Positions 1 through 45,384 of a stretch of 45,384 nt of DNA are shown piece by piece; the first letter of the stretch is position 1, and every line of letters starts with the position of its first letter. A model generated the notes under the pieces. That model saw only the letters and a program-made list of their open reading frames with translations, did not search any database and was not told the origin of the DNA. Source of the DNA: a virus; the IMG/VR virus record IMGVR_UViG_3300025379_000021, positions 1 to 45,384 of that record, one strand, 5' to 3'. Both the position numbers and the translations under genes were made by a program.

Positions 1-1
1 A

Positions 2-361
2 TCCAAGGCGGCTGGACTTTCCGTTGCTCAGGAACTCCGCACCCACTTTGCGCGGGAAAATTGGGGAATTCAACTTGTAGATCCCGGTAGAGGGGATAAA
101 GTTGCACGTACTTACGCAATTCAACATCTTTTCGCGGAGGGGATGATTTACGCCCCCGACATGGAATGGGCGGAAAAAGTCATTGAGCAAGCGGAATCGT
201 TCCCCAAGTCAAAGCATGACGACTTGGTTGATAGCATGACGCAAGCACTGTCACACTTGCGTGTTATAGGTTTTGCACGTAAACCAGTAGAAATAGTAGC
301 GGATAAGACTGAAAGTATGCTATATAAGTCCAGTCGCAATCAACAATTGTACCCGGTGTAA
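2..361 (+). CDS. terL: Terminase large subunit, C-terminal end (5' truncated)
   Basis: The reading frame is open from the first bases of the window to a TAA at 359-361, giving about 119 residues; the start lies outside. This is the C-terminal nuclease part of the packaging motor, which cuts concatemeric DNA at the portal. The supporting motif is the KHDDLVDS segment about 40 residues from the end, matching the late Asp-Asp metal-binding motif of the RNase H-like terminase nuclease. Further upstream, QLVDPGRGDKVAR fits the part of the same fold linking the strands. The portal gene follows after 3 bases, the usual terminase-portal order. An internal ATG at 143 is not a credible start because homologous sequence continues upstream. 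Confidence 0.85.
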   Translation, partial: SKAAGLSVAQELRTHFARENWGIQLVDPGRGDKVARTYAIQHLFAEGMIYAPDMEWAEKVIEQAESFPKSKHDDLVDSMTQALSHLRVIGFARKPVEIVADKTESMLYKSSRNQQLYPV

Positions 362-364
362 CCT

Positions 365-2509
365 ATGCCATTAGCGCCAATGAACATTCGCCAAGTTCCC
401 GTTTTGGGAAGTACGCCAGATGATTTCGGCGCATTTGATATGGATATGGCGGCGGAAAATGTTGAAAACGTTGAAGTTAATCCAAAATCCCCGTATGTAA
501 AAGTTGAATTGCCAGATGGTTCCGTAACTATTTCTTTTGGTGGACCTCAAAAGAAAGAAGACGAAGAGGATGGTGATTTCCACGAAAATCTTGCAATGCA
601 CTTGGATAATAGTTCATTAGGCCAAATTGCCAGTGAACTTGTGCGGTTAATTGAACAAGACAACGAATCCCGCCAAGAATTGCTCCAGCAATACGTCATG
701 GGCTTGGATTTGTTGGGAACTAAAATTGAAACGCCGCGTTCTAATGCTACGGACGGTTCTACGGCGGTTGAAGGACAAGCAACAGTCCGCCATCCATTGC
801 TTCTTGAGTCAATTGTACGGTTTCAAGCTAACGCCCGTGGTGAGTTGCTTCCATCCAGCGGCCCCGTAAAGATTCGTAACGATGGTTTGGACAGTGCCAA
901 TATTGATGTTCAGGCGGAAGCGTTAGAAAAAGACTTTAATCATTATCTTACGGTCACGGCATCCGAATATTATCCGGACACGGAACGTATGTTTTTTGCG
1001 TTGGGATTTGGCGGGACAACTTTTAAAAAAGTATACTATTGCCCAATCCGCCGCCGCCCAGTATCGGAATTTATAAGCATTCCAGAAATTATTGTCTCTA
1101 ATGCGGAAACGACTGTAGCTACAGCGCAGCGTATTACACACGTTATTAAGATGTCCCCAAGCACCTTAAAACGGTTACAATTGGTTGGAATGTATCGGAA
1201 TGTGCAACTTTCCGCCGCGCAACCCGCTAAAAATAACGTGGTTGAAGACAAATTAGAACAAATTATGGGTGTTATCCCCCGTAATATATCTAATACGGAC
1301 AACCAACCCCGCGAAATTTATGAGTGCTATTGCGAATTGGATTTGCCGGGTTATGAGCATGAGGACGATGAAGGACCAACAGGCCTTCAACTTCCTTACC
1401 GCGTCACCATTGATAAAACATCCTCTGAAATCTTAGAAATCCGTCGGTGGTGGAAAGAAGATGATGAGCAGTGTCTGCGTCGGCAAGTGTTTGTTGATTA
1501 TATCTTCGTACCCGGCTTTGGTTTCTACGGTTTGGGCCTTTTACATCTTGTGGGTAACACGACGATGGCGCTAACCGCTGGTTGGCGGTTGTGCATTGAT
1601 AACGGGATGTTTGCTAACTTTCCCGGTTTTTTGTACGCAAAGCAAGCGGGGCGGCAGAATACCAATGAGTTCCGTATTCCTCCCGGCGGCGGAATGCCTA
1701 TTGATACGGCTGGTCAGCCTATCCAATCCGCTATTATGCCCCTCCCATATCGCAGTGTAGACGGCCAGTTTCTTAGTTTGCTTGAATTAATTGAAACCAG
1801 CGGCCAGCGTATGGCTTCTACATCTGAAACCAACGTTGGCGAAGGCAATGCTGAAGCGCCAGTTGGGACAACAATTGCCCTTATTGAACAAGCGCAAAAA
1901 GTTATTTCCGCTGTTCACAAACGTATGCATGCGGCTCAAGCCCGTGAATTTCAACTTCTTAAAGATTTGTTTAAAGAATGCCCAGAAGCATTTTGGGAAA
2001 ATAACAAATATCCGGCTTATCAATGGACACCTGAAACGTTAATTAATGCGCTGGACAACATTAATCTTGTCCCCGTTGCTGACCCTAATACGCCGTCTCA
2101 TGCTGTGCGCATCCAAAAAGCAATGGCTATTAAACAATTGCAATCTCAAAACCCAACGCTTTACGACCCTAAAAAAGTTGATGAACGCATTTTGACGATG
2201 CTTGGGATTGAAGATGCGATGGATCTGTTTGTCCCACCAATGCCTCAAGGGCCACCGCCTCCTGACCCAGCATTGATGATGGCACAAGCTAAAATGATTG
2301 ACTCCCAAGCCAAAATGGCGGAAGTTAAAGTAAAAGCTGTTGACGCACAGGCTGACGCCCAGAACCATGCGGCTGACAGAGAAAGCAAAGAGCGGATTGC
2401 CATGTTGCAACTGGCCCGTGAAATTGCAGTTCATCCGGAGAGTGCTTCTACGGCGGAACAGTTTATTAAACCGGATATCCAAAATTTAGTTAGAAATCCT
2501 AACGTTTAA
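365..2509 (+). CDS. Portal protein (P22 gp1-like size)
   Basis: 714 residues, close to the length of P22 gp1 (725). It would form the dodecameric ring at the head vertex through which DNA enters and leaves. Position directly after the terminase and before scaffold and capsid genes supports the call, as does the segment near residues 140-170 (RHPLLLESIVRFQANARGEL), typical of this portal group. The last 100 residues are Pro-rich (PPMPQGPPPPDP) and then Ala/Lys/Asp-rich and strongly helical, suiting the C-terminal barrel or crown of P22-type portals. It starts at the first ATG, 3 bases after the terminase stop; the ribosome site is weak, suggesting coupling to terminase translation. Confidence 0.85.
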   Translation: MPLAPMNIRQVPVLGSTPDDFGAFDMDMAAENVENVEVNPKSPYVKVELPDGSVTISFGGPQKKEDEEDGDFHENLAMHLDNSSLGQIASELVRLIEQDNESRQELLQQYVMGLDLLGTKIETPRSNATDGSTAVEGQATVRHPLLLESIVRFQANARGELLPSSGPVKIRNDGLDSANIDVQAEALEKDFNHYLTVTASEYYPDTERMFFALGFGGTTFKKVYYCPIRRRPVSEFISIPEIIVSNAETTVATAQRITHVIKMSPSTLKRLQLVGMYRNVQLSAAQPAKNNVVEDKLEQIMGVIPRNISNTDNQPREIYECYCELDLPGYEHEDDEGPTGLQLPYRVTIDKTSSEILEIRRWWKEDDEQCLRRQVFVDYIFVPGFGFYGLGLLHLVGNTTMALTAGWRLCIDNGMFANFPGFLYAKQAGRQNTNEFRIPPGGGMPIDTAGQPIQSAIMPLPYRSVDGQFLSLLELIETSGQRMASTSETNVGEGNAEAPVGTTIALIEQAQKVISAVHKRMHAAQAREFQLLKDLFKECPEAFWENNKYPAYQWTPETLINALDNINLVPVADPNTPSHAVRIQKAMAIKQLQSQNPTLYDPKKVDERILTMLGIEDAMDLFVPPMPQGPPPPDPALMMAQAKMIDSQAKMAEVKVKAVDAQADAQNHAADRESKERIAMLQLAREIAVHPESASTAEQFIKPDIQNLVRNPNV

Positions 2510-2533
2510 TGCTGGACGCAGCAGGAGTATAAA

Positions 2534-4162
2534 ATGAGTGATTACAAGAAAGAAGCAAAAGCCGCATCAGCCGCAAAAATGCAGCGCATGGGCCTTAAGT
2601 TAGATGACGGCAGCAAATCGTTCACGGACGAACGCGGCGGTTCCCCTTTTGAAGGGTTGAACAGCGGTAATGCTGGAAAAATGCCAATCACCCCATCGCG
2701 GTTTAAACGTGGCGGTAAAGTAGCCCATGTTGTGGGCAAGCATGCCGCCAAAAACCTTGGCAAATCTGCCCGTAAAGGCCGGGAACATCATTCTGGTCTT
2801 GATGGGGTCAATCGCGTTGGCCGCATGATGAATACGGAAGATATTTCCGATAACATCCCGCCACAGCAAATTCCAATGCCAACGGCGCGTCCTAAAAATT
2901 TAAACCCTGTTCAGCCTCAAATTGCAACGAACGTGGGCCAATTTAACCGCAATCCAGCGGCTGGTTATCCTTTACAGCGCGGTATGCCGGGCCGTGGAGA
3001 TGGTGCGTTAAATCTTCCCTATAGTGGTTCTGCTAAAAAACCAATGCATTATATACCTCCAGAAGAAGGTGATCCGGGTTCGCCGGGATATGGCGATAAG
3101 CGCGGTGGCCGTATCCATCGTGCCCGTGGTGGCCTTTCAAGCATGAACCCCGCCAAACGCAAAGCCGCAGTTGGGGCAATGGTCGCACGTAAAAACAAGG
3201 CTGGCGCACCATCCGCACCGCCTTCTTCGCGTGGCATTCTTTCATCCGCAGTTAACCCGTCTTCTGGCCTTGTTCCAATTCCGGGCCGCAAGCACGGCGG
3301 CGCTGCAAAGCACCCAGATGTTGCGGAAGATCGCAAATTGGTTAAGCAGATGGTTAAGCCATCGGCGCTTAAAGACCGCGCCCATAAACTTTCGGGCGGT
3401 AGGCTTGGTAAATACCTCAATCAAGCTATGGAAAATTATGTCAAATCGCCAGATGATCCCAAAAATAAACAGAGAATGACGGATGGCGTTCAAATGGCCG
3501 CGTCTAAAATTTCTGGTGGATCGGGCGCAAAAGTTCCAGCTACTTATAAAGAAGGTGGCCGCGCCCATAAACTTTCGGGCGGCGCATTGGTTAATTATAT
3601 TAATTCCGCATCGGCGGATATGGGCAAAACTGGCGCAAAACAGCCATTTGATTTTAACCGGGCAAGCAAAAGAAGCGAAGGAGTTGATTTAGCTGCAAGA
3701 AAATTAGCTAATCAAAATGTAAACGTACCCGCATCTAATGATGGAATGAATAAAGGTGGCCGCGCTCATCGCGCATCCGGCGGTCGCACTAAAGGCAAAA
3801 CCAACGTTAACATCATTATTTCACCACAATCTGGGCAGGGTCAATCGCCTTTGGGCGCTGGCGTTGGTATGGGGCAACCTCCTGTCCCACCAATGATGCC
3901 CCCTGTGCCACCACAAATGCCACCTCAGGGCATGATGCCTCCGGGCGCAATGCCGCCAGCAGGTGGTCAACAGCTTCCTCCGCAACTCATGGCCGCTCTT
4001 GCTGCCAAGGGTGGCGCAGGTGGACTCCCTCCTATGGCCCGCAAATCGGGCGGTCGCGTAGGTCAGGGAATGCCAAAATACCAAGAAGAAGATTATGGTT
4101 CCGGATCTGGCCTTGGTCGTTTGGAAAAGAAAAAATGGCCTACAGCAAACGGAACTGAATAA
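2534..4162 (+). CDS. Gly/Lys/Arg-rich repeat protein, probable virion component
   Basis: 542 residues, very basic, rich in Gly, Pro, Lys and Arg, and probably largely disordered. It carries at least six copies of a Gly-Gly-(Arg/Lys) motif such as KRGGRIHRARGG (about residue 188) and KSGGRVGQG (about residue 507). Residues 282-409 hold a tandem duplication of a roughly 61-67 residue unit beginning RAHKLSGG. Residues 420-490 are Pro/Met/Gln-rich (PPMMPPVPPQMPPQG). The gene has a good ribosome site (CAGGAGTATAAA) and lies between portal and co-chaperonin. No enzymatic motif is visible. A packaged DNA-binding or head-internal protein is plausible given its charge, but that is inference. Confidence 0.75.
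   Translation: MSDYKKEAKAASAAKMQRMGLKLDDGSKSFTDERGGSPFEGLNSGNAGKMPITPSRFKRGGKVAHVVGKHAAKNLGKSARKGREHHSGLDGVNRVGRMMNTEDISDNIPPQQIPMPTARPKNLNPVQPQIATNVGQFNRNPAAGYPLQRGMPGRGDGALNLPYSGSAKKPMHYIPPEEGDPGSPGYGDKRGGRIHRARGGLSSMNPAKRKAAVGAMVARKNKAGAPSAPPSSRGILSSAVNPSSGLVPIPGRKHGGAAKHPDVAEDRKLVKQMVKPSALKDRAHKLSGGRLGKYLNQAMENYVKSPDDPKNKQRMTDGVQMAASKISGGSGAKVPATYKEGGRAHKLSGGALVNYINSASADMGKTGAKQPFDFNRASKRSEGVDLAARKLANQNVNVPASNDGMNKGGRAHRASGGRTKGKTNVNIIISPQSGQGQSPLGAGVGMGQPPVPPMMPPVPPQMPPQGMMPPGAMPPAGGQQLPPQLMAALAAKGGAGGLPPMARKSGGRVGQGMPKYQEEDYGSGSGLGRLEKKKWPTANGTE
3376..3582 (+). repeat. 24-bp exact direct repeat marking a tandem coding duplication
   Basis: The 24 bases at 3376-3399 recur exactly at 3559-3582, 183 bases (61 codons) apart, in frame inside the Gly/Lys-rich gene. 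They encode RAHKLSGG. A degenerate third copy lies near 3757-3785 and encodes RAHRASGG. The protein sequence between copies is only loosely alike (conserved GV..AA.K and VPA positions), so the DNA identity is higher at the motif than in the rest of the unit. Confidence 0.8.
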
Positions 4163-4170
4163 GGAGTCTT

Positions 4171-4383
4171 ATGGCTGGACTTGATTTGCTCCTCTACCGC
4201 AAATTAGAGGAGCGCATTGATGAGGAAAGGGAGAAACAGGCAGAGAGCATTCTGAACGGTTTCTCCCAAAACTATGAGGACTACAAGAACCGCGTTGGGT
4301 ATTTAAAAGGATTATCCGACGCACTTATCTGGGCGAAGGAGGCAATGGAAGACATTGTCGGCATTGATAGAAAAGCGAGATAA
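4171..4383 (+). CDS. Small helical protein of the head gene cluster, unknown function
   Basis: 70 residues, charged and almost certainly alpha-helical (LEERIDEEREKQAESIL, then a GYLKGLSDALIWAKEAM amphipathic segment). It starts with ATG after GGAGTCTT, 8 bases after the preceding stop, and ends 3 bases before the GroES-like gene. Similar short helical proteins often sit between portal and scaffold genes in uncultured phages, but I cannot attach a function. A minor scaffold or assembly factor would fit its place. Confidence 0.7.
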   Translation: MAGLDLLLYRKLEERIDEEREKQAESILNGFSQNYEDYKNRVGYLKGLSDALIWAKEAMEDIVGIDRKAR

Positions 4384-4386
4384 ACG

Positions 4387-4785
4387 ATGAAGACTGCTAC
4401 TATGAAAATGCTCCATGCGGCTGACCCCGCAGCGGAGTTAAAAACTGCGATTGGTGACATTTCCAAAATTCAAGTAATGCACAACAACATTCTCTGCGCC
4501 GTATATAAGCGGCCAGAACGTACGGCCTCCGGCCTTTACCTCTCAGACGGTATCCGCAAAGAAGACGAATATCAGGGCAAGGTAGTTCTTGTGCTGAAAA
4601 AAGGTCCTATTGCGTTCAAAGATGACGATAAAACGGCTTTTGCTGGACAGGATGTAAACATAGGCGATTGGATTGTTCTGCGTTCGTCAGACGGTTGGAA
4701 ATTGAACATTAACGGTGTTCTTTGCCACGTCATTCAAGATGTTCAAATTAAAATGGTCATCCCAGAGCCAGATATGGCGTTTTAA
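4387..4785 (+). CDS. GroES-like co-chaperonin
   Basis: 132 residues. Co-chaperonins cap GroEL and release folded substrate; phage versions such as T4 gp31 replace host GroES to fold the capsid protein. The core from about residue 27 (MHNNILCAVYKRPERTASGLYL) matches the first beta strand and mobile loop region of GroES. EYQGKVVLVLKKGP, then VNIGDWIVLRSSDGWKLNINGV, follows the GroES pattern of G.V...G.G and V..GD.V......G. Gene position three genes before the capsid protein agrees with a capsid-folding role. It is longer than host GroES (about 97 residues), mainly through N- and C-terminal extensions. No GroEL gene is in the window, so it would work with host GroEL. Confidence 0.78.
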   Translation: MKTATMKMLHAADPAAELKTAIGDISKIQVMHNNILCAVYKRPERTASGLYLSDGIRKEDEYQGKVVLVLKKGPIAFKDDDKTAFAGQDVNIGDWIVLRSSDGWKLNINGVLCHVIQDVQIKMVIPEPDMAF

Positions 4786-4795
4786 GGAGGTATAA

Positions 4796-5731
4796 ATGTC
4801 AGAATTAGAAGCTGCTGAAGTAACAGTTACAACCCCCAATGCACCTCAAAACATAGATTTTGACCTTGGTGCAACGCAAAATGAACCCGTTGCAAAAGTT
4901 GAAACGCCTAAACAAGACGATGGCGTTGAACTTTTAAAACGCCAATTGAGTGAAAAACAGCGTGAAGCTGAAGAAATTCGTCGTCAAAAATTTGAGGCGG
5001 AACGATATGCTCAAAAAGCCCAACAAGAAGTTAAAACATATCAGGTTCAGGCTCAAGACAATCAATTAACGGCATTTGTTAACGCAATTGCCAGCTTTGA
5101 GCGTGATGCTGAGATGCTTGAGCGGGATTATGCTAACACTTTATCAGAAGGTGATTACGCAAAAGCCGCCAAATTACAGCGCCAAATGGCACAAGTTGAA
5201 TCAAAACTTATTCAATTGTCTCAAGGCAAAGAAGCTGTTCAAGAAAAACTTAATTATGAGCGGCAAATGCTTGAGCAACAACGCCGTCAACCGCAACCGC
5301 AGTACGAACAACAGCCTACTGACCCAATTGAAGCGCAAATTCAATCGGTTAAAAGCCCAACTTCACAAGCTTGGCTGCGTTCTCACCGTGATGTTCTTGC
5401 TGATCCGGTCAAAACAAAACTTATGACCGCCGCACATTATGAAGCTGACGCTCTTAATATTCAACCAGATACCCCAGAATATTTTGCACACATTGAAAGC
5501 AAAGTTTATGGCGGTGAACCTGTACAACAAACTGTACAACAACCCCGCCAACGCCAAGCTATGGCGGCTGCACCCGTTTCGCGCACCAATTCAGCGCAAA
5601 CTTTCCGTGCTGGTCAACAAGTTACTATGACCTTAAGCCCTGCGGAACGTCAAGCTGCCCGCGATATTGATATGAGTGACGAAGAATACCTTGAAGCTAA
5701 ATTATATTACCAACAAAAGAACATGTTGTGA
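4796..5731 (+). CDS. Probable scaffolding protein
   Basis: 311 residues. Scaffolding proteins line the prohead, guide capsid assembly and then leave or are degraded. The sequence has the usual composition: an acidic disordered N-terminus, a long coiled coil (about residues 40-160, rich in Gln, Glu, Lys and Arg), a Gln/Pro linker (QRRQPQPQYEQQP) and a more ordered end with SPAERQAARDIDMSDEEYLEAK. It has a strong ribosome site (AAGGAGGTATAA). It sits between the co-chaperonin and capsid genes. I see no protease active site. The assignment rests on composition and order, not on a conserved motif. Confidence 0.65.
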   Translation: MSELEAAEVTVTTPNAPQNIDFDLGATQNEPVAKVETPKQDDGVELLKRQLSEKQREAEEIRRQKFEAERYAQKAQQEVKTYQVQAQDNQLTAFVNAIASFERDAEMLERDYANTLSEGDYAKAAKLQRQMAQVESKLIQLSQGKEAVQEKLNYERQMLEQQRRQPQPQYEQQPTDPIEAQIQSVKSPTSQAWLRSHRDVLADPVKTKLMTAAHYEADALNIQPDTPEYFAHIESKVYGGEPVQQTVQQPRQRQAMAAAPVSRTNSAQTFRAGQQVTMTLSPAERQAARDIDMSDEEYLEAKLYYQQKNML

Positions 5732-5739
5732 GGTAATCC

Positions 5740-6327
5740 ATGTCAGAAGCAGTCAAACGCGGCCCCGGACGGCCATCTAAAGCCCCAATTACAGAACAAA
5801 TGGAACAAAACATGACCGAATTACGCCAAAATGACGCCCCAGAGTTGGGTGTAGCCCCAGTTACCCGTGGCCTACGTGAAGCTGCGCTTCGTGCTGAAGA
5901 ATTGCGGGCCAGAATGAACGATGATTCAATGGACCCATCAATGTATGATGAGTTCTACATCGATCCACGTAAGATTCCAGAAGGTTGGGATTACAATTGG
6001 AAACGGGAATCCATCGCGGGCATGACAGATGAGCAGAATATGCTTGAAATGCGGTCTGGCGGTTGGGAACCAGTGGATACCCGCCGTCATCCGGACATGA
6101 TGCCTATTGGTCATAACGGTGCAATACGCAAAAAAGGCATGATTCTTATGGAACGTCCTAAAGAAATCACGGACATTGCCAAGGATCGGGAACTTTCCAC
6201 CGCCCGTGAACTGGTTAACCAGAAAGAAAAGGCTTTGGGCATCGCCCCAGCAGGTACTTTTGAGCGTGACCGTAAGCAAACGGGCATCAAAAGGTCCTAT
6301 GAGCCAATGCAGATTCCACGCGTATAA
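5740..6327 (+). CDS. Virion-associated protein with AT-hook-like N-terminus
   Basis: 195 residues. The first 16 include KRGPGRPSKAP, which resembles an AT-hook (core G-R-P flanked by basic residues) and could bind the minor groove. The middle has conserved-looking aromatic stretches (GWDYNWKRESIAGM; RSGGWEPVDTRRHPDM), a pattern I recognise from uncultured marine and freshwater phages in the gene before the capsid operon, where function is not known. The end is basic and helical. It closes the first head operon: a strong terminator follows 2 bases after the stop. Confidence 0.7.
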   Translation: MSEAVKRGPGRPSKAPITEQMEQNMTELRQNDAPELGVAPVTRGLREAALRAEELRARMNDDSMDPSMYDEFYIDPRKIPEGWDYNWKRESIAGMTDEQNMLEMRSGGWEPVDTRRHPDMMPIGHNGAIRKKGMILMERPKEITDIAKDRELSTARELVNQKEKALGIAPAGTFERDRKQTGIKRSYEPMQIPRV

Positions 6328-6329
6328 TA

Positions 6330-6353
6330 AAAAGGGGGTTTCGGCCCCCTTTT
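6330..6353 (+). terminator. Rho-independent terminator before the capsid operon
   Basis: AAAAGGGGG (6330-6338) pairs with CCCCCTTTT (6345-6353) around a TTTCGG loop, a 9-bp stem ending in a T run. The A run on the other side would make it work in both directions. It separates the portal/scaffold genes from the decoration and capsid genes, so the latter probably have their own promoter. Confidence 0.85.
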
Positions 6354-6357
6354 CCTA

Positions 6358-6398
6358 TTGCACTATGTTTTAAACAGTGTTATAGGACCCCTTATAAC
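6358..6398 (+). promoter_or_regulatory. Candidate promoter with palindrome for the capsid operon
   Basis: TTGCAC (6358-6363) lies exactly 17 bases before TATAGG (6381-6386), a weak sigma70-like pair just after the terminator. The -10 box falls inside an inverted repeat: GTTATA (6379-6384) and TATAAC (6393-6398). A second imperfect repeat (CACTATGTTT/AAACAGTG, 6361-6379) covers the spacer. The palindromes may be an activator or repressor site. The transcript would have a leader of about 90 bases. Spacing and context support this; the box scores are poor. Confidence 0.35.
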
Positions 6399-6432
6399 TC
6401 CATTACGCGCCGTAGTGGGCTTCCCCATGTTG

Positions 6433-6463
6433 GATAAATAAAGACACGCTGTCTGATTTTATC
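6433..6463 (+). promoter_or_regulatory. Leader hairpin upstream of the decoration/capsid genes
   Basis: AGACA (6442-6446) and TGTCT (6450-6454) form a 5-bp stem with a CGC loop. After a 3x3 internal loop it extends with GATAAA (6433-6438) and TTTATC (6458-6463). The structure ends 8 bases before the ribosome site AAGGAG (6472-6477). It may stabilise the highly expressed capsid message or tune its translation. It lacks the T run of a terminator. Confidence 0.4.
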
Positions 6464-6483
6464 CTACTGAAAAGGAGCGACCT

Positions 6484-7095
6484 ATGGCGAACACTTCTGC
6501 GCCCAATGGTTTCGTACTTGCAGGGTTTCTGGACGGACGTAATGGTTCATTGGGCCAATCGGCGTATCAGATCCAATCTGGCTATTCTTCAAACATCTTC
6601 TCCGGTGACCCCGTACAGATTTCTGGCGGTTATGTAATCGCTGGCGCTGGCGGCACGACTGCCGTTCTTGGTGTCTTCATCGGTTGCGAATACTACAATT
6701 CGTCCGTAAACAAAGTTGTCTGGTCGCCTTACTGGCCCGCCAGCACGACCGTACCATCGGGTACGACGATTACGGCCTACGTAATTGTTGACCCACAGGC
6801 TACGTTTAACGTTCAGTCTTCGGGTTCGGCAGCAGTTACTCAGGCTCAGGTCAATTCTAACATTGACTACGCTGGTAACTCACCTGCATCGCCAGCCGCT
6901 TACCAACTTTTGACTGGTCAGTCGACTGCATATGCTAACCAAGCCAACATCAGCACGTCTACGACGTATGCTTTCCGTATTCTTTCGCTCATCACTGCAC
7001 CTCCGGGCGCAAACGGCACGGATACGACGACTGCATACAACCGTATCATCGTTGCTTTCAACAACCAGTCCTTCCGCCTGACGGCTGGGTCGTAA
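6484..7095 (+). CDS. Probable head decoration/stabilisation protein
   Basis: 203 residues, beta-rich with many Thr, Ser, Ala and Gly. It starts MANTSAPNGFVLAGFLDG, and the segment NIFSGDPVQISGGYV followed by GVFIGCEYYN and VVWSPYWPA fits a family I recognise from uncultured phages immediately upstream of the capsid gene. The likely role is cementing capsid hexamers, inferred from size, composition and location. It is the first gene after the terminator, promoter and leader hairpin, with AAGGAG 6 bases before the ATG. A head-fibre base is an alternative. Confidence 0.65.
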   Translation: MANTSAPNGFVLAGFLDGRNGSLGQSAYQIQSGYSSNIFSGDPVQISGGYVIAGAGGTTAVLGVFIGCEYYNSSVNKVVWSPYWPASTTVPSGTTITAYVIVDPQATFNVQSSGSAAVTQAQVNSNIDYAGNSPASPAAYQLLTGQSTAYANQANISTSTTYAFRILSLITAPPGANGTDTTTAYNRIIVAFNNQSFRLTAGS

Positions 7096-7110
7096 TAGGA
7101 GTAAGTTCAA

Positions 7111-8028
7111 ATGGCTATTAATCTCAGTCAGATTCGTGACCTTCTCCTCCCCGGCCTCCGTGGAGTTGAAGGTAAATATTCGCAGATTCCATCCCAGTAC
7201 GACAAGGTGTTCGAAATCACCAAGTCGAACATGGCTTTGGAACGCACCGCTGAAATGCGTTACCTTGGTCTTGCTCAGTTGAAGCAAGAAGGTGGTAACA
7301 CGCAGTTCGATAACGCCGCTGGTGAGCGTTACGTGTACAACCAAGAGCATAACGAAATTGCACTTGGCTACGCGATCACCCGTAAGGCTATCGACGACAA
7401 CCTCTACAAAGCTCAGTTCAAGCCAACCAACCTTGGTCTTACTGAATCGTTCCATCAGACCAAAGAAATTTACGCGGCTAACGTGCTTAACACGGCGACC
7501 ACGTACAATGCATCCATCGGCGCTGACGGTGTGGCACTTTGCTCCACGTCGCATCCTATCGATGGCGGTCTGACGATTGCTAATACCCCAACTGTACAGG
7601 TCGATCTGAACGAAGCAACCTTGCTTAACGCAATGGTTTCTATCCGACAGAACTTCCGTGATATCGCTGGCATCAAGATTTTTGCCCGTGGTCGTAAGTT
7701 GATTGTTCCTCCTTCACTTGAACCAGTTGCTATTCGTCTTACAAAGACGCAGCTTCGTCCGGGTACGGCAGATAACGATACCAACGCGATCCTCTTTACG
7801 GGTGGCGGTCTGCCAGAAGGCTACATGGTCATGGACTTCTTGACCTCCAACTACGCTTGGTTCCTCTTAACAAACATTAAGGGTCTTGTGTACATGGAGC
7901 GCATTCCATTCGAAATGGACATGCAAGTCGACTTCACGACAGATAACCTTCTTGTTAAGGGCTATGAGCGTTATTCTCTGGGCTATTACAACTGGCGTTC
8001 TATCTACGGTTCGTTCCCAACTTCGTAA
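7111..8028 (+). CDS. Major capsid protein (HK97 fold, Mu gpT-like)
   Basis: 305 residues. It builds the icosahedral shell. The N-terminal helix (SQIRDLLLPGLRGVEGKYSQ), the long middle helix (TESFHQTKEIYAANVLNTAT) and the GRKLIVPPSLEPVAIRL strand followed by GYMVMDFLTSNYAWFLLTN are the pattern of Mu gpT-like HK97-fold capsid proteins. There is no long N-terminal delta domain, consistent with a separate scaffold gene. The gene is compact, has a good ribosome site (TAGGAG) and lies between decoration and structural genes. Its wobble positions look more C/G-ending than the early genes, in line with high expression. Confidence 0.85.
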   Translation: MAINLSQIRDLLLPGLRGVEGKYSQIPSQYDKVFEITKSNMALERTAEMRYLGLAQLKQEGGNTQFDNAAGERYVYNQEHNEIALGYAITRKAIDDNLYKAQFKPTNLGLTESFHQTKEIYAANVLNTATTYNASIGADGVALCSTSHPIDGGLTIANTPTVQVDLNEATLLNAMVSIRQNFRDIAGIKIFARGRKLIVPPSLEPVAIRLTKTQLRPGTADNDTNAILFTGGGLPEGYMVMDFLTSNYAWFLLTNIKGLVYMERIPFEMDMQVDFTTDNLLVKGYERYSLGYYNWRSIYGSFPTS

Positions 8029-8046
8029 GTTAAAGGAGAAGTCAAC

Positions 8047-9234
8047 ATGGCTATTACAGGCTACTCCGGACCGCTTATGGTATTTGGGCAGAGTCCGTTT
8101 ACTCCTAATGAGTACAACCCGGACATCGGTGGCTCATCTTTGTTTTATGCTGGTGCGGGGATCATGGACCCCCGCACTCCATTCACCTATCTACCGGGTG
8201 AGGCACAAGCAGCCGCTGATTTTGGCTGGTTGGGCTTTGACAACATTACGACGATTAATGCTGTTCCTTACACCAAGGCGGCTGGTGCAATCGTTACTTC
8301 CGCAAATGCTACCAGCGCCACTTTGACGTTGAATAGCAGCAACAGCGCCACGACGGGCGTCTACTATTCGACGAACTTTGTTCGTTCGGACACGGGCGCA
8401 ACTGACACGGTGCTGGCTACGGACGCCTACACGTCGGTCACCGCATCGTTCTCAAACGGTGTTATGACGATTACCGCGAACTCAGCAATGCCAGTTTCGG
8501 CTGGTATGGTTGTTATTTCGACGGCGGGTACGGTTTCTCAGGGCGTTGCGGCTGGTACGCAGATTGTATCTCAGTTGACGGGCGGTGCTGCTGGTCAGGG
8601 CGTTGCTGGTACTTACCAAACCAACTCCAACCTTACGGCTACTTCCGGTACGGTTACTTTGGCGTATCAAAACGTTCAGCAGTGTGTTGTTCCAAACAAC
8701 GCACAGACTCCGGGTGTTGTGCTTTGGAATCCTGCGGCTGTTGCTGGTCGTGCTGTTGCGGTTACTGCCGCATCGGGCGCTACCGCCACCACCGCTACGG
8801 TTTCTGGGTATGATTGCTATGGTTACCCATTGGTTGAGGCCATTACCATCACGGCTGGTTCTCAGGTTTCGGGTAAAAAGGCATTCAAGTACATCAAGAG
8901 CGTTGTTCTCAATGCCGCTGATGCTACCCATGCTTACTCGGTCGATACGACGGACGTTTTTGGTTTCCCAATTCGTTCGGACGCATTTGGTGACATTTTG
9001 GTCAACTACGCAACGTCTTTGACGGCTACTACGTTGATCACTGCCGCCACCAACTATGTCGCATCGGATCGTACGGTAGCAACAAGCACAACTGGCGACG
9101 TACGCGGTACGTTTGGCGCATTTACCTCTGGTACGGGCGCTAACAAACTGATCGTTCGTCAGTCTCCACAACCTTACATGGTACAAACCGCTAATCCGGG
9201 CCTGTTTGGTGTCACCCAGTATAGTAACTTTTAA
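8047..9234 (+). CDS. Virion structural protein with inserted beta module
   Basis: 395 residues, low in charge, beta-rich. The N-terminal 80 residues (SPFTPNEYNPDIGGSSLFYA) and the C-terminal half (GRAVAVTAASGATATTATVSGYDCYG; GKKAFKYIKSVV) look like one domain family common in uncultured podoviruses. Between them, residues about 129-204 form a repeat-like beta module (PVSAGMVVISTAGTVSQGVA, then GQGVAGTYQ) that reappears in the gp10-like protein encoded at 21708. The gene follows the capsid gene with AAAGGAG 8 bases before the ATG. A minor capsid or head-surface protein is likely; the exact site is unknown. Confidence 0.7.
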   Translation: MAITGYSGPLMVFGQSPFTPNEYNPDIGGSSLFYAGAGIMDPRTPFTYLPGEAQAAADFGWLGFDNITTINAVPYTKAAGAIVTSANATSATLTLNSSNSATTGVYYSTNFVRSDTGATDTVLATDAYTSVTASFSNGVMTITANSAMPVSAGMVVISTAGTVSQGVAAGTQIVSQLTGGAAGQGVAGTYQTNSNLTATSGTVTLAYQNVQQCVVPNNAQTPGVVLWNPAAVAGRAVAVTAASGATATTATVSGYDCYGYPLVEAITITAGSQVSGKKAFKYIKSVVLNAADATHAYSVDTTDVFGFPIRSDAFGDILVNYATSLTATTLITAATNYVASDRTVATSTTGDVRGTFGAFTSGTGANKLIVRQSPQPYMVQTANPGLFGVTQYSNF

Positions 9235-9244
9235 GGAGTAGACC

Positions 9245-9670
9245 ATGAAAGGTCATAAGCATCACGAAATGCATGGTGAACACCACGCCCACGGCGGCGC
9301 GGCTCACCATATGGTAAAGAAGCATTCTATGCATTCGATCAAGCGCGCTGCCCACAAAAAGGGCGGCAAGGTTGAATCGCCAATGCATGGTGAAGTAGAC
9401 GAAGATCCAACGCCAAACGAAGTGTACGCTGGCGCTGGTTCGCACACCGTACATGAAGCTGGCGAAAAGCATGCTGCCCGCAAGCGCGGTGGCCGTACTC
9501 ACAAGGCGCACAAGCACCTTGAGATGCATGGTCATCATGCTCATCACCGCCTTGACCGCCCTGCCCGTAAGTCGGGTGGTGCAGTTGGTGGCGCTGAAAT
9601 GCGTCCATTCTCTGCTGCCAACAAGGTTAAAACCCCTGCTGGCCGCATGGTGGAGCCGGGGGAGTCGTAA
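9245..9670 (+). CDS. His/Lys/Gly-rich virion-type protein with GGR motifs
   Basis: 141 residues, exceptionally rich in His and basic residues (HKHHEMHGEHHAHGG at the N-terminus; HKHLEMHGHHAHHRL near residue 90). It contains three Gly-Gly motifs: HKKGGKV, RKRGGRTHKAHKH and RKSGGAVGG. The ribosome site is AAGGAG. Such His clusters can bind divalent metal. The stop at 9668 is followed in the -1 frame by an open stretch (9631-9873) that encodes a conserved-looking domain without any start codon, so this gene may really be the first part of a roughly 208-residue frameshift product. Confidence 0.7.
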   Translation: MKGHKHHEMHGEHHAHGGAAHHMVKKHSMHSIKRAAHKKGGKVESPMHGEVDEDPTPNEVYAGAGSHTVHEAGEKHAARKRGGRTHKAHKHLEMHGHHAHHRLDRPARKSGGAVGGAEMRPFSAANKVKTPAGRMVEPGES

Positions 9671-9873
9671 GCCGTCAGCATCATGCTGATGGCGGCGGAG
9701 CGAAGTGGATTCAGGGTGCTATCAAGCATCCCGGCGCACTTCACCGACAACTTCACGTCCCGGCTGGGGAAAAGATCCCCGCCAAGAAATTGACCAAGGC
9801 GGCACACAGCGAGAACCCTACTCTTGCTAAACGCGCCAGACTTGCTCAGACGTTGAAGAAAATGCACGATTAA
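9631..9873 (+). CDS. Probable -1 frame continuation of the His-rich gene
   Basis: This frame is open from just after a TAA at 9628 to a TAA at 9871 and contains no ATG, GTG or TTG before codons deep inside the domain. The encoded segment (KWIQGAIKHPGALHRQL, then GEKIPAKKLTKAA, then NPTLAKRARLAQTLKKM) is a conserved small phage domain I recognise at the C-terminus of GG-motif proteins. The only slippery stretch in the permitted window is the GGGGG run at 9658-9662 (codons CCG GGG GAG). A -1 shift there fuses ...MVEPG to GVVSRQHHADGGG. The cause may be programmed frameshifting or a homopolymer error in the sequence. Confidence 0.6.
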   Translation, partial: NPCWPHGGAGGVVSRQHHADGGGAKWIQGAIKHPGALHRQLHVPAGEKIPAKKLTKAAHSENPTLAKRARLAQTLKKMHD

Positions 9874-9876
9874 GTG

Positions 9877-9902
9877 GGGGGCTGCGGCCCCCTTCTTTCT
9901 TC
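9877..9902 (+). terminator. Rho-independent terminator
   Basis: GGGGGC (9877-9882) pairs with GCCCCC (9887-9892) around a TGCG tetraloop, followed by TTCTTTCTTC. It comes 3 bases after the stop of the -1 frame extension. That position supports 9873, not 9670, as the true end of the preceding gene. Confidence 0.75.
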
Positions 9903-9912
9903 GGAGGATTAC

Positions 9913-10158
9913 ATGACTGCTGCATGGACAAGATCAGAAGGTAAATCCCCATCCGGTGGCTTAAATGCCAAAGGACGGGCTTCGTATCATTCTGAAACGG
10001 GCGGAACCTTAAAGGCTCCAACAAAAAATACGCATAACTCCCGGCACAAGTCATTTTGCAGCCGGATGGAAGGGGAACGTGCCAAAATGACCAACATGAA
10101 AAACAAGCACGACCCAGAAAGTCGCATTAACAAAGCTTTAAGAAAATGGGGTTGCTAA
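9913..10158 (+). CDS. DUF6321-like small phage protein
   Basis: 81 residues from the ATG at 9913, which has GGAGG 7 bases upstream; a GTG at 9874 in the same frame lies inside the terminator and is unlikely. The sequence WTRSEGKSPSGGLNAKGRAS, then SFCSRMEGERAKMT and DPESRINKALRKW, is the pattern I associate with DUF6321, widespread in marine cyanophages and pelagiphages. Function is unknown; the basic charge and small size suggest nucleic-acid contact. It begins a run of very short genes with almost no spacing. Confidence 0.75.
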   Translation: MTAAWTRSEGKSPSGGLNAKGRASYHSETGGTLKAPTKNTHNSRHKSFCSRMEGERAKMTNMKNKHDPESRINKALRKWGC

Positions 10159-10159
10159 C

Positions 10160-10240
10160 ATGGTTGTAGGTTTATCATTCGGTGAAATCGTCAATGTTAT
10201 CCTTTCCGGCATCATTATTATTTTGTTGGTGCAAAAATAA
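10160..10240 (+). CDS. Tiny single-pass membrane peptide
   Basis: 26 residues (MVVGLSFGEIVNVILSGIII, then ILLVQK), almost all one hydrophobic helix with a Lys at the end. It starts one base after the preceding stop, and its TAA shares an A with the next ATG (TAATG), so it is tightly placed in the operon. It could be a small holin-like or membrane-modulating peptide, but nothing beyond the hydrophobic segment supports a function. Short ORFs of this size can occur by chance; the tight spacing on both sides is the main argument for it. Confidence 0.45.
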   Translation: MVVGLSFGEIVNVILSGIIIILLVQK

Positions 10241-10404
10241 TGGAAAAGAAACCATTCTGGAAACATCCCGCTGAAAAAGATGCTCATCATAAGCATTTGA
10301 CGGCAAAACAGAAATCCACTGCAAAGGCCCATGCAAGAGCGGCTGGCCGTCCTTATCCAAATGCTGTCGATAATATTGCAATTGCACGTAAAAAGGGTAA
10401 ATAA
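10240..10404 (+). CDS. Small basic phage protein
   Basis: 54 residues, coupled to the previous ORF by TAATG. The sequence (TAKQKSTAKAHARAAGRPYP then NAVDNIAIARKKGK) matches a recurrent small family in uncultured phages characterised by K.KA.A.AAGRPYPN.VDN.AAA. It is strongly basic and helical. No function is known. A DNA-associated or virion-internal role is possible from charge and neighbours. Confidence 0.65.
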   Translation: MEKKPFWKHPAEKDAHHKHLTAKQKSTAKAHARAAGRPYPNAVDNIAIARKKGK

Positions 10405-10406
10405 TT

Positions 10407-11222
10407 ATGACCAGTCAAGCCTTTGTCATTAACGATTCTGTTACTAAACGTGGCTTGCATGAGCCTTTTGAATTGCAGGTTGCACGTAACCAAATTACGG
10501 GTCATCAGCCTGTTGAGATTTTTGGGTACAGCACACAAGTTGCAGGGACAGCCCTTGGCCCATTGTGGGAAGGTTTGACGCAATCTGGCGGCGCATACGC
10601 GTACCCAAGTTCTGCTGGTCAAATTGTCCTTCTTAGCGCATCTGGCGCAACGGACGCTGGTTTAATTGTTCAAGTTAATGGTTTGGATTCAAGTTTTAAC
10701 GTTCTTTCGGAACTTGTAACATTAAACGGGTCCGGAACAGCAACCACCACTAATTCTTATTATCGCATTAACGGGCTGTTTATTACTAACGGTTTAAATG
10801 CGGGCATTATTACCGCTAAAATTTCAACCGTTCTTTACGCGCAAATTAATGCGGGTATTGGTCAGACGCAAATGTCAATTTATACGGTTCCAAATGGTTT
10901 TACGTTTTATTTGACATATGTTCAAGGTAACGCCAGCATTGGGTTTACATCCAGCAATTACATGCTTTATGCGGAATTAAATAAATTTAACCTTTCCGGC
11001 ACAGTTGTTGAAAATGGATACACTTATACGGTGAATGGCAATACAACTTTGCTTTCTCAATCTCCGTTTGTGCAAATTTTTAATATTCCATACACAATTG
11101 CTCCAGCGCATCCCGGCGGCACAGATATTCAGTTCCAAATGAAATCTAACACTGGCGGTCCATTTGTTGGGTCAATTTTTGCGGGCGGCTATTTAGTAGC
11201 AAACGACGGTACTATCTTCTAA
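10407..11222 (+). CDS. Virion structural protein
   Basis: 271 residues, beta-rich, Asn/Thr/Gly-rich and low in charge. The N-terminal pattern FELQVARNQITGHQPVEIFG belongs to a family repeatedly found in uncultured podoviruses between capsid and adaptor genes. The middle holds Tyr/Asn-rich strands and the end (AGGYLVANDGTIF) resembles an exposed beta barrel. It starts 2 bases after the previous stop. A head-surface or vertex protein is my best guess. I see no catalytic motif. Confidence 0.65.
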   Translation: MTSQAFVINDSVTKRGLHEPFELQVARNQITGHQPVEIFGYSTQVAGTALGPLWEGLTQSGGAYAYPSSAGQIVLLSASGATDAGLIVQVNGLDSSFNVLSELVTLNGSGTATTTNSYYRINGLFITNGLNAGIITAKISTVLYAQINAGIGQTQMSIYTVPNGFTFYLTYVQGNASIGFTSSNYMLYAELNKFNLSGTVVENGYTYTVNGNTTLLSQSPFVQIFNIPYTIAPAHPGGTDIQFQMKSNTGGPFVGSIFAGGYLVANDGTIF

Positions 11223-11231
11223 GGATAGAAA

Positions 11232-11930
11232 ATGACCACCAGCGGCACTTATGCGTTTAATCCGTCGCTTGGCGAAATCGTCTTGAATGCGTATGCACGT
11301 TGCGGCGTACGCAGGACCGCCATTATGCAAGAGCATATGACGGATGCACGATTTGAAACCAACCTCATGCTTGCCTCTTGGGCTAACCAAGGGGTTAACT
11401 TGTGGGAAGTTGTGCTTATTTCCGTGCCATTGGTGCAGGGCCAAACGACATATACGGTCCCGCAAAAGGTTGTGATGATTCTTGATGCCGTTATTCAGCA
11501 GAATACTGGCACTTCATCGCAATTTGACCGTGTTATTATGCCTATTTCCCGCACAGAATACAGCCAAACGCCAAATAAGTTGCAACAAGCACCGCCTACG
11601 GTATTCTGGTTTGACCGTTTAATTAACCCAACGGTTACATTGTGGCCCGTTCCTGATCAAAGTAATGTTTATACGTTGAACTATTATGCGGTGACGCAGA
11701 TTCAAGATGCTGAATTAACAGACGCGCAGACGGTTGACGTTCCATATCGCTGGTTAGATGCCTTGGCGGCAGGTTTGGCGGCACGTCTGGCGGCTATTTA
11801 TGCGCCGGATCGCATGCAAATGTTGGAGGCTAAGGCCCAGCAAGCGTATATGATAGCTGCTACACAGGATACGGAAAATGTTGGACTTTATATAATGCCT
11901 GGATTAGCGGGATATTTTAGGGTTTCTTAA
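11232..11930 (+). CDS. Head-tail adaptor (P22 gp4 / tail tubular A-like)
   Basis: 232 residues. Proteins of this type attach below the portal and connect to the tail. The N-terminal helices (LGEIVLNAYARCGVRRTAI; MLASWANQGVNLWEV), the beta hairpin VPLVQGQTTYTVPQKVVMIL, the segment TVTLWPVPDQ...YTLNYYAV, and the final helix (YRWLDALAAGLAARLAAIYA) follow the arrangement of this adaptor group in uncultured phages. A second, distinct adaptor is encoded at 20775. The gene starts at ATG after AAGGATAG. Confidence 0.72.
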   Translation: MTTSGTYAFNPSLGEIVLNAYARCGVRRTAIMQEHMTDARFETNLMLASWANQGVNLWEVVLISVPLVQGQTTYTVPQKVVMILDAVIQQNTGTSSQFDRVIMPISRTEYSQTPNKLQQAPPTVFWFDRLINPTVTLWPVPDQSNVYTLNYYAVTQIQDAELTDAQTVDVPYRWLDALAAGLAARLAAIYAPDRMQMLEAKAQQAYMIAATQDTENVGLYIMPGLAGYFRVS

Positions 11931-11932
11931 CA

Positions 11933-12055
11933 ATGGCTTACATAGTTTACGTAGCGACAAACATTGTAAACGGGAACCGCTATATTGGCGTTACATCCCG
12001 TGGTTTGTCATATCGTAAAACTCATGCACAAAACTGGATGGAGATTTTGCATTAA
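11933..12055 (+). pseudogene. N-terminal remnant of a GIY-YIG homing endonuclease
   Basis: A 40-residue ORF (AYIVYVATNIVNGNRYIGVT, then SRGLSYRKTHAQNW) carries the first third of the GIY-YIG nuclease fold: Tyr6 of the GIY-like strand, Y17-I18-G19, and a following helix with R28 and H31. Intact enzymes need a further catalytic Glu and usually a DNA-binding tail, both absent here, so it is expected to be inactive. It starts 2 bases after the adaptor stop and its TAA overlaps the next ATG (TAATG), so the deletion left translational coupling in place. Confidence 0.7.
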
Positions 12056-12783
12056 TGGCGTATCGTCCCCACGGCCATGCTTATGCAAATCCAAGCGCAC
12101 CATCGGCATGGGGGCGGTGTGATAGATGTTCGTTTATTTTTTTGCATAAAGCATTGAAATGGCAGTTTGATTTTCGTGGCCCGCAATTGCAGAACCTGCG
12201 ATTTTTGGTGTGCGAAAAATGCTATGACAAGCCACAGGCACAGTTGAAGCCTATTTTGACTACACAAGATCCGATTCCTGTGTTGAACGCCCGCCCAGAT
12301 TCGTATGACATATACAATACCAGTAATCTGGCGGAACCCGGCTTTACGGTTAACACCGCCACTGGCATTCCCGTCCCCAATAACGTGGATTTGATTACGG
12401 AAAGCGGTCAGAATCTTACGGTTCAGCCAATTGGCAAGCCAGCGGACCTTGATCCAAATGCGCTAATGCCACTGATCAACCAGACGGTTTTTGATGTACT
12501 TTTGCCCGTTGTGTCTATCACCGCTAACGGCACAACTACTATTACCGTAACACTTTCTACCGCAAATAACCTTGTAACTAATAGCCAAATATCAGTTACG
12601 GGTACGACAAATAATGATGCTATGGGGATGTTTAGCATTACTGTTTTGTCAGCTACAGTCTTCACATATCAAGCCAACAAAGCTATACCTTCTGGTGGAC
12701 TTTTGGGGGCAAATACACGTATAGTAACAGCGTCCGTTGGTATACCGCCGCAATACACACAAATCGTTCAGACAGGTGCGTAA
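12055..12783 (+). CDS. Zinc-ribbon virion protein with C-terminal beta module
   Basis: 242 residues. C22-x2-C25 and C53-x2-C56 (CDRC and CEKC) form a likely zinc ribbon. The surrounding sequence (SAWGRCDRC; LKWQFDFRGPQLQNLRFLVC) belongs to a recurrent structural family of uncultured podoviruses placed after the adaptor gene. Residues about 156-215 are a separate beta module (TITVTLSTANNLVTNSQISV) like those inserted in the proteins encoded at 20775 and 21708. The start ATG overlaps the stop of the GIY-YIG remnant. It may anchor fibres to the neck, but that is inferred only from position before the fibre genes. Confidence 0.7.
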   Translation: MAYRPHGHAYANPSAPSAWGRCDRCSFIFLHKALKWQFDFRGPQLQNLRFLVCEKCYDKPQAQLKPILTTQDPIPVLNARPDSYDIYNTSNLAEPGFTVNTATGIPVPNNVDLITESGQNLTVQPIGKPADLDPNALMPLINQTVFDVLLPVVSITANGTTTITVTLSTANNLVTNSQISVTGTTNNDAMGMFSITVLSATVFTYQANKAIPSGGLLGANTRIVTASVGIPPQYTQIVQTGA

Positions 12784-15732
12784 ATGTCAAATGTTTCCAT
12801 TTCAAACCTGCCTTCAACGACAGCGGCAACGGCCAACAATCAAATTCCTGCTGTTCAAAACGGTACGACTGTTTATTTAACCGTAGACCAGATTGCGCAA
12901 TATACGCAGCAAACGTACCCAATTACGGGCATTACTTCTATTACCGCTCAATCTCCGTTATCTGGCGGCACTATTACGTCTTCTGGCACGATTGGGTTGA
13001 CGACCAGCAGTATTACCAATTCGTATCTTGCTCCTATGGCGGCGAACACCATCAAGGGGAACAATACGGGGTCGTCGGCAAATCCGACGGATTTAACTGT
13101 TTTAAACCTTCAAAACATGCTTGGCTTTGGGACAACCACTGCCAATACGGTTCTTGCAAATATTACGGGAACAGGCAACGCAATGGCAGCAACGTCTGTT
13201 ACGGCGTTGTTTGATAGTGCATTTACAAGCACCCAAGGTTCTATTTTATACCGCAGCGCAACAAACTGGGTTCCTCTTGGGCCTTCTTCTGCGGGTGCTA
13301 TCCTTATTTCTGGCGGCCCAAGCGCCAACCCTTCTTGGTCTACGTTGGCTGGTTCTGGAACTGTAACAAATATTAGCACCGGAACTGGTCTTACGGGCGG
13401 ACCTATTACAACATCTGGTACGATTAGCATTGCAAATACGACCGTGACTGCGGGTTCTTATGGCACTGCCTCATCCGTTCCTTCAATTACGGTCAATGCA
13501 CAAGGTCAATTAACCACCGCCAGCAATACGGCAATTGCAATTTCTGGATCACAAATTACATCCGGAACGATTGGCTCTGCCTATCTTAGCGGTTCTTATA
13601 CCGGAATTACTGGGGTTGGAACGCTTACGGCTGGTACATGGAATGCTTCCACCATCGGCGTTTCTTATGGCGGAACCGGGACAACAACTTCTACGGGGTC
13701 CGGCAACGTCGTTCTTTCTAATTCCCCAACATTAACAACGCCCAATCTTGGAACACCATCCGCGGTCACATTAACTAATGCGACGGGCCTTCCGCTAAAT
13801 ACAGGGGTAACTGGAACATTACCAATTACGAATGGCGGAACGGGTATTACTTCGTTTGGAACTGGCGTTCAAACAGCCTTGGGTCAAAACGTTACAGGCA
13901 CGGGCGGAATTGTTTTAACGACATCCCCAACACTTGTAACTCCGGCACTTGGTACTCCAGCATCCGGCGTTATGACCAATGTAACAGGTTTACCGTTAAC
14001 AACGGGCGTGACTGGTACGCTTCCTATTGCCAATGGCGGAACGGGTATTACCTCTTTTGGTACGGGCGTTCAAACGGCTTTGGGTCAAAACGTCACTGGC
14101 TCAGGTGGAATTGTTCTTGCAACATCACCTACGCTTGTTACTCCGACGCTTGGGGCAGCGTCTGCCACCAGCGTTTCTATGACATCTGGTACGGTTTCAA
14201 GCACACCGGTCAATCCAACGGATATTGCAAATAAGTCCTATGTGGATTCGGTTGCTCAGGGATTGGATGTAAAATCTCCAGTTCTTGTTGGGACAACAGC
14301 AAATATTACATTGTCTGGAGAACAGACAATTGATGGAATTTTAACATCTTCCAGCAGAGTTTTGGTTAAAAACCAGACAACGCAATCACAAAACGGAATT
14401 TATGTTTCTTCTTCTGGCGCATGGAGCCGTTCTTCTGACGCAAATACATGGAACCAATTGGTTTCAGCATTTGTTTTTGTTGAAGAGGGGACAACACAGG
14501 CTGATACTGGTTGGGTCTGTACGGTTGATCCGGGCGGAACTTTGGGAACTACGCCTGTTACTTGGGCGCAATTCTCTGGTGTGGGAACTTACCAAGCTGG
14601 TACAGGGCTTACATTATCAGGCAACGTATTCAGCATCACCAATACGACTGTTACGGCAAGTTCTTACGGTTCTTCTACCGCCATACCGACATTTACGGTT
14701 AATGCTCAAGGCCAGTTAACGGCTGCTTCTACGGCGGCAGTTATTGCCCCCGCTGGCACATTGTCCGGTACAACCCTTAATTCTACGGTAGTTTCTTCTT
14801 CATTAACCAGCGTTGGAACGATTGCAACAGGTGTGTGGCAGGGAACAACCATTGGCGTTGCTTATGGCGGCACTGGGGCTACAACACTTACATCAAATGG
14901 TGTTTTATACGGAAACGGAACAAGCGCAATCCAAGCCACGGCAGTTGGATCAACTGGGCAAGTTTTAATTGGAAATACTGGCGCTGCTCCTTCTTGGGCA
15001 AATCCTTCAACCGTCGCAGTTTCATCCATTTCATTTGGCACAACTGGCCTTACCCCATCCACCGCCACACAGGGGGCTGTAACAGTTGCTGGTACATTAG
15101 TTGCGGCTAATGGTGGTACGGGTCAATCGTCTTATACGGTTGGTGACTTATTGTATGCATCAACTACTACGGCGCTTTCTAAGTTGGCGGCAGTAGCTAC
15201 TGGATCAGTTTTGGTATCTGCTGGTACGGGTACGGCTCCGGCGTATTCTGCCACACCAAGTGTTACATCTTTGACCGCCGCATCGGTATATGGTGGCACG
15301 GGTACAGGTTCGTCACTTACCTTGCAATCAACAACTGGCGTTGGCGCTACTGATTCTATTGTAATGAAGGTGGGCAATGCGGGTGCTGTGACGGCATTGT
15401 CGATTGCTACAACGGGTATTGTGTCATTCCCAACCACCGGGGCTATTGTTCTTCCGGTGGGTACGACGGCTCAGGAGCCAACGGGTCAAACCGGAATGTT
15501 GCGGTTTAATTCTTCAACCGCCGGATTTGAAGGATACAACGGAACTGCGTGGTCTGGTTTGGGTGGCGCAACAGGCGGCGGAACTGACCAGATTTTCTGG
15601 CAGAATGGTCAAACCGTGAATACATCTTACTCAATTCCTGCTAATACTAACTCAGGAACCTTCGGACCCATTGTTATTTCTTCCTCCGCCACGATCACTA
15701 TTCCAGCATCTTCAACTTGGACCGTAATATGA
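12784..15732 (+). CDS. Large tail fibre protein with internal repeats
   Basis: 982 residues, almost wholly Gly, Thr, Ser, Asn and Ala, as in trimeric beta-structured fibres that recognise host surface sugars. Repeats such as LPI.NGGTGITSFGTGVQTAL occur around residues 345 and 415. Residues about 475-600 form a well-known fibre module (NKSYVDSVAQGLDVKSPVLV; SRVLVKNQTTQSQNGIYV; FVFVEEGTTQADTGWVCTVD). The last 48 residues (DQIFWQNGQTVNTSYSIP...STWTVI) match the end of the small fibre at 20004. The stop overlaps the ATG of an HNH gene (ATGA). Confidence 0.85.
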   Translation: MSNVSISNLPSTTAATANNQIPAVQNGTTVYLTVDQIAQYTQQTYPITGITSITAQSPLSGGTITSSGTIGLTTSSITNSYLAPMAANTIKGNNTGSSANPTDLTVLNLQNMLGFGTTTANTVLANITGTGNAMAATSVTALFDSAFTSTQGSILYRSATNWVPLGPSSAGAILISGGPSANPSWSTLAGSGTVTNISTGTGLTGGPITTSGTISIANTTVTAGSYGTASSVPSITVNAQGQLTTASNTAIAISGSQITSGTIGSAYLSGSYTGITGVGTLTAGTWNASTIGVSYGGTGTTTSTGSGNVVLSNSPTLTTPNLGTPSAVTLTNATGLPLNTGVTGTLPITNGGTGITSFGTGVQTALGQNVTGTGGIVLTTSPTLVTPALGTPASGVMTNVTGLPLTTGVTGTLPIANGGTGITSFGTGVQTALGQNVTGSGGIVLATSPTLVTPTLGAASATSVSMTSGTVSSTPVNPTDIANKSYVDSVAQGLDVKSPVLVGTTANITLSGEQTIDGILTSSSRVLVKNQTTQSQNGIYVSSSGAWSRSSDANTWNQLVSAFVFVEEGTTQADTGWVCTVDPGGTLGTTPVTWAQFSGVGTYQAGTGLTLSGNVFSITNTTVTASSYGSSTAIPTFTVNAQGQLTAASTAAVIAPAGTLSGTTLNSTVVSSSLTSVGTIATGVWQGTTIGVAYGGTGATTLTSNGVLYGNGTSAIQATAVGSTGQVLIGNTGAAPSWANPSTVAVSSISFGTTGLTPSTATQGAVTVAGTLVAANGGTGQSSYTVGDLLYASTTTALSKLAAVATGSVLVSAGTGTAPAYSATPSVTSLTAASVYGGTGTGSSLTLQSTTGVGATDSIVMKVGNAGAVTALSIATTGIVSFPTTGAIVLPVGTTAQEPTGQTGMLRFNSSTAGFEGYNGTAWSGLGGATGGGTDQIFWQNGQTVNTSYSIPANTNSGTFGPIVISSSATITIPASSTWTVI
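13801..14155 (+). repeat. Two tandem copies of a ~201-bp fibre repeat unit
   Basis: 13801-13955 and 14002-14155 encode nearly the same segment (GTLPI.NGGTGITSF; GVQTALGQNVTG.GGIVL; SPTLVTP.LG). The DNA is diverged mostly at third positions, so the duplication is not recent or is kept by selection on the protein. Shorter related units continue upstream and downstream in the same gene. Confidence 0.75.
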
Positions 15733-16259
15733 GCATTTCTAATCTTACAAAAGATGAAGCAAAAACAGCATTTAACTATGTTGATGGTGTTCTTTTATGG
15801 AAACCCCGCAATATAAATAAAAATTGGGATACCCGTTGGAGCGGGAAACCTGCTGGGCGAACTAAATCTGATGGCCGTATGGATATTTCTTACGGTAATA
15901 AGCGCATAAAATATCACAGAGCAGTTTGGAATTGGTGGTTAGGCCATATTCCTGAAGATATGGAAATTGACCATATAAATGGCAATCCATCAGATAATCG
16001 TATTGAAAATCTTAGAATGTGCAGTCACCAAAACAATATGTTAAACCGCAAAATTCAATCCAATAATAAATGTGGAAATAAAAACATTTATTTTCGCAAA
16101 AACCGTAATGTTTGGGTTGTAGACATTAGCAATAAAGGAAAAAGGTTTGTTCAAGAATGCAAAACACTGGAAGAAGCAAAAGAAGTAGCATATAATGTAC
16201 GTATGGAATTGCATGGGCAGTTTGCTAATCACGGCCAACATCTGGCGGAGGCAGCATAA
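15729..16259 (+). CDS. HNH homing endonuclease with AP2-like DNA-binding domain
   Basis: 176 residues from the ATG at 15729, which overlaps the fibre stop as ATGA; an in-frame TTG at 15717 is less likely. The HNH core is KYHRAVWNWWLGHIP then MEIDHINGNPSDNRIENLRM. The C-terminal part (NKNIYFRKNRNVWVVDI then NKGKRFVQECKTLEEA) is the three-stranded AP2-type DNA-binding domain usual in free-standing phage HNH endonucleases. Such enzymes cut alleles lacking the gene and so spread. Its start and its stop (shared with the next ATG) are both coupled to neighbours. Confidence 0.85.
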   Translation: MSISNLTKDEAKTAFNYVDGVLLWKPRNINKNWDTRWSGKPAGRTKSDGRMDISYGNKRIKYHRAVWNWWLGHIPEDMEIDHINGNPSDNRIENLRMCSHQNNMLNRKIQSNNKCGNKNIYFRKNRNVWVVDISNKGKRFVQECKTLEEAKEVAYNVRMELHGQFANHGQHLAEAA

Positions 16260-16477
16260 TGGGTAACTTAACACTTAACGGTTCATCAAGCGGCCAGATT
16301 ACCCTGTCACCAACGGCTGTGGCGGGGACGAATACGCTAACCCTGCCAGCGGCTACAGGCACAGTTTTAGCATCCACAGCAGTATCTTCATCGTCAACCA
16401 ATACGGTAACCAATAAGATTGCCATAAACATTGGTGGCACGACGTATTATTTGCTTGCATCCACATCAGGAACCTAA
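16259..16477 (+). CDS. Short fibre-associated protein
   Basis: 72 residues, beta-rich, opening NLTLNGSSSGQITLSPTAVA and closing GGTTYYLLASTSGT. The N-terminal repeat (TLTLPAATGTVL) is the same type used at the start of many S74 fibres, and the last residues look like a beta-strand cap. Start is at TAATG, overlapping the HNH stop. It may be a small fibre subunit or a spacer ring between fibres. It might also be an old fibre shortened by the adjacent endonuclease insertion. Confidence 0.55.
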   Translation: MGNLTLNGSSSGQITLSPTAVAGTNTLTLPAATGTVLASTAVSSSSTNTVTNKIAINIGGTTYYLLASTSGT

Positions 16478-16480
16478 TTC

Positions 16481-17818
16481 ATGGCCGCAACTCTTAAAAC
16501 AACAGTTATCCAAGAACCATCTTCTGGTACGGTTAACATGACGCTTGGTTCCACGGGCGGTGTAACCTTTGGCTCATCCATTACAAGTAACACCATTACC
16601 AGTGCCGCTTCTACTGCACTGACGATTCAGTCTGCGGGTACGACCGCAATGACGATTGATACGTCTCAGAATGTGGGTATTGGGACGAGTTCAACATCTG
16701 GTCAGCGTCTTGCTGTTGTCCAATCTAATGCTTCTGGTCTTATTTATACGTTGCTCCAAAACAATGCAGCAGGTGGTAATACAGGGCAAGGCGTACAATT
16801 AACATTTAGCAATGACTCTGGCGGCGGCGCAACTTCACCAAGCGGGTATATCAAAACTCTTAATACAGGTGGCGCAAATAACGCATCCGCTATGGCGTTT
16901 GGCGGGTATAATGGCGGCTCATTCGTAGAAAATATGCGCATCGACTCCTCCGGCAACGTAGGTATTGGTGTTACGCCTAATACGGGTTGGGGAAGTTCCG
17001 CTAAAGTTCTTCAAATGGGTGCTTATAGCGCGTTTTATCAAAATAATATTGGCTACCCAGAAGTAAGTTTTAACTCTTACGAAAGTTCAAATGCGGTATA
17101 CAAATACCAAATAAGCAGTAATCCAGCATCTTTGTACAGTCAAAGAAGCGCGCAACACGTTTGGTATATAGCCCCTTCAGGAACCGCTGGAAACACCATT
17201 TCCTTTACCCAAGCAATGACGCTTGACACCTCCGGCAATCTGCTGGTGGGGACGACAAGTACGTTTGGCAAATTAAGAGTACAACAATCCGCTAATGGTT
17301 TATCTGCACTTTTAGAAAACACTTTATCAAGTGGTTTTACTTCAGAAATTTGTTCAGTAAGACCGTCACAAAATACAACAAACGGTTCATTTTATGCTTT
17401 TTCTTATTTTAACAATGCAACCGCCACATACAAATTTTATGTGATTGACAGCGGTGCAATTTATTCAACAAGCACCAGCATTACAGCTATTTCGGATCAA
17501 CGTCATAAAGAAAATGTAAGACCATTGGAAACAGGTCTTGCAGATGTTCTTAAACTTCAGCCGCGTAGATTTGATTGGAAAGAGGGAAAAGGCACAGACC
17601 GCAAAGATGTCGCTGGTTTTATTGCTCAAGAAGTTCAAGCCGTTCTTCCCGATTTGGTTGAAGAATGGAAAGAAAATAAAGACGATACAGAACAATATCT
17701 TGGCATTCGTATGACAGATATGATTCCAACTCTTGTCAAAGCCATCCAAGAACTATCCACCAAAGTAGACGCCCAAGCCGCTGAAATCACCGCCCTTCAA
17801 GCCAAGGTAGGAGCATAA
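16481..17818 (+). CDS. Tail fibre with self-cleaving S74 chaperone domain (fibre 1)
   Basis: 445 residues. The first ~335 residues are beta-structured fibre (repeated phrases NVGIGT and RIDSSGN). The C-terminal ~108 residues are a peptidase S74 intramolecular chaperone: SDQRHKENV with S338 and K343 as the Ser-Lys dyad, then DVAGFIAQEVQAVLPDLV and the final helix (MIPTLVKAIQELSTKVDAQA). The domain trimerises the fibre, then cuts itself off before the Ser. A second fibre of the same plan follows after one base. Confidence 0.85.
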   Translation: MAATLKTTVIQEPSSGTVNMTLGSTGGVTFGSSITSNTITSAASTALTIQSAGTTAMTIDTSQNVGIGTSSTSGQRLAVVQSNASGLIYTLLQNNAAGGNTGQGVQLTFSNDSGGGATSPSGYIKTLNTGGANNASAMAFGGYNGGSFVENMRIDSSGNVGIGVTPNTGWGSSAKVLQMGAYSAFYQNNIGYPEVSFNSYESSNAVYKYQISSNPASLYSQRSAQHVWYIAPSGTAGNTISFTQAMTLDTSGNLLVGTTSTFGKLRVQQSANGLSALLENTLSSGFTSEICSVRPSQNTTNGSFYAFSYFNNATATYKFYVIDSGAIYSTSTSITAISDQRHKENVRPLETGLADVLKLQPRRFDWKEGKGTDRKDVAGFIAQEVQAVLPDLVEEWKENKDDTEQYLGIRMTDMIPTLVKAIQELSTKVDAQAAEITALQAKVGA

Positions 17819-17819
17819 T

Positions 17820-18896
17820 ATGGCCATCGTACTAAATGGGTCCACGGGAATACAGAACGTCCTTGGGTCGGCATCTTCTCCTGCTGAAAGCAATACATCA
17901 TCTTCTAATACTGGCTTATATTTCCCATCCAGTACGACATTAGGCTTGTCTACGGCGGGTACTAATGCGCTGTATATAGATGCGTCTCAGAATGTGGGTA
18001 TTGGGACGACTTCGCCTTCATCTTATGGAAAATTAACTATTATTCCATCATCTCAGGTAACTACTGTGGCTGGAGCCAATCAACTTATGATTGGTGAAAG
18101 CTCACAAACTACAAATTATTATTTAAAAGCGGGATACGCTCTTTTAAGTAGTACTTGGACCGGAGTAATAGACGCAATTTCCGGTGGGTCGGGTACTAAT
18201 TTAGCAATCAATCCAACTGGCGGCAACGTAGGTATTGGGACGACTTCGCCAGCGGCACGCCTTGATCTTGGCAGTAACTTTTACAGCGGAACTCCATCAA
18301 CGCTTTCTCAGGCAATCAATAACCTATCACTTTATGCAGCCAGCGGAACACCATATTATGGTTTTGGCGTATCATCAAATTTTCTAAATATAACTGGTGG
18401 AGAGGCTACTGCTGGAATTAGATTTAATACAGGCGGCGTTAACGAACGTATGCGTATAGACTCCTCCGGCAATCTGCTGGTGGGGTATACGTCATCAAAC
18501 GGTTCATACAAACTTCAAGTAAATAGCCAAATATTTGCTACATCGTCAACCATTGCAACGTCTGATGCCAATTACAAAACTAATGTCACGCCGCTTACTG
18601 GCGCGTTAGACCTTGTAAGCAAATTAAATCCGGTTTCATTTAATTGGAAACAGCATCCGGTTCACGATTTTGATACACAAAACACAACGGTTGGATTTTT
18701 GGCCCAAGAAGTGCAAACTGCATTGTCCGGTCAGGCTTATGTCAACAGCATAATTAAAGAAAGCGAAGTTACGCTTCTTGATGAAACCAAAGAGAAATTT
18801 CTTGGTATTGCGGAAGGTAACATGATTGCCATTCTTACAAAAGCCATCCAAGAACTTAAAGCAGAATTTGACGCATATAAGAGTTCACACCCATGA
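17820..18896 (+). CDS. Tail fibre with self-cleaving S74 chaperone domain (fibre 2)
   Basis: 358 residues, paralogous in layout to fibre 1. The beta-structured part contains NVGIGTTSP twice and RMRIDSSGNLLVG. The S74 domain starts at S248 with the same spacing to Lys as in fibre 1 (SDANYK, K253). It continues VGFLAQEVQTALSG and ends in the helix MIAILTKAIQELKAEFDAYK. The first dozen codons and the receptor-binding middle differ from fibre 1, so the two may recognise different receptors. Its stop overlaps the next HNH start (ATGA). Confidence 0.85.
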   Translation: MAIVLNGSTGIQNVLGSASSPAESNTSSSNTGLYFPSSTTLGLSTAGTNALYIDASQNVGIGTTSPSSYGKLTIIPSSQVTTVAGANQLMIGESSQTTNYYLKAGYALLSSTWTGVIDAISGGSGTNLAINPTGGNVGIGTTSPAARLDLGSNFYSGTPSTLSQAINNLSLYAASGTPYYGFGVSSNFLNITGGEATAGIRFNTGGVNERMRIDSSGNLLVGYTSSNGSYKLQVNSQIFATSSTIATSDANYKTNVTPLTGALDLVSKLNPVSFNWKQHPVHDFDTQNTTVGFLAQEVQTALSGQAYVNSIIKESEVTLLDETKEKFLGIAEGNMIAILTKAIQELKAEFDAYKSSHP

Positions 18897-19390
18897 TGAA
18901 AAGAAATATTTTACCCTCAATTGAATTGCTTAATGAGTTATTTGAACTTAAAAATGGAACATTGTTTCGTAAAAAATCCGTAAGTAAAAATACCAAAATT
19001 GGCGACAAAGTTGGCACAATAAGCAGCAATGGTTACTTGCAAATTAGAATTGAAGGTAAATTATACGCCGGACATCGCATTATATACAAAATGGCTACTG
19101 GTAAAGAACCTGAAACTCTTGACCATATTGATGGAAACCGTTTGAACAATTCTTTGGATAATTTGCGGGAAGTTAATGCAAGTCAAAACGCAACAAATGC
19201 CAAAAAAATTAAAAATAGTTCAGGATACAAAAATGTTATTTGGAACAAACCACGAAACAAATGGTTAGTTAAGCTCATGGTTAATGGTAAACAAAAATAT
19301 ATTGCTGAAACCGTAGACCTTAATTTAGCTAATCAAATTGCCATTCAAGCGCGGGAAAAGTACCATGGTGATTATGCCCGTCATTATTAA
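18893..19390 (+). CDS. HNH homing endonuclease with AP2-like domain
   Basis: 165 residues, start ATG overlapping the fibre 2 stop (ATGATGA; the second ATG at 18896 is out of frame). An N-terminal region (LNELFELKNGTLFRKKS) leads to the HNH core (YAGHRIIYKMATGKEP then LDHIDGNRLNNSLDNL) and the AP2-like end (GYKNVIWNKPRNKWLVKLMV). It is clearly related to the protein encoded at 44265, with the same domain order and the shared phrase LDHIDGNR.NN..DNLR, and more distantly to the one at 15729. Base use is AT-rich compared with the fibre genes, fitting independent arrival. Confidence 0.85.
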   Translation: MMKRNILPSIELLNELFELKNGTLFRKKSVSKNTKIGDKVGTISSNGYLQIRIEGKLYAGHRIIYKMATGKEPETLDHIDGNRLNNSLDNLREVNASQNATNAKKIKNSSGYKNVIWNKPRNKWLVKLMVNGKQKYIAETVDLNLANQIAIQAREKYHGDYARHY

Positions 19391-19409
19391 TTTTGAACAA
19401 TATCGTTAA

Positions 19410-19426
19410 CCTTATCATCTATAAGG
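19410..19426 (+). promoter_or_regulatory. Hairpin covering the ribosome site of the next gene
   Basis: CCTTAT (19410-19415) pairs perfectly with ATAAGG (19421-19426) around CATCT. The right arm includes the start of the ribosome site AAGGA (19423-19427), 8 bases before the ATG at 19436. It could lower initiation unless ribosomes from upstream open it. Confidence 0.35.
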
Positions 19427-19435
19427 ATCATTAAA

Positions 19436-19765
19436 ATGTCTATTACATACACTTGGAATATCACTGCAATGGACTGCTACCCCCAGTCTGAAGGCCAGAC
19501 GGATGTAGTGTTCACTGTCCACTGGACCCTTAATGGTACAGATGGAACATATAATGGCTCTGTCTATGGTACGGTCGGCGTAACCTACACGGCAGGTGAA
19601 CCATTCACTCCATATGCACAGCTTACTGAAGCGCAGGTGCAAGGTTGGACAACGGCTTCTCTTGGTGCAGAGCAAGTTGCTGCTTTGGAAGCCAACATCG
19701 ACGCACAGATTCAGCAACAGATCACGCCTACAAGCGTTAACCTACCGCCGCCTTGGAGTGCATGA
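19436..19765 (+). CDS. Small conserved phage protein, unknown function
   Basis: 109 residues. The N-terminal 60 residues form beta strands (ITYTWNITAMDCYPQSEGQT; VVFTVHWTLNGTDGTY), followed by PFTPYAQLTEAQVQGWTTAS and a C-terminal helix ending in PPPWSA. I recognise this pattern from many marine phages, where it sits among fibre genes and has no assigned function. The stop overlaps the next start (ATGATGA). A fibre-assembly or fibre-attachment role is a guess from position. Confidence 0.65.
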   Translation: MSITYTWNITAMDCYPQSEGQTDVVFTVHWTLNGTDGTYNGSVYGTVGVTYTAGEPFTPYAQLTEAQVQGWTTASLGAEQVAALEANIDAQIQQQITPTSVNLPPPWSA

Positions 19766-20004
19766 TGAATCTTGATTGGCAGCAAATTGTTAACATTATC
19801 ATTACGGCGGGTTTTGCTGCGGTCGGGTATTTCTATGCCCAAATCGTCAATGAGCAAAAACGTGACCGCCAAATGATCAATGACATACGGGTTGATCTGC
19901 CAACAAAATACGTCAGCAAAGACGATCTTACGTCCCACTTAAACCGGATTGAGGCCATGCTGACAAAGATATTTGATAGACTTGAACAGAAGGTGGATAA
20001 ATAA
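19762..20004 (+). CDS. Single-pass membrane protein with coiled coil
   Basis: 80 residues. One transmembrane helix (QQIVNIIITAGFAAVGYFYA, about residues 5-25) is followed by a charged region (NEQKRDRQMINDIRVDLPTK) and a C-terminal coiled coil (LNRIEAMLTKIFDRLEQKVD). This layout is shared by XhlA-like and spanin-like small lysis proteins, but the real lysis cassette is 15 kb downstream. Start is taken at 19762 (overlap with previous stop); 19765 is equally good. The TAA shares its last A with the next ATG. Confidence 0.65.
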   Translation: MMNLDWQQIVNIIITAGFAAVGYFYAQIVNEQKRDRQMINDIRVDLPTKYVSKDDLTSHLNRIEAMLTKIFDRLEQKVDK

Positions 20005-20558
20005 TGGCTACCACCAGTAACAAGCAGTTAAACAAACCAACATATAATCAGACATCGCCAACGTGGGATATCCCACTAAACGCGAATGCTGATATTTTGG
20101 ATGCGGCCTTAGGCTCCACCGCCTCAGTTGCTTTGACGAATACAAATGTTACCCTTACATCTACCCAATGCCAAAATATGCGTATTTTGCTTACGGGTAC
20201 TATTTCTACCAACATTACAATAACATTCCCATCAGAGGGCGGATTTTGGATTGTTTCCAATCAGACCATTGGCGCGTATTATATTACAGCAGCATCGGCT
20301 GGCGGCGGAAACGCCGTTATAATCAATCAAGGTTTTAACGTAACCGTATATTCTGATGGAACAAATATATTTTACGCCAACGACGGGCTAACATCTACCG
20401 CCGGGGCGGCAAACGGAATATTTTATTTGAACAATCAAGAAGTTACCGCTAATTATACAATACCATCAAATCAAAACGCCATGACGGCGGGGCCTATTAC
20501 GATTGATGCTGGAGTTACAATAGTTGTTAATTCACCGTCTACTTGGACAATTATATAG
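20004..20558 (+). CDS. Small tail fibre protein with shared C-terminal cap
   Basis: 184 residues. It begins MATTSNKQLNKPTYNQTSPT and WDIPLNANADILDAALG, a common fibre attachment start, followed by beta-rich sequence. The final ~48 residues (NGIFYLNNQEVTANYTIP...PSTWTII) match the end of the 982-residue fibre encoded at 12784. That segment probably makes the trimer tip or cap. The gene starts at TAATG. Confidence 0.75.
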   Translation: MATTSNKQLNKPTYNQTSPTWDIPLNANADILDAALGSTASVALTNTNVTLTSTQCQNMRILLTGTISTNITITFPSEGGFWIVSNQTIGAYYITAASAGGGNAVIINQGFNVTVYSDGTNIFYANDGLTSTAGAANGIFYLNNQEVTANYTIPSNQNAMTAGPITIDAGVTIVVNSPSTWTII

Positions 20559-20567
20559 GAGATAAAA

Positions 20568-20759
20568 ATGGAAAATTTGAAATTGAACCTTAGCTTAACG
20601 GTTTCTGAAATTAATGTCGTACTTGCTGGTCTTGGAAAGCTACCTCTTGAGGCGGGCATTGCGGTGTACGAAAATATTAAAACCCAAGCACAGCCTCAGA
20701 TTAATGCGGCTGAAACCGCATCATCTTCTCCCGCTCCTGTGGATACGCCCGCTCAGTAA
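20568..20759 (+). CDS. Small conserved phage protein
   Basis: 63 residues with a good ribosome site (AGGAGATAAAA). The ordered part is LKLNLSLTVSEINVVLAGLG then LPLEAGIAVYENIKTQAQPQ, an amphipathic helix pair; the tail is Ala/Pro/Ser-rich and disordered. The pattern (L.V.EIN.VL..LG.LP...) occurs in many phages near fibre genes. Function is unknown. Confidence 0.65.
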   Translation: MENLKLNLSLTVSEINVVLAGLGKLPLEAGIAVYENIKTQAQPQINAAETASSSPAPVDTPAQ

Positions 20760-20774
20760 TGAAAGTAGGCAGTC

Positions 20775-21704
20775 GTGAACTATACGGATTATTTGTCTCA
20801 GATTTCTACTCTGGCAGTTGTCCCCACGACTGATCCTAACTTTTTGATCATTTTACCTCAGGCAATTAATTATGCCCAATTGCGTATGCAACGGGACATA
20901 GATTTCCTGTCAACACAGGTGTACGACTCAACATCGTACACCACCACCTCCGGCAACAATCTGGTCACTATACCTACGGCAGCGTTCATTACGTTGCAGA
21001 CGATTCAGGTAAATAACAATGGCGTAAACTATCCATTGACCCCTGTGGCGAAGGAATATATCCAATCTGTATATAATAGTGTTGCCAGTTCGGGAGTTCC
21101 AAGTGTCTTTGCTGTATATGGCGGTGATTCGGCCACGACTGGAAATACAAGCCAGTACATTCTCCTTGGGCCGTATCCTAACGCATCTTATTCATTAACT
21201 TTAACGGGAACAGTGCATTCTAACCCGTTGGGTGGACTGCCAAGCATTGCTTCTGTAAACACAATCAATACACAAGCAACGATTACGTTTTCTTCCGCTC
21301 ATGGGTTAACGACAGGAAATACCGTTTATTTGGGCAACTTCAGCTCTTTATCGTACAATGGTTCGTATGCAGTTTCAGTAGTTAACTCAACCGTTATCCA
21401 AATTACGTTGGGCGGCCTTTATGGAAACCCAACATCCATTGGTTATGCGGCCAACGGAAACAATGCCAATTTTATCTCAACTTATTTGCCGGATATGTTA
21501 ATTGCGGCATCTATGATTTACATTGGCGGTTATCAACGCAATTTTTCATCAACGGGCGCTGACCAACAAATGCCTGTGAATTGGGAGCAGCAGTATCAGA
21601 CGCTCCTTAAAGGTGCGATGGTAGAGGAGTATAGGAAAAAATTTCAATCCTCAGCTTGGGGATCGCAATCGCCTTCACCTATTGCTACACCGCCAAGGGG
21701 GTAA
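20775..21704 (+). CDS. Second gp4-like adaptor protein with inserted beta module
   Basis: 309 residues from a GTG start; no ATG is available near it and the helix begins immediately. The outer parts (FLIILPQAINYAQLRMQRDI; STYLPDMLIAASMIYIGGYQ; VNWEQQYQTLLKGAMVEEYR) follow the helical gp4-like adaptor pattern. Residues about 159-225 are an inserted beta module (ATITFSSAHGLTTGNTVYL, then YNGSYAVSVVN) that also appears in the proteins encoded at 12055 and 21708. The gp10-like gene follows after 3 bases, as P22 gene 10 follows gene 4. Confidence 0.68.
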   Translation: MNYTDYLSQISTLAVVPTTDPNFLIILPQAINYAQLRMQRDIDFLSTQVYDSTSYTTTSGNNLVTIPTAAFITLQTIQVNNNGVNYPLTPVAKEYIQSVYNSVASSGVPSVFAVYGGDSATTGNTSQYILLGPYPNASYSLTLTGTVHSNPLGGLPSIASVNTINTQATITFSSAHGLTTGNTVYLGNFSSLSYNGSYAVSVVNSTVIQITLGGLYGNPTSIGYAANGNNANFISTYLPDMLIAASMIYIGGYQRNFSSTGADQQMPVNWEQQYQTLLKGAMVEEYRKKFQSSAWGSQSPSPIATPPRG

Positions 21705-21707
21705 CCT

Positions 21708-23996
21708 ATGGCACGTAGTACGCTCAAACTGATTCCGGGAACGGATTTAATTGTAACGCCAGTTCTAAATGAAGCGGCGTTATCACAGACCAATTTGATT
21801 CGGTTTCTTCCAGACCGCAATAATTTTGGCTTGCCCCAAAAACTGGGCGGTTGGGTTGCATATTATAACTCCCCAATTCAATCTACCGTAAGGGCCTTAA
21901 AAGGGTTTGCGGATTTAGATGCGGTAAACCATCTTGCAATTGGCGCGACAAACGAATTGGATGTTTTAACCAATGGCAGCTTATCCAATATTACGCCGTA
22001 TATTTACACGGATAATCCAGCGCCAAATTATACAACTTCCGCAGGTTCTTCCACAGTAACCGTTAGTGACTCTAACATCACTACGTCTAATTTAGATTAT
22101 GTGGAATTTGTTACCCCTGTGTCTGTCGGGGGAATTGTCTTAACAGGTCCATATAATACAACTTTTGTATCCAGTTCATCATATACGATAACAGCAGGTT
22201 CTGCCGCTACATCCAGCGTATCAAATGGCGGGTATGTTTATGCGTTTACATCCGGATCTGGATCTCAAGTTGTCTCATGCAATTTTCCTAATCATGGATA
22301 TAGCATTGGAACATCGTTTTATATTGGCGTTTCAACCAGCGTAGGTGGAATAAATTTATTTGGACTTTATACGGTTTTATCCGTTACTGATGCAAATAAC
22401 TTCACGTTTAATTCTGGAACCACAGCAACATCTACAGCTGGCCCCGTTTCAATTAATGCGGGAAACGTAAACATTAATTATTATGTTACGGGAAACCCTC
22501 AAATCCAAGGTTCTGGGTTTGGTGTTGTTAGCCAGTCTTTTGTAAATGGCTCTATTTCTGGAACACTTTTAACGGTCGCATCATTCGCCTCAGGTGTTCC
22601 ATTATCTGTTGGAATGACAATTACGGGATCAGGTATTGCGTCTAACACGGTTGTCACCGCTTACGGAACGGGCAGAGGCGGCGCTGGAACTTATACGGTA
22701 AGCATCAGCCAAACCGTATCATCTACATCAATAACAGGTACGGGAAGTTATGGATTTGGTGGATTTGGTGTAGGCGTTTCGTTCTCTTCTTCTTTACCGG
22801 GGTCGCCAATTACGGCTGAAGATTGGTCTTTGGACAATTTCGGTCAGGATTTGGTTGCTTGCCCTGCTGGCGGCGCTATTTATTATTGGCAGCCTAATGG
22901 TTCGTTTTTGAACGCGCAATTGCTTGGTTCGCAAGTTCCGCTGGTCAATGATGGAATATTTATCGCTATGCCACAGCGTCAAGTTGTTGCGTGGGGTAGT
23001 TCATTTACGCTTCAACAAGACCCTCTTTTGATTCGCTGGTCTGATGTTTCCGATTTTACGACGTGGATAGGAACCGCTCAAAACCAAGCAGGTTCTTTCC
23101 GCATACCTACGGGTTCCAAAATTGTAACTTGCGTTCAGGCGGCACAACAAGGTCTAATTTGGACTGATTTGGACTTATGGTCCATGCAGTATATTGGTGC
23201 GCCTCTGGTTTATGGGTTTAACAAGATCGGTGCAAATTGCGGCGCTATTTCCCGCAAGTGTGTTGGTCAATTAAACAACACTATCTATTGGATGTCTCAA
23301 AAGCAGTTCTTTATGAATGCTGGCCAAGGTCCCCAACCAATGCCTTGCCCTGTTTGGGACGTTCTTTTTCAAAACCTTAATACGGGAAGCGATGCTAATG
23401 GCGTACCGTACACCCAACATATTCGTTGCGCGGTTAATAGCCAATTTAATGAAATAACTTGGTATTACCCATCCGTTAATAGCACGAACGGGGAAAATGA
23501 TTCTTATGTCAAATTTAACATGTCAATCAACCAATGGGACTACGGTTCTCTTGGCCGTACTGCTTGGATTGATCAATCTGTGCTTGGGCCTCCCATTGGT
23601 GCTGGGACTGATAATTATTTATACCAGCATGAAATAGGAAACGATGCTGCATCCGGCACTCAGGCGGTCGCGATGAACTCTTCATTCCAAACGGGTTATT
23701 TTGAAATAGCTGATGCGGACAACATCATGTTTGTTGACCAAGTTTGGCCAGACATGAAATGGGGAACGTATAGCGGTAACCCAAATGCAACCGTTCAAAT
23801 GACATTTTATGGGACTAATTATCCGGGGGATACCCCAATTGTTTACGGGCCGTATCCTATGACGCAACAAACTGAATATATTTCCACCCGTATTCGGGCG
23901 CGTTTAATAGCAATTAATGTATCATCTAATGACGTAGGCACATTCTGGCGGCTTGGCGGCATACGCTACCGCGCAAGTGCAGACGGAAAATATTGA
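21708..23996 (+). CDS. P22 gp10-like DNA stabilisation / tail hub protein with module insertions
   Basis: 762 residues. In P22, gp10 (472 residues) sits below gp4, closes the channel and contacts the tailspikes. The N-terminus (LNEAALSQTNLIRFLPD; GLPQKLGGWVAYYN; NHLAIGATNELDVLTNGSLS) and the second half (WSLDNFGQDLVACPAGGAIY; VAWGSSFTLQQDPLLIRWSD; GLIWTDLDLWSMQYIG) fit this beta-propeller family. The extra length is explained by insertions at about residues 175-245 (module B) and 276-343 (module A, SVGMTITGSGIASNTVVTAY). Cys-rich touches near residues 465-550 are ordinary. Confidence 0.75.
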   Translation: MARSTLKLIPGTDLIVTPVLNEAALSQTNLIRFLPDRNNFGLPQKLGGWVAYYNSPIQSTVRALKGFADLDAVNHLAIGATNELDVLTNGSLSNITPYIYTDNPAPNYTTSAGSSTVTVSDSNITTSNLDYVEFVTPVSVGGIVLTGPYNTTFVSSSSYTITAGSAATSSVSNGGYVYAFTSGSGSQVVSCNFPNHGYSIGTSFYIGVSTSVGGINLFGLYTVLSVTDANNFTFNSGTTATSTAGPVSINAGNVNINYYVTGNPQIQGSGFGVVSQSFVNGSISGTLLTVASFASGVPLSVGMTITGSGIASNTVVTAYGTGRGGAGTYTVSISQTVSSTSITGTGSYGFGGFGVGVSFSSSLPGSPITAEDWSLDNFGQDLVACPAGGAIYYWQPNGSFLNAQLLGSQVPLVNDGIFIAMPQRQVVAWGSSFTLQQDPLLIRWSDVSDFTTWIGTAQNQAGSFRIPTGSKIVTCVQAAQQGLIWTDLDLWSMQYIGAPLVYGFNKIGANCGAISRKCVGQLNNTIYWMSQKQFFMNAGQGPQPMPCPVWDVLFQNLNTGSDANGVPYTQHIRCAVNSQFNEITWYYPSVNSTNGENDSYVKFNMSINQWDYGSLGRTAWIDQSVLGPPIGAGTDNYLYQHEIGNDAASGTQAVAMNSSFQTGYFEIADADNIMFVDQVWPDMKWGTYSGNPNATVQMTFYGTNYPGDTPIVYGPYPMTQQTEYISTRIRARLIAINVSSNDVGTFWRLGGIRYRASADGKY

Positions 23997-24009
23997 GTAG
24001 GAGGTTTCC

Positions 24010-24375
24010 ATCGCATCCTTAGACGACCTGTTATCCGCCCAAAAGAATGGTGTTGTAGCCCTTAACTCAATCGCAAACTATGACGGTTTGCGAACGGGAT
24101 ACTACGGCAATACCAATACTAAAGAAATTGCGGCGGCTACTACCAAGGTAATTAAGCCCTCATCTGGCTGGTTGGCAACGATTTCTGTCATAGCCGTCGG
24201 TTCTACGACTGGTTACATTTACGATACCAATAATTCCGGTTCACTGACGGGTAACAGGATTTACGCTATCCCGTCTTCTTTGGGGATTGGTATATACCAA
24301 ATACAGATACCATTTGCGACGGGGCTTACAATTGTGACGGGAACAGGGTCAATTGTTTCCTTGACATATACCTAA
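24010..24375 (+). CDS. Small virion-type protein with probable AUC start codon
   Basis: 121 residues if it starts at ATC 24010. The frame is closed upstream by TAG at 23998 and has no ATG, GTG or TTG until a TTG at 24088. A strong ribosome site AGGAGG (23999-24004) lies 5 bases before the ATC, and the product would open (I/M)ASLDDLLSAQKNGVVALN, a natural-looking helical start. The rest is beta-rich (GWLATISVIAVGSTTGYIYD; GIYQIQIPFATGLTIVTGTG). Starting at the TTG would delete that helix and has no good ribosome site. A single-base change from ATG, or a base-call error, would also explain it. Confidence 0.65.
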   Translation: MASLDDLLSAQKNGVVALNSIANYDGLRTGYYGNTNTKEIAAATTKVIKPSSGWLATISVIAVGSTTGYIYDTNNSGSLTGNRIYAIPSSLGIGIYQIQIPFATGLTIVTGTGSIVSLTYT

Positions 24376-24431
24376 CAGGACTATCGAAATTTTAAATTTT
24401 AGTGTAAATATTTGGGATTAAGGAGACTAAC

Positions 24432-25016
24432 ATGGCCGGACAAGATCATATTTCCCACGCAGACAGGATTTCCCGTGAGAAATCAAGACCTTGCCACGTC
24501 GGTCTTATCACGATGGCGGTGGGTGGGAGAACCGACCATATTCCTATGAATGTGCTGGAAGGCTCTTACGTCCTACCTGCTGATATCGTATCAGGCTTAG
24601 GCGAAGGTAATACTTTGGCCGGATCCAAAATGATCGACACAATGTTTAAAACGGGTCCCTTCGGCGTAACAAGCAAACCCGCGCAAATGTCGGCACCAAA
24701 ATATCCAAACCCTATGGTTCCCGGATCCGCATCCGCCACATCGCCTTTTGGGATGAGTACAATGAGTTCAACACCCCAAATGGGTGGATTACCTCAAAAA
24801 CAGGCCGCAAGCGGCGGCCCTATTATGTCTGGTCATTACCGCCCGGTTCCAATTGTCGCTGCTGGCGGGGAATATGTTGTTCACCCCGATGTCGTTAAAC
24901 GGCTTGGCGGTGGCGATATGAACAAAGGCCATGATTATCTTGATAATTTTGTTAAAGGCGTTCGGCATCACTTGGTGAAAACGCTATCCAAACTTCCCGG
25001 CCCGCGCAGAGATTAA
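24432..25016 (+). CDS. Virion-type protein with two copies of a GG-E/S-YV motif
   Basis: 194 residues. The N-terminal part carries VGGRTDHIPMNVLEGSYVLP then ADIVSGLGEGNTLAG; the C-terminal part carries VPIVAAGGEYVVHPDVVKRL then GGGDMNKGHDYLDNFVK. These halves look like a divergent duplication (P-x-x-V/A-x2-G-S/E-Y-V-x-P-x-D-V/I-V). The end (RHHLVKTLSKLPGPRRD) is basic and helical. The pattern is widespread in uncultured podoviruses next to a GNAT gene, as here. Function unknown. The ribosome site is AAGGAG. Confidence 0.7.
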   Translation: MAGQDHISHADRISREKSRPCHVGLITMAVGGRTDHIPMNVLEGSYVLPADIVSGLGEGNTLAGSKMIDTMFKTGPFGVTSKPAQMSAPKYPNPMVPGSASATSPFGMSTMSSTPQMGGLPQKQAASGGPIMSGHYRPVPIVAAGGEYVVHPDVVKRLGGGDMNKGHDYLDNFVKGVRHHLVKTLSKLPGPRRD

Positions 25017-25025
25017 GGATTATTA

Positions 25026-25499
25026 ATGGATTATAATGTCCGGTTAGCTGCCCCAGAAGACGAAGAGGCGATTTTGAAACTCCTTATGCTCATGCATGAG
25101 GAGAATGGTCTGTTTGAAATGGACTATGAAGCCGTTCGTGATATGGTTAAAAAAGTTTTAAACCGCGAAAACGGCATTATTGGCGTTATTGACGGTGAAA
25201 ACGAAATTGAGGCCGCCGTTTGCTTGGTTATCGACAAACTTTGGTACGCTAAAACATGGTGCTTAAACGACGTTTTCAATTTTGTTTCACCTCAACATAG
25301 GCGTTCAACACGGGCGAAATCATTAATTTCTTTCGCTAAAAACTATTCTGACATGGTTGGTATTCCACTTCTAATGGGAATCGTTTCCAACGTTAGAACA
25401 GAAGCAAAGATTAAGTTGCTGGAACGGCAAATGCGTAAAGCGGGTGCCTTTTTCATTTATAATTATGGTGGCGAAGCCCACAATAATCACGCGCATTAA
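25026..25499 (+). CDS. GNAT-family acetyltransferase
   Basis: 157 residues. GNAT enzymes move acetyl from acetyl-CoA to an amine. Strand-helix start (YNVRLAAPEDEEAILKLLML), central strand (GIIGVIDGENEIEAAVCLVI), and the acetyl-CoA loop region HRRSTRAKSLISFAKNYSD (the usual R-x2-G-x-G/A position reads R-R-S-T-R-A) fit the family. It is followed by the beta strand LLMGIVSNVRTEAKIKLLER, similar to GNAT strand 5 and helix 4. The substrate is unknown; its setting among virion genes suggests modification of a virion or host envelope component, but this is inference. Confidence 0.75.
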   Translation: MDYNVRLAAPEDEEAILKLLMLMHEENGLFEMDYEAVRDMVKKVLNRENGIIGVIDGENEIEAAVCLVIDKLWYAKTWCLNDVFNFVSPQHRRSTRAKSLISFAKNYSDMVGIPLLMGIVSNVRTEAKIKLLERQMRKAGAFFIYNYGGEAHNNHAH

Positions 25500-25510
25500 A
25501 GGATAATACG

Positions 25511-28500
25511 ATGGGTTCGTTGTGTGGTTCATTATTTGGTCAGTCTCAATCGACGACTTATCAACCGCCGGAAGCGGTAAAAACTGCTGTCACCAATATA
25601 TTGAATCAGGCTGCAACGCAGTCCCAACAACCGTACCCACAATACACTCCAGACACTTCCGCCCAATATATGAACTATGTTCCGGGCTTGGTTGCGCCCA
25701 TGACGCCAAATCAATATGGCGCTGGCCAATCAATTTCAGATTTGCAAGGTTATACGGACCCATATTTTGGGGCGGCAACTGGACTTTCTGCCGCAGCTGC
25801 TACGCCGATTCAACTTCAGCAGTACAACCAGCAGAACATGAACCAGTACATGAACCCATTTCTTAATAATGTGGTGAGTTCTGCTGTCGCAAATATTAAC
25901 CAAACAAATGCCCAACAACAGCAACAAGCGTTGGGCAGTGCAATTGGCCAAGGTGCTTATGGCGGTGACCGCGCTGGTATCGCCCAAGCGGAATTGGCCC
26001 GTCAGCAGAATTTGGCTAATAACGCGACAATTTCTAACCTTCTCAATACCGGGTTCAATCAGGCTCAAGGTGAGTTTAATACTCAGCAACAAGCACAGGC
26101 TAATGCTCAATTGCAGAGCCAACAGCTTATGAACCAGTCTGGAATTAATCTTGCTAACTACGGCACCCAAGGCCAGCAAGCTGCATTGCAACAAGCTCAG
26201 GCTCAGTACGGTTATGGGTCCGCAGAACAACAGCAGCAACAAGCTAATCTTTCTACGGCCTACCAACAGTACCTCAACCAACAAATGTATCCTTACCAGC
26301 AACTCAGTTGGTATTCGCAATTGGCATCCGGCGCTGCGCCAGCAATGGGTGGTACTACGACTGGATACAGCCCAACCGTCAGCCCTGCTGCGGGCGTTCT
26401 TGGTGGATTGTCTACGATTGGTGCGCTTTCTAACCCATCAATGCAATCCAGCAATGCTTTGTCTTATGCAAGCAGCGGGTTAGGGACGCTGGGCAGCATT
26501 GGTAGCGGCATATTCAGCGCGTTTGGTTTAAAAGATGGTGGCCGCGTTGGGCATGCAGAGGGCGGTCGTGCAAAATATGCTAATGCAGGGGCGGTTTCTA
26601 AAAGCCCCGTCACGCAAGCGTATAATGATTATGTAAATTTGGCTGAATCTGGCACCGCCACAAAATCTCAAATAAACGCGGCTTACCAAAATTATTTACG
26701 CTCTTTCCAAGGCGCTACACCTCCTTGGAAAGGGGGCGCTACAACTACAACGCCAACCACACCAACAACTCCAGCGCCCATTACAACCCCAACAACGGGT
26801 GCCGTAGATAATACCACCAAAGTTGGCGGCGGTGGTGGGGCAACAACTCCTAATGGCGGCGGCGATGGCGGCGGTACTGTAAGCCCAATTTATAATGGCA
26901 ACGGGGTTGTTACGGGGCGCGGGTCACTTGCTGGTCCCGGCGCTTCCGGCGGCCCAACTGATGATAATGGAGACAATCCCCGTGCTGGGGATACTCCCGG
27001 ATTTGGCACGGGTGGCGACAACACTGTTGGCGGCGGGGGTGGATACGGCATTAATCAGCAAAAGGGTGTTCTGTCCGGCCTTATTGGTGGTGTTGATCCA
27101 GCAACGGGCGCTCAAACTGGTATTGCTGGTGCTGTAAATGCTTTATTAGAGGGCAACAGTTCGGGAACGATGAATGCTGTTTTAAATTCAAGCAACCGCG
27201 TTGCTGTGGACAGCAATGGAAATCCATTCCTTAGGGCGGATGGAACGCCTTATCCGAACACGACCAGCGGATTAACGGCTCAAGAATATGCGGATAAGTT
27301 TGCAAACGGCGACCTAAGCAATGTAAGCGCCCGTATTTCAACGATTAATGGTGCGCCACAAATTGATTACTTTGTCGCAAGTGCAACTCCGGGTATTTTG
27401 AGCGCAGGATCGGTCCCCGCAACCCAGTTGTCGCCAACCGTTGCTCCAGTTCAGCAAACAAATCAAACTGATACTTCTGCGGATACGTCCAATATTACTG
27501 ACCCATTGGCTGGCGGCGCTGATCTTGCAACCACCAAAGTAGCGCCAACTACGACAATTGATTCTGGCGGTTACAGTGGCATTCCCGCCAACAGCACAAG
27601 TTTATCTGCCTTGCAACGCCAACAAGAATTGGAAGGTACTCTTCCGGCTGGATTATTGGCGGCTACTTCGCAATTAGAAAGCTCCAACAATCCTAATGCC
27701 TCCAACGGCAATTCTGTTGGGCTGTATGGGTTCATGCCTACAACGGCGACTGGCCAAGGCCTTGTGGATCGAACTGATCCTACTTTATCTACGATTGCGG
27801 CTGGAACTGGTTATGGACCTATTATAAACTCACTACAAAATGCGGGGATTCAAAACCCATCTGCTGGCCAAGCTTACCTTGGTTGGCAGCAGGGCGCGAC
27901 GGGGGCAAATGCCTTGCTTACTGCACCCGATGGGACAAGCGCCGTTCAGGCGCTTATTAGTGCTGGCGTTGATCCTAATAAGGCGCAAGCAAGTATTGCG
28001 AACAATGTTCCCAAAGGCACGGATCCCAATATCAGCGCCAAAGATTTTGCTAAATTGTGGGTGGATAAAGCGAATGCTATTGCTAACGCACAACCACAAG
28101 TACAGCCCCCATCACCTAATATGGCGGTTCCTTTACCCCCTACTCAAGGGGATACAAATTATACCGCAACGCCAATCCCCGTTCAAACGGATCTTAGTTA
28201 TCTACCAATTCAACAGCCGGATACAAATGCGTCCGCGACTGGCCCCGGTGGTATTTTTGGTGGTGGATCACAAACATCTGCTACGGGTGTTGGCGGCATT
28301 TTTGATAACAATCAAGCATCTCAGCCTGTTTCTTCTGGCGTACTTCCCTCCGCCACCGGACAGGGTGGAATGTTTGATGGCAATCAAGCGGTACCTGTTG
28401 TTCCAAATCAACCAGCCGTTGAGCCACCAACAATTTCGGATCAAAACACAGCATTGGCTTCCGCGACTGGCCAAGGCGGCATGTTTGATAATAATCAGCC

Positions 28501-30766
28501 ATCTCAACCTGTTTCTTCTGGGGTACTACCCTCTGCTACGGGGCAAGGAGGTATATTTGATAATAACCCAACCGCTCCAGCACCTGCCCCAGAACCTATA
28601 TCTGCTCCGGATAATAGCGGTAATGATAACAGTAGCAGCAGCAGTGACAGTAGCGGTAGTGGCGATAGTGGTGGCGGCGGAGGCGGCGGTGATGGCGGCG
28701 GAGGCGGTGGCGATCACGATAGCAAACGTGGTGGCCGAATCAATTCGCATCATAACCATTACGCTCAAGGCGGTGTCACGCCTATTTCTATGGAATATGG
28801 CCTCCCAACTGAAAACGACATTGCGCAGATGGCGGCTGATTTTGCTGGTTCCGGCGCTGGTACACTTTCTATGCAGGGCGAGGCTTTGGGCGCAAAGGGC
28901 ATCCTCCCCGCAACAAAATCGAAAAAGGGTGGCCGCATCCATGCGCGTTATGGCCAAGGCATAACTGCTCCAGATGATGATCATATCGCTGGCGATGCTT
29001 CTTATTTAAATTGGGATGATGATGAAACGGATACCAGCTATCTTCCGATTGAAAAACCAGTTCCTTTCTCCCAGCGCGGATTTGCTGTTCCTCAGGTTTC
29101 CCCATCCGGTTTACCGGGCAGCTATGCGGAACGGCATCCGGAAGAATTTTCTTCGCCTGAACAACAACAGGCGGATTTGGATCGCGCATATAATGTAGGC
29201 AAAACAATTATGAGTCGTATGGGTGAAAGCCCAGATGATGTTGCGTCCCGTGTTAAAACTGAAATGGCAACCCCCGTAAGGGCAGCTGGAACCTATACAA
29301 CTCCTTATGATCGTTCGATATCCAGACCGGATGAGGGCGGTGGTGACAATGTTGTACAAACTGCCGCAAAAATTGCTTCTGAAAAAACAAAGCCAGCTCC
29401 TTCTGAAACAGCAACGACAGAACCAAAGACCACTGGTGTTGATATTTCTAAGTTGGATTTGACCCCAGCGGAAGCCGCTCCCGTTCCAACGAGGCAAACG
29501 CAAAATCAACAAGTTACGCAAGATATGACGCGCGTTCAGTCTGATGCACCACAGCCGGGCTTTGGATATGTAGCGCCTCCTCCTGCGGATATGCGTAATT
29601 TCTTTGGCTTTAATTACGGAATGGGCTTGCTATCCGGCCAAAGCATTGCGGCTGCGGGTGATGCATTTGCCAAGAATGTTCTTGCTCAACAGGCGGAACA
29701 ACGCGCAAACATGGAAGCGCAAGGCAGGACCGCTCAATCGTATGGCGCTGCGCAATCGTCTCAGGCGCAAGCGCGTTACACCGATACTCAACGTGCAAAG
29801 GCTTCGTTTGAGGGTACAATTGCGGGTACGAAGTCATTTGGTTTGGATGCTAATGGCAATCCAACTTATACCCTGATGCGTCCTTTACGCGCTGGCGAAA
29901 CCATGACCGCCAATGGTCAAATTATTGGTGGCGATGGCTCTTCGACGGATACTGGCGTTCAATTGCAGCATATCAAAAATATGCCGATGTCCGCTAATGA
30001 GAACGCCGATCAAAAGGCAACTGACCTTAATAAGTATTCATCCACGAACATGGCGGGTGCTGACCCAGCCACGGTAGCTGCGTATAATGGTGAATATCGC
30101 AAGCAGTTTGATGATGCGCAGCAACGCGCATCAGCGGCTGGTTACGATAAGAAAAACATTAACGAAACCGCTGTTGTCCTTGGTGATATGGCCAAGGAGG
30201 GCCTGTTCTCTGCGGGTAAGGGTGCAGGAACGGTTTACAATACAGCATCACTTATACAATCTGTTGCACAGAGGGCCGGCATTGATCTTGGCTTAAGCAA
30301 AGATACACCTCTTCCTGAAATCCTTGAAAAAATCCGCACCTTAAAGGCGGAAAGCTATACGGGCGCACAACGTACTGCGGCGGTATGGTTAACCAGACTT
30401 GCGGACGCTAACCCTTCTGTTGAACTTCGGCCAGAAACGTCAAACGCGATTCTGACGCAGTATATGTTGGACAATCAGCGCAGCATCGACTTTGCAAATC
30501 ACATGGAAGATGTCGGCGCGATTAACCCAACCGCGATTAACGGAACAAATTCGTTCAATAAAATGTACGGCAACACGTATCGTCAGGAACAACAGGCGAT
30601 CAATACCCTTCTGAACTCTACGATGCCAAACGGTTCCAACCCAATTGCGGCAGCGATTAAGGGTGATTTGAAGCAAAAAGACTTTGATATCATTGTTAAG
30701 GCAATGCAAAAACAAGGTCTTTTGCCACCAGTTACGAATCTTGATCGTTACATTTTTGAGCAATAA
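25511..30766 (+). CDS. Giant mosaic virion/ejection protein with transglycosylase domain
   Basis: 1751 residues. Residues 1-330 are Gln/Ala/Asn-rich helices (GAYGGDRAGIAQAELARQQN), a module common at the tail end of uncultured podovirus genomes. Residues 330-360 carry two GGR motifs. A Thr/Pro/Gly linker follows. Residues 690-860 are an SLT-type lytic transglycosylase (LPAGLLAATSQLESSNNPNA, catalytic Glu723; NSVGLYGFMPTTA). Residues 905-1030 hold five SATG.GG(I/M)F repeats and 1070-1140 two more GGR motifs. The last 600 residues are mainly helical. It likely enters the cell with the DNA and opens a passage through peptidoglycan. Confidence 0.75.
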   Translation: MGSLCGSLFGQSQSTTYQPPEAVKTAVTNILNQAATQSQQPYPQYTPDTSAQYMNYVPGLVAPMTPNQYGAGQSISDLQGYTDPYFGAATGLSAAAATPIQLQQYNQQNMNQYMNPFLNNVVSSAVANINQTNAQQQQQALGSAIGQGAYGGDRAGIAQAELARQQNLANNATISNLLNTGFNQAQGEFNTQQQAQANAQLQSQQLMNQSGINLANYGTQGQQAALQQAQAQYGYGSAEQQQQQANLSTAYQQYLNQQMYPYQQLSWYSQLASGAAPAMGGTTTGYSPTVSPAAGVLGGLSTIGALSNPSMQSSNALSYASSGLGTLGSIGSGIFSAFGLKDGGRVGHAEGGRAKYANAGAVSKSPVTQAYNDYVNLAESGTATKSQINAAYQNYLRSFQGATPPWKGGATTTTPTTPTTPAPITTPTTGAVDNTTKVGGGGGATTPNGGGDGGGTVSPIYNGNGVVTGRGSLAGPGASGGPTDDNGDNPRAGDTPGFGTGGDNTVGGGGGYGINQQKGVLSGLIGGVDPATGAQTGIAGAVNALLEGNSSGTMNAVLNSSNRVAVDSNGNPFLRADGTPYPNTTSGLTAQEYADKFANGDLSNVSARISTINGAPQIDYFVASATPGILSAGSVPATQLSPTVAPVQQTNQTDTSADTSNITDPLAGGADLATTKVAPTTTIDSGGYSGIPANSTSLSALQRQQELEGTLPAGLLAATSQLESSNNPNASNGNSVGLYGFMPTTATGQGLVDRTDPTLSTIAAGTGYGPIINSLQNAGIQNPSAGQAYLGWQQGATGANALLTAPDGTSAVQALISAGVDPNKAQASIANNVPKGTDPNISAKDFAKLWVDKANAIANAQPQVQPPSPNMAVPLPPTQGDTNYTATPIPVQTDLSYLPIQQPDTNASATGPGGIFGGGSQTSATGVGGIFDNNQASQPVSSGVLPSATGQGGMFDGNQAVPVVPNQPAVEPPTISDQNTALASATGQGGMFDNNQPSQPVSSGVLPSATGQGGIFDNNPTAPAPAPEPISAPDNSGNDNSSSSSDSSGSGDSGGGGGGGDGGGGGGDHDSKRGGRINSHHNHYAQGGVTPISMEYGLPTENDIAQMAADFAGSGAGTLSMQGEALGAKGILPATKSKKGGRIHARYGQGITAPDDDHIAGDASYLNWDDDETDTSYLPIEKPVPFSQRGFAVPQVSPSGLPGSYAERHPEEFSSPEQQQADLDRAYNVGKTIMSRMGESPDDVASRVKTEMATPVRAAGTYTTPYDRSISRPDEGGGDNVVQTAAKIASEKTKPAPSETATTEPKTTGVDISKLDLTPAEAAPVPTRQTQNQQVTQDMTRVQSDAPQPGFGYVAPPPADMRNFFGFNYGMGLLSGQSIAAAGDAFAKNVLAQQAEQRANMEAQGRTAQSYGAAQSSQAQARYTDTQRAKASFEGTIAGTKSFGLDANGNPTYTLMRPLRAGETMTANGQIIGGDGSSTDTGVQLQHIKNMPMSANENADQKATDLNKYSSTNMAGADPATVAAYNGEYRKQFDDAQQRASAAGYDKKNINETAVVLGDMAKEGLFSAGKGAGTVYNTASLIQSVAQRAGIDLGLSKDTPLPEILEKIRTLKAESYTGAQRTAAVWLTRLADANPSVELRPETSNAILTQYMLDNQRSIDFANHMEDVGAINPTAINGTNSFNKMYGNTYRQEQQAINTLLNSTMPNGSNPIAAAIKGDLKQKDFDIIVKAMQKQGLLPPVTNLDRYIFEQ
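28227..28570 (+). repeat. Five SATGxGG(I/M)F repeats in the giant protein gene
   Basis: Five copies of an about 9-residue motif (SATGPGGIF, SATGVGGIF, SATGQGGMF twice, SATGQGGIF) occur. A longer duplicated DNA block, 28310-28378 versus 28493-28560, encodes NQ.SQPVSSGVLPSATGQGG in both copies. Differences are mostly synonymous. Confidence 0.75.
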
Positions 30767-30768
30767 TC

Positions 30769-33516
30769 ATGGCTGACCCGAACGAAAACGATGCCACAGA
30801 TCAAAATAGTGCGGCGCTGAGAGATTCGTTTCTTCAGCAGCTTAGTCAGGTTAAGCCGAATGAAAGTTCGCCTGATCAAAGCGTTTCCGGAAACGGTATT
30901 GACGACCAAAAAAGCGCAGCATTACGTGATTCTTTTCTGCAAAGTTTAAATCAAACAGCCAAATCAAAAGAAAGTATTGCGGAGCAAAGCCCAGAAGACG
31001 CTGCTTATGTTGCGAAAGTTAATAAGTACATGCCTGAGGCCCGTGAATATTATAAAAACACGGATCCAGCCATTACCGCCGCAAAAGAAGGTCTGCAAAG
31101 GTCATTTATCTTAGGGCCCGCTTTGAACGAAGTAGGGGCGGATATTGAAGCTGCTCTTCCATCCAGCATCACTGGTTTGCAGGGCGAATCATACGGTGAG
31201 CGCCGTCAGGATTTCAAAGCGCGATCTGAGGCTCTTACACGGGCTGGCACAGAAAAGTCGCCATTAACTGCGGCTGGTGCTGAATTGGCTGGTTCCTTCG
31301 CGGTGCCAATGGGCGGCATAGCTGGTGCGACTGAAAAGGCTATTACGGGGGCAGCCCCTGCTCTAACTGGGCTTGCGGCAAAGTCTGCTGGTATGGCAAC
31401 GGAAGCTGGAATTTACGCTGGATTGGGTGCTGCTGCCGAAAAGGCGTTTGGGACTGAACCTGAATCGGAAAAGCCGGACATTCTTTCCACGGCTGGCATA
31501 GGTGCTGGCCTTGGCGCGATTCTTCCGGGTGTGGGCAAATTGGCTGGCGCTGCGGCGGAACATTTGCTTCCTGATTGGGCGAAGGAAAAAATCGCTGGGT
31601 CTGATTATCAAGTCCAGCAGTTCTTGAAGCACGTTGATGCGGACAAGGCCGCTGGGGAAAACGTCCTTGGCGTTGACGGCGCTCTCAAAGCTATCGCGGA
31701 TAATCCAGACGCTGAAATTGGCCCATTTGATATTGGTGGAACGCGCACACAAGGATGGCTTTTAAAGTCGTTCAAAGGGCGCGGCGATGCATTAGACAAC
31801 TTTCAAAATATGTTATCCCAAAGGTTGGAAGGAGCGACGGATCGTTTCAGCGATGCGTTGATGGAAGCATCCGGTCTCAAGGGCGACCTTAACCTTGATG
31901 ATATCGCTAACCAATCCAAAGAATACGCTAAAGAGCAGAATGATGTTGCATATAAAGCCGCCAACGGTCTGGATAATGGTCGCGGTAAATGGAACTCAAA
32001 TTGGGAAAAACAATTTAGTGATCCAAGGGCAAAAATTGCCGTTGATCAAGTAAACAGCGACATGGCGGATATTTATGGCAATAAGTTTTCCGCTCCTATT
32101 AATCGGGTTGGGACGTTGCCTGTTGACAGTTTGCAAATCTCTAACGCCGCGAAAGACTTCTTGCGACAGAACGGCCTAAAGACGTTGGACGAAGTCGCGG
32201 CTGAGAGCAAAAACAATTTCCAAAACATTTTTAACCCGCCTCAGGCCAATGTTCCGGGTCAGGATGGGATGTTGGCGCGTAGATTGTTGGCCGCGACTGG
32301 TATGCCTGAAAGTGCAATCAACAATTTATCGGATAGTGCCGCTCAAGATTTGGCGAAACTCAATGAACTGAATATGGGTCCTAAAAAGGCACCAATCCCT
32401 CAGGGTGCTACTCCTGTTGTTAACGAAATTAATAGAGCAATTAAAAATAAAAATCTTGACCGTTTAACGCTTACCAAGCCGGATAGTATGAATGTTGAAT
32501 GGTTGAATAAATATCAACAGCGCCTCAATGATCAAAAGCAAATTTTGGCAAGGGAAAATCTTAGCCGGAACATGCCTATTATGGGGCGTCTGGAAGAGTA
32601 CAAAAAACAAATCGTTGGTGGGTTAAAGGGCAAGGTAAACCCAGATGGTACGGCAAATCCGTACTACAACCCTAACACGTACAACCCACTATTTGAAAAG
32701 GCACATACTCAGGCGGCTCAATTCCACCGCCAAGCGGGCGCTTTTGAAACTGGGGCGCAGTTCTTTAAAAGTCTTGCGAACGGCCAAGATGCTTCCGCTT
32801 TAGCCAATCAAGCGAAAACAATGGATCCAAAAGAAGCGACCATGTTTTCTCAAGGGCTACTTGGTCAAATGAAGTACCTTGCGACCGAAAAGGGCGTTCT
32901 GAATTATAACAAACTAAATAAGTGGTTCAGCAATCCCTATTTGCGGGAAACGATGGAGTCTACTTTAGGTCCTCAAAAGTTTGAGAAGATCGAATCTGTC
33001 GTAAAATCCGAAAGCATATTGCAACAGAGCCTGAAGCGGGCGGCTGAGTTGGAGCGGAAATCTGGCGGCCCAAACAATTCGTTTTTAAACAACAAAGACC
33101 TTCTGTCCGCTGGTGTAGGGTATTTCCTTGAGCCGCACCTTGGTCTGGCGGGTTTTTTATACAACCACGTAATTTCCCCCTATATGGGCGTTAAGTACGC
33201 TAATCGGTTACGAACCATGCTGGAATCGGGCGATTTGAAGCAGATGCAGCGCGTATACGATCAATTGATCAATAACCCCAAAACGCGCACTCCGTTTTTA
33301 GATACGGTCGCGCATGTTGTGGCTACAAATATGGCACAAGCCCGGACAGGCAATGCGTTGCAGCGCCCAATACGTGCGACAGGTGGTCGCATTCCTGACG
33401 CGGACAAATTATTCAAAGAAGCGAAAAAAGAATTAGATAGTCACACCAAGCCCATGCTTTCAGTAGATGATGATGCTATTGTACATGCGCTTCGTATAGC
33501 ACAAGGACGTGTATAA
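30769..33516 (+). CDS. Internal virion / ejection protein
   Basis: 915 residues, mostly helical. The N-terminus holds a direct duplication: SAALRDSFLQQLSQ (about residues 14-27) and SAALRDSFLQSLNQ (about 48-61). Residues 190-290 contain Gly/Ala-rich hydrophobic helices (GIYAGLGAAAEKAFG; GIGAGLGAILPGVGKLAGAA) suited to membrane insertion, as in T7 and P22 ejected proteins. The middle is charged helix. The C-terminal RATGGRIPDADKLFKEAKKE followed by DDDAIVHALRIAQ carries the GGR motif. It starts 2 bases after the giant protein; the two probably act together during DNA entry. Confidence 0.7.
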   Translation: MADPNENDATDQNSAALRDSFLQQLSQVKPNESSPDQSVSGNGIDDQKSAALRDSFLQSLNQTAKSKESIAEQSPEDAAYVAKVNKYMPEAREYYKNTDPAITAAKEGLQRSFILGPALNEVGADIEAALPSSITGLQGESYGERRQDFKARSEALTRAGTEKSPLTAAGAELAGSFAVPMGGIAGATEKAITGAAPALTGLAAKSAGMATEAGIYAGLGAAAEKAFGTEPESEKPDILSTAGIGAGLGAILPGVGKLAGAAAEHLLPDWAKEKIAGSDYQVQQFLKHVDADKAAGENVLGVDGALKAIADNPDAEIGPFDIGGTRTQGWLLKSFKGRGDALDNFQNMLSQRLEGATDRFSDALMEASGLKGDLNLDDIANQSKEYAKEQNDVAYKAANGLDNGRGKWNSNWEKQFSDPRAKIAVDQVNSDMADIYGNKFSAPINRVGTLPVDSLQISNAAKDFLRQNGLKTLDEVAAESKNNFQNIFNPPQANVPGQDGMLARRLLAATGMPESAINNLSDSAAQDLAKLNELNMGPKKAPIPQGATPVVNEINRAIKNKNLDRLTLTKPDSMNVEWLNKYQQRLNDQKQILARENLSRNMPIMGRLEEYKKQIVGGLKGKVNPDGTANPYYNPNTYNPLFEKAHTQAAQFHRQAGAFETGAQFFKSLANGQDASALANQAKTMDPKEATMFSQGLLGQMKYLATEKGVLNYNKLNKWFSNPYLRETMESTLGPQKFEKIESVVKSESILQQSLKRAAELERKSGGPNNSFLNNKDLLSAGVGYFLEPHLGLAGFLYNHVISPYMGVKYANRLRTMLESGDLKQMQRVYDQLINNPKTRTPFLDTVAHVVATNMAQARTGNALQRPIRATGGRIPDADKLFKEAKKELDSHTKPMLSVDDDAIVHALRIAQGRV

Positions 33517-34202
33517 TGGGTATGATTTGTGGGTCATCTTTCTCATCTGGGGGAAATTCGCTTGCTGGATCTGGCCAACCAGCTACCGCTCCTCAGCCAT
33601 CGCAACCCTACTCCCCTTCGTACGGAGGCATGGGCGGCTACGGCGGAATGATGGGTGGGTATGGCGGCGGCGGATACGGTATGCCATACGGCGGCTATGG
33701 CTCTCCTTATGGTGGGGGTTTTGGTGGAGGGTATGGAACACCTTACGGCGGTGGCTATGGCATGGGCTACGGCAACATGGGAGGATATGGAGGTTCTGTG
33801 TTTGGCGGACCATCTAATGGTTATGGTGGTGGTTATAACAGTAATATGATGTATCAATCACTAATGCCTTTATTGAGCAATCTTCTAAATTCAAGGTCAT
33901 TTAATTTTAATAACAATTCAAACTATTCAAACGCGGGTGGAATTAGGTCAAATTTTGCTCCTCAACCGTATAATCCAATCGCGCAACCACAACCAGCTCT
34001 GCAAGCACAACCAGCCCTGCCAATGACACAAAATCAATGGAACGCAAGTAATCAGTATCCAATGCAACAACAACCAGCCCCTTCCAGTTCGGGACCAATG
34101 TTGGGCGCACTAAACGGCCCATCACCGGATGCATTGCCATATGCTCCACAATCGGCTGGATGGAGTCCAGTTGATGCTCCCGGCTCATATGAATACGCGT
34201 AA
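33516..34202 (+). CDS. Gly/Tyr-rich low-complexity protein
   Basis: 228 residues. Residues 35-110 are dense in GYGG, GGYG and PYGG repeats, followed by an Asn-rich stretch (SRSFNFNNNSNYSN) and a Pro/Gln-rich end. The first residues MGMICGSSF resemble MGSLCGSLF of the giant protein encoded at 25511. The gene is coupled to its neighbour by TAATG. It lacks any enzymatic motif and is expected to be disordered or to self-associate through Tyr-Gly contacts. The 33509 frame that overlaps it is an artefact of the repetitive codons. A virion-internal linker is one possibility. Confidence 0.7.
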   Translation: MGMICGSSFSSGGNSLAGSGQPATAPQPSQPYSPSYGGMGGYGGMMGGYGGGGYGMPYGGYGSPYGGGFGGGYGTPYGGGYGMGYGNMGGYGGSVFGGPSNGYGGGYNSNMMYQSLMPLLSNLLNSRSFNFNNNSNYSNAGGIRSNFAPQPYNPIAQPQPALQAQPALPMTQNQWNASNQYPMQQQPAPSSSGPMLGALNGPSPDALPYAPQSAGWSPVDAPGSYEYA

Positions 34203-34206
34203 TATC

Positions 34207-34674
34207 ATGGACCCTTTTACGCTTATAGCTGGTGCTACCGCCATTTATAACTCAATCAAGTCCTCCGTAGATGCGGGCAAGGACGTGATGGAGACTGCGG
34301 AAAAGGTAGGCAATCTTTTTAGCAAGGTTGCCCAGATCGTTACGATTGCGTCAACGCCGCGCAAAAAGAAAATGTTCCAATCTCAGGCGGAATTTGAGGC
34401 GGAGGCGGTAAAGATTTACGCCGCCAAGGCTAAGGCCCAGCAGATGCAATTGGACGTCAAGAACATGTTTGTGGGACAGTATGGCCCCGCTGCATGGGAA
34501 GGCATTCAGCGGTCAGTTATTGAAATGCGTAAGGAAGCTGCACGTCAGGCGGCGGCTGCATTGAAGGAGCAGGAAGAAAACCGCAAGGATTTGATTATGG
34601 TTAGCAGTATTGTGGGTTTTCTGGTATTAGGTATTGGTGCAATTGGCATTTTCCTCATGATAACGGTGAAATAA
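34207..34674 (+). CDS. C-terminally anchored membrane protein beside the holin
   Basis: 155 residues from the ATG at 34207 (the in-frame upstream codons back to 34129 overlap the Gly/Tyr gene and give an unlikely N-terminus). It has an N-terminal hydrophobic segment (DPFTLIAGATAIYNSIKSS), a charged coiled coil (residues 50-130) and a C-terminal transmembrane helix (LIMVSSIVGFLVLGIGAIGI). The pattern opens with MDPFTLIAGA, common in uncultured phages just before a 3TM holin. It may regulate the holin or act as an envelope-spanning partner, but no spanin motif is visible. Confidence 0.65.
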   Translation: MDPFTLIAGATAIYNSIKSSVDAGKDVMETAEKVGNLFSKVAQIVTIASTPRKKKMFQSQAEFEAEAVKIYAAKAKAQQMQLDVKNMFVGQYGPAAWEGIQRSVIEMRKEAARQAAAALKEQEENRKDLIMVSSIVGFLVLGIGAIGIFLMITVK

Positions 34675-34675
34675 G

Positions 34676-35206
34676 ATGGACATTCTTAAGACCTTTGGAC
34701 CATTGCTTGGTTCAGTTGCCCCAACTATCGCGACGGCATTGCTTGGACCTGTTGGTGGCATGGCGGTTAAAGCTATATCAAATGCCCTTTTTGGTCATGA
34801 AAATGGCACTGAAGACGACATCATGTCGGCTCTTGCTAATCCAACAGGTGATCAGTTGGCGGCCCTGAAAAAGATTGATGCGGACTTCAAAGTTCAAATG
34901 AAATCTTTGGACATCGATCTGGAAAAGATATCGGAAGAGGACCGTGATTCAGCCCGCCAGATGCAGATCGCTACCCGTGACTGGATTCCACGTGTATTGG
35001 CGGTGGGCGTCACGTTAGGATTCTTCGGCATCATTGCGTACATTTTGCACTTCGGTTTGCCCGCAACGGGCGGTGAGGCTCTCCTGATGCTTATTGGTAC
35101 GCTTGGCACGGCTTGGACCAGCGTCATGGGCTTCTACTTCGGGTCGTCTGCTGGTTCTAAACAGAAGACGGATGCTCTTACTGCTTCTTTGGGAAATAAA
35201 CAGTGA
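34676..35206 (+). CDS. Holin (GTA_holin_3TM-like)
   Basis: 176 residues. Holins make inner-membrane holes that release the endolysin. The N-terminus is hydrophobic (LLGSVAPTIATALLGPVGGM), the middle is charged (ISEEDRDSARQMQIATRD), and two C-terminal membrane helices follow (VLAVGVTLGFFGIIAYILHF; ALLMLIGTLGTAWTSVMGFY) before FGSSAGSKQKT. This is the layout of the 3TM holins first described in gene-transfer agents of Alphaproteobacteria, which agrees with the host inferred from GcrA. The stop overlaps the GTG start of the endolysin. Confidence 0.8.
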   Translation: MDILKTFGPLLGSVAPTIATALLGPVGGMAVKAISNALFGHENGTEDDIMSALANPTGDQLAALKKIDADFKVQMKSLDIDLEKISEEDRDSARQMQIATRDWIPRVLAVGVTLGFFGIIAYILHFGLPATGGEALLMLIGTLGTAWTSVMGFYFGSSAGSKQKTDALTASLGNKQ

Positions 35207-35715
35207 AAGATAATTTTGATCAATGTTTAGCCTTAGTCTTGAAGGAAGAAGGCGGTTATGTTAATGATCCCCGCGATCCGGGGGGTCGAACGAACCACGG
35301 CGTTACTCAAAAAGTATGGGAAGATTGGGTCGGTCATCCGGTGACGGAAGACGACATGAAAAATCTTTCTGTTCAAGATGTCGCTCCCCTGTACAAAAAG
35401 AATTACTGGGATAAGATAAATGGCGACTCACTTCCTCTTGGCATTGACTATGCCACTTTTGATATGGCTGTTAATAGTGGGGTAACCCGTGCAGCAAAAA
35501 CCCTCCAGCAGGTATGCGGTGTGGGTCAAGACGGACAAGTCGGCCCCGCCACAATTGCGGCTGCTGAAGAGACAAACAGCCGTGAAGCTGCAACAAGAAT
35601 TTGCGAAGCACGGTTGGCTTTTCTCCAAGGACTCCCCACTTGGCCCACTTTCGGAAAAGGATGGGGTGGACGTGTCTCAAGGGTTGAAAACTTAGCATTT
35701 AGAATGGTAGAATAG
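35203..35715 (+). CDS. Endolysin, GH108 muramidase with peptidoglycan-binding end
   Basis: 170 residues from a GTG start inside the holin stop (GTGA), so made by coupled translation. GH108 enzymes cleave the glycan strands of peptidoglycan. The motif LKEEGGYVNDPRDPGGRTNH has the family catalytic Glu (E16 of EGGY). The N-terminal domain continues through APLYKKNYWDKINGDSLPLG. The second domain (VCGVGQDGQVGPATIAAAE) is the usual C-terminal peptidoglycan-binding half. There is no signal peptide, so it needs the holin. A bidirectional terminator begins at its stop codon. Confidence 0.88.
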   Translation: MKDNFDQCLALVLKEEGGYVNDPRDPGGRTNHGVTQKVWEDWVGHPVTEDDMKNLSVQDVAPLYKKNYWDKINGDSLPLGIDYATFDMAVNSGVTRAAKTLQQVCGVGQDGQVGPATIAAAEETNSREAATRICEARLAFLQGLPTWPTFGKGWGGRVSRVENLAFRMVE

Positions 35716-35749
35716 AGGCGGCGCGGTTATTTCCTTCCCGCGCCACCTC
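35715..35749 (+). terminator. GC-rich hairpin at the end of the late genes
   Basis: GGCGCGG (35720-35726) pairs with CCGCGCC (35738-35744). Beyond a C/A mismatch, GAGG (35715-35718) pairs with CCTC (35746-35749). The 12-bp stem begins within the endolysin stop codon. It has no T run of its own but is followed by a second hairpin. Confidence 0.65.
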
Positions 35750-35760
35750 CCTGACTTGGG

Positions 35761-35795
35761 GCCGATCAGTTTCGGGGCTGGTCGGCTTCCTTTTC
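35761..35795. terminator. Terminator between convergent late and early genes
   Basis: GCCGATCAG (35761-35769) pairs with CTGGTCGGC (35778-35786), with one G-T pair, followed by TTCCTTTTC on the plus strand. The minus-strand winged-helix gene ends inside it (stop at 35766-35768). It therefore ends plus-strand late transcription, and may also serve the minus strand. Confidence 0.75.
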
Positions 35796-36077
35796 ATTCG
35801 CAATAGTGATGATGTATTTACAGCTTTGAACGACGGGGAGATTAGTCCCGTTGTTTTTGTAAATCCGCTCACTGTCGATCCACTGCAACTCCTTCAGACC
35901 TTTCAAAGCGCGAATCACCACCGCCCGATTCATGGCGGTTGCTTCTGCTATATCCTCCAGTGTAGCTACAAATTCTTTTGGGCCGTAATGGTCCAAAATC
36001 CGGAGCATTAAAAGCTGCTCCCTCATTCGGGCATTACTGGTCCAAATGACCGTCTGAATCATCTCATTGATGTTCAT
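35766..36077 (-). CDS. Winged-helix DNA-binding protein
   Basis: 103 residues. A helix (NARMREQLLMLRILDHYG) leads to a helix-turn-helix (TLEDIAEATAMNRAVVIRAL, then KGLKELQWIDSERIY) and a final beta wing (VVQSCKYIITIA), the layout of small MarR/winged-helix regulators. It is the last gene of the minus-strand unit and lies next to the end of the late operon. It may be a regulator of late or early transcription; no operator is identified. The last residues overlap the terminator. Confidence 0.65.
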   Translation of the reverse strand: MNINEMIQTVIWTSNARMREQLLMLRILDHYGPKEFVATLEDIAEATAMNRAVVIRALKGLKELQWIDSERIYKNNGTNLPVVQSCKYIITIANEKEADQPRN

Positions 36078-36086
36078 GCACTGTCC

Positions 36087-36317
36087 TTAGCATTGGCGAT
36101 CTTCTTCATCCAACGGGATGTGTATTTCCCGCCGTTTGAATGTCAGGTTGGTTTGCCCCCTTACATCCGGATTAGAATATGTCCAAATTTCACCTGTATT
36201 ATCTTGGACGCACACCCACATCAGATGATGTTCTTCCCCATAATCAATAAGGAAATGAGCCAATGCTGGCCCTTTAGGGGTCAGCAAAGGCAAGGTCGGG
36301 TTTAATTGGATGATCAA
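36087..36317 (-). CDS. Small conserved phage protein with TTG start
   Basis: 76 residues. The TTG start at 36315-36317 overlaps the upstream stop (TTGA) and has AGGAG a few bases before it on the coding strand; no ATG exists in the N-terminal part. The core AHFLIDYGEEHHLMWVCVQD then GEIWTYSNPDVRGQTNLTF is a pattern I recognise from alphaproteobacterial phages and prophages with no known function. A compact beta fold is likely. Confidence 0.65.
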   Translation of the reverse strand: MIIQLNPTLPLLTPKGPALAHFLIDYGEEHHLMWVCVQDNTGEIWTYSNPDVRGQTNLTFKRREIHIPLDEEDRQC

Positions 36318-36640
36318 TTAAATTTCTCCTTTCCCGCCTCAAGAAGATGCTTCAAATAATCCTGCGTGATGTTTTTGACCTTCTTAAAAGTCATATCAAG
36401 CGTATTGTCATCAAGCACTTCACGGTTCATCATGCAGACAATCAGCATCAATGCGATTGAGTGGATAATGATCGCGTCAGACATTTTGTCCGTCACCTTA
36501 CCATCCTTAACCATATCCACCGTTGATTCGTTAATGAAATAAGATAACTTATCCGCCAACGGGAAAGCATGATCGTAGATGTTCTCTAACGGGCTTTCTT
36601 TTTCGTCTGGGTTAAAACCCTCTGGTAATATTAAGGCCAT
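36314..36640 (-). CDS. Hypothetical early protein
   Basis: 108 residues, not recognised. It is predicted to be helical, with an acidic start (PEGFNPDEKESPLENIYD) and a hydrophobic middle (AIIIHSIALMLIVCMMNREV) that could be a buried helix or a weak membrane segment. It shares one base with the start of its upstream neighbour and overlaps the TTG of the next gene, so it is embedded in a coupled operon. Confidence 0.55.
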   Translation of the reverse strand: MALILPEGFNPDEKESPLENIYDHAFPLADKLSYFINESTVDMVKDGKVTDKMSDAIIIHSIALMLIVCMMNREVLDDNTLDMTFKKVKNITQDYLKHLLEAGKEKFN

Positions 36641-36888
36641 TAGTAAACTCCATCTCCGTTAAGTGGGAAATTCTTATATTTACTCAAGAAATCATGCGCT
36701 TCACTGAGCGTGTCAAAATTAGCGATATCGCTATAATACAATCCAAGTTTGTTCCAACGCCTCACTTGAAATATAATCTTTCGACCATTCATATTGTCAT
36801 TGTCATCATAAGATTGTTCTTGGTCGACATCGATGATCCAAATAGGTTTGGACTTTAACAGTTTTACAAGAGTTTCCAAAAAGCGCAT
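36640..36888 (-). CDS. Hypothetical early protein
   Basis: 82 residues, not recognised. It starts at ATG with a clear AAGGAG ribosome site. Alternating beta and helical segments (KPIWIIDVDQEQSYDD; RKIIFQVRRWNKLGLYYSDI; TLSEAHDFLSKYKNFP) suggest a small folded domain. The end resembles the helix that closes several small early phage proteins. No motif gives a function. Confidence 0.55.
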   Translation of the reverse strand: MRFLETLVKLLKSKPIWIIDVDQEQSYDDNDNMNGRKIIFQVRRWNKLGLYYSDIANFDTLSEAHDFLSKYKNFPLNGDGVY

Positions 36889-36900
36889 TTTTATCTCCTT

Positions 36901-37152
36901 TTAAATTTTGGTTTTGCTGGTGCGTTGCATGATGTAATAATATTCTATGTGATGTTTGTCCCAATTAGACGTTTTCCGTTGGACCAAACACACAAGACCC
37001 CGTTCTTTCATTGACCAAACATAATTAGCCATTTGGGACAATTCAGAATTATTGGTTCCCCTATTTTTAATCAACCACCCCGTATAATAGGTGGCCTCAT
37101 CTCCTTTTTTAGCATCAGAAATCCAATCTGACACCGCGTTGATAGTCATCAT
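36901..37152 (-). CDS. Small winged-helix-like early protein
   Basis: 83 residues. The sequence (DWISDAKKGDEATYYTGWLI; SELSQMANYVWSMKERGLVC; LVQRKTSNWDKHHIEYYYIM) looks like a helix-turn-helix followed by a beta wing and ends in QRTSK. I recall similar small proteins in phages of Alphaproteobacteria, unassigned. The start overlaps the stop of the HNH gene (ATGATGA), with two possible ATGs three bases apart. Confidence 0.55.
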   Translation of the reverse strand: MMTINAVSDWISDAKKGDEATYYTGWLIKNRGTNNSELSQMANYVWSMKERGLVCLVQRKTSNWDKHHIEYYYIMQRTSKTKI

Positions 37153-37499
37153 TTTTCATCCCTCCTGACTATAGTTCCGTCTAATTTACGTTTGAATTCG
37201 GACTTTTTACCAAAAGGTAACGGCGTCCGAGATACGTTAACTCCAAGGTGACGTGCTTCGCGCCGTTTAGCCTTTGCAATTTTACCCACGTCATCAGTCG
37301 TTTTTGTTCGATGGCATTTGATATGCGCTGGAGCCCAATTGCTTTCGTCATCCGCCCCGCCCATCGCAAAAGGAATAATATGTTCAATTTGCCAAGCTTC
37401 TCCAACACTGATTTTACCTCCGCATATGTGGCAGACCCCGTCATGTTTTTGGAACAGGGCTACCCGTTTCTTCGTCGATATTGACGCTCTTTTTACCAC
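37149..37499 (-). CDS. HNH nuclease (McrA-like, zinc-binding)
   Basis: 116 residues from a GTG start overlapping the SSB-like gene's end. C-x2-C (CHICGG) and a later H-x2-C (HIKCHRTKT) frame the metal-binding core IEHIIPFAMGGADDESNWAP, with the paired Ile-Glu-His of the HNH catalytic strand. Unlike the three endonucleases at 15729, 18893 and 44265 there is no AP2 domain; the tail (KAKRREARHLGV) is basic. Many phages carry this HNH form in the replication or packaging region. It is more likely a resident phage nuclease than a homing enzyme. Confidence 0.78.
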   Translation of the reverse strand: MVKRASISTKKRVALFQKHDGVCHICGGKISVGEAWQIEHIIPFAMGGADDESNWAPAHIKCHRTKTTDDVGKIAKAKRREARHLGVNVSRTPLPFGKKSEFKRKLDGTIVRRDEK

Positions 37500-37777
37500 G
37501 GCAAGTCTGAGTCCAATGCGTCCTTAATGGAGGACGTTGGCTTAGGGGAAGGACGTGGCGCGTTAGAAAATGAACCCTTTGCCTCTGGCGGCTTTGCTTC
37601 ATCACCCATCCGTCCGGATATGAATGTATTTCCGTTCTTGGATGTTTTGTTCCATAACGCAATCTCATAATCCTTGCCTTCAATATGGATTGAACCCCGC
37701 CAATCAGGCTGAGTGTCTTTAGTTTTACGGTCGTTGGCGAACAACGTTACGTCGCCATGCTTCTTTTCCCATGCCAT
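37493..37777 (-). CDS. SSB-like small protein with acidic tail
   Basis: 94 residues. The N-terminal half (WEKKHGDVTLFANDRKTKDT; QPDWRGSIHIEGKDYEIALW; KTSKNGNTFISGRM) is a short beta domain of the kind found in small OB-fold-like phage proteins. The second half is Pro/Ser-rich and disordered and ends DALDSDLPW. Bacterial SSB proteins end in a similar acidic-hydrophobic tip (D-D-I-P-F) used to recruit partners. Position beside Erf and exonuclease genes supports a single-strand DNA role. I am moderately sure of the tail and less sure of the fold. Confidence 0.55.
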   Translation of the reverse strand: MAWEKKHGDVTLFANDRKTKDTQPDWRGSIHIEGKDYEIALWNKTSKNGNTFISGRMGDEAKPPEAKGSFSNAPRPSPKPTSSIKDALDSDLPW

Positions 37778-38230
37778 TTAATTACTCCATGCATCTACAA
37801 TGTTGAAACCAAGCATCTTCTCCACCTCATGTAGGAGTTCATACTGGTTTATTTCTGGTATTACTTCTTCCGAAATTACATCCAAGGCATTCTCAAAGAA
37901 TTTACGGAACTCTTCTTGATCCATAGCGTTAAAACTAATGGATTTCGCAACCCACCAAACTTTATCGTCATGGAACCTTACCTCTTCCACATACCCAAGG
38001 CGTATCTTCAACCAAAGTAGTAGTTGCTCAGGCCTACGGTATGTATCGTGGTTCTCACAAATCTTCTGGATCAGCGCCCAGAAGAACCTATGTTGCTTGC
38101 TACTACGGGGGCGGCTTATCGTAACGGATAAGTCTTTCCCCGTGGGGAACTCCAACAAAGCACCTTCGTCCGCTAAGGAGCAAGGTTCCAACTTGCTCCC
38201 ATTGCGGCGGACATAAATGACTTCAGCCAT
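37778..38230 (-). CDS. DUF1367 / NinB-like recombination-associated protein
   Basis: 150 residues. The core (TISRPRSSKQHRFFWALIQK; WWVAKSISFNAMDQEEFRKF; FENALDVISEEVI) matches the pattern of DUF1367 proteins and resembles NinB, the lambda orf protein that helps load annealing proteins on single strands. It lies between Erf and the SSB-like gene with overlaps at both sides, a conserved order for recombination mediators. I cannot separate DUF1367 from NinB by eye. Confidence 0.6.
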   Translation of the reverse strand: MAEVIYVRRNGSKLEPCSLADEGALLEFPTGKDLSVTISRPRSSKQHRFFWALIQKICENHDTYRRPEQLLLWLKIRLGYVEEVRFHDDKVWWVAKSISFNAMDQEEFRKFFENALDVISEEVIPEINQYELLHEVEKMLGFNIVDAWSN

Positions 38231-38855
38231 TGCCTTTCAGTTCGTCCCTGCGTGACTTGTAATAGTCTTGCAATTCCTTGCGATGGGTAGGGAGAAGCAT
38301 TGCGATCTTATCTTTGTTCTCCGTTGCCCAGTCAGATAATTGCTGACCGTCTTCGCACATTTCCATAGCACCCTTGATCACGCCCATCAGATTTTCACTA
38401 TCTTTCGGAGTAAGGCCGGGTTCCATTTGCTTTGGTGCTGCCTTGCCCTTTACGGGTGTCGTCTCAGCCGCCTGAGCAGCGTTACCGTCATCATCATCTT
38501 CACCCGCGACACCTACCAAGCCAAACAAGGCGTAGCGGCGGGCGTAGGTCATTGCGGAACCCATTTCTTGTGGGCGTCCAAAACCACCAACTGGATAATC
38601 CGACTCAAGCCATTGTCCACTTTTGTGAACGATACGGGTGTTAAGGATTATTATACTATCCACTACGGACGTGCCTTGAATAAACGCAAGCCCATGCTTT
38701 GCGTAGCATTCACGGATCGCGTCCAGCCCGTCAGAAAGGTCCACGTAGCGGGATTTAAAGTGCGGGTTGATCTTGTTCTTAGGCGGGTTCTTCAACGCGC
38801 CCTGCGCGGCTGCTAAGGCCGTTGACAGGTGTTCAATGTTTTCACTGGTCTTCAT
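38223..38855 (-). CDS. erf: Erf-family single-strand annealing protein
   Basis: 210 residues. Erf proteins of P22 type anneal complementary single strands in phage recombination and help circularise the genome. The N-terminal domain contains INPHFKSRYVDLSDGLDAI, RIVHKSGQWLESDYPVGG and GSAMTYARRYALFGLVGVAG, all standard ERF landmarks, ending in the acidic EDDDDGN. The C-terminal half is a linker and a helical domain (residues 150-210). It has a good ribosome site (AAAGGAAAA). It works with the YqaJ exonuclease encoded upstream in the same unit. Confidence 0.88.
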   Translation of the reverse strand: MKTSENIEHLSTALAAAQGALKNPPKNKINPHFKSRYVDLSDGLDAIRECYAKHGLAFIQGTSVVDSIIILNTRIVHKSGQWLESDYPVGGFGRPQEMGSAMTYARRYALFGLVGVAGEDDDDGNAAQAAETTPVKGKAAPKQMEPGLTPKDSENLMGVIKGAMEMCEDGQQLSDWATENKDKIAMLLPTHRKELQDYYKSRRDELKGNG

Positions 38856-38866
38856 AGTTTTTCCTT

Positions 38867-39115
38867 TCAGTTTGCTTTTTTATTTGGATTGCTATTCGTT
38901 TGGACGGGCCACAGAACACCGTGAGCATTCCCGCCATCTATAGATACTTCCTGAACTTGATCAGGATTCTTCAATTGCTTCAGGATAGCTGGCATCAATT
39001 CCGCCAAACGATCCCTTACAAACTCCCCTTCCGGTTCCGCAACCAGTGGGTGCATTTCTATTTGAAACCCATCTGGGTACATCACGATTTTCATTACCTC
39101 AACGCCTTCCGACAT
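38867..39115 (-). CDS. Hypothetical small protein of the recombination operon
   Basis: 82 residues from the ATG at 39115, which shares its A with the upstream stop (TGATG); an adjacent TTG is possible. It reads VMYPDGFQIEMHPLVAEPEG then LAELMPAILKQLKNPDQVQE, a beta start then a helix, and ends in Asn/Lys. No family recognised. The tight coupling suggests it is made with the exonuclease and Erf. Confidence 0.55.
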   Translation of the reverse strand: MSEGVEVMKIVMYPDGFQIEMHPLVAEPEGEFVRDRLAELMPAILKQLKNPDQVQEVSIDGGNAHGVLWPVQTNSNPNKKAN

Positions 39116-39483
39116 CAATCATTCTCCCTAAATACTGGTTCCGGCGGATCACCAAAACATTTTTTCTCCCATTCAACCCTTCTTTTTAACCAATCCGTTT
39201 CTTCCTGCATAAAAACTGAATAAGATTTTTTTGCAGAAAGCCAAAAGTAACGGGGTACATTTGGGCAAATTTTTTCCAATTCACGTATAGTTTTGGCAAG
39301 CCGGATACCATGCTCAATAAGATGGTCCGACCGCCCTCTTTCTCGCTCAATCTCATCGGCGGCCTCATGTGATAACGCGCCTAACTCATAAGCGGGAACA
39401 TCCAAATCTGTATCAATCCCATGCCCCAACGGTTTCCACCAAAACTGGCAATCAACCAGTCGAAGTTTTTCCACAATATCCAT
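39115..39483 (-). CDS. Hypothetical early protein
   Basis: 122 residues. It has the pattern MDIVEKLRLVD..., GALSHEAADEIERERGRSDH, then helical charged sequence and several Trp residues. Many phages encode small proteins opening with DIVE.LR and containing a later 'EAA.EIE.LR' helix, typically annotated only as hypothetical. The start ATG lies one base beyond the stop of the exonuclease gene. Confidence 0.55.
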   Translation of the reverse strand: MDIVEKLRLVDCQFWWKPLGHGIDTDLDVPAYELGALSHEAADEIERERGRSDHLIEHGIRLAKTIRELEKICPNVPRYFWLSAKKSYSVFMQEETDWLKRRVEWEKKCFGDPPEPVFREND

Positions 39484-39484
39484 C

Positions 39485-40267
39485 TCAATCCCCCTTCAGT
39501 CTCAACGCACCCCGCTTATCGCGCTTAATGCTGACCCCGTATCCAAACGCTTCTGCCATGTCCTCCTCCATGAGTCCCTTCAAACCAGAAGCGGCTTCGT
39601 CGTATAGTTTTTTACCAACTGAGTTTAGTTGCAACTGATTCGCAAAATTTGCCCACGCATTGTTACCCGTCATATCAACGCGGCGCACCGCATCCACCGG
39701 AGGCCGCACCGTTATCGTAACTGGCGGTGTGCCACTTTTGACACATTCCCAGAAACGTTGTTCCGCCCCTATGAGGATATCCGCATAAATCGCATCCAGA
39801 TTTATGTCGTACTTGTCCCACTTATGGTTACCGTAAAACACAGACAGGACGGCTTTCTCTACCCCGCACACAAGCATATTGTGTGTTAGTTGGGGATAGT
39901 AGCGGTCCATAATCTCATCGTCCTTAGCGAACGCAGAGACGTGTTTAGCTTCGAAAACAGTGAGGCCGTCATCTGTGAGTCCATCAAGGGTGCATCCCAT
40001 GAAAGAGTGAGATACACTAACTTTTTGAACGCCGTTATCCGCAACATGACGACCCGTCTGTTTTGTAAACCACTGTATGTTAAAAGGTTCTGTGAAAACC
40101 CCCATTTGTACTGGAAGTGCGTCGGACAGATCATCATCTTCCTCTTGCCCCGTTTTAATTTTCCAAAGTTTCAGGAGACGCTCTTCGTCGCCGCCCATGA
40201 TTGTATTAGCATCAGAGCCGCCCAATAGTTTGGAGCGGAACTCTTTTTGTTCCTTCGTAAGTGCCAT
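39485..40267 (-). CDS. YqaJ-like recombination exonuclease
   Basis: 260 residues from the ATG at 40267; an ATG at 40324 in the same frame would put the operator inside the gene and is less likely. YqaJ/lambda Exo-type nucleases chew one strand of duplex ends to make substrate for Erf. PD-(D/E)XK motifs are visible: GGSDA (residues 16-20), the E60 region, D95 in TLDGLTDDGLTVFEAKHV, and E106-x-K108. The Q-rich helix YYPQLTHNMLVCGVEKAVLS corresponds to the family's Q-containing motif. A leader nearly identical to that of GcrA precedes it. Confidence 0.85.
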   Translation of the reverse strand: MALTKEQKEFRSKLLGGSDANTIMGGDEERLLKLWKIKTGQEEDDDLSDALPVQMGVFTEPFNIQWFTKQTGRHVADNGVQKVSVSHSFMGCTLDGLTDDGLTVFEAKHVSAFAKDDEIMDRYYPQLTHNMLVCGVEKAVLSVFYGNHKWDKYDINLDAIYADILIGAEQRFWECVKSGTPPVTITVRPPVDAVRRVDMTGNNAWANFANQLQLNSVGKKLYDEAASGLKGLMEEDMAEAFGYGVSIKRDKRGALRLKGD

Positions 40268-40325
40268 GTTTTTGATTCCCGTTGTTAGTGAATGATAGAT
40301 GCCACTGATTTGATAAATTGTCAAC
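40268..40325 (-). promoter_or_regulatory. Operator-leader of the exonuclease/Erf unit
   Basis: On the minus strand the region opens with GTTGACAATTTATCAA (40310-40325), matching 15 of 16 bases of the element in front of the GcrA-like gene, and closes with AACAACGGGAA before the ATG. The embedded TTGACA (40319-40324) is a perfect -35 box; the -10 is poor (CATCTA at 17 bases, TATCAT at 20). The likeness to the GcrA leader covers the whole 58-59 bases. Confidence 0.6.
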
Positions 40326-40332
40326 TACTGAA

Positions 40333-40809
40333 TTATAGTTCAACAAATTCTCCGCAAGATAATTCGCAGTAATACATTTCTTCAGTATCACCGCGTCTTT
40401 TATCATGCACATCTTTTATGCCCCATTGATCCTTAGTGTCTGTCTTTAAAACAAACGCATGAGTCAATGCTTTATTCACAATGAAATATGCAAAAGCATC
40501 AATCCGGTCAGCTTTTACGACTTCATTGACAATCATTGTTTTGAACGGAAAATCTTCCGCACAAGTAAATTCCGTACTTACTCCCTTCACTTCTATAATA
40601 AACTCATTACCACGGGCGGTATGACAAATAATGTCACCCTTATCGACGTAGTGCGCTGATTGATGAATGCTTGGTGCCAATTCCATAGAAGGAATAGTTA
40701 CGCCCAATCCCTTCTCCCGCCAGATATACTCCGCTACTTTAAATACTGCGCGTCGTGAACTTTTAAACCGTTCAGTAAATACCGCCCATTCCCGTTCACT
40801 CTGTCTCAT
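40333..40809 (-). CDS. PD-(D/E)XK-like nuclease-fold protein
   Basis: 158 residues. The middle (YVDKGDIICHTARGNEFIIE then VKGVSTEFT) has a G-D...E-V-K arrangement expected for a PD-(D/E)XK active site (GD, then E-x-K on the next strand). It continues EDFPFKTMIVNEVVKADRID and AYFIVNKALTHAFVLKTD, a pattern found in phage proteins of unknown role. It overlaps the end of the GcrA-like gene (ATGA) and is thus expressed with it. It may be a repair or restriction-type nuclease. Confidence 0.58.
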   Translation of the reverse strand: MRQSEREWAVFTERFKSSRRAVFKVAEYIWREKGLGVTIPSMELAPSIHQSAHYVDKGDIICHTARGNEFIIEVKGVSTEFTCAEDFPFKTMIVNEVVKADRIDAFAYFIVNKALTHAFVLKTDTKDQWGIKDVHDKRRGDTEEMYYCELSCGEFVEL

Positions 40810-41288
40810 GCGGCGCGGCTTTTTGATGGAACTGTATAAATTTTAAAATGATACGGACACCATGACTTACCCGCAACAACCGGATGACCGCAATATGGTG
40901 TTTCCATATTCTTAATTGGCCCAACAATCGCTTTGCATTCAAAGTATCGTAAATCTTCCAATGTTTTATACAGTGGGACGAAATTCTCATCCTTATGCGT
41001 CTCAAGAACTTTTATGGGCGGTAAGCGAACTCTCTTTGGTTTGTTAATATTGTAATTAGTCTGTTTTTTCTTTTCCCGCTCCTTGTTAGAAAGAGGGAGA
41101 TATGGCTTTTCTTTTTGAATGGTTCTTTGCAGTAATTTGATCCCCCGCCTGTGGCATATACCAATGACGGAGTTTTTGTTACGGCCAATTAACTCAAGCG
41201 CAATATTCTTTGCGGCAAAGCCTTTGGATGCTAAATCCGAAACAAGTTTAAGTTCTTCCCAAGTCCAAGGTTTTGAAGTTTCAACCAT
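40806..41288 (-). CDS. gcrA: GcrA-family cell-cycle transcription regulator
   Basis: 160 residues from the ATG at 41288; an in-frame ATG at 41327 lies inside the promoter. GcrA binds sigma70 holoenzyme and activates promoters, in Caulobacter mainly those with CcrM-methylated GANTC. The N-terminal domain (PWTWEELKLVSDLASKGFAA; IALELIGRNKNSVIGICHRR) is the GcrA DNA-binding helix-turn-helix. The linker is basic. The C-terminal domain has the family Cys/His cluster (FECKAIVG; YCGHPVV; SWCPYHFKIY), which contacts sigma70. A phage copy could redirect host RNA polymerase. It is the first gene of the minus-strand unit. Confidence 0.82.
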   Translation of the reverse strand: MVETSKPWTWEELKLVSDLASKGFAAKNIALELIGRNKNSVIGICHRRGIKLLQRTIQKEKPYLPLSNKEREKKKQTNYNINKPKRVRLPPIKVLETHKDENFVPLYKTLEDLRYFECKAIVGPIKNMETPYCGHPVVAGKSWCPYHFKIYTVPSKSRAA

Positions 41289-41311
41289 TTTAAATTTCCC
41301 CGTTGTTGATG

Positions 41312-41347
41312 CTTGACAGTTAAACATCTGGTTGATAAGTTGTCAAC
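41312..41347. promoter_or_regulatory. Overlapping divergent promoters with 17-bp operator
   Basis: Plus: TTGACA (41313-41318), 17 bases, TAAGTT (41336-41341). Minus: TTGACA (41346-41341), 17 bases, TTAACT (41323-41318). The -35 box of each overlaps or abuts the -10 of the other. GTTGATAAGTTGTCAAC (41331-41347) is a 17-bp palindrome with 7 of 8 arm positions paired. CTTGACAGTTAAACATC (41312-41328) matches its inverse at 11 of 17 positions and may be a weaker second site. Both -10 boxes are weak. Confidence 0.65.
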
Positions 41348-41365
41348 ATAGATCGGAGAAAAATA

Positions 41366-41611
41366 ATGGTTCATATGGTTGCACAACGGGTAATCAAGAA
41401 ACTTGGCGGACCCCGCCGTGTTGCTGATATGCTGGCGATGTCTACACAAGCTATTTACAAATGGACGTGGCCCACTGAGAAAGGTGGGACGGGTGGATTT
41501 ATCCCTACACGCCGCCAGATTGAGTTAATGGTTGCGGCGAAGCAACGTGGGATTATATTAACGAAGGATGACTTCTTCCCCAAGGACGCTGATGATGCCC
41601 CCGAAGTTTAA
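41366..41611 (+). CDS. Cro/YdaS-like repressor
   Basis: 81 residues with ribosome site CGGAGAA. A helix-turn-helix (QRVIKKLGGPRRVADMLAMS then TQAIYKWTWP) fits small Cro or YdaS-type DNA-binding proteins, which usually bind palindromes of 13-17 bp. A second helix (PTRRQIELMVAAKQRGIIL) follows. Its short leader (about 18 bases) starts at the 17-bp palindrome, so self-repression and control of the divergent GcrA-like gene are likely. It is the first gene of the plus-strand early unit, coupled to the nuclease-like gene downstream. Confidence 0.75.
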   Translation: MVHMVAQRVIKKLGGPRRVADMLAMSTQAIYKWTWPTEKGGTGGFIPTRRQIELMVAAKQRGIILTKDDFFPKDADDAPEV

Positions 41612-41984
41612 AGTATCGCCCAAGGCCGACCGGACGTTTGATGGGATCACTTTTGATAGCAAGGGTGAAGCGAAGCGATATCTGGAATTAAAGTTGGCGG
41701 AAAAGGCTGGCGCGATTAAAGATTTGCAGTTGCAGTACGGTTTTGACGTTTACATTGAGGATAAGAAATATTGTACGTACACTTGCGATTTTTCGTACAT
41801 AGATGCGAAAACTGGTGATTGTATTTACGAAGACGTGAAATCCACTGGGACCGCCAAAGATGCGGCATATCGTCTCAGGAAGAAGGCCGCTGAACTTTAT
41901 CATGGGGTCAAAATCACGGAACACCTTATTGGGTGGAATCCGAAGTTGACGAAAAAGAAGAAGCGTACTAAGATAAAATTATAA
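41592..41984 (+). CDS. DUF1064-like PD-(D/E)XK nuclease-fold protein
   Basis: 130 residues from the ATG at 41592 (ATGATG; 41595 is also possible), overlapping the repressor by 20 bases. The sequence TFDGITFDSKGEAKRYLELK, then AGAIKDLQLQYGFDVYI, CDFSYIDAKTGDCIYEDVKS and the closing helix follows the DUF1064 pattern. Glu of KGEAKRY, Asp of CDFSY and D-V-K of EDVKS form the expected PD-(D/E)XK residues. Members are thought to be phage nucleases, perhaps junction resolvases, but this is not shown here. The tail is Lys-rich. Confidence 0.75.
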   Translation: MMPPKFKVSPKADRTFDGITFDSKGEAKRYLELKLAEKAGAIKDLQLQYGFDVYIEDKKYCTYTCDFSYIDAKTGDCIYEDVKSTGTAKDAAYRLRKKAAELYHGVKITEHLIGWNPKLTKKKKRTKIKL

Positions 41985-42042
41985 GTGGGGCTGGTCGTTG
42001 GTAGCGACCTGTTCCTTGTCTACTAATAGGGATAAGCGACAA

Positions 42043-42088
42043 AGCATATACTACATATGCTAATTGCTATTCCCTTTCAATAGGGAAT
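42043..42088 (+). promoter_or_regulatory. Palindrome and hairpin upstream of the replication genes
   Basis: AGCATAT (42043-42049) and ATATGCT (42055-42061) form a perfect inverted repeat with a 5-base spacer. ATTCCCT (42069-42075) and AGGGAAT (42082-42088) form a second, hairpin-capable repeat with a 6-base loop, 5 bases before the ATG at 42094. They occupy most of the 109-base gap 41985-42093. The first may be a protein site; the second may mask initiation, since no separate ribosome site is visible. Confidence 0.45.
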
Positions 42089-42093
42089 TAAAC

Positions 42094-42378
42094 ATGAACA
42101 ATCCTGTTCTGATTTGGGCATTTGGCCGTCGCGGGTTAAGATTTTCCGCCAAAATTGTTTTGTTGTGCTTGGCTTATCATTATGATGAGTCTGAAGACGC
42201 AACAATTATATCAATTCATGAATTAAGTAAGTTTGCAGGATTGACAAAGGCTGTTTTAAAAACCGCTATTGATGAACTTGAATCTCTTAATTTAATTAAA
42301 CAAATTCCCAATACGGCTTCTCCAGAATTAACCTCTTACATGTATATTTTCAACAAATCTGTTGGAGGCAAATCATGA
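42094..42378 (+). CDS. Stand-alone winged-helix protein (replication type)
   Basis: 94 residues from the ATG at 42094 (an earlier in-frame ATG at 42064 would run through the hairpin). The pattern NPVLIWAFGRRGLRFSAKIV, LCLAYHYDESEDATIISIHE, then TKAVLKTAIDELESLNLIKQ is a winged helix closely parallel to the N-terminal domain of the next protein. It ends with the beta wing SYMYIFN. It could partner or compete with the larger protein at the origin. ATGA couples the two genes. Confidence 0.65.
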   Translation: MNNPVLIWAFGRRGLRFSAKIVLLCLAYHYDESEDATIISIHELSKFAGLTKAVLKTAIDELESLNLIKQIPNTASPELTSYMYIFNKSVGGKS

Positions 42379-43304
42379 GCGGGTTTGCAAAAATTTGGGC
42401 ATGGGAACAGCGCGGACTTTCGCCGACAGAAAAGTGCGTTTTGATAGGGTTGGCTGATTTTCATACAGAAAACGGGGGTTGTTTCCCTTCACTAAAGAGG
42501 GTGGCTGAATTGGTCAATGTAAGCATTGATACGGTTCACCGGACGATTGATAAATTGATTGAGAAAGGGCTTGTAAGAAAACATGGCCGCCAGAAAGAGG
42601 ATGGTGGGAAAAATAGTAACTTATACGATTTGCTATTTACTGACATCAAAGCACCCTACCCGCAAAATGCGGATACCCCTACCCGCAAAATGCGGCATGA
42701 ACAACAAGACTTAGAACAAGATACAACTCCTACGGAGTTGGAAGATCCACTAATTAGCATTTTTGATATTCCTGAAGAGACGCCTATAGACAATCCCAAG
42801 GCATTCTGGGATCAGGCGGTTGGAATGCTTACATCGTTGGGCGTTGCGAAAGCCACCGTAAACTCATTTATTGGTCGATGCCTCAAGATGGCGGGGCAGG
42901 ATCAAGAGAAGGTAATGGACGCAATACAGGCGGCTGTAGATCAAGAGCCGACTGATGCGATCCCGTACATCGTCGCTATTCTGGGCGGCAAAAAAGAGAG
43001 GAAAAATGTGCGGTTTGAAAAGACTGCCAAACAAAAGGAGATAGAGGATGCCTTCGCAAAATTGGAAGCAGCAAGCGAAAGACGAAAGGCGCAATGGGCC
43101 GCTGAGTTTGGAGAGGACTACACCGGAAAGGGCGGTGGGGAAGATTTACCAATCGTACAACATCAACCACCTTCCAAACCCGTCAGCGTTCTTGGAAAAC
43201 GCAGCGAAAGCTTTGGAACGATATCCCGTAGAAGTCCTGCACAGGTTAGCAGACCCAGCAGAGGGCATCTTATCGAAAGCGAAGTTCCCGCCGACCATTT
43301 CTGA
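42375..43304 (+). CDS. Winged-helix replication initiator-like protein
   Basis: 309 residues. Residues 1-90 (FAKIWAWEQRGLSPTEKCVL; IGLADFHTENGGCFPSLKRV; NVSIDTVHRTIDKLIEKGLV) are an HTH_36-type winged helix common in phage replication initiators and helicase loaders. An acidic linker follows. Residues 140-240 (KAFWDQAVGMLTSLGVAKAT; IPYIVAILGGKKERK) resemble the C-terminal part of such proteins. The last ~65 residues overlap another gene in a different frame and look like non-selected sequence (Ser/Arg/Pro-rich). The protein probably opens the origin or loads the helicase, by family inference. Confidence 0.68.
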   Translation: MSGFAKIWAWEQRGLSPTEKCVLIGLADFHTENGGCFPSLKRVAELVNVSIDTVHRTIDKLIEKGLVRKHGRQKEDGGKNSNLYDLLFTDIKAPYPQNADTPTRKMRHEQQDLEQDTTPTELEDPLISIFDIPEETPIDNPKAFWDQAVGMLTSLGVAKATVNSFIGRCLKMAGQDQEKVMDAIQAAVDQEPTDAIPYIVAILGGKKERKNVRFEKTAKQKEIEDAFAKLEAASERRKAQWAAEFGEDYTGKGGGEDLPIVQHQPPSKPVSVLGKRSESFGTISRRSPAQVSRPSRGHLIESEVPADHF

Positions 43305-43359
43305 ATTAGTGGCGGAAGCTGAAAGTTACATTAAACAAACAAGCAGAAATTTTGTGTGA
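43048..43359 (+). CDS. Conserved small replication-region protein, overlapping frame
   Basis: 103 residues in the +1 frame relative to the initiator gene, overlapping it by 257 bases. It has its own ribosome site, AAGGAG, 8 bases before the ATG. The sequence NPSAFLENAAKALERYPVEV, LHRLADPAEGILSKAKFPPT then ISELVAEAE is a conserved helical domain I recognise from phage replication genes (FL..L...L..YP..V...V.DP..G....KF.PT..E). That likeness, together with the ribosome site, makes it more credible than the overlapping C-terminus of the upstream frame. Confidence 0.68.
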   Translation: MPSQNWKQQAKDERRNGPLSLERTTPERAVGKIYQSYNINHLPNPSAFLENAAKALERYPVEVLHRLADPAEGILSKAKFPPTISELVAEAESYIKQTSRNFV

Positions 43360-43371
43360 AAGGAAAAGAAA

Positions 43372-43680
43372 ATGGATACGACGAAGCAGAAGACCCACGG
43401 CAACTATCGCGACACCGCCAACATTAGCCAAACATTAAAGGGCGTCATGGCGACGGGTAAAAATTGGGATGTGCTAAATAACATGCAACGGGAATCGTTA
43501 GAAATGATTGCGGTAAAAATAGCACGTATTTTATCGGGTGATCAAAACTTCCGTGATACGTGGGACGATATCGAAGGCTATGCGGAACTGGGCGGCGACA
43601 ATGGTGGCATGAGTATGCCGCAGGTTAACCTTGATATTACAAAAACCATATCCACAGCGTTTGGGGGCGGCAATGATTGA
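43372..43680 (+). CDS. DUF6378-like protein
   Basis: 102 residues. THGNYRDTANISQTLKGVMA, then NMQRESLEMIAVKIARILSG and FRDTWDDIEGYAELGG follows a pattern widely seen in phages (HG.Y..TA.....LK, then KIARIL.G, DTW.DI.GYA.L) annotated DUF6378 and distantly like MazG-type helical proteins. No catalytic residues can be assigned. The ribosome site is AAAGGAAAAG. The end overlaps the next gene by 8 bases. Confidence 0.7.
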   Translation: MDTTKQKTHGNYRDTANISQTLKGVMATGKNWDVLNNMQRESLEMIAVKIARILSGDQNFRDTWDDIEGYAELGGDNGGMSMPQVNLDITKTISTAFGGGND

Positions 43681-44038
43681 TTTTTCAAAAGTTAGCGATG
43701 AAGATTTAATCAACGACACTTTGGTTAAACTTTCCGCAGAAGAACGTCAGGCTGCAATTGATGCAGGAATGATAATTGAGGAGTATGCGAAGGCGAAAGC
43801 CCTTCATATAATTCGTTTGCGGCAAATTAAATTTGAATGGCAAACTATGGATACAGCCCCAAAGGATCGTATGATTTTGCTTGGCGGCAGGGATGAGGAG
43901 GGCAATGAATGGGTGGACTCAGGATATTGGGAGACCCACGAAATATGGCCCGAAGAGTCACGCCCTTCGCCGGAGTGGGTGTGGGATGTGTGGTTTGAAC
44001 CTAAATGGTGGATGGAATTGCCGGAGTTACCGAAATGA
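43673..44038 (+). CDS. DUF551-like protein (copy 1)
   Basis: 121 residues from the ATG at 43673. The helical N-terminus (SKVSDEDLINDTLVKLSAEE) is joined to a DUF551-type C-terminal domain: WQTMDTAPKDRMILLGGRDE through WWMELPELPK. DUF551 proteins are small early phage proteins of unknown role. A shorter relative is encoded at 44962. Stop and next start overlap (ATGA). Confidence 0.68.
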   Translation: MIDFSKVSDEDLINDTLVKLSAEERQAAIDAGMIIEEYAKAKALHIIRLRQIKFEWQTMDTAPKDRMILLGGRDEEGNEWVDSGYWETHEIWPEESRPSPEWVWDVWFEPKWWMELPELPK

Positions 44039-44262
44039 CTGACACCCCACATTATGTGACGCCTGAAAAGGCAGACTACAAACTTTGTCCAATGGCAAAA
44101 CAACATCAAAATGCTAATTGGGAATCTTATTGTGACGGCCCCAAGTGCATGGCTTGGCGGTGGGCAAAATTAAAAGAACCAGAATATCGCGTTGAAAATA
44201 ACATCATGGGTCCACATGATTACAGCACAACACATGGTTATTGCGGAATGATTAGGAGTTAA
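44035..44262 (+). CDS. Small Cys-rich early protein
   Basis: 75 residues from the ATG at 44035. Four or five Cys (KLCPMAKQHQNANWESYCDG then PKCMAWRW, and GYCG near the end) suggest a small zinc site. The pattern 'LCP...C.G..CMAWRW......GYCG' recurs in early regions of alphaproteobacterial phages without assigned function. The endonuclease gene follows after 2 bases. Confidence 0.65.
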   Translation: MTDTPHYVTPEKADYKLCPMAKQHQNANWESYCDGPKCMAWRWAKLKEPEYRVENNIMGPHDYSTTHGYCGMIRS

Positions 44263-44264
44263 CA

Positions 44265-44756
44265 ATGAATGTTTTGCCAACCATACAACGTCTAAATGAA
44301 TTGTTTGATTACGATTCTTATACAGGCAAATTTAAATGGAAAAAAATACCAAAAGGACAAACTAATCAATTTGCCGGAAGTTTGCACCCAGATGGTTATA
44401 TTTACATAAAAATCGACCAAAGACGTTATCCAGCGCATAGATTAGCATGGAAAATTTTATATGGTCATGATCCTGAAACTTATTTAGACCATATTGATGG
44501 CAATAGGGAAAATAACAGAATTGATAATTTGCGGTTGGCATCAATCCACGATAACAACGGCAATAGCGCAATACCAAAGCACAATACGTCAGGATATAAA
44601 GGCGTTACATGGCATAAAAAATGCCAAAAGTGGCAAGCACAAATTGGCGACAAATATTTGGGATTGTATGAAACGCCTGAAAAAGCGCATTCAGCATACA
44701 TAGCAGCGGCAACAAATCATTTTGGGCAATTTGCATCAGATGGAGTTCGGTCATGA
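44265..44756 (+). CDS. HNH homing endonuclease with AP2-like domain
   Basis: 163 residues. HNH core: YPAHRLAWKILYGHDPE then YLDHIDGNRENNRIDNLRLA. AP2-like end: SGYKGVTWHKKCQKWQAQIG then GLYETPEKAHSAYIAAA. It is a clear paralogue of the protein encoded at 18893, with matching start (LPTIQRLNELFDYD against LPSIELLNELFELK). It is inserted between two small early genes; its stop overlaps the next ATG (ATGA). AT-rich base use differs from its flanks. Confidence 0.85.
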   Translation: MNVLPTIQRLNELFDYDSYTGKFKWKKIPKGQTNQFAGSLHPDGYIYIKIDQRRYPAHRLAWKILYGHDPETYLDHIDGNRENNRIDNLRLASIHDNNGNSAIPKHNTSGYKGVTWHKKCQKWQAQIGDKYLGLYETPEKAHSAYIAAATNHFGQFASDGVRS

Positions 44757-44965
44757 CTAACCATAACAGAAATATGGGTGAACGGACGCATGGTCGTAAG
44801 GTCAATCAATACAACAAGGAAATCGTAAATTTTATAACCGCTTTGCCGATTGGTGAGTATAAAATTATTGTTCAAGACGACAATGCTCCTTTAATAAAAT
44901 ACGAAGGTTCAATGGTTTTGTATAAAAACAATAAATGGATTCACATTGTAAGGGGGCGGTCATGA
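44753..44965 (+). CDS. Hypothetical small early protein
   Basis: 70 residues. A basic Asn/Arg start (NHNRNMGERTHGRKVNQYNK) leads to a beta-like segment (LPIGEYKIIVQDDNAPLIKY then VLYKNNKWIHIVRG). Not recognised. Coupled by ATGA to both the endonuclease upstream and the DUF551-like gene downstream. Confidence 0.5.
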   Translation: MTNHNRNMGERTHGRKVNQYNKEIVNFITALPIGEYKIIVQDDNAPLIKYEGSMVLYKNNKWIHIVRGRS

Positions 44966-45162
44966 CTAAATGGCAACCAATAGAAACCTGCCCAAAAGAT
45001 GAATGGGTATTAGTTTGTGAACCCGGTTGGCATCTTATGGTTGCCAAATGGATTTACGCAGACCAATGGCAATATGCTCAAATTGATGATCCTAAATTTT
45101 ATTTAAGTTGCCGTCCTACCCATTGGATGCATCTGCCAGAATTACCGGAGCCACCGAAATGA
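44962..45162 (+). CDS. DUF551-like protein (copy 2)
   Basis: 66 residues from the ATG at 44962. KWQPIETCPKDEWVLVCEPG opens the domain and RPTHWMHLPELPEPPK closes it, the full DUF551 pattern (W.PI..CP.....V.......THWM.LPE.P). It lacks the helical N-terminus of copy 1. Function unknown. Confidence 0.75.
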   Translation: MTKWQPIETCPKDEWVLVCEPGWHLMVAKWIYADQWQYAQIDDPKFYLSCRPTHWMHLPELPEPPK

Positions 45163-45384
45163 AAACAATGCAAGAAATAAAAGATTTAATTTTACCGGGT
45201 GTAAGAGGTTTTGAATATTTTCACTTAAAGCCAGCGTTGGGGGAAAATGCAGAAACTGACATTCAATTAAAAGAAGACGGCAATTTGCATTTTGGTTTTT
45301 GGGTGTCTTATAAACCGTTAATTGGAGGATGGCGCGTTCTGTTTACATCAGAAGACATCCGCAAGGAAAAGTATAAGGGAAACT
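45159..45384 (+). CDS. Hypothetical protein, 3' truncated by the window end
   Basis: The frame starts at ATG 45159, overlapping the previous stop (ATGA), and runs open to the last base (75 residues seen). It reads MQEIKDLILPGVRGFEYFHL, then DIQLKEDGNLHFGFWVSYKP and GGWRVLFTSEDIRKEKYKG. A helix then beta strands are likely. Not recognised. Confidence 0.55.
   Translation, partial: MKTMQEIKDLILPGVRGFEYFHLKPALGENAETDIQLKEDGNLHFGFWVSYKPLIGGWRVLFTSEDIRKEKYKGN

Follow-up and report, generated by a model that had tools for sequence, protein, structure and literature searches.

In phages, a fraction of the structural proteins carries an added Ig-like domain at the C terminus, gained either by a -1 or +1 shift or by plain fusion (PMC5009743). 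Described cases of such Ig-like or C-terminal extensions include gene 10 of T3 and T7, Lactobacillus phage A2, and the Listeria phages PSA, A118 and A500 (PMC5009743). In phage lambda, a -1 shift near the end of a gene of the structural module yields a short and a long form, gpG and gpGT, in a set ratio (PMC5009743). The VP2 protein of the fusellovirus SSV1 is a virion protein that binds DNA (PMC4158269).

A gene with likenesses to each of these systems is present in the uncultured phage of IMG/VR record IMGVR_UViG_3300025379_000021; the window, that is the whole stretch of DNA analysed, comprises 45,384 bases. The gene encodes a His-rich basic protein, and a VP2-like domain follows it in the -1 frame. 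As in the Ig-like tail systems, the sign of the apparent shift varies between relatives and in-frame fusion also occurs; however, the protein extended there is a major capsid or tail protein and here a small basic one rich in His, the extension is VP2-like instead of Ig-like, and the -1 site is nCG_GGG_GAG, a single-codon G-run. What the locus would share with lambda is a -1 shift late in a gene of the structural module and two products, one short and one long, at a fixed ratio, but the virus looks SU10-like, not long-tailed, and its gene and domain are not those of a tail chaperone. SSV1 VP2 has a sequence-related 56-residue basic domain; it is a free-standing small protein, whereas the phage domain appears to be a C-terminal extension reached by recoding. 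The literature searched contained no report of such a gene, domain and shift cassette. The type of device is known, while the gene, the domain and the mixture of mechanisms look new.

The His-rich gene sits 3' of a Mu gpT-like major head protein gene and 5' of an SU10-like adaptor gene, with an SU10-like portal gene upstream and tail-fibre genes downstream. Because the gene lies in a head cluster, both of its products probably belong to the virion or take part in head assembly. The portal (window 365-2509) and the adaptor (11232-11930) match Pfam SU10 families, which suggests a short-tailed, SU10-like phage. Right behind the terminator-like hairpin lies a small DUF6321 gene (window 9913-10155), which resembles Pelagibacter phage HTVC033P at the DNA level; no other part of the region shows such similarity to a cultured phage. 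The features of the junction are listed in Table 1.

Table 1. Features at the 3' end of the His-rich gene (positions in the window).
Feature	Positions	Strand	Remarks
His-rich basic protein ORF, short form	9245..9670	+	0-frame; 141 aa, 24 His, pI about 10; homologues in IMG/VR
Shift site C_GGG_GAG	9657..9664	+	0-frame codons CCG 9656-9658, GGG 9659-9661, GAG 9662-9664
-1-frame extension (GVVSRQHHADGGGA + domain)	9661..9873	+	read after the shift; yields the 209-aa long form
0-frame stop TAA	9668..9670	+	two codons past the shift site
Candidate stimulatory stem-loop GCCGTCAGCATCATGCTGATGGC	9671..9693	+	9-10 bp; directly past the stop, 6 nt after GAG
VP2-like domain KWIQGAIKHPGAL...LKKMHD	9703..9870	+	56 aa, pI 10.8, predicted all-helical
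Terminator-like hairpin with T-rich tail	9876..9893	+	2 bases past the end of the long product

The His-rich ORF ends with the 0-frame codons GTG GAG CCG GGG GAG TCG TAA, and in the -1 phase the junction reads C-GGG-GGA-GTC. The -1 frame is open from 9631, just past a TAA at 9628-9630, to the TAA at 9871-9873; it codes for GGVVSRQHHADGGGA and then for the domain, KWIQGAIKHPGALHRQLHVPAGEKIPAKKLTKAAHSENPTLAKRARLAQTLKKMHD. Upstream of the domain this frame holds no ATG, GTG or TTG, the earliest being at 9790, within the domain itself. A sequence-only reading of this DNA had described a startless -1-frame domain of 55 residues followed directly by a terminator; frame and startlessness hold, the length is in fact 56 residues, and the terminator-like hairpin does begin after a gap of 2 bases. 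The extension would raise the pI from 10.0 in the short form to 10.4 in the long form and about double the net charge at pH 7, from 10.6 to 21.2.

In Pfam the domain matches PF25632 (Fusello_VP2_Capsid) with an E-value of 8.7e-6 and 26.5 bits against a curated cut-off of 27, and since the score falls 0.5 bit short, the domain is here named VP2-like and not classed as a family member. Aligned with SSV1 VP2 by hhalign it gives a probability of 94.7 and an E-value of 6e-8 over 56 columns, the whole domain. These comparisons make the domain a relative of fusellovirus VP2, the DNA-binding virion protein of an archaeal virus. In an AlphaFold2 model of moderate confidence (pLDDT 76) the domain forms four helices. 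No solved structure matched it, neither its sequence nor its fold having a significant hit in the PDB, and a viral fold library returned uncharacterised phage proteins only. VP2-like domains are also embedded in long GG-repeat, Met/Pro-rich proteins of other freshwater phages (loci L018-L042, L058, L063 and others).

Relatives were collected by scanning IMG/VR with the domain protein, with no G-run required, which returned 80 loci. A second scan employed a degenerate DNA pattern for HRLDRPxRKxGG of the His-rich part, which samples the gene whatever its ending; this pattern was used instead of the His-rich protein, a single query with which found one locus only. A third scan took the shift site itself as the pattern, and its matches lacking the domain were discarded as chance. 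Removal of copies left 32 distinct junction sequences, on contigs from about 43 metagenome numbers; in one locus (L004) the 0-frame ORF was one base shorter upstream, which was handled as a probable assembly error. In the nearest loci of the domain scan, the domain again lies -1 to the His-rich ORF and again lacks a start codon, and this startless -1 overlap, also found by the scans blind to the G-run, is common to all 32 distinct sequences. Among them (C)GGGGGAGTC(N)TRA does not vary: the 10-nt CGGGGGAGTC followed by N-TRA is present at every junction, and the hairpin and the arrangement recur too. The 0-frame stop two codons on is always kept, as TAA or TGA, although the third positions of the Ser codon vary. 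No relative of the cassette was found in phage isolate records, and a genome collection search gave just two distant domain matches, so neither search pointed to a cultured host.

The conservation of the shift site exceeds what the protein asks for. In 28 distinct tails nCG, GGG and GAG each occur in 28/28, and the nCG codon keeps that form although the amino acid varies between Pro, Ser and Ala; by comparison, a conserved Gly that lies six codons upstream is encoded by GGG in just 1/28 tails. Dual coding could account for much of the constancy of GGGGGAGTC, an explanation under which the -1 frame must itself be translated. In L013 a TGA closes the -1 frame right before GTCGGGGGAGTCGTAA, and in L013, L133 and L135 this frame opens merely 13 nt ahead of the 0-frame stop, so any shift must fall within GTCGGGGGAGTCG or its equivalent. 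GGG is the sole codon in that stretch that re-pairs perfectly at -1 (GGG to GGG). The sequence-only reading had placed the shift between the TAA at 9628 and the stop at 9668, with GGGGG at 9658-9662 as the slip location; its coordinates are borne out, and the TGA of L013 and the perfect re-pairing of GGG uphold the location. G_GGG_GAG is an imperfect tandem heptamer, not of the form XXXYYYZ, and since the A-site Glu-tRNA is unable to re-pair on GGA, a single-tRNA slip has to be assumed.

Just past the stop, the 47 nt around the window's stem-loop have a folding energy of -20.5 kcal/mol (z -3.4), and when the 20 distinct versions were each set against synonymous recodings that leave the -1-frame peptide unchanged, the natural sequence folded better in 20/20 (mean z -3.0, individual p 0.000-0.042). 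This stem-loop does not figure in the sequence-only description. It occurs in every version, with the 5' stem base fixed in position and an apical part that is very different between subfamilies. In the hairpin class of the window, 54/54 pair cells are standard, and apart from one A-U to C-G double change (three sequences) only wobble changes are seen; in the second class pairing reaches 96%, with one-sided wobble changes only. Covariation support for the hairpin is weak: with a single double change overall and none in the second class, the case for it leans mainly on stability and position. An Rfam search found no known frameshift element. Three features by which programmed -1 frameshifting is recognised occur together here, namely a -1 overlap lacking a start codon, an in-phase slip-prone sequence conserved beyond protein need, and a stem-loop 5-9 nt downstream; slip codon, 6-nt spacer and stem-loop have the make-up of a standard -1 cassette.

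Four relatives (L181, L182, L199 and L200) have no domain, which was lost by whole deletion and not by decay of the frame. Their proteins still end GES*, with the codons GGC GAG, GGT GAA, GGA GAA and GGA GAG, while the post-stop hairpin is gone and mainly a terminator-like hairpin comes next. L182 differs from L126, which has the slip site, by 13 synonymous and 0 amino-acid changes across 75 codons, and two of the synonymous changes, GGG>GGT and GAG>GAA, destroy the slip site. L181 and L182 are placed inside clades having the shift site, in a tree built from few columns in which many forks are unresolved. Since GES* is kept but GGG and GAG drift synonymously where the domain is lost, the G-run appears to be retained for the shift, and because the domain-less relatives keep the protein, the short form is probably useful by itself.

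Other members of the family reach a downstream domain by different routes. Two further -1 loci, L188 and L194, read ACG GGG GAA, and the hairpin that comes immediately afterwards, CCCTTC...GAAGGG, is larger (p 0.002 and 0.010). Two others, L038 and L079, have no G-run; their heptamer C_CCU_UUC is in phase, and a strong stem-loop begins a few bases past it (L079 p 0.016, L038 p 0.076). A +1 arrangement is seen at L016, L056, L180, L184, L192, L196-L198, L201, L218, L240, L246, L270 and L272, with GAY_UGA_C in 14/14 loci, 9 of them found by scans that did not require TGAC. Five of these (L056, L192, L197, L270 and L272) have no start codon near the junction; in others an ATG or GTG arises by virtue of the preceding codon. 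The +1 relatives (L056, L192, L270 and others) would shift, if at all, at UGA_C, as bacterial RF2 (prfB) does at CUU_UGA_C (PMC5009743). Unlike in RF2, the P-site codon, GAC or GAT, cannot pair at +1 (ACU or AUU), and the SD-like stretch 3 nt upstream in many of these loci is not significantly enriched against synonymous recoding (p 0.088). On both counts the +1 reading, whose rival is re-initiation, is less secure than the -1 reading. The His-rich part and the domain form a continuous in-frame fusion in L047, and the domain is a separate gene with an ATG in L044, L046, L054 and L065. In L049 (IMGVR_UViG_3300012942_000108) the startless domain lies in frame behind a UAG, a single case of possible readthrough. 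Members of the same His-rich family in L185 (after CCC_UAA), L204 (after nine As) and L173 have an out-of-frame, DUF6582-like C-terminal domain, with Pfam matches below the family cut-off.

The junction of the window is very probably a programmed -1 ribosomal frameshift signal; through it the gene would yield, besides the short basic protein, a longer minor form whose tail is VP2-like and putatively binds DNA. Comparison of the relatives shows the -1 overlap, a shift site that does not vary, conservation of the hairpin, selection linked to the domain and kinship with VP2; from these we infer the slip in vivo, its efficiency, the tRNA that moves, the location in the virion and the contact with DNA. 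Most ribosomes would end at the TAA at 9668, leaving the 141-aa protein rich in His and in Lys/Arg. Others would be held up by the stem-loop (9671-9693), where the peptidyl Gly-tRNA on GGG 9659-9661 would slip to GGG 9658-9660, so that the next codon is GGA 9661-9663 and reading goes on through GGA GTC GTA AGC into the VP2-like domain. The minor 209-aa product, with its putative DNA-binding domain at the C terminus, may tether packaged DNA, and the phage would set the extent of DNA contact through the ratio of long to short form.

Four explanations compete with a ribosomal shift at this site. Had one G been missed in sequencing or assembly, the gene would be a single continuous ORF; a G homopolymer is a plausible place for such an error, one extra base would join the frames, and one relative, L047, is truly fused in frame. 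However, exactly five Gs stand in 32/32 distinct relatives with this junction, from about 43 metagenomes, and a scan of the collection for the six-G form matched no relative, its sole match being an unrelated contig. The invariable stop beside a varying Ser codon and the synonymous decay of the G-run after loss of the domain also speak against a missing G, and relatives attain the same end by different slips, which argues that the slip is selected. Sequencing error, an option the sequence-only reading had kept beside slippage, is therefore excluded for practical purposes. A continuous ORF, which that reading suggested looking for in relatives, is seen as the fusion in L047, and the 32 distinct relatives keep the -1 overlap; the slippage option itself gains from the five Gs, the conserved hairpin and a G-run that erodes only where the domain is lost. 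A decaying remnant, that is a domain once in frame and now out of frame and untranslated, would be in keeping with the four losses but is extremely unlikely, as the domain is conserved in its frame (71-100% protein identity across the roughly 50 nearest loci), the cassette is invariant and the losses are whole deletions. The domain might also be made on its own, by ribosomes that initiate, or re-initiate in coupling with the stop, at some non-standard start behind GGGGGAG; that run is Shine-Dalgarno-like, and related domains own an ATG in L016, L044, L046, L054 and L065. Relatives in which the domain is a gene with a start codon would, by the terms of the sequence-only reading, tell against a shift, and they exist only at a greater distance; the window and most close relatives have no ATG, GTG or TTG. 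The codon past GTC is GTA, ATA or CTG, with just 2 nt between it and the SD-like run, the next 23 nt lie within a stable hairpin, and both frames are conserved over the shift region. We consider this route improbable.

Transcriptional slippage on GGGGG would produce the same long form, and the site is a homopolymer of five bases. Slippage by bacterial polymerases usually requires longer A/T runs. The codon phase of nCG-GGG-GAG is fixed, and the conserved hairpin lies downstream, where it could act on ribosomes but not on a transcribing polymerase. We rate this explanation as very unlikely.

Taken across the family, this head-region gene is perhaps a recoding hot spot, a view towards which the comparison tips us slightly: small basic proteins would repeatedly have gained C-terminal DNA-binding or other domains, in a minor form only, by at least three to four recoding signals of both signs. 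The signals are -1 nCG_GGG_GAR, -1 C_CCU_UUC, the non-re-pairing +1 GAY_UGA_C, and possibly +1 CCC_UAA, -1 at nine As and UAG readthrough. If this is true, selection keeps the ratio of long to short form and not the mechanism.

Gene callers that depend on start codons would miss the domain. The family provides a natural comparative experiment on why phages retain frameshifting: homologous genes gain the same domain through a -1 shift, through what looks like a +1 shift or through in-frame fusion, or have it encoded apart, and the shift site decays once the domain goes. The domain would be a widespread phage counterpart of fusellovirus VP2 delivered as a minor isoform, and thus a clue to how head proteins may handle packaged DNA.
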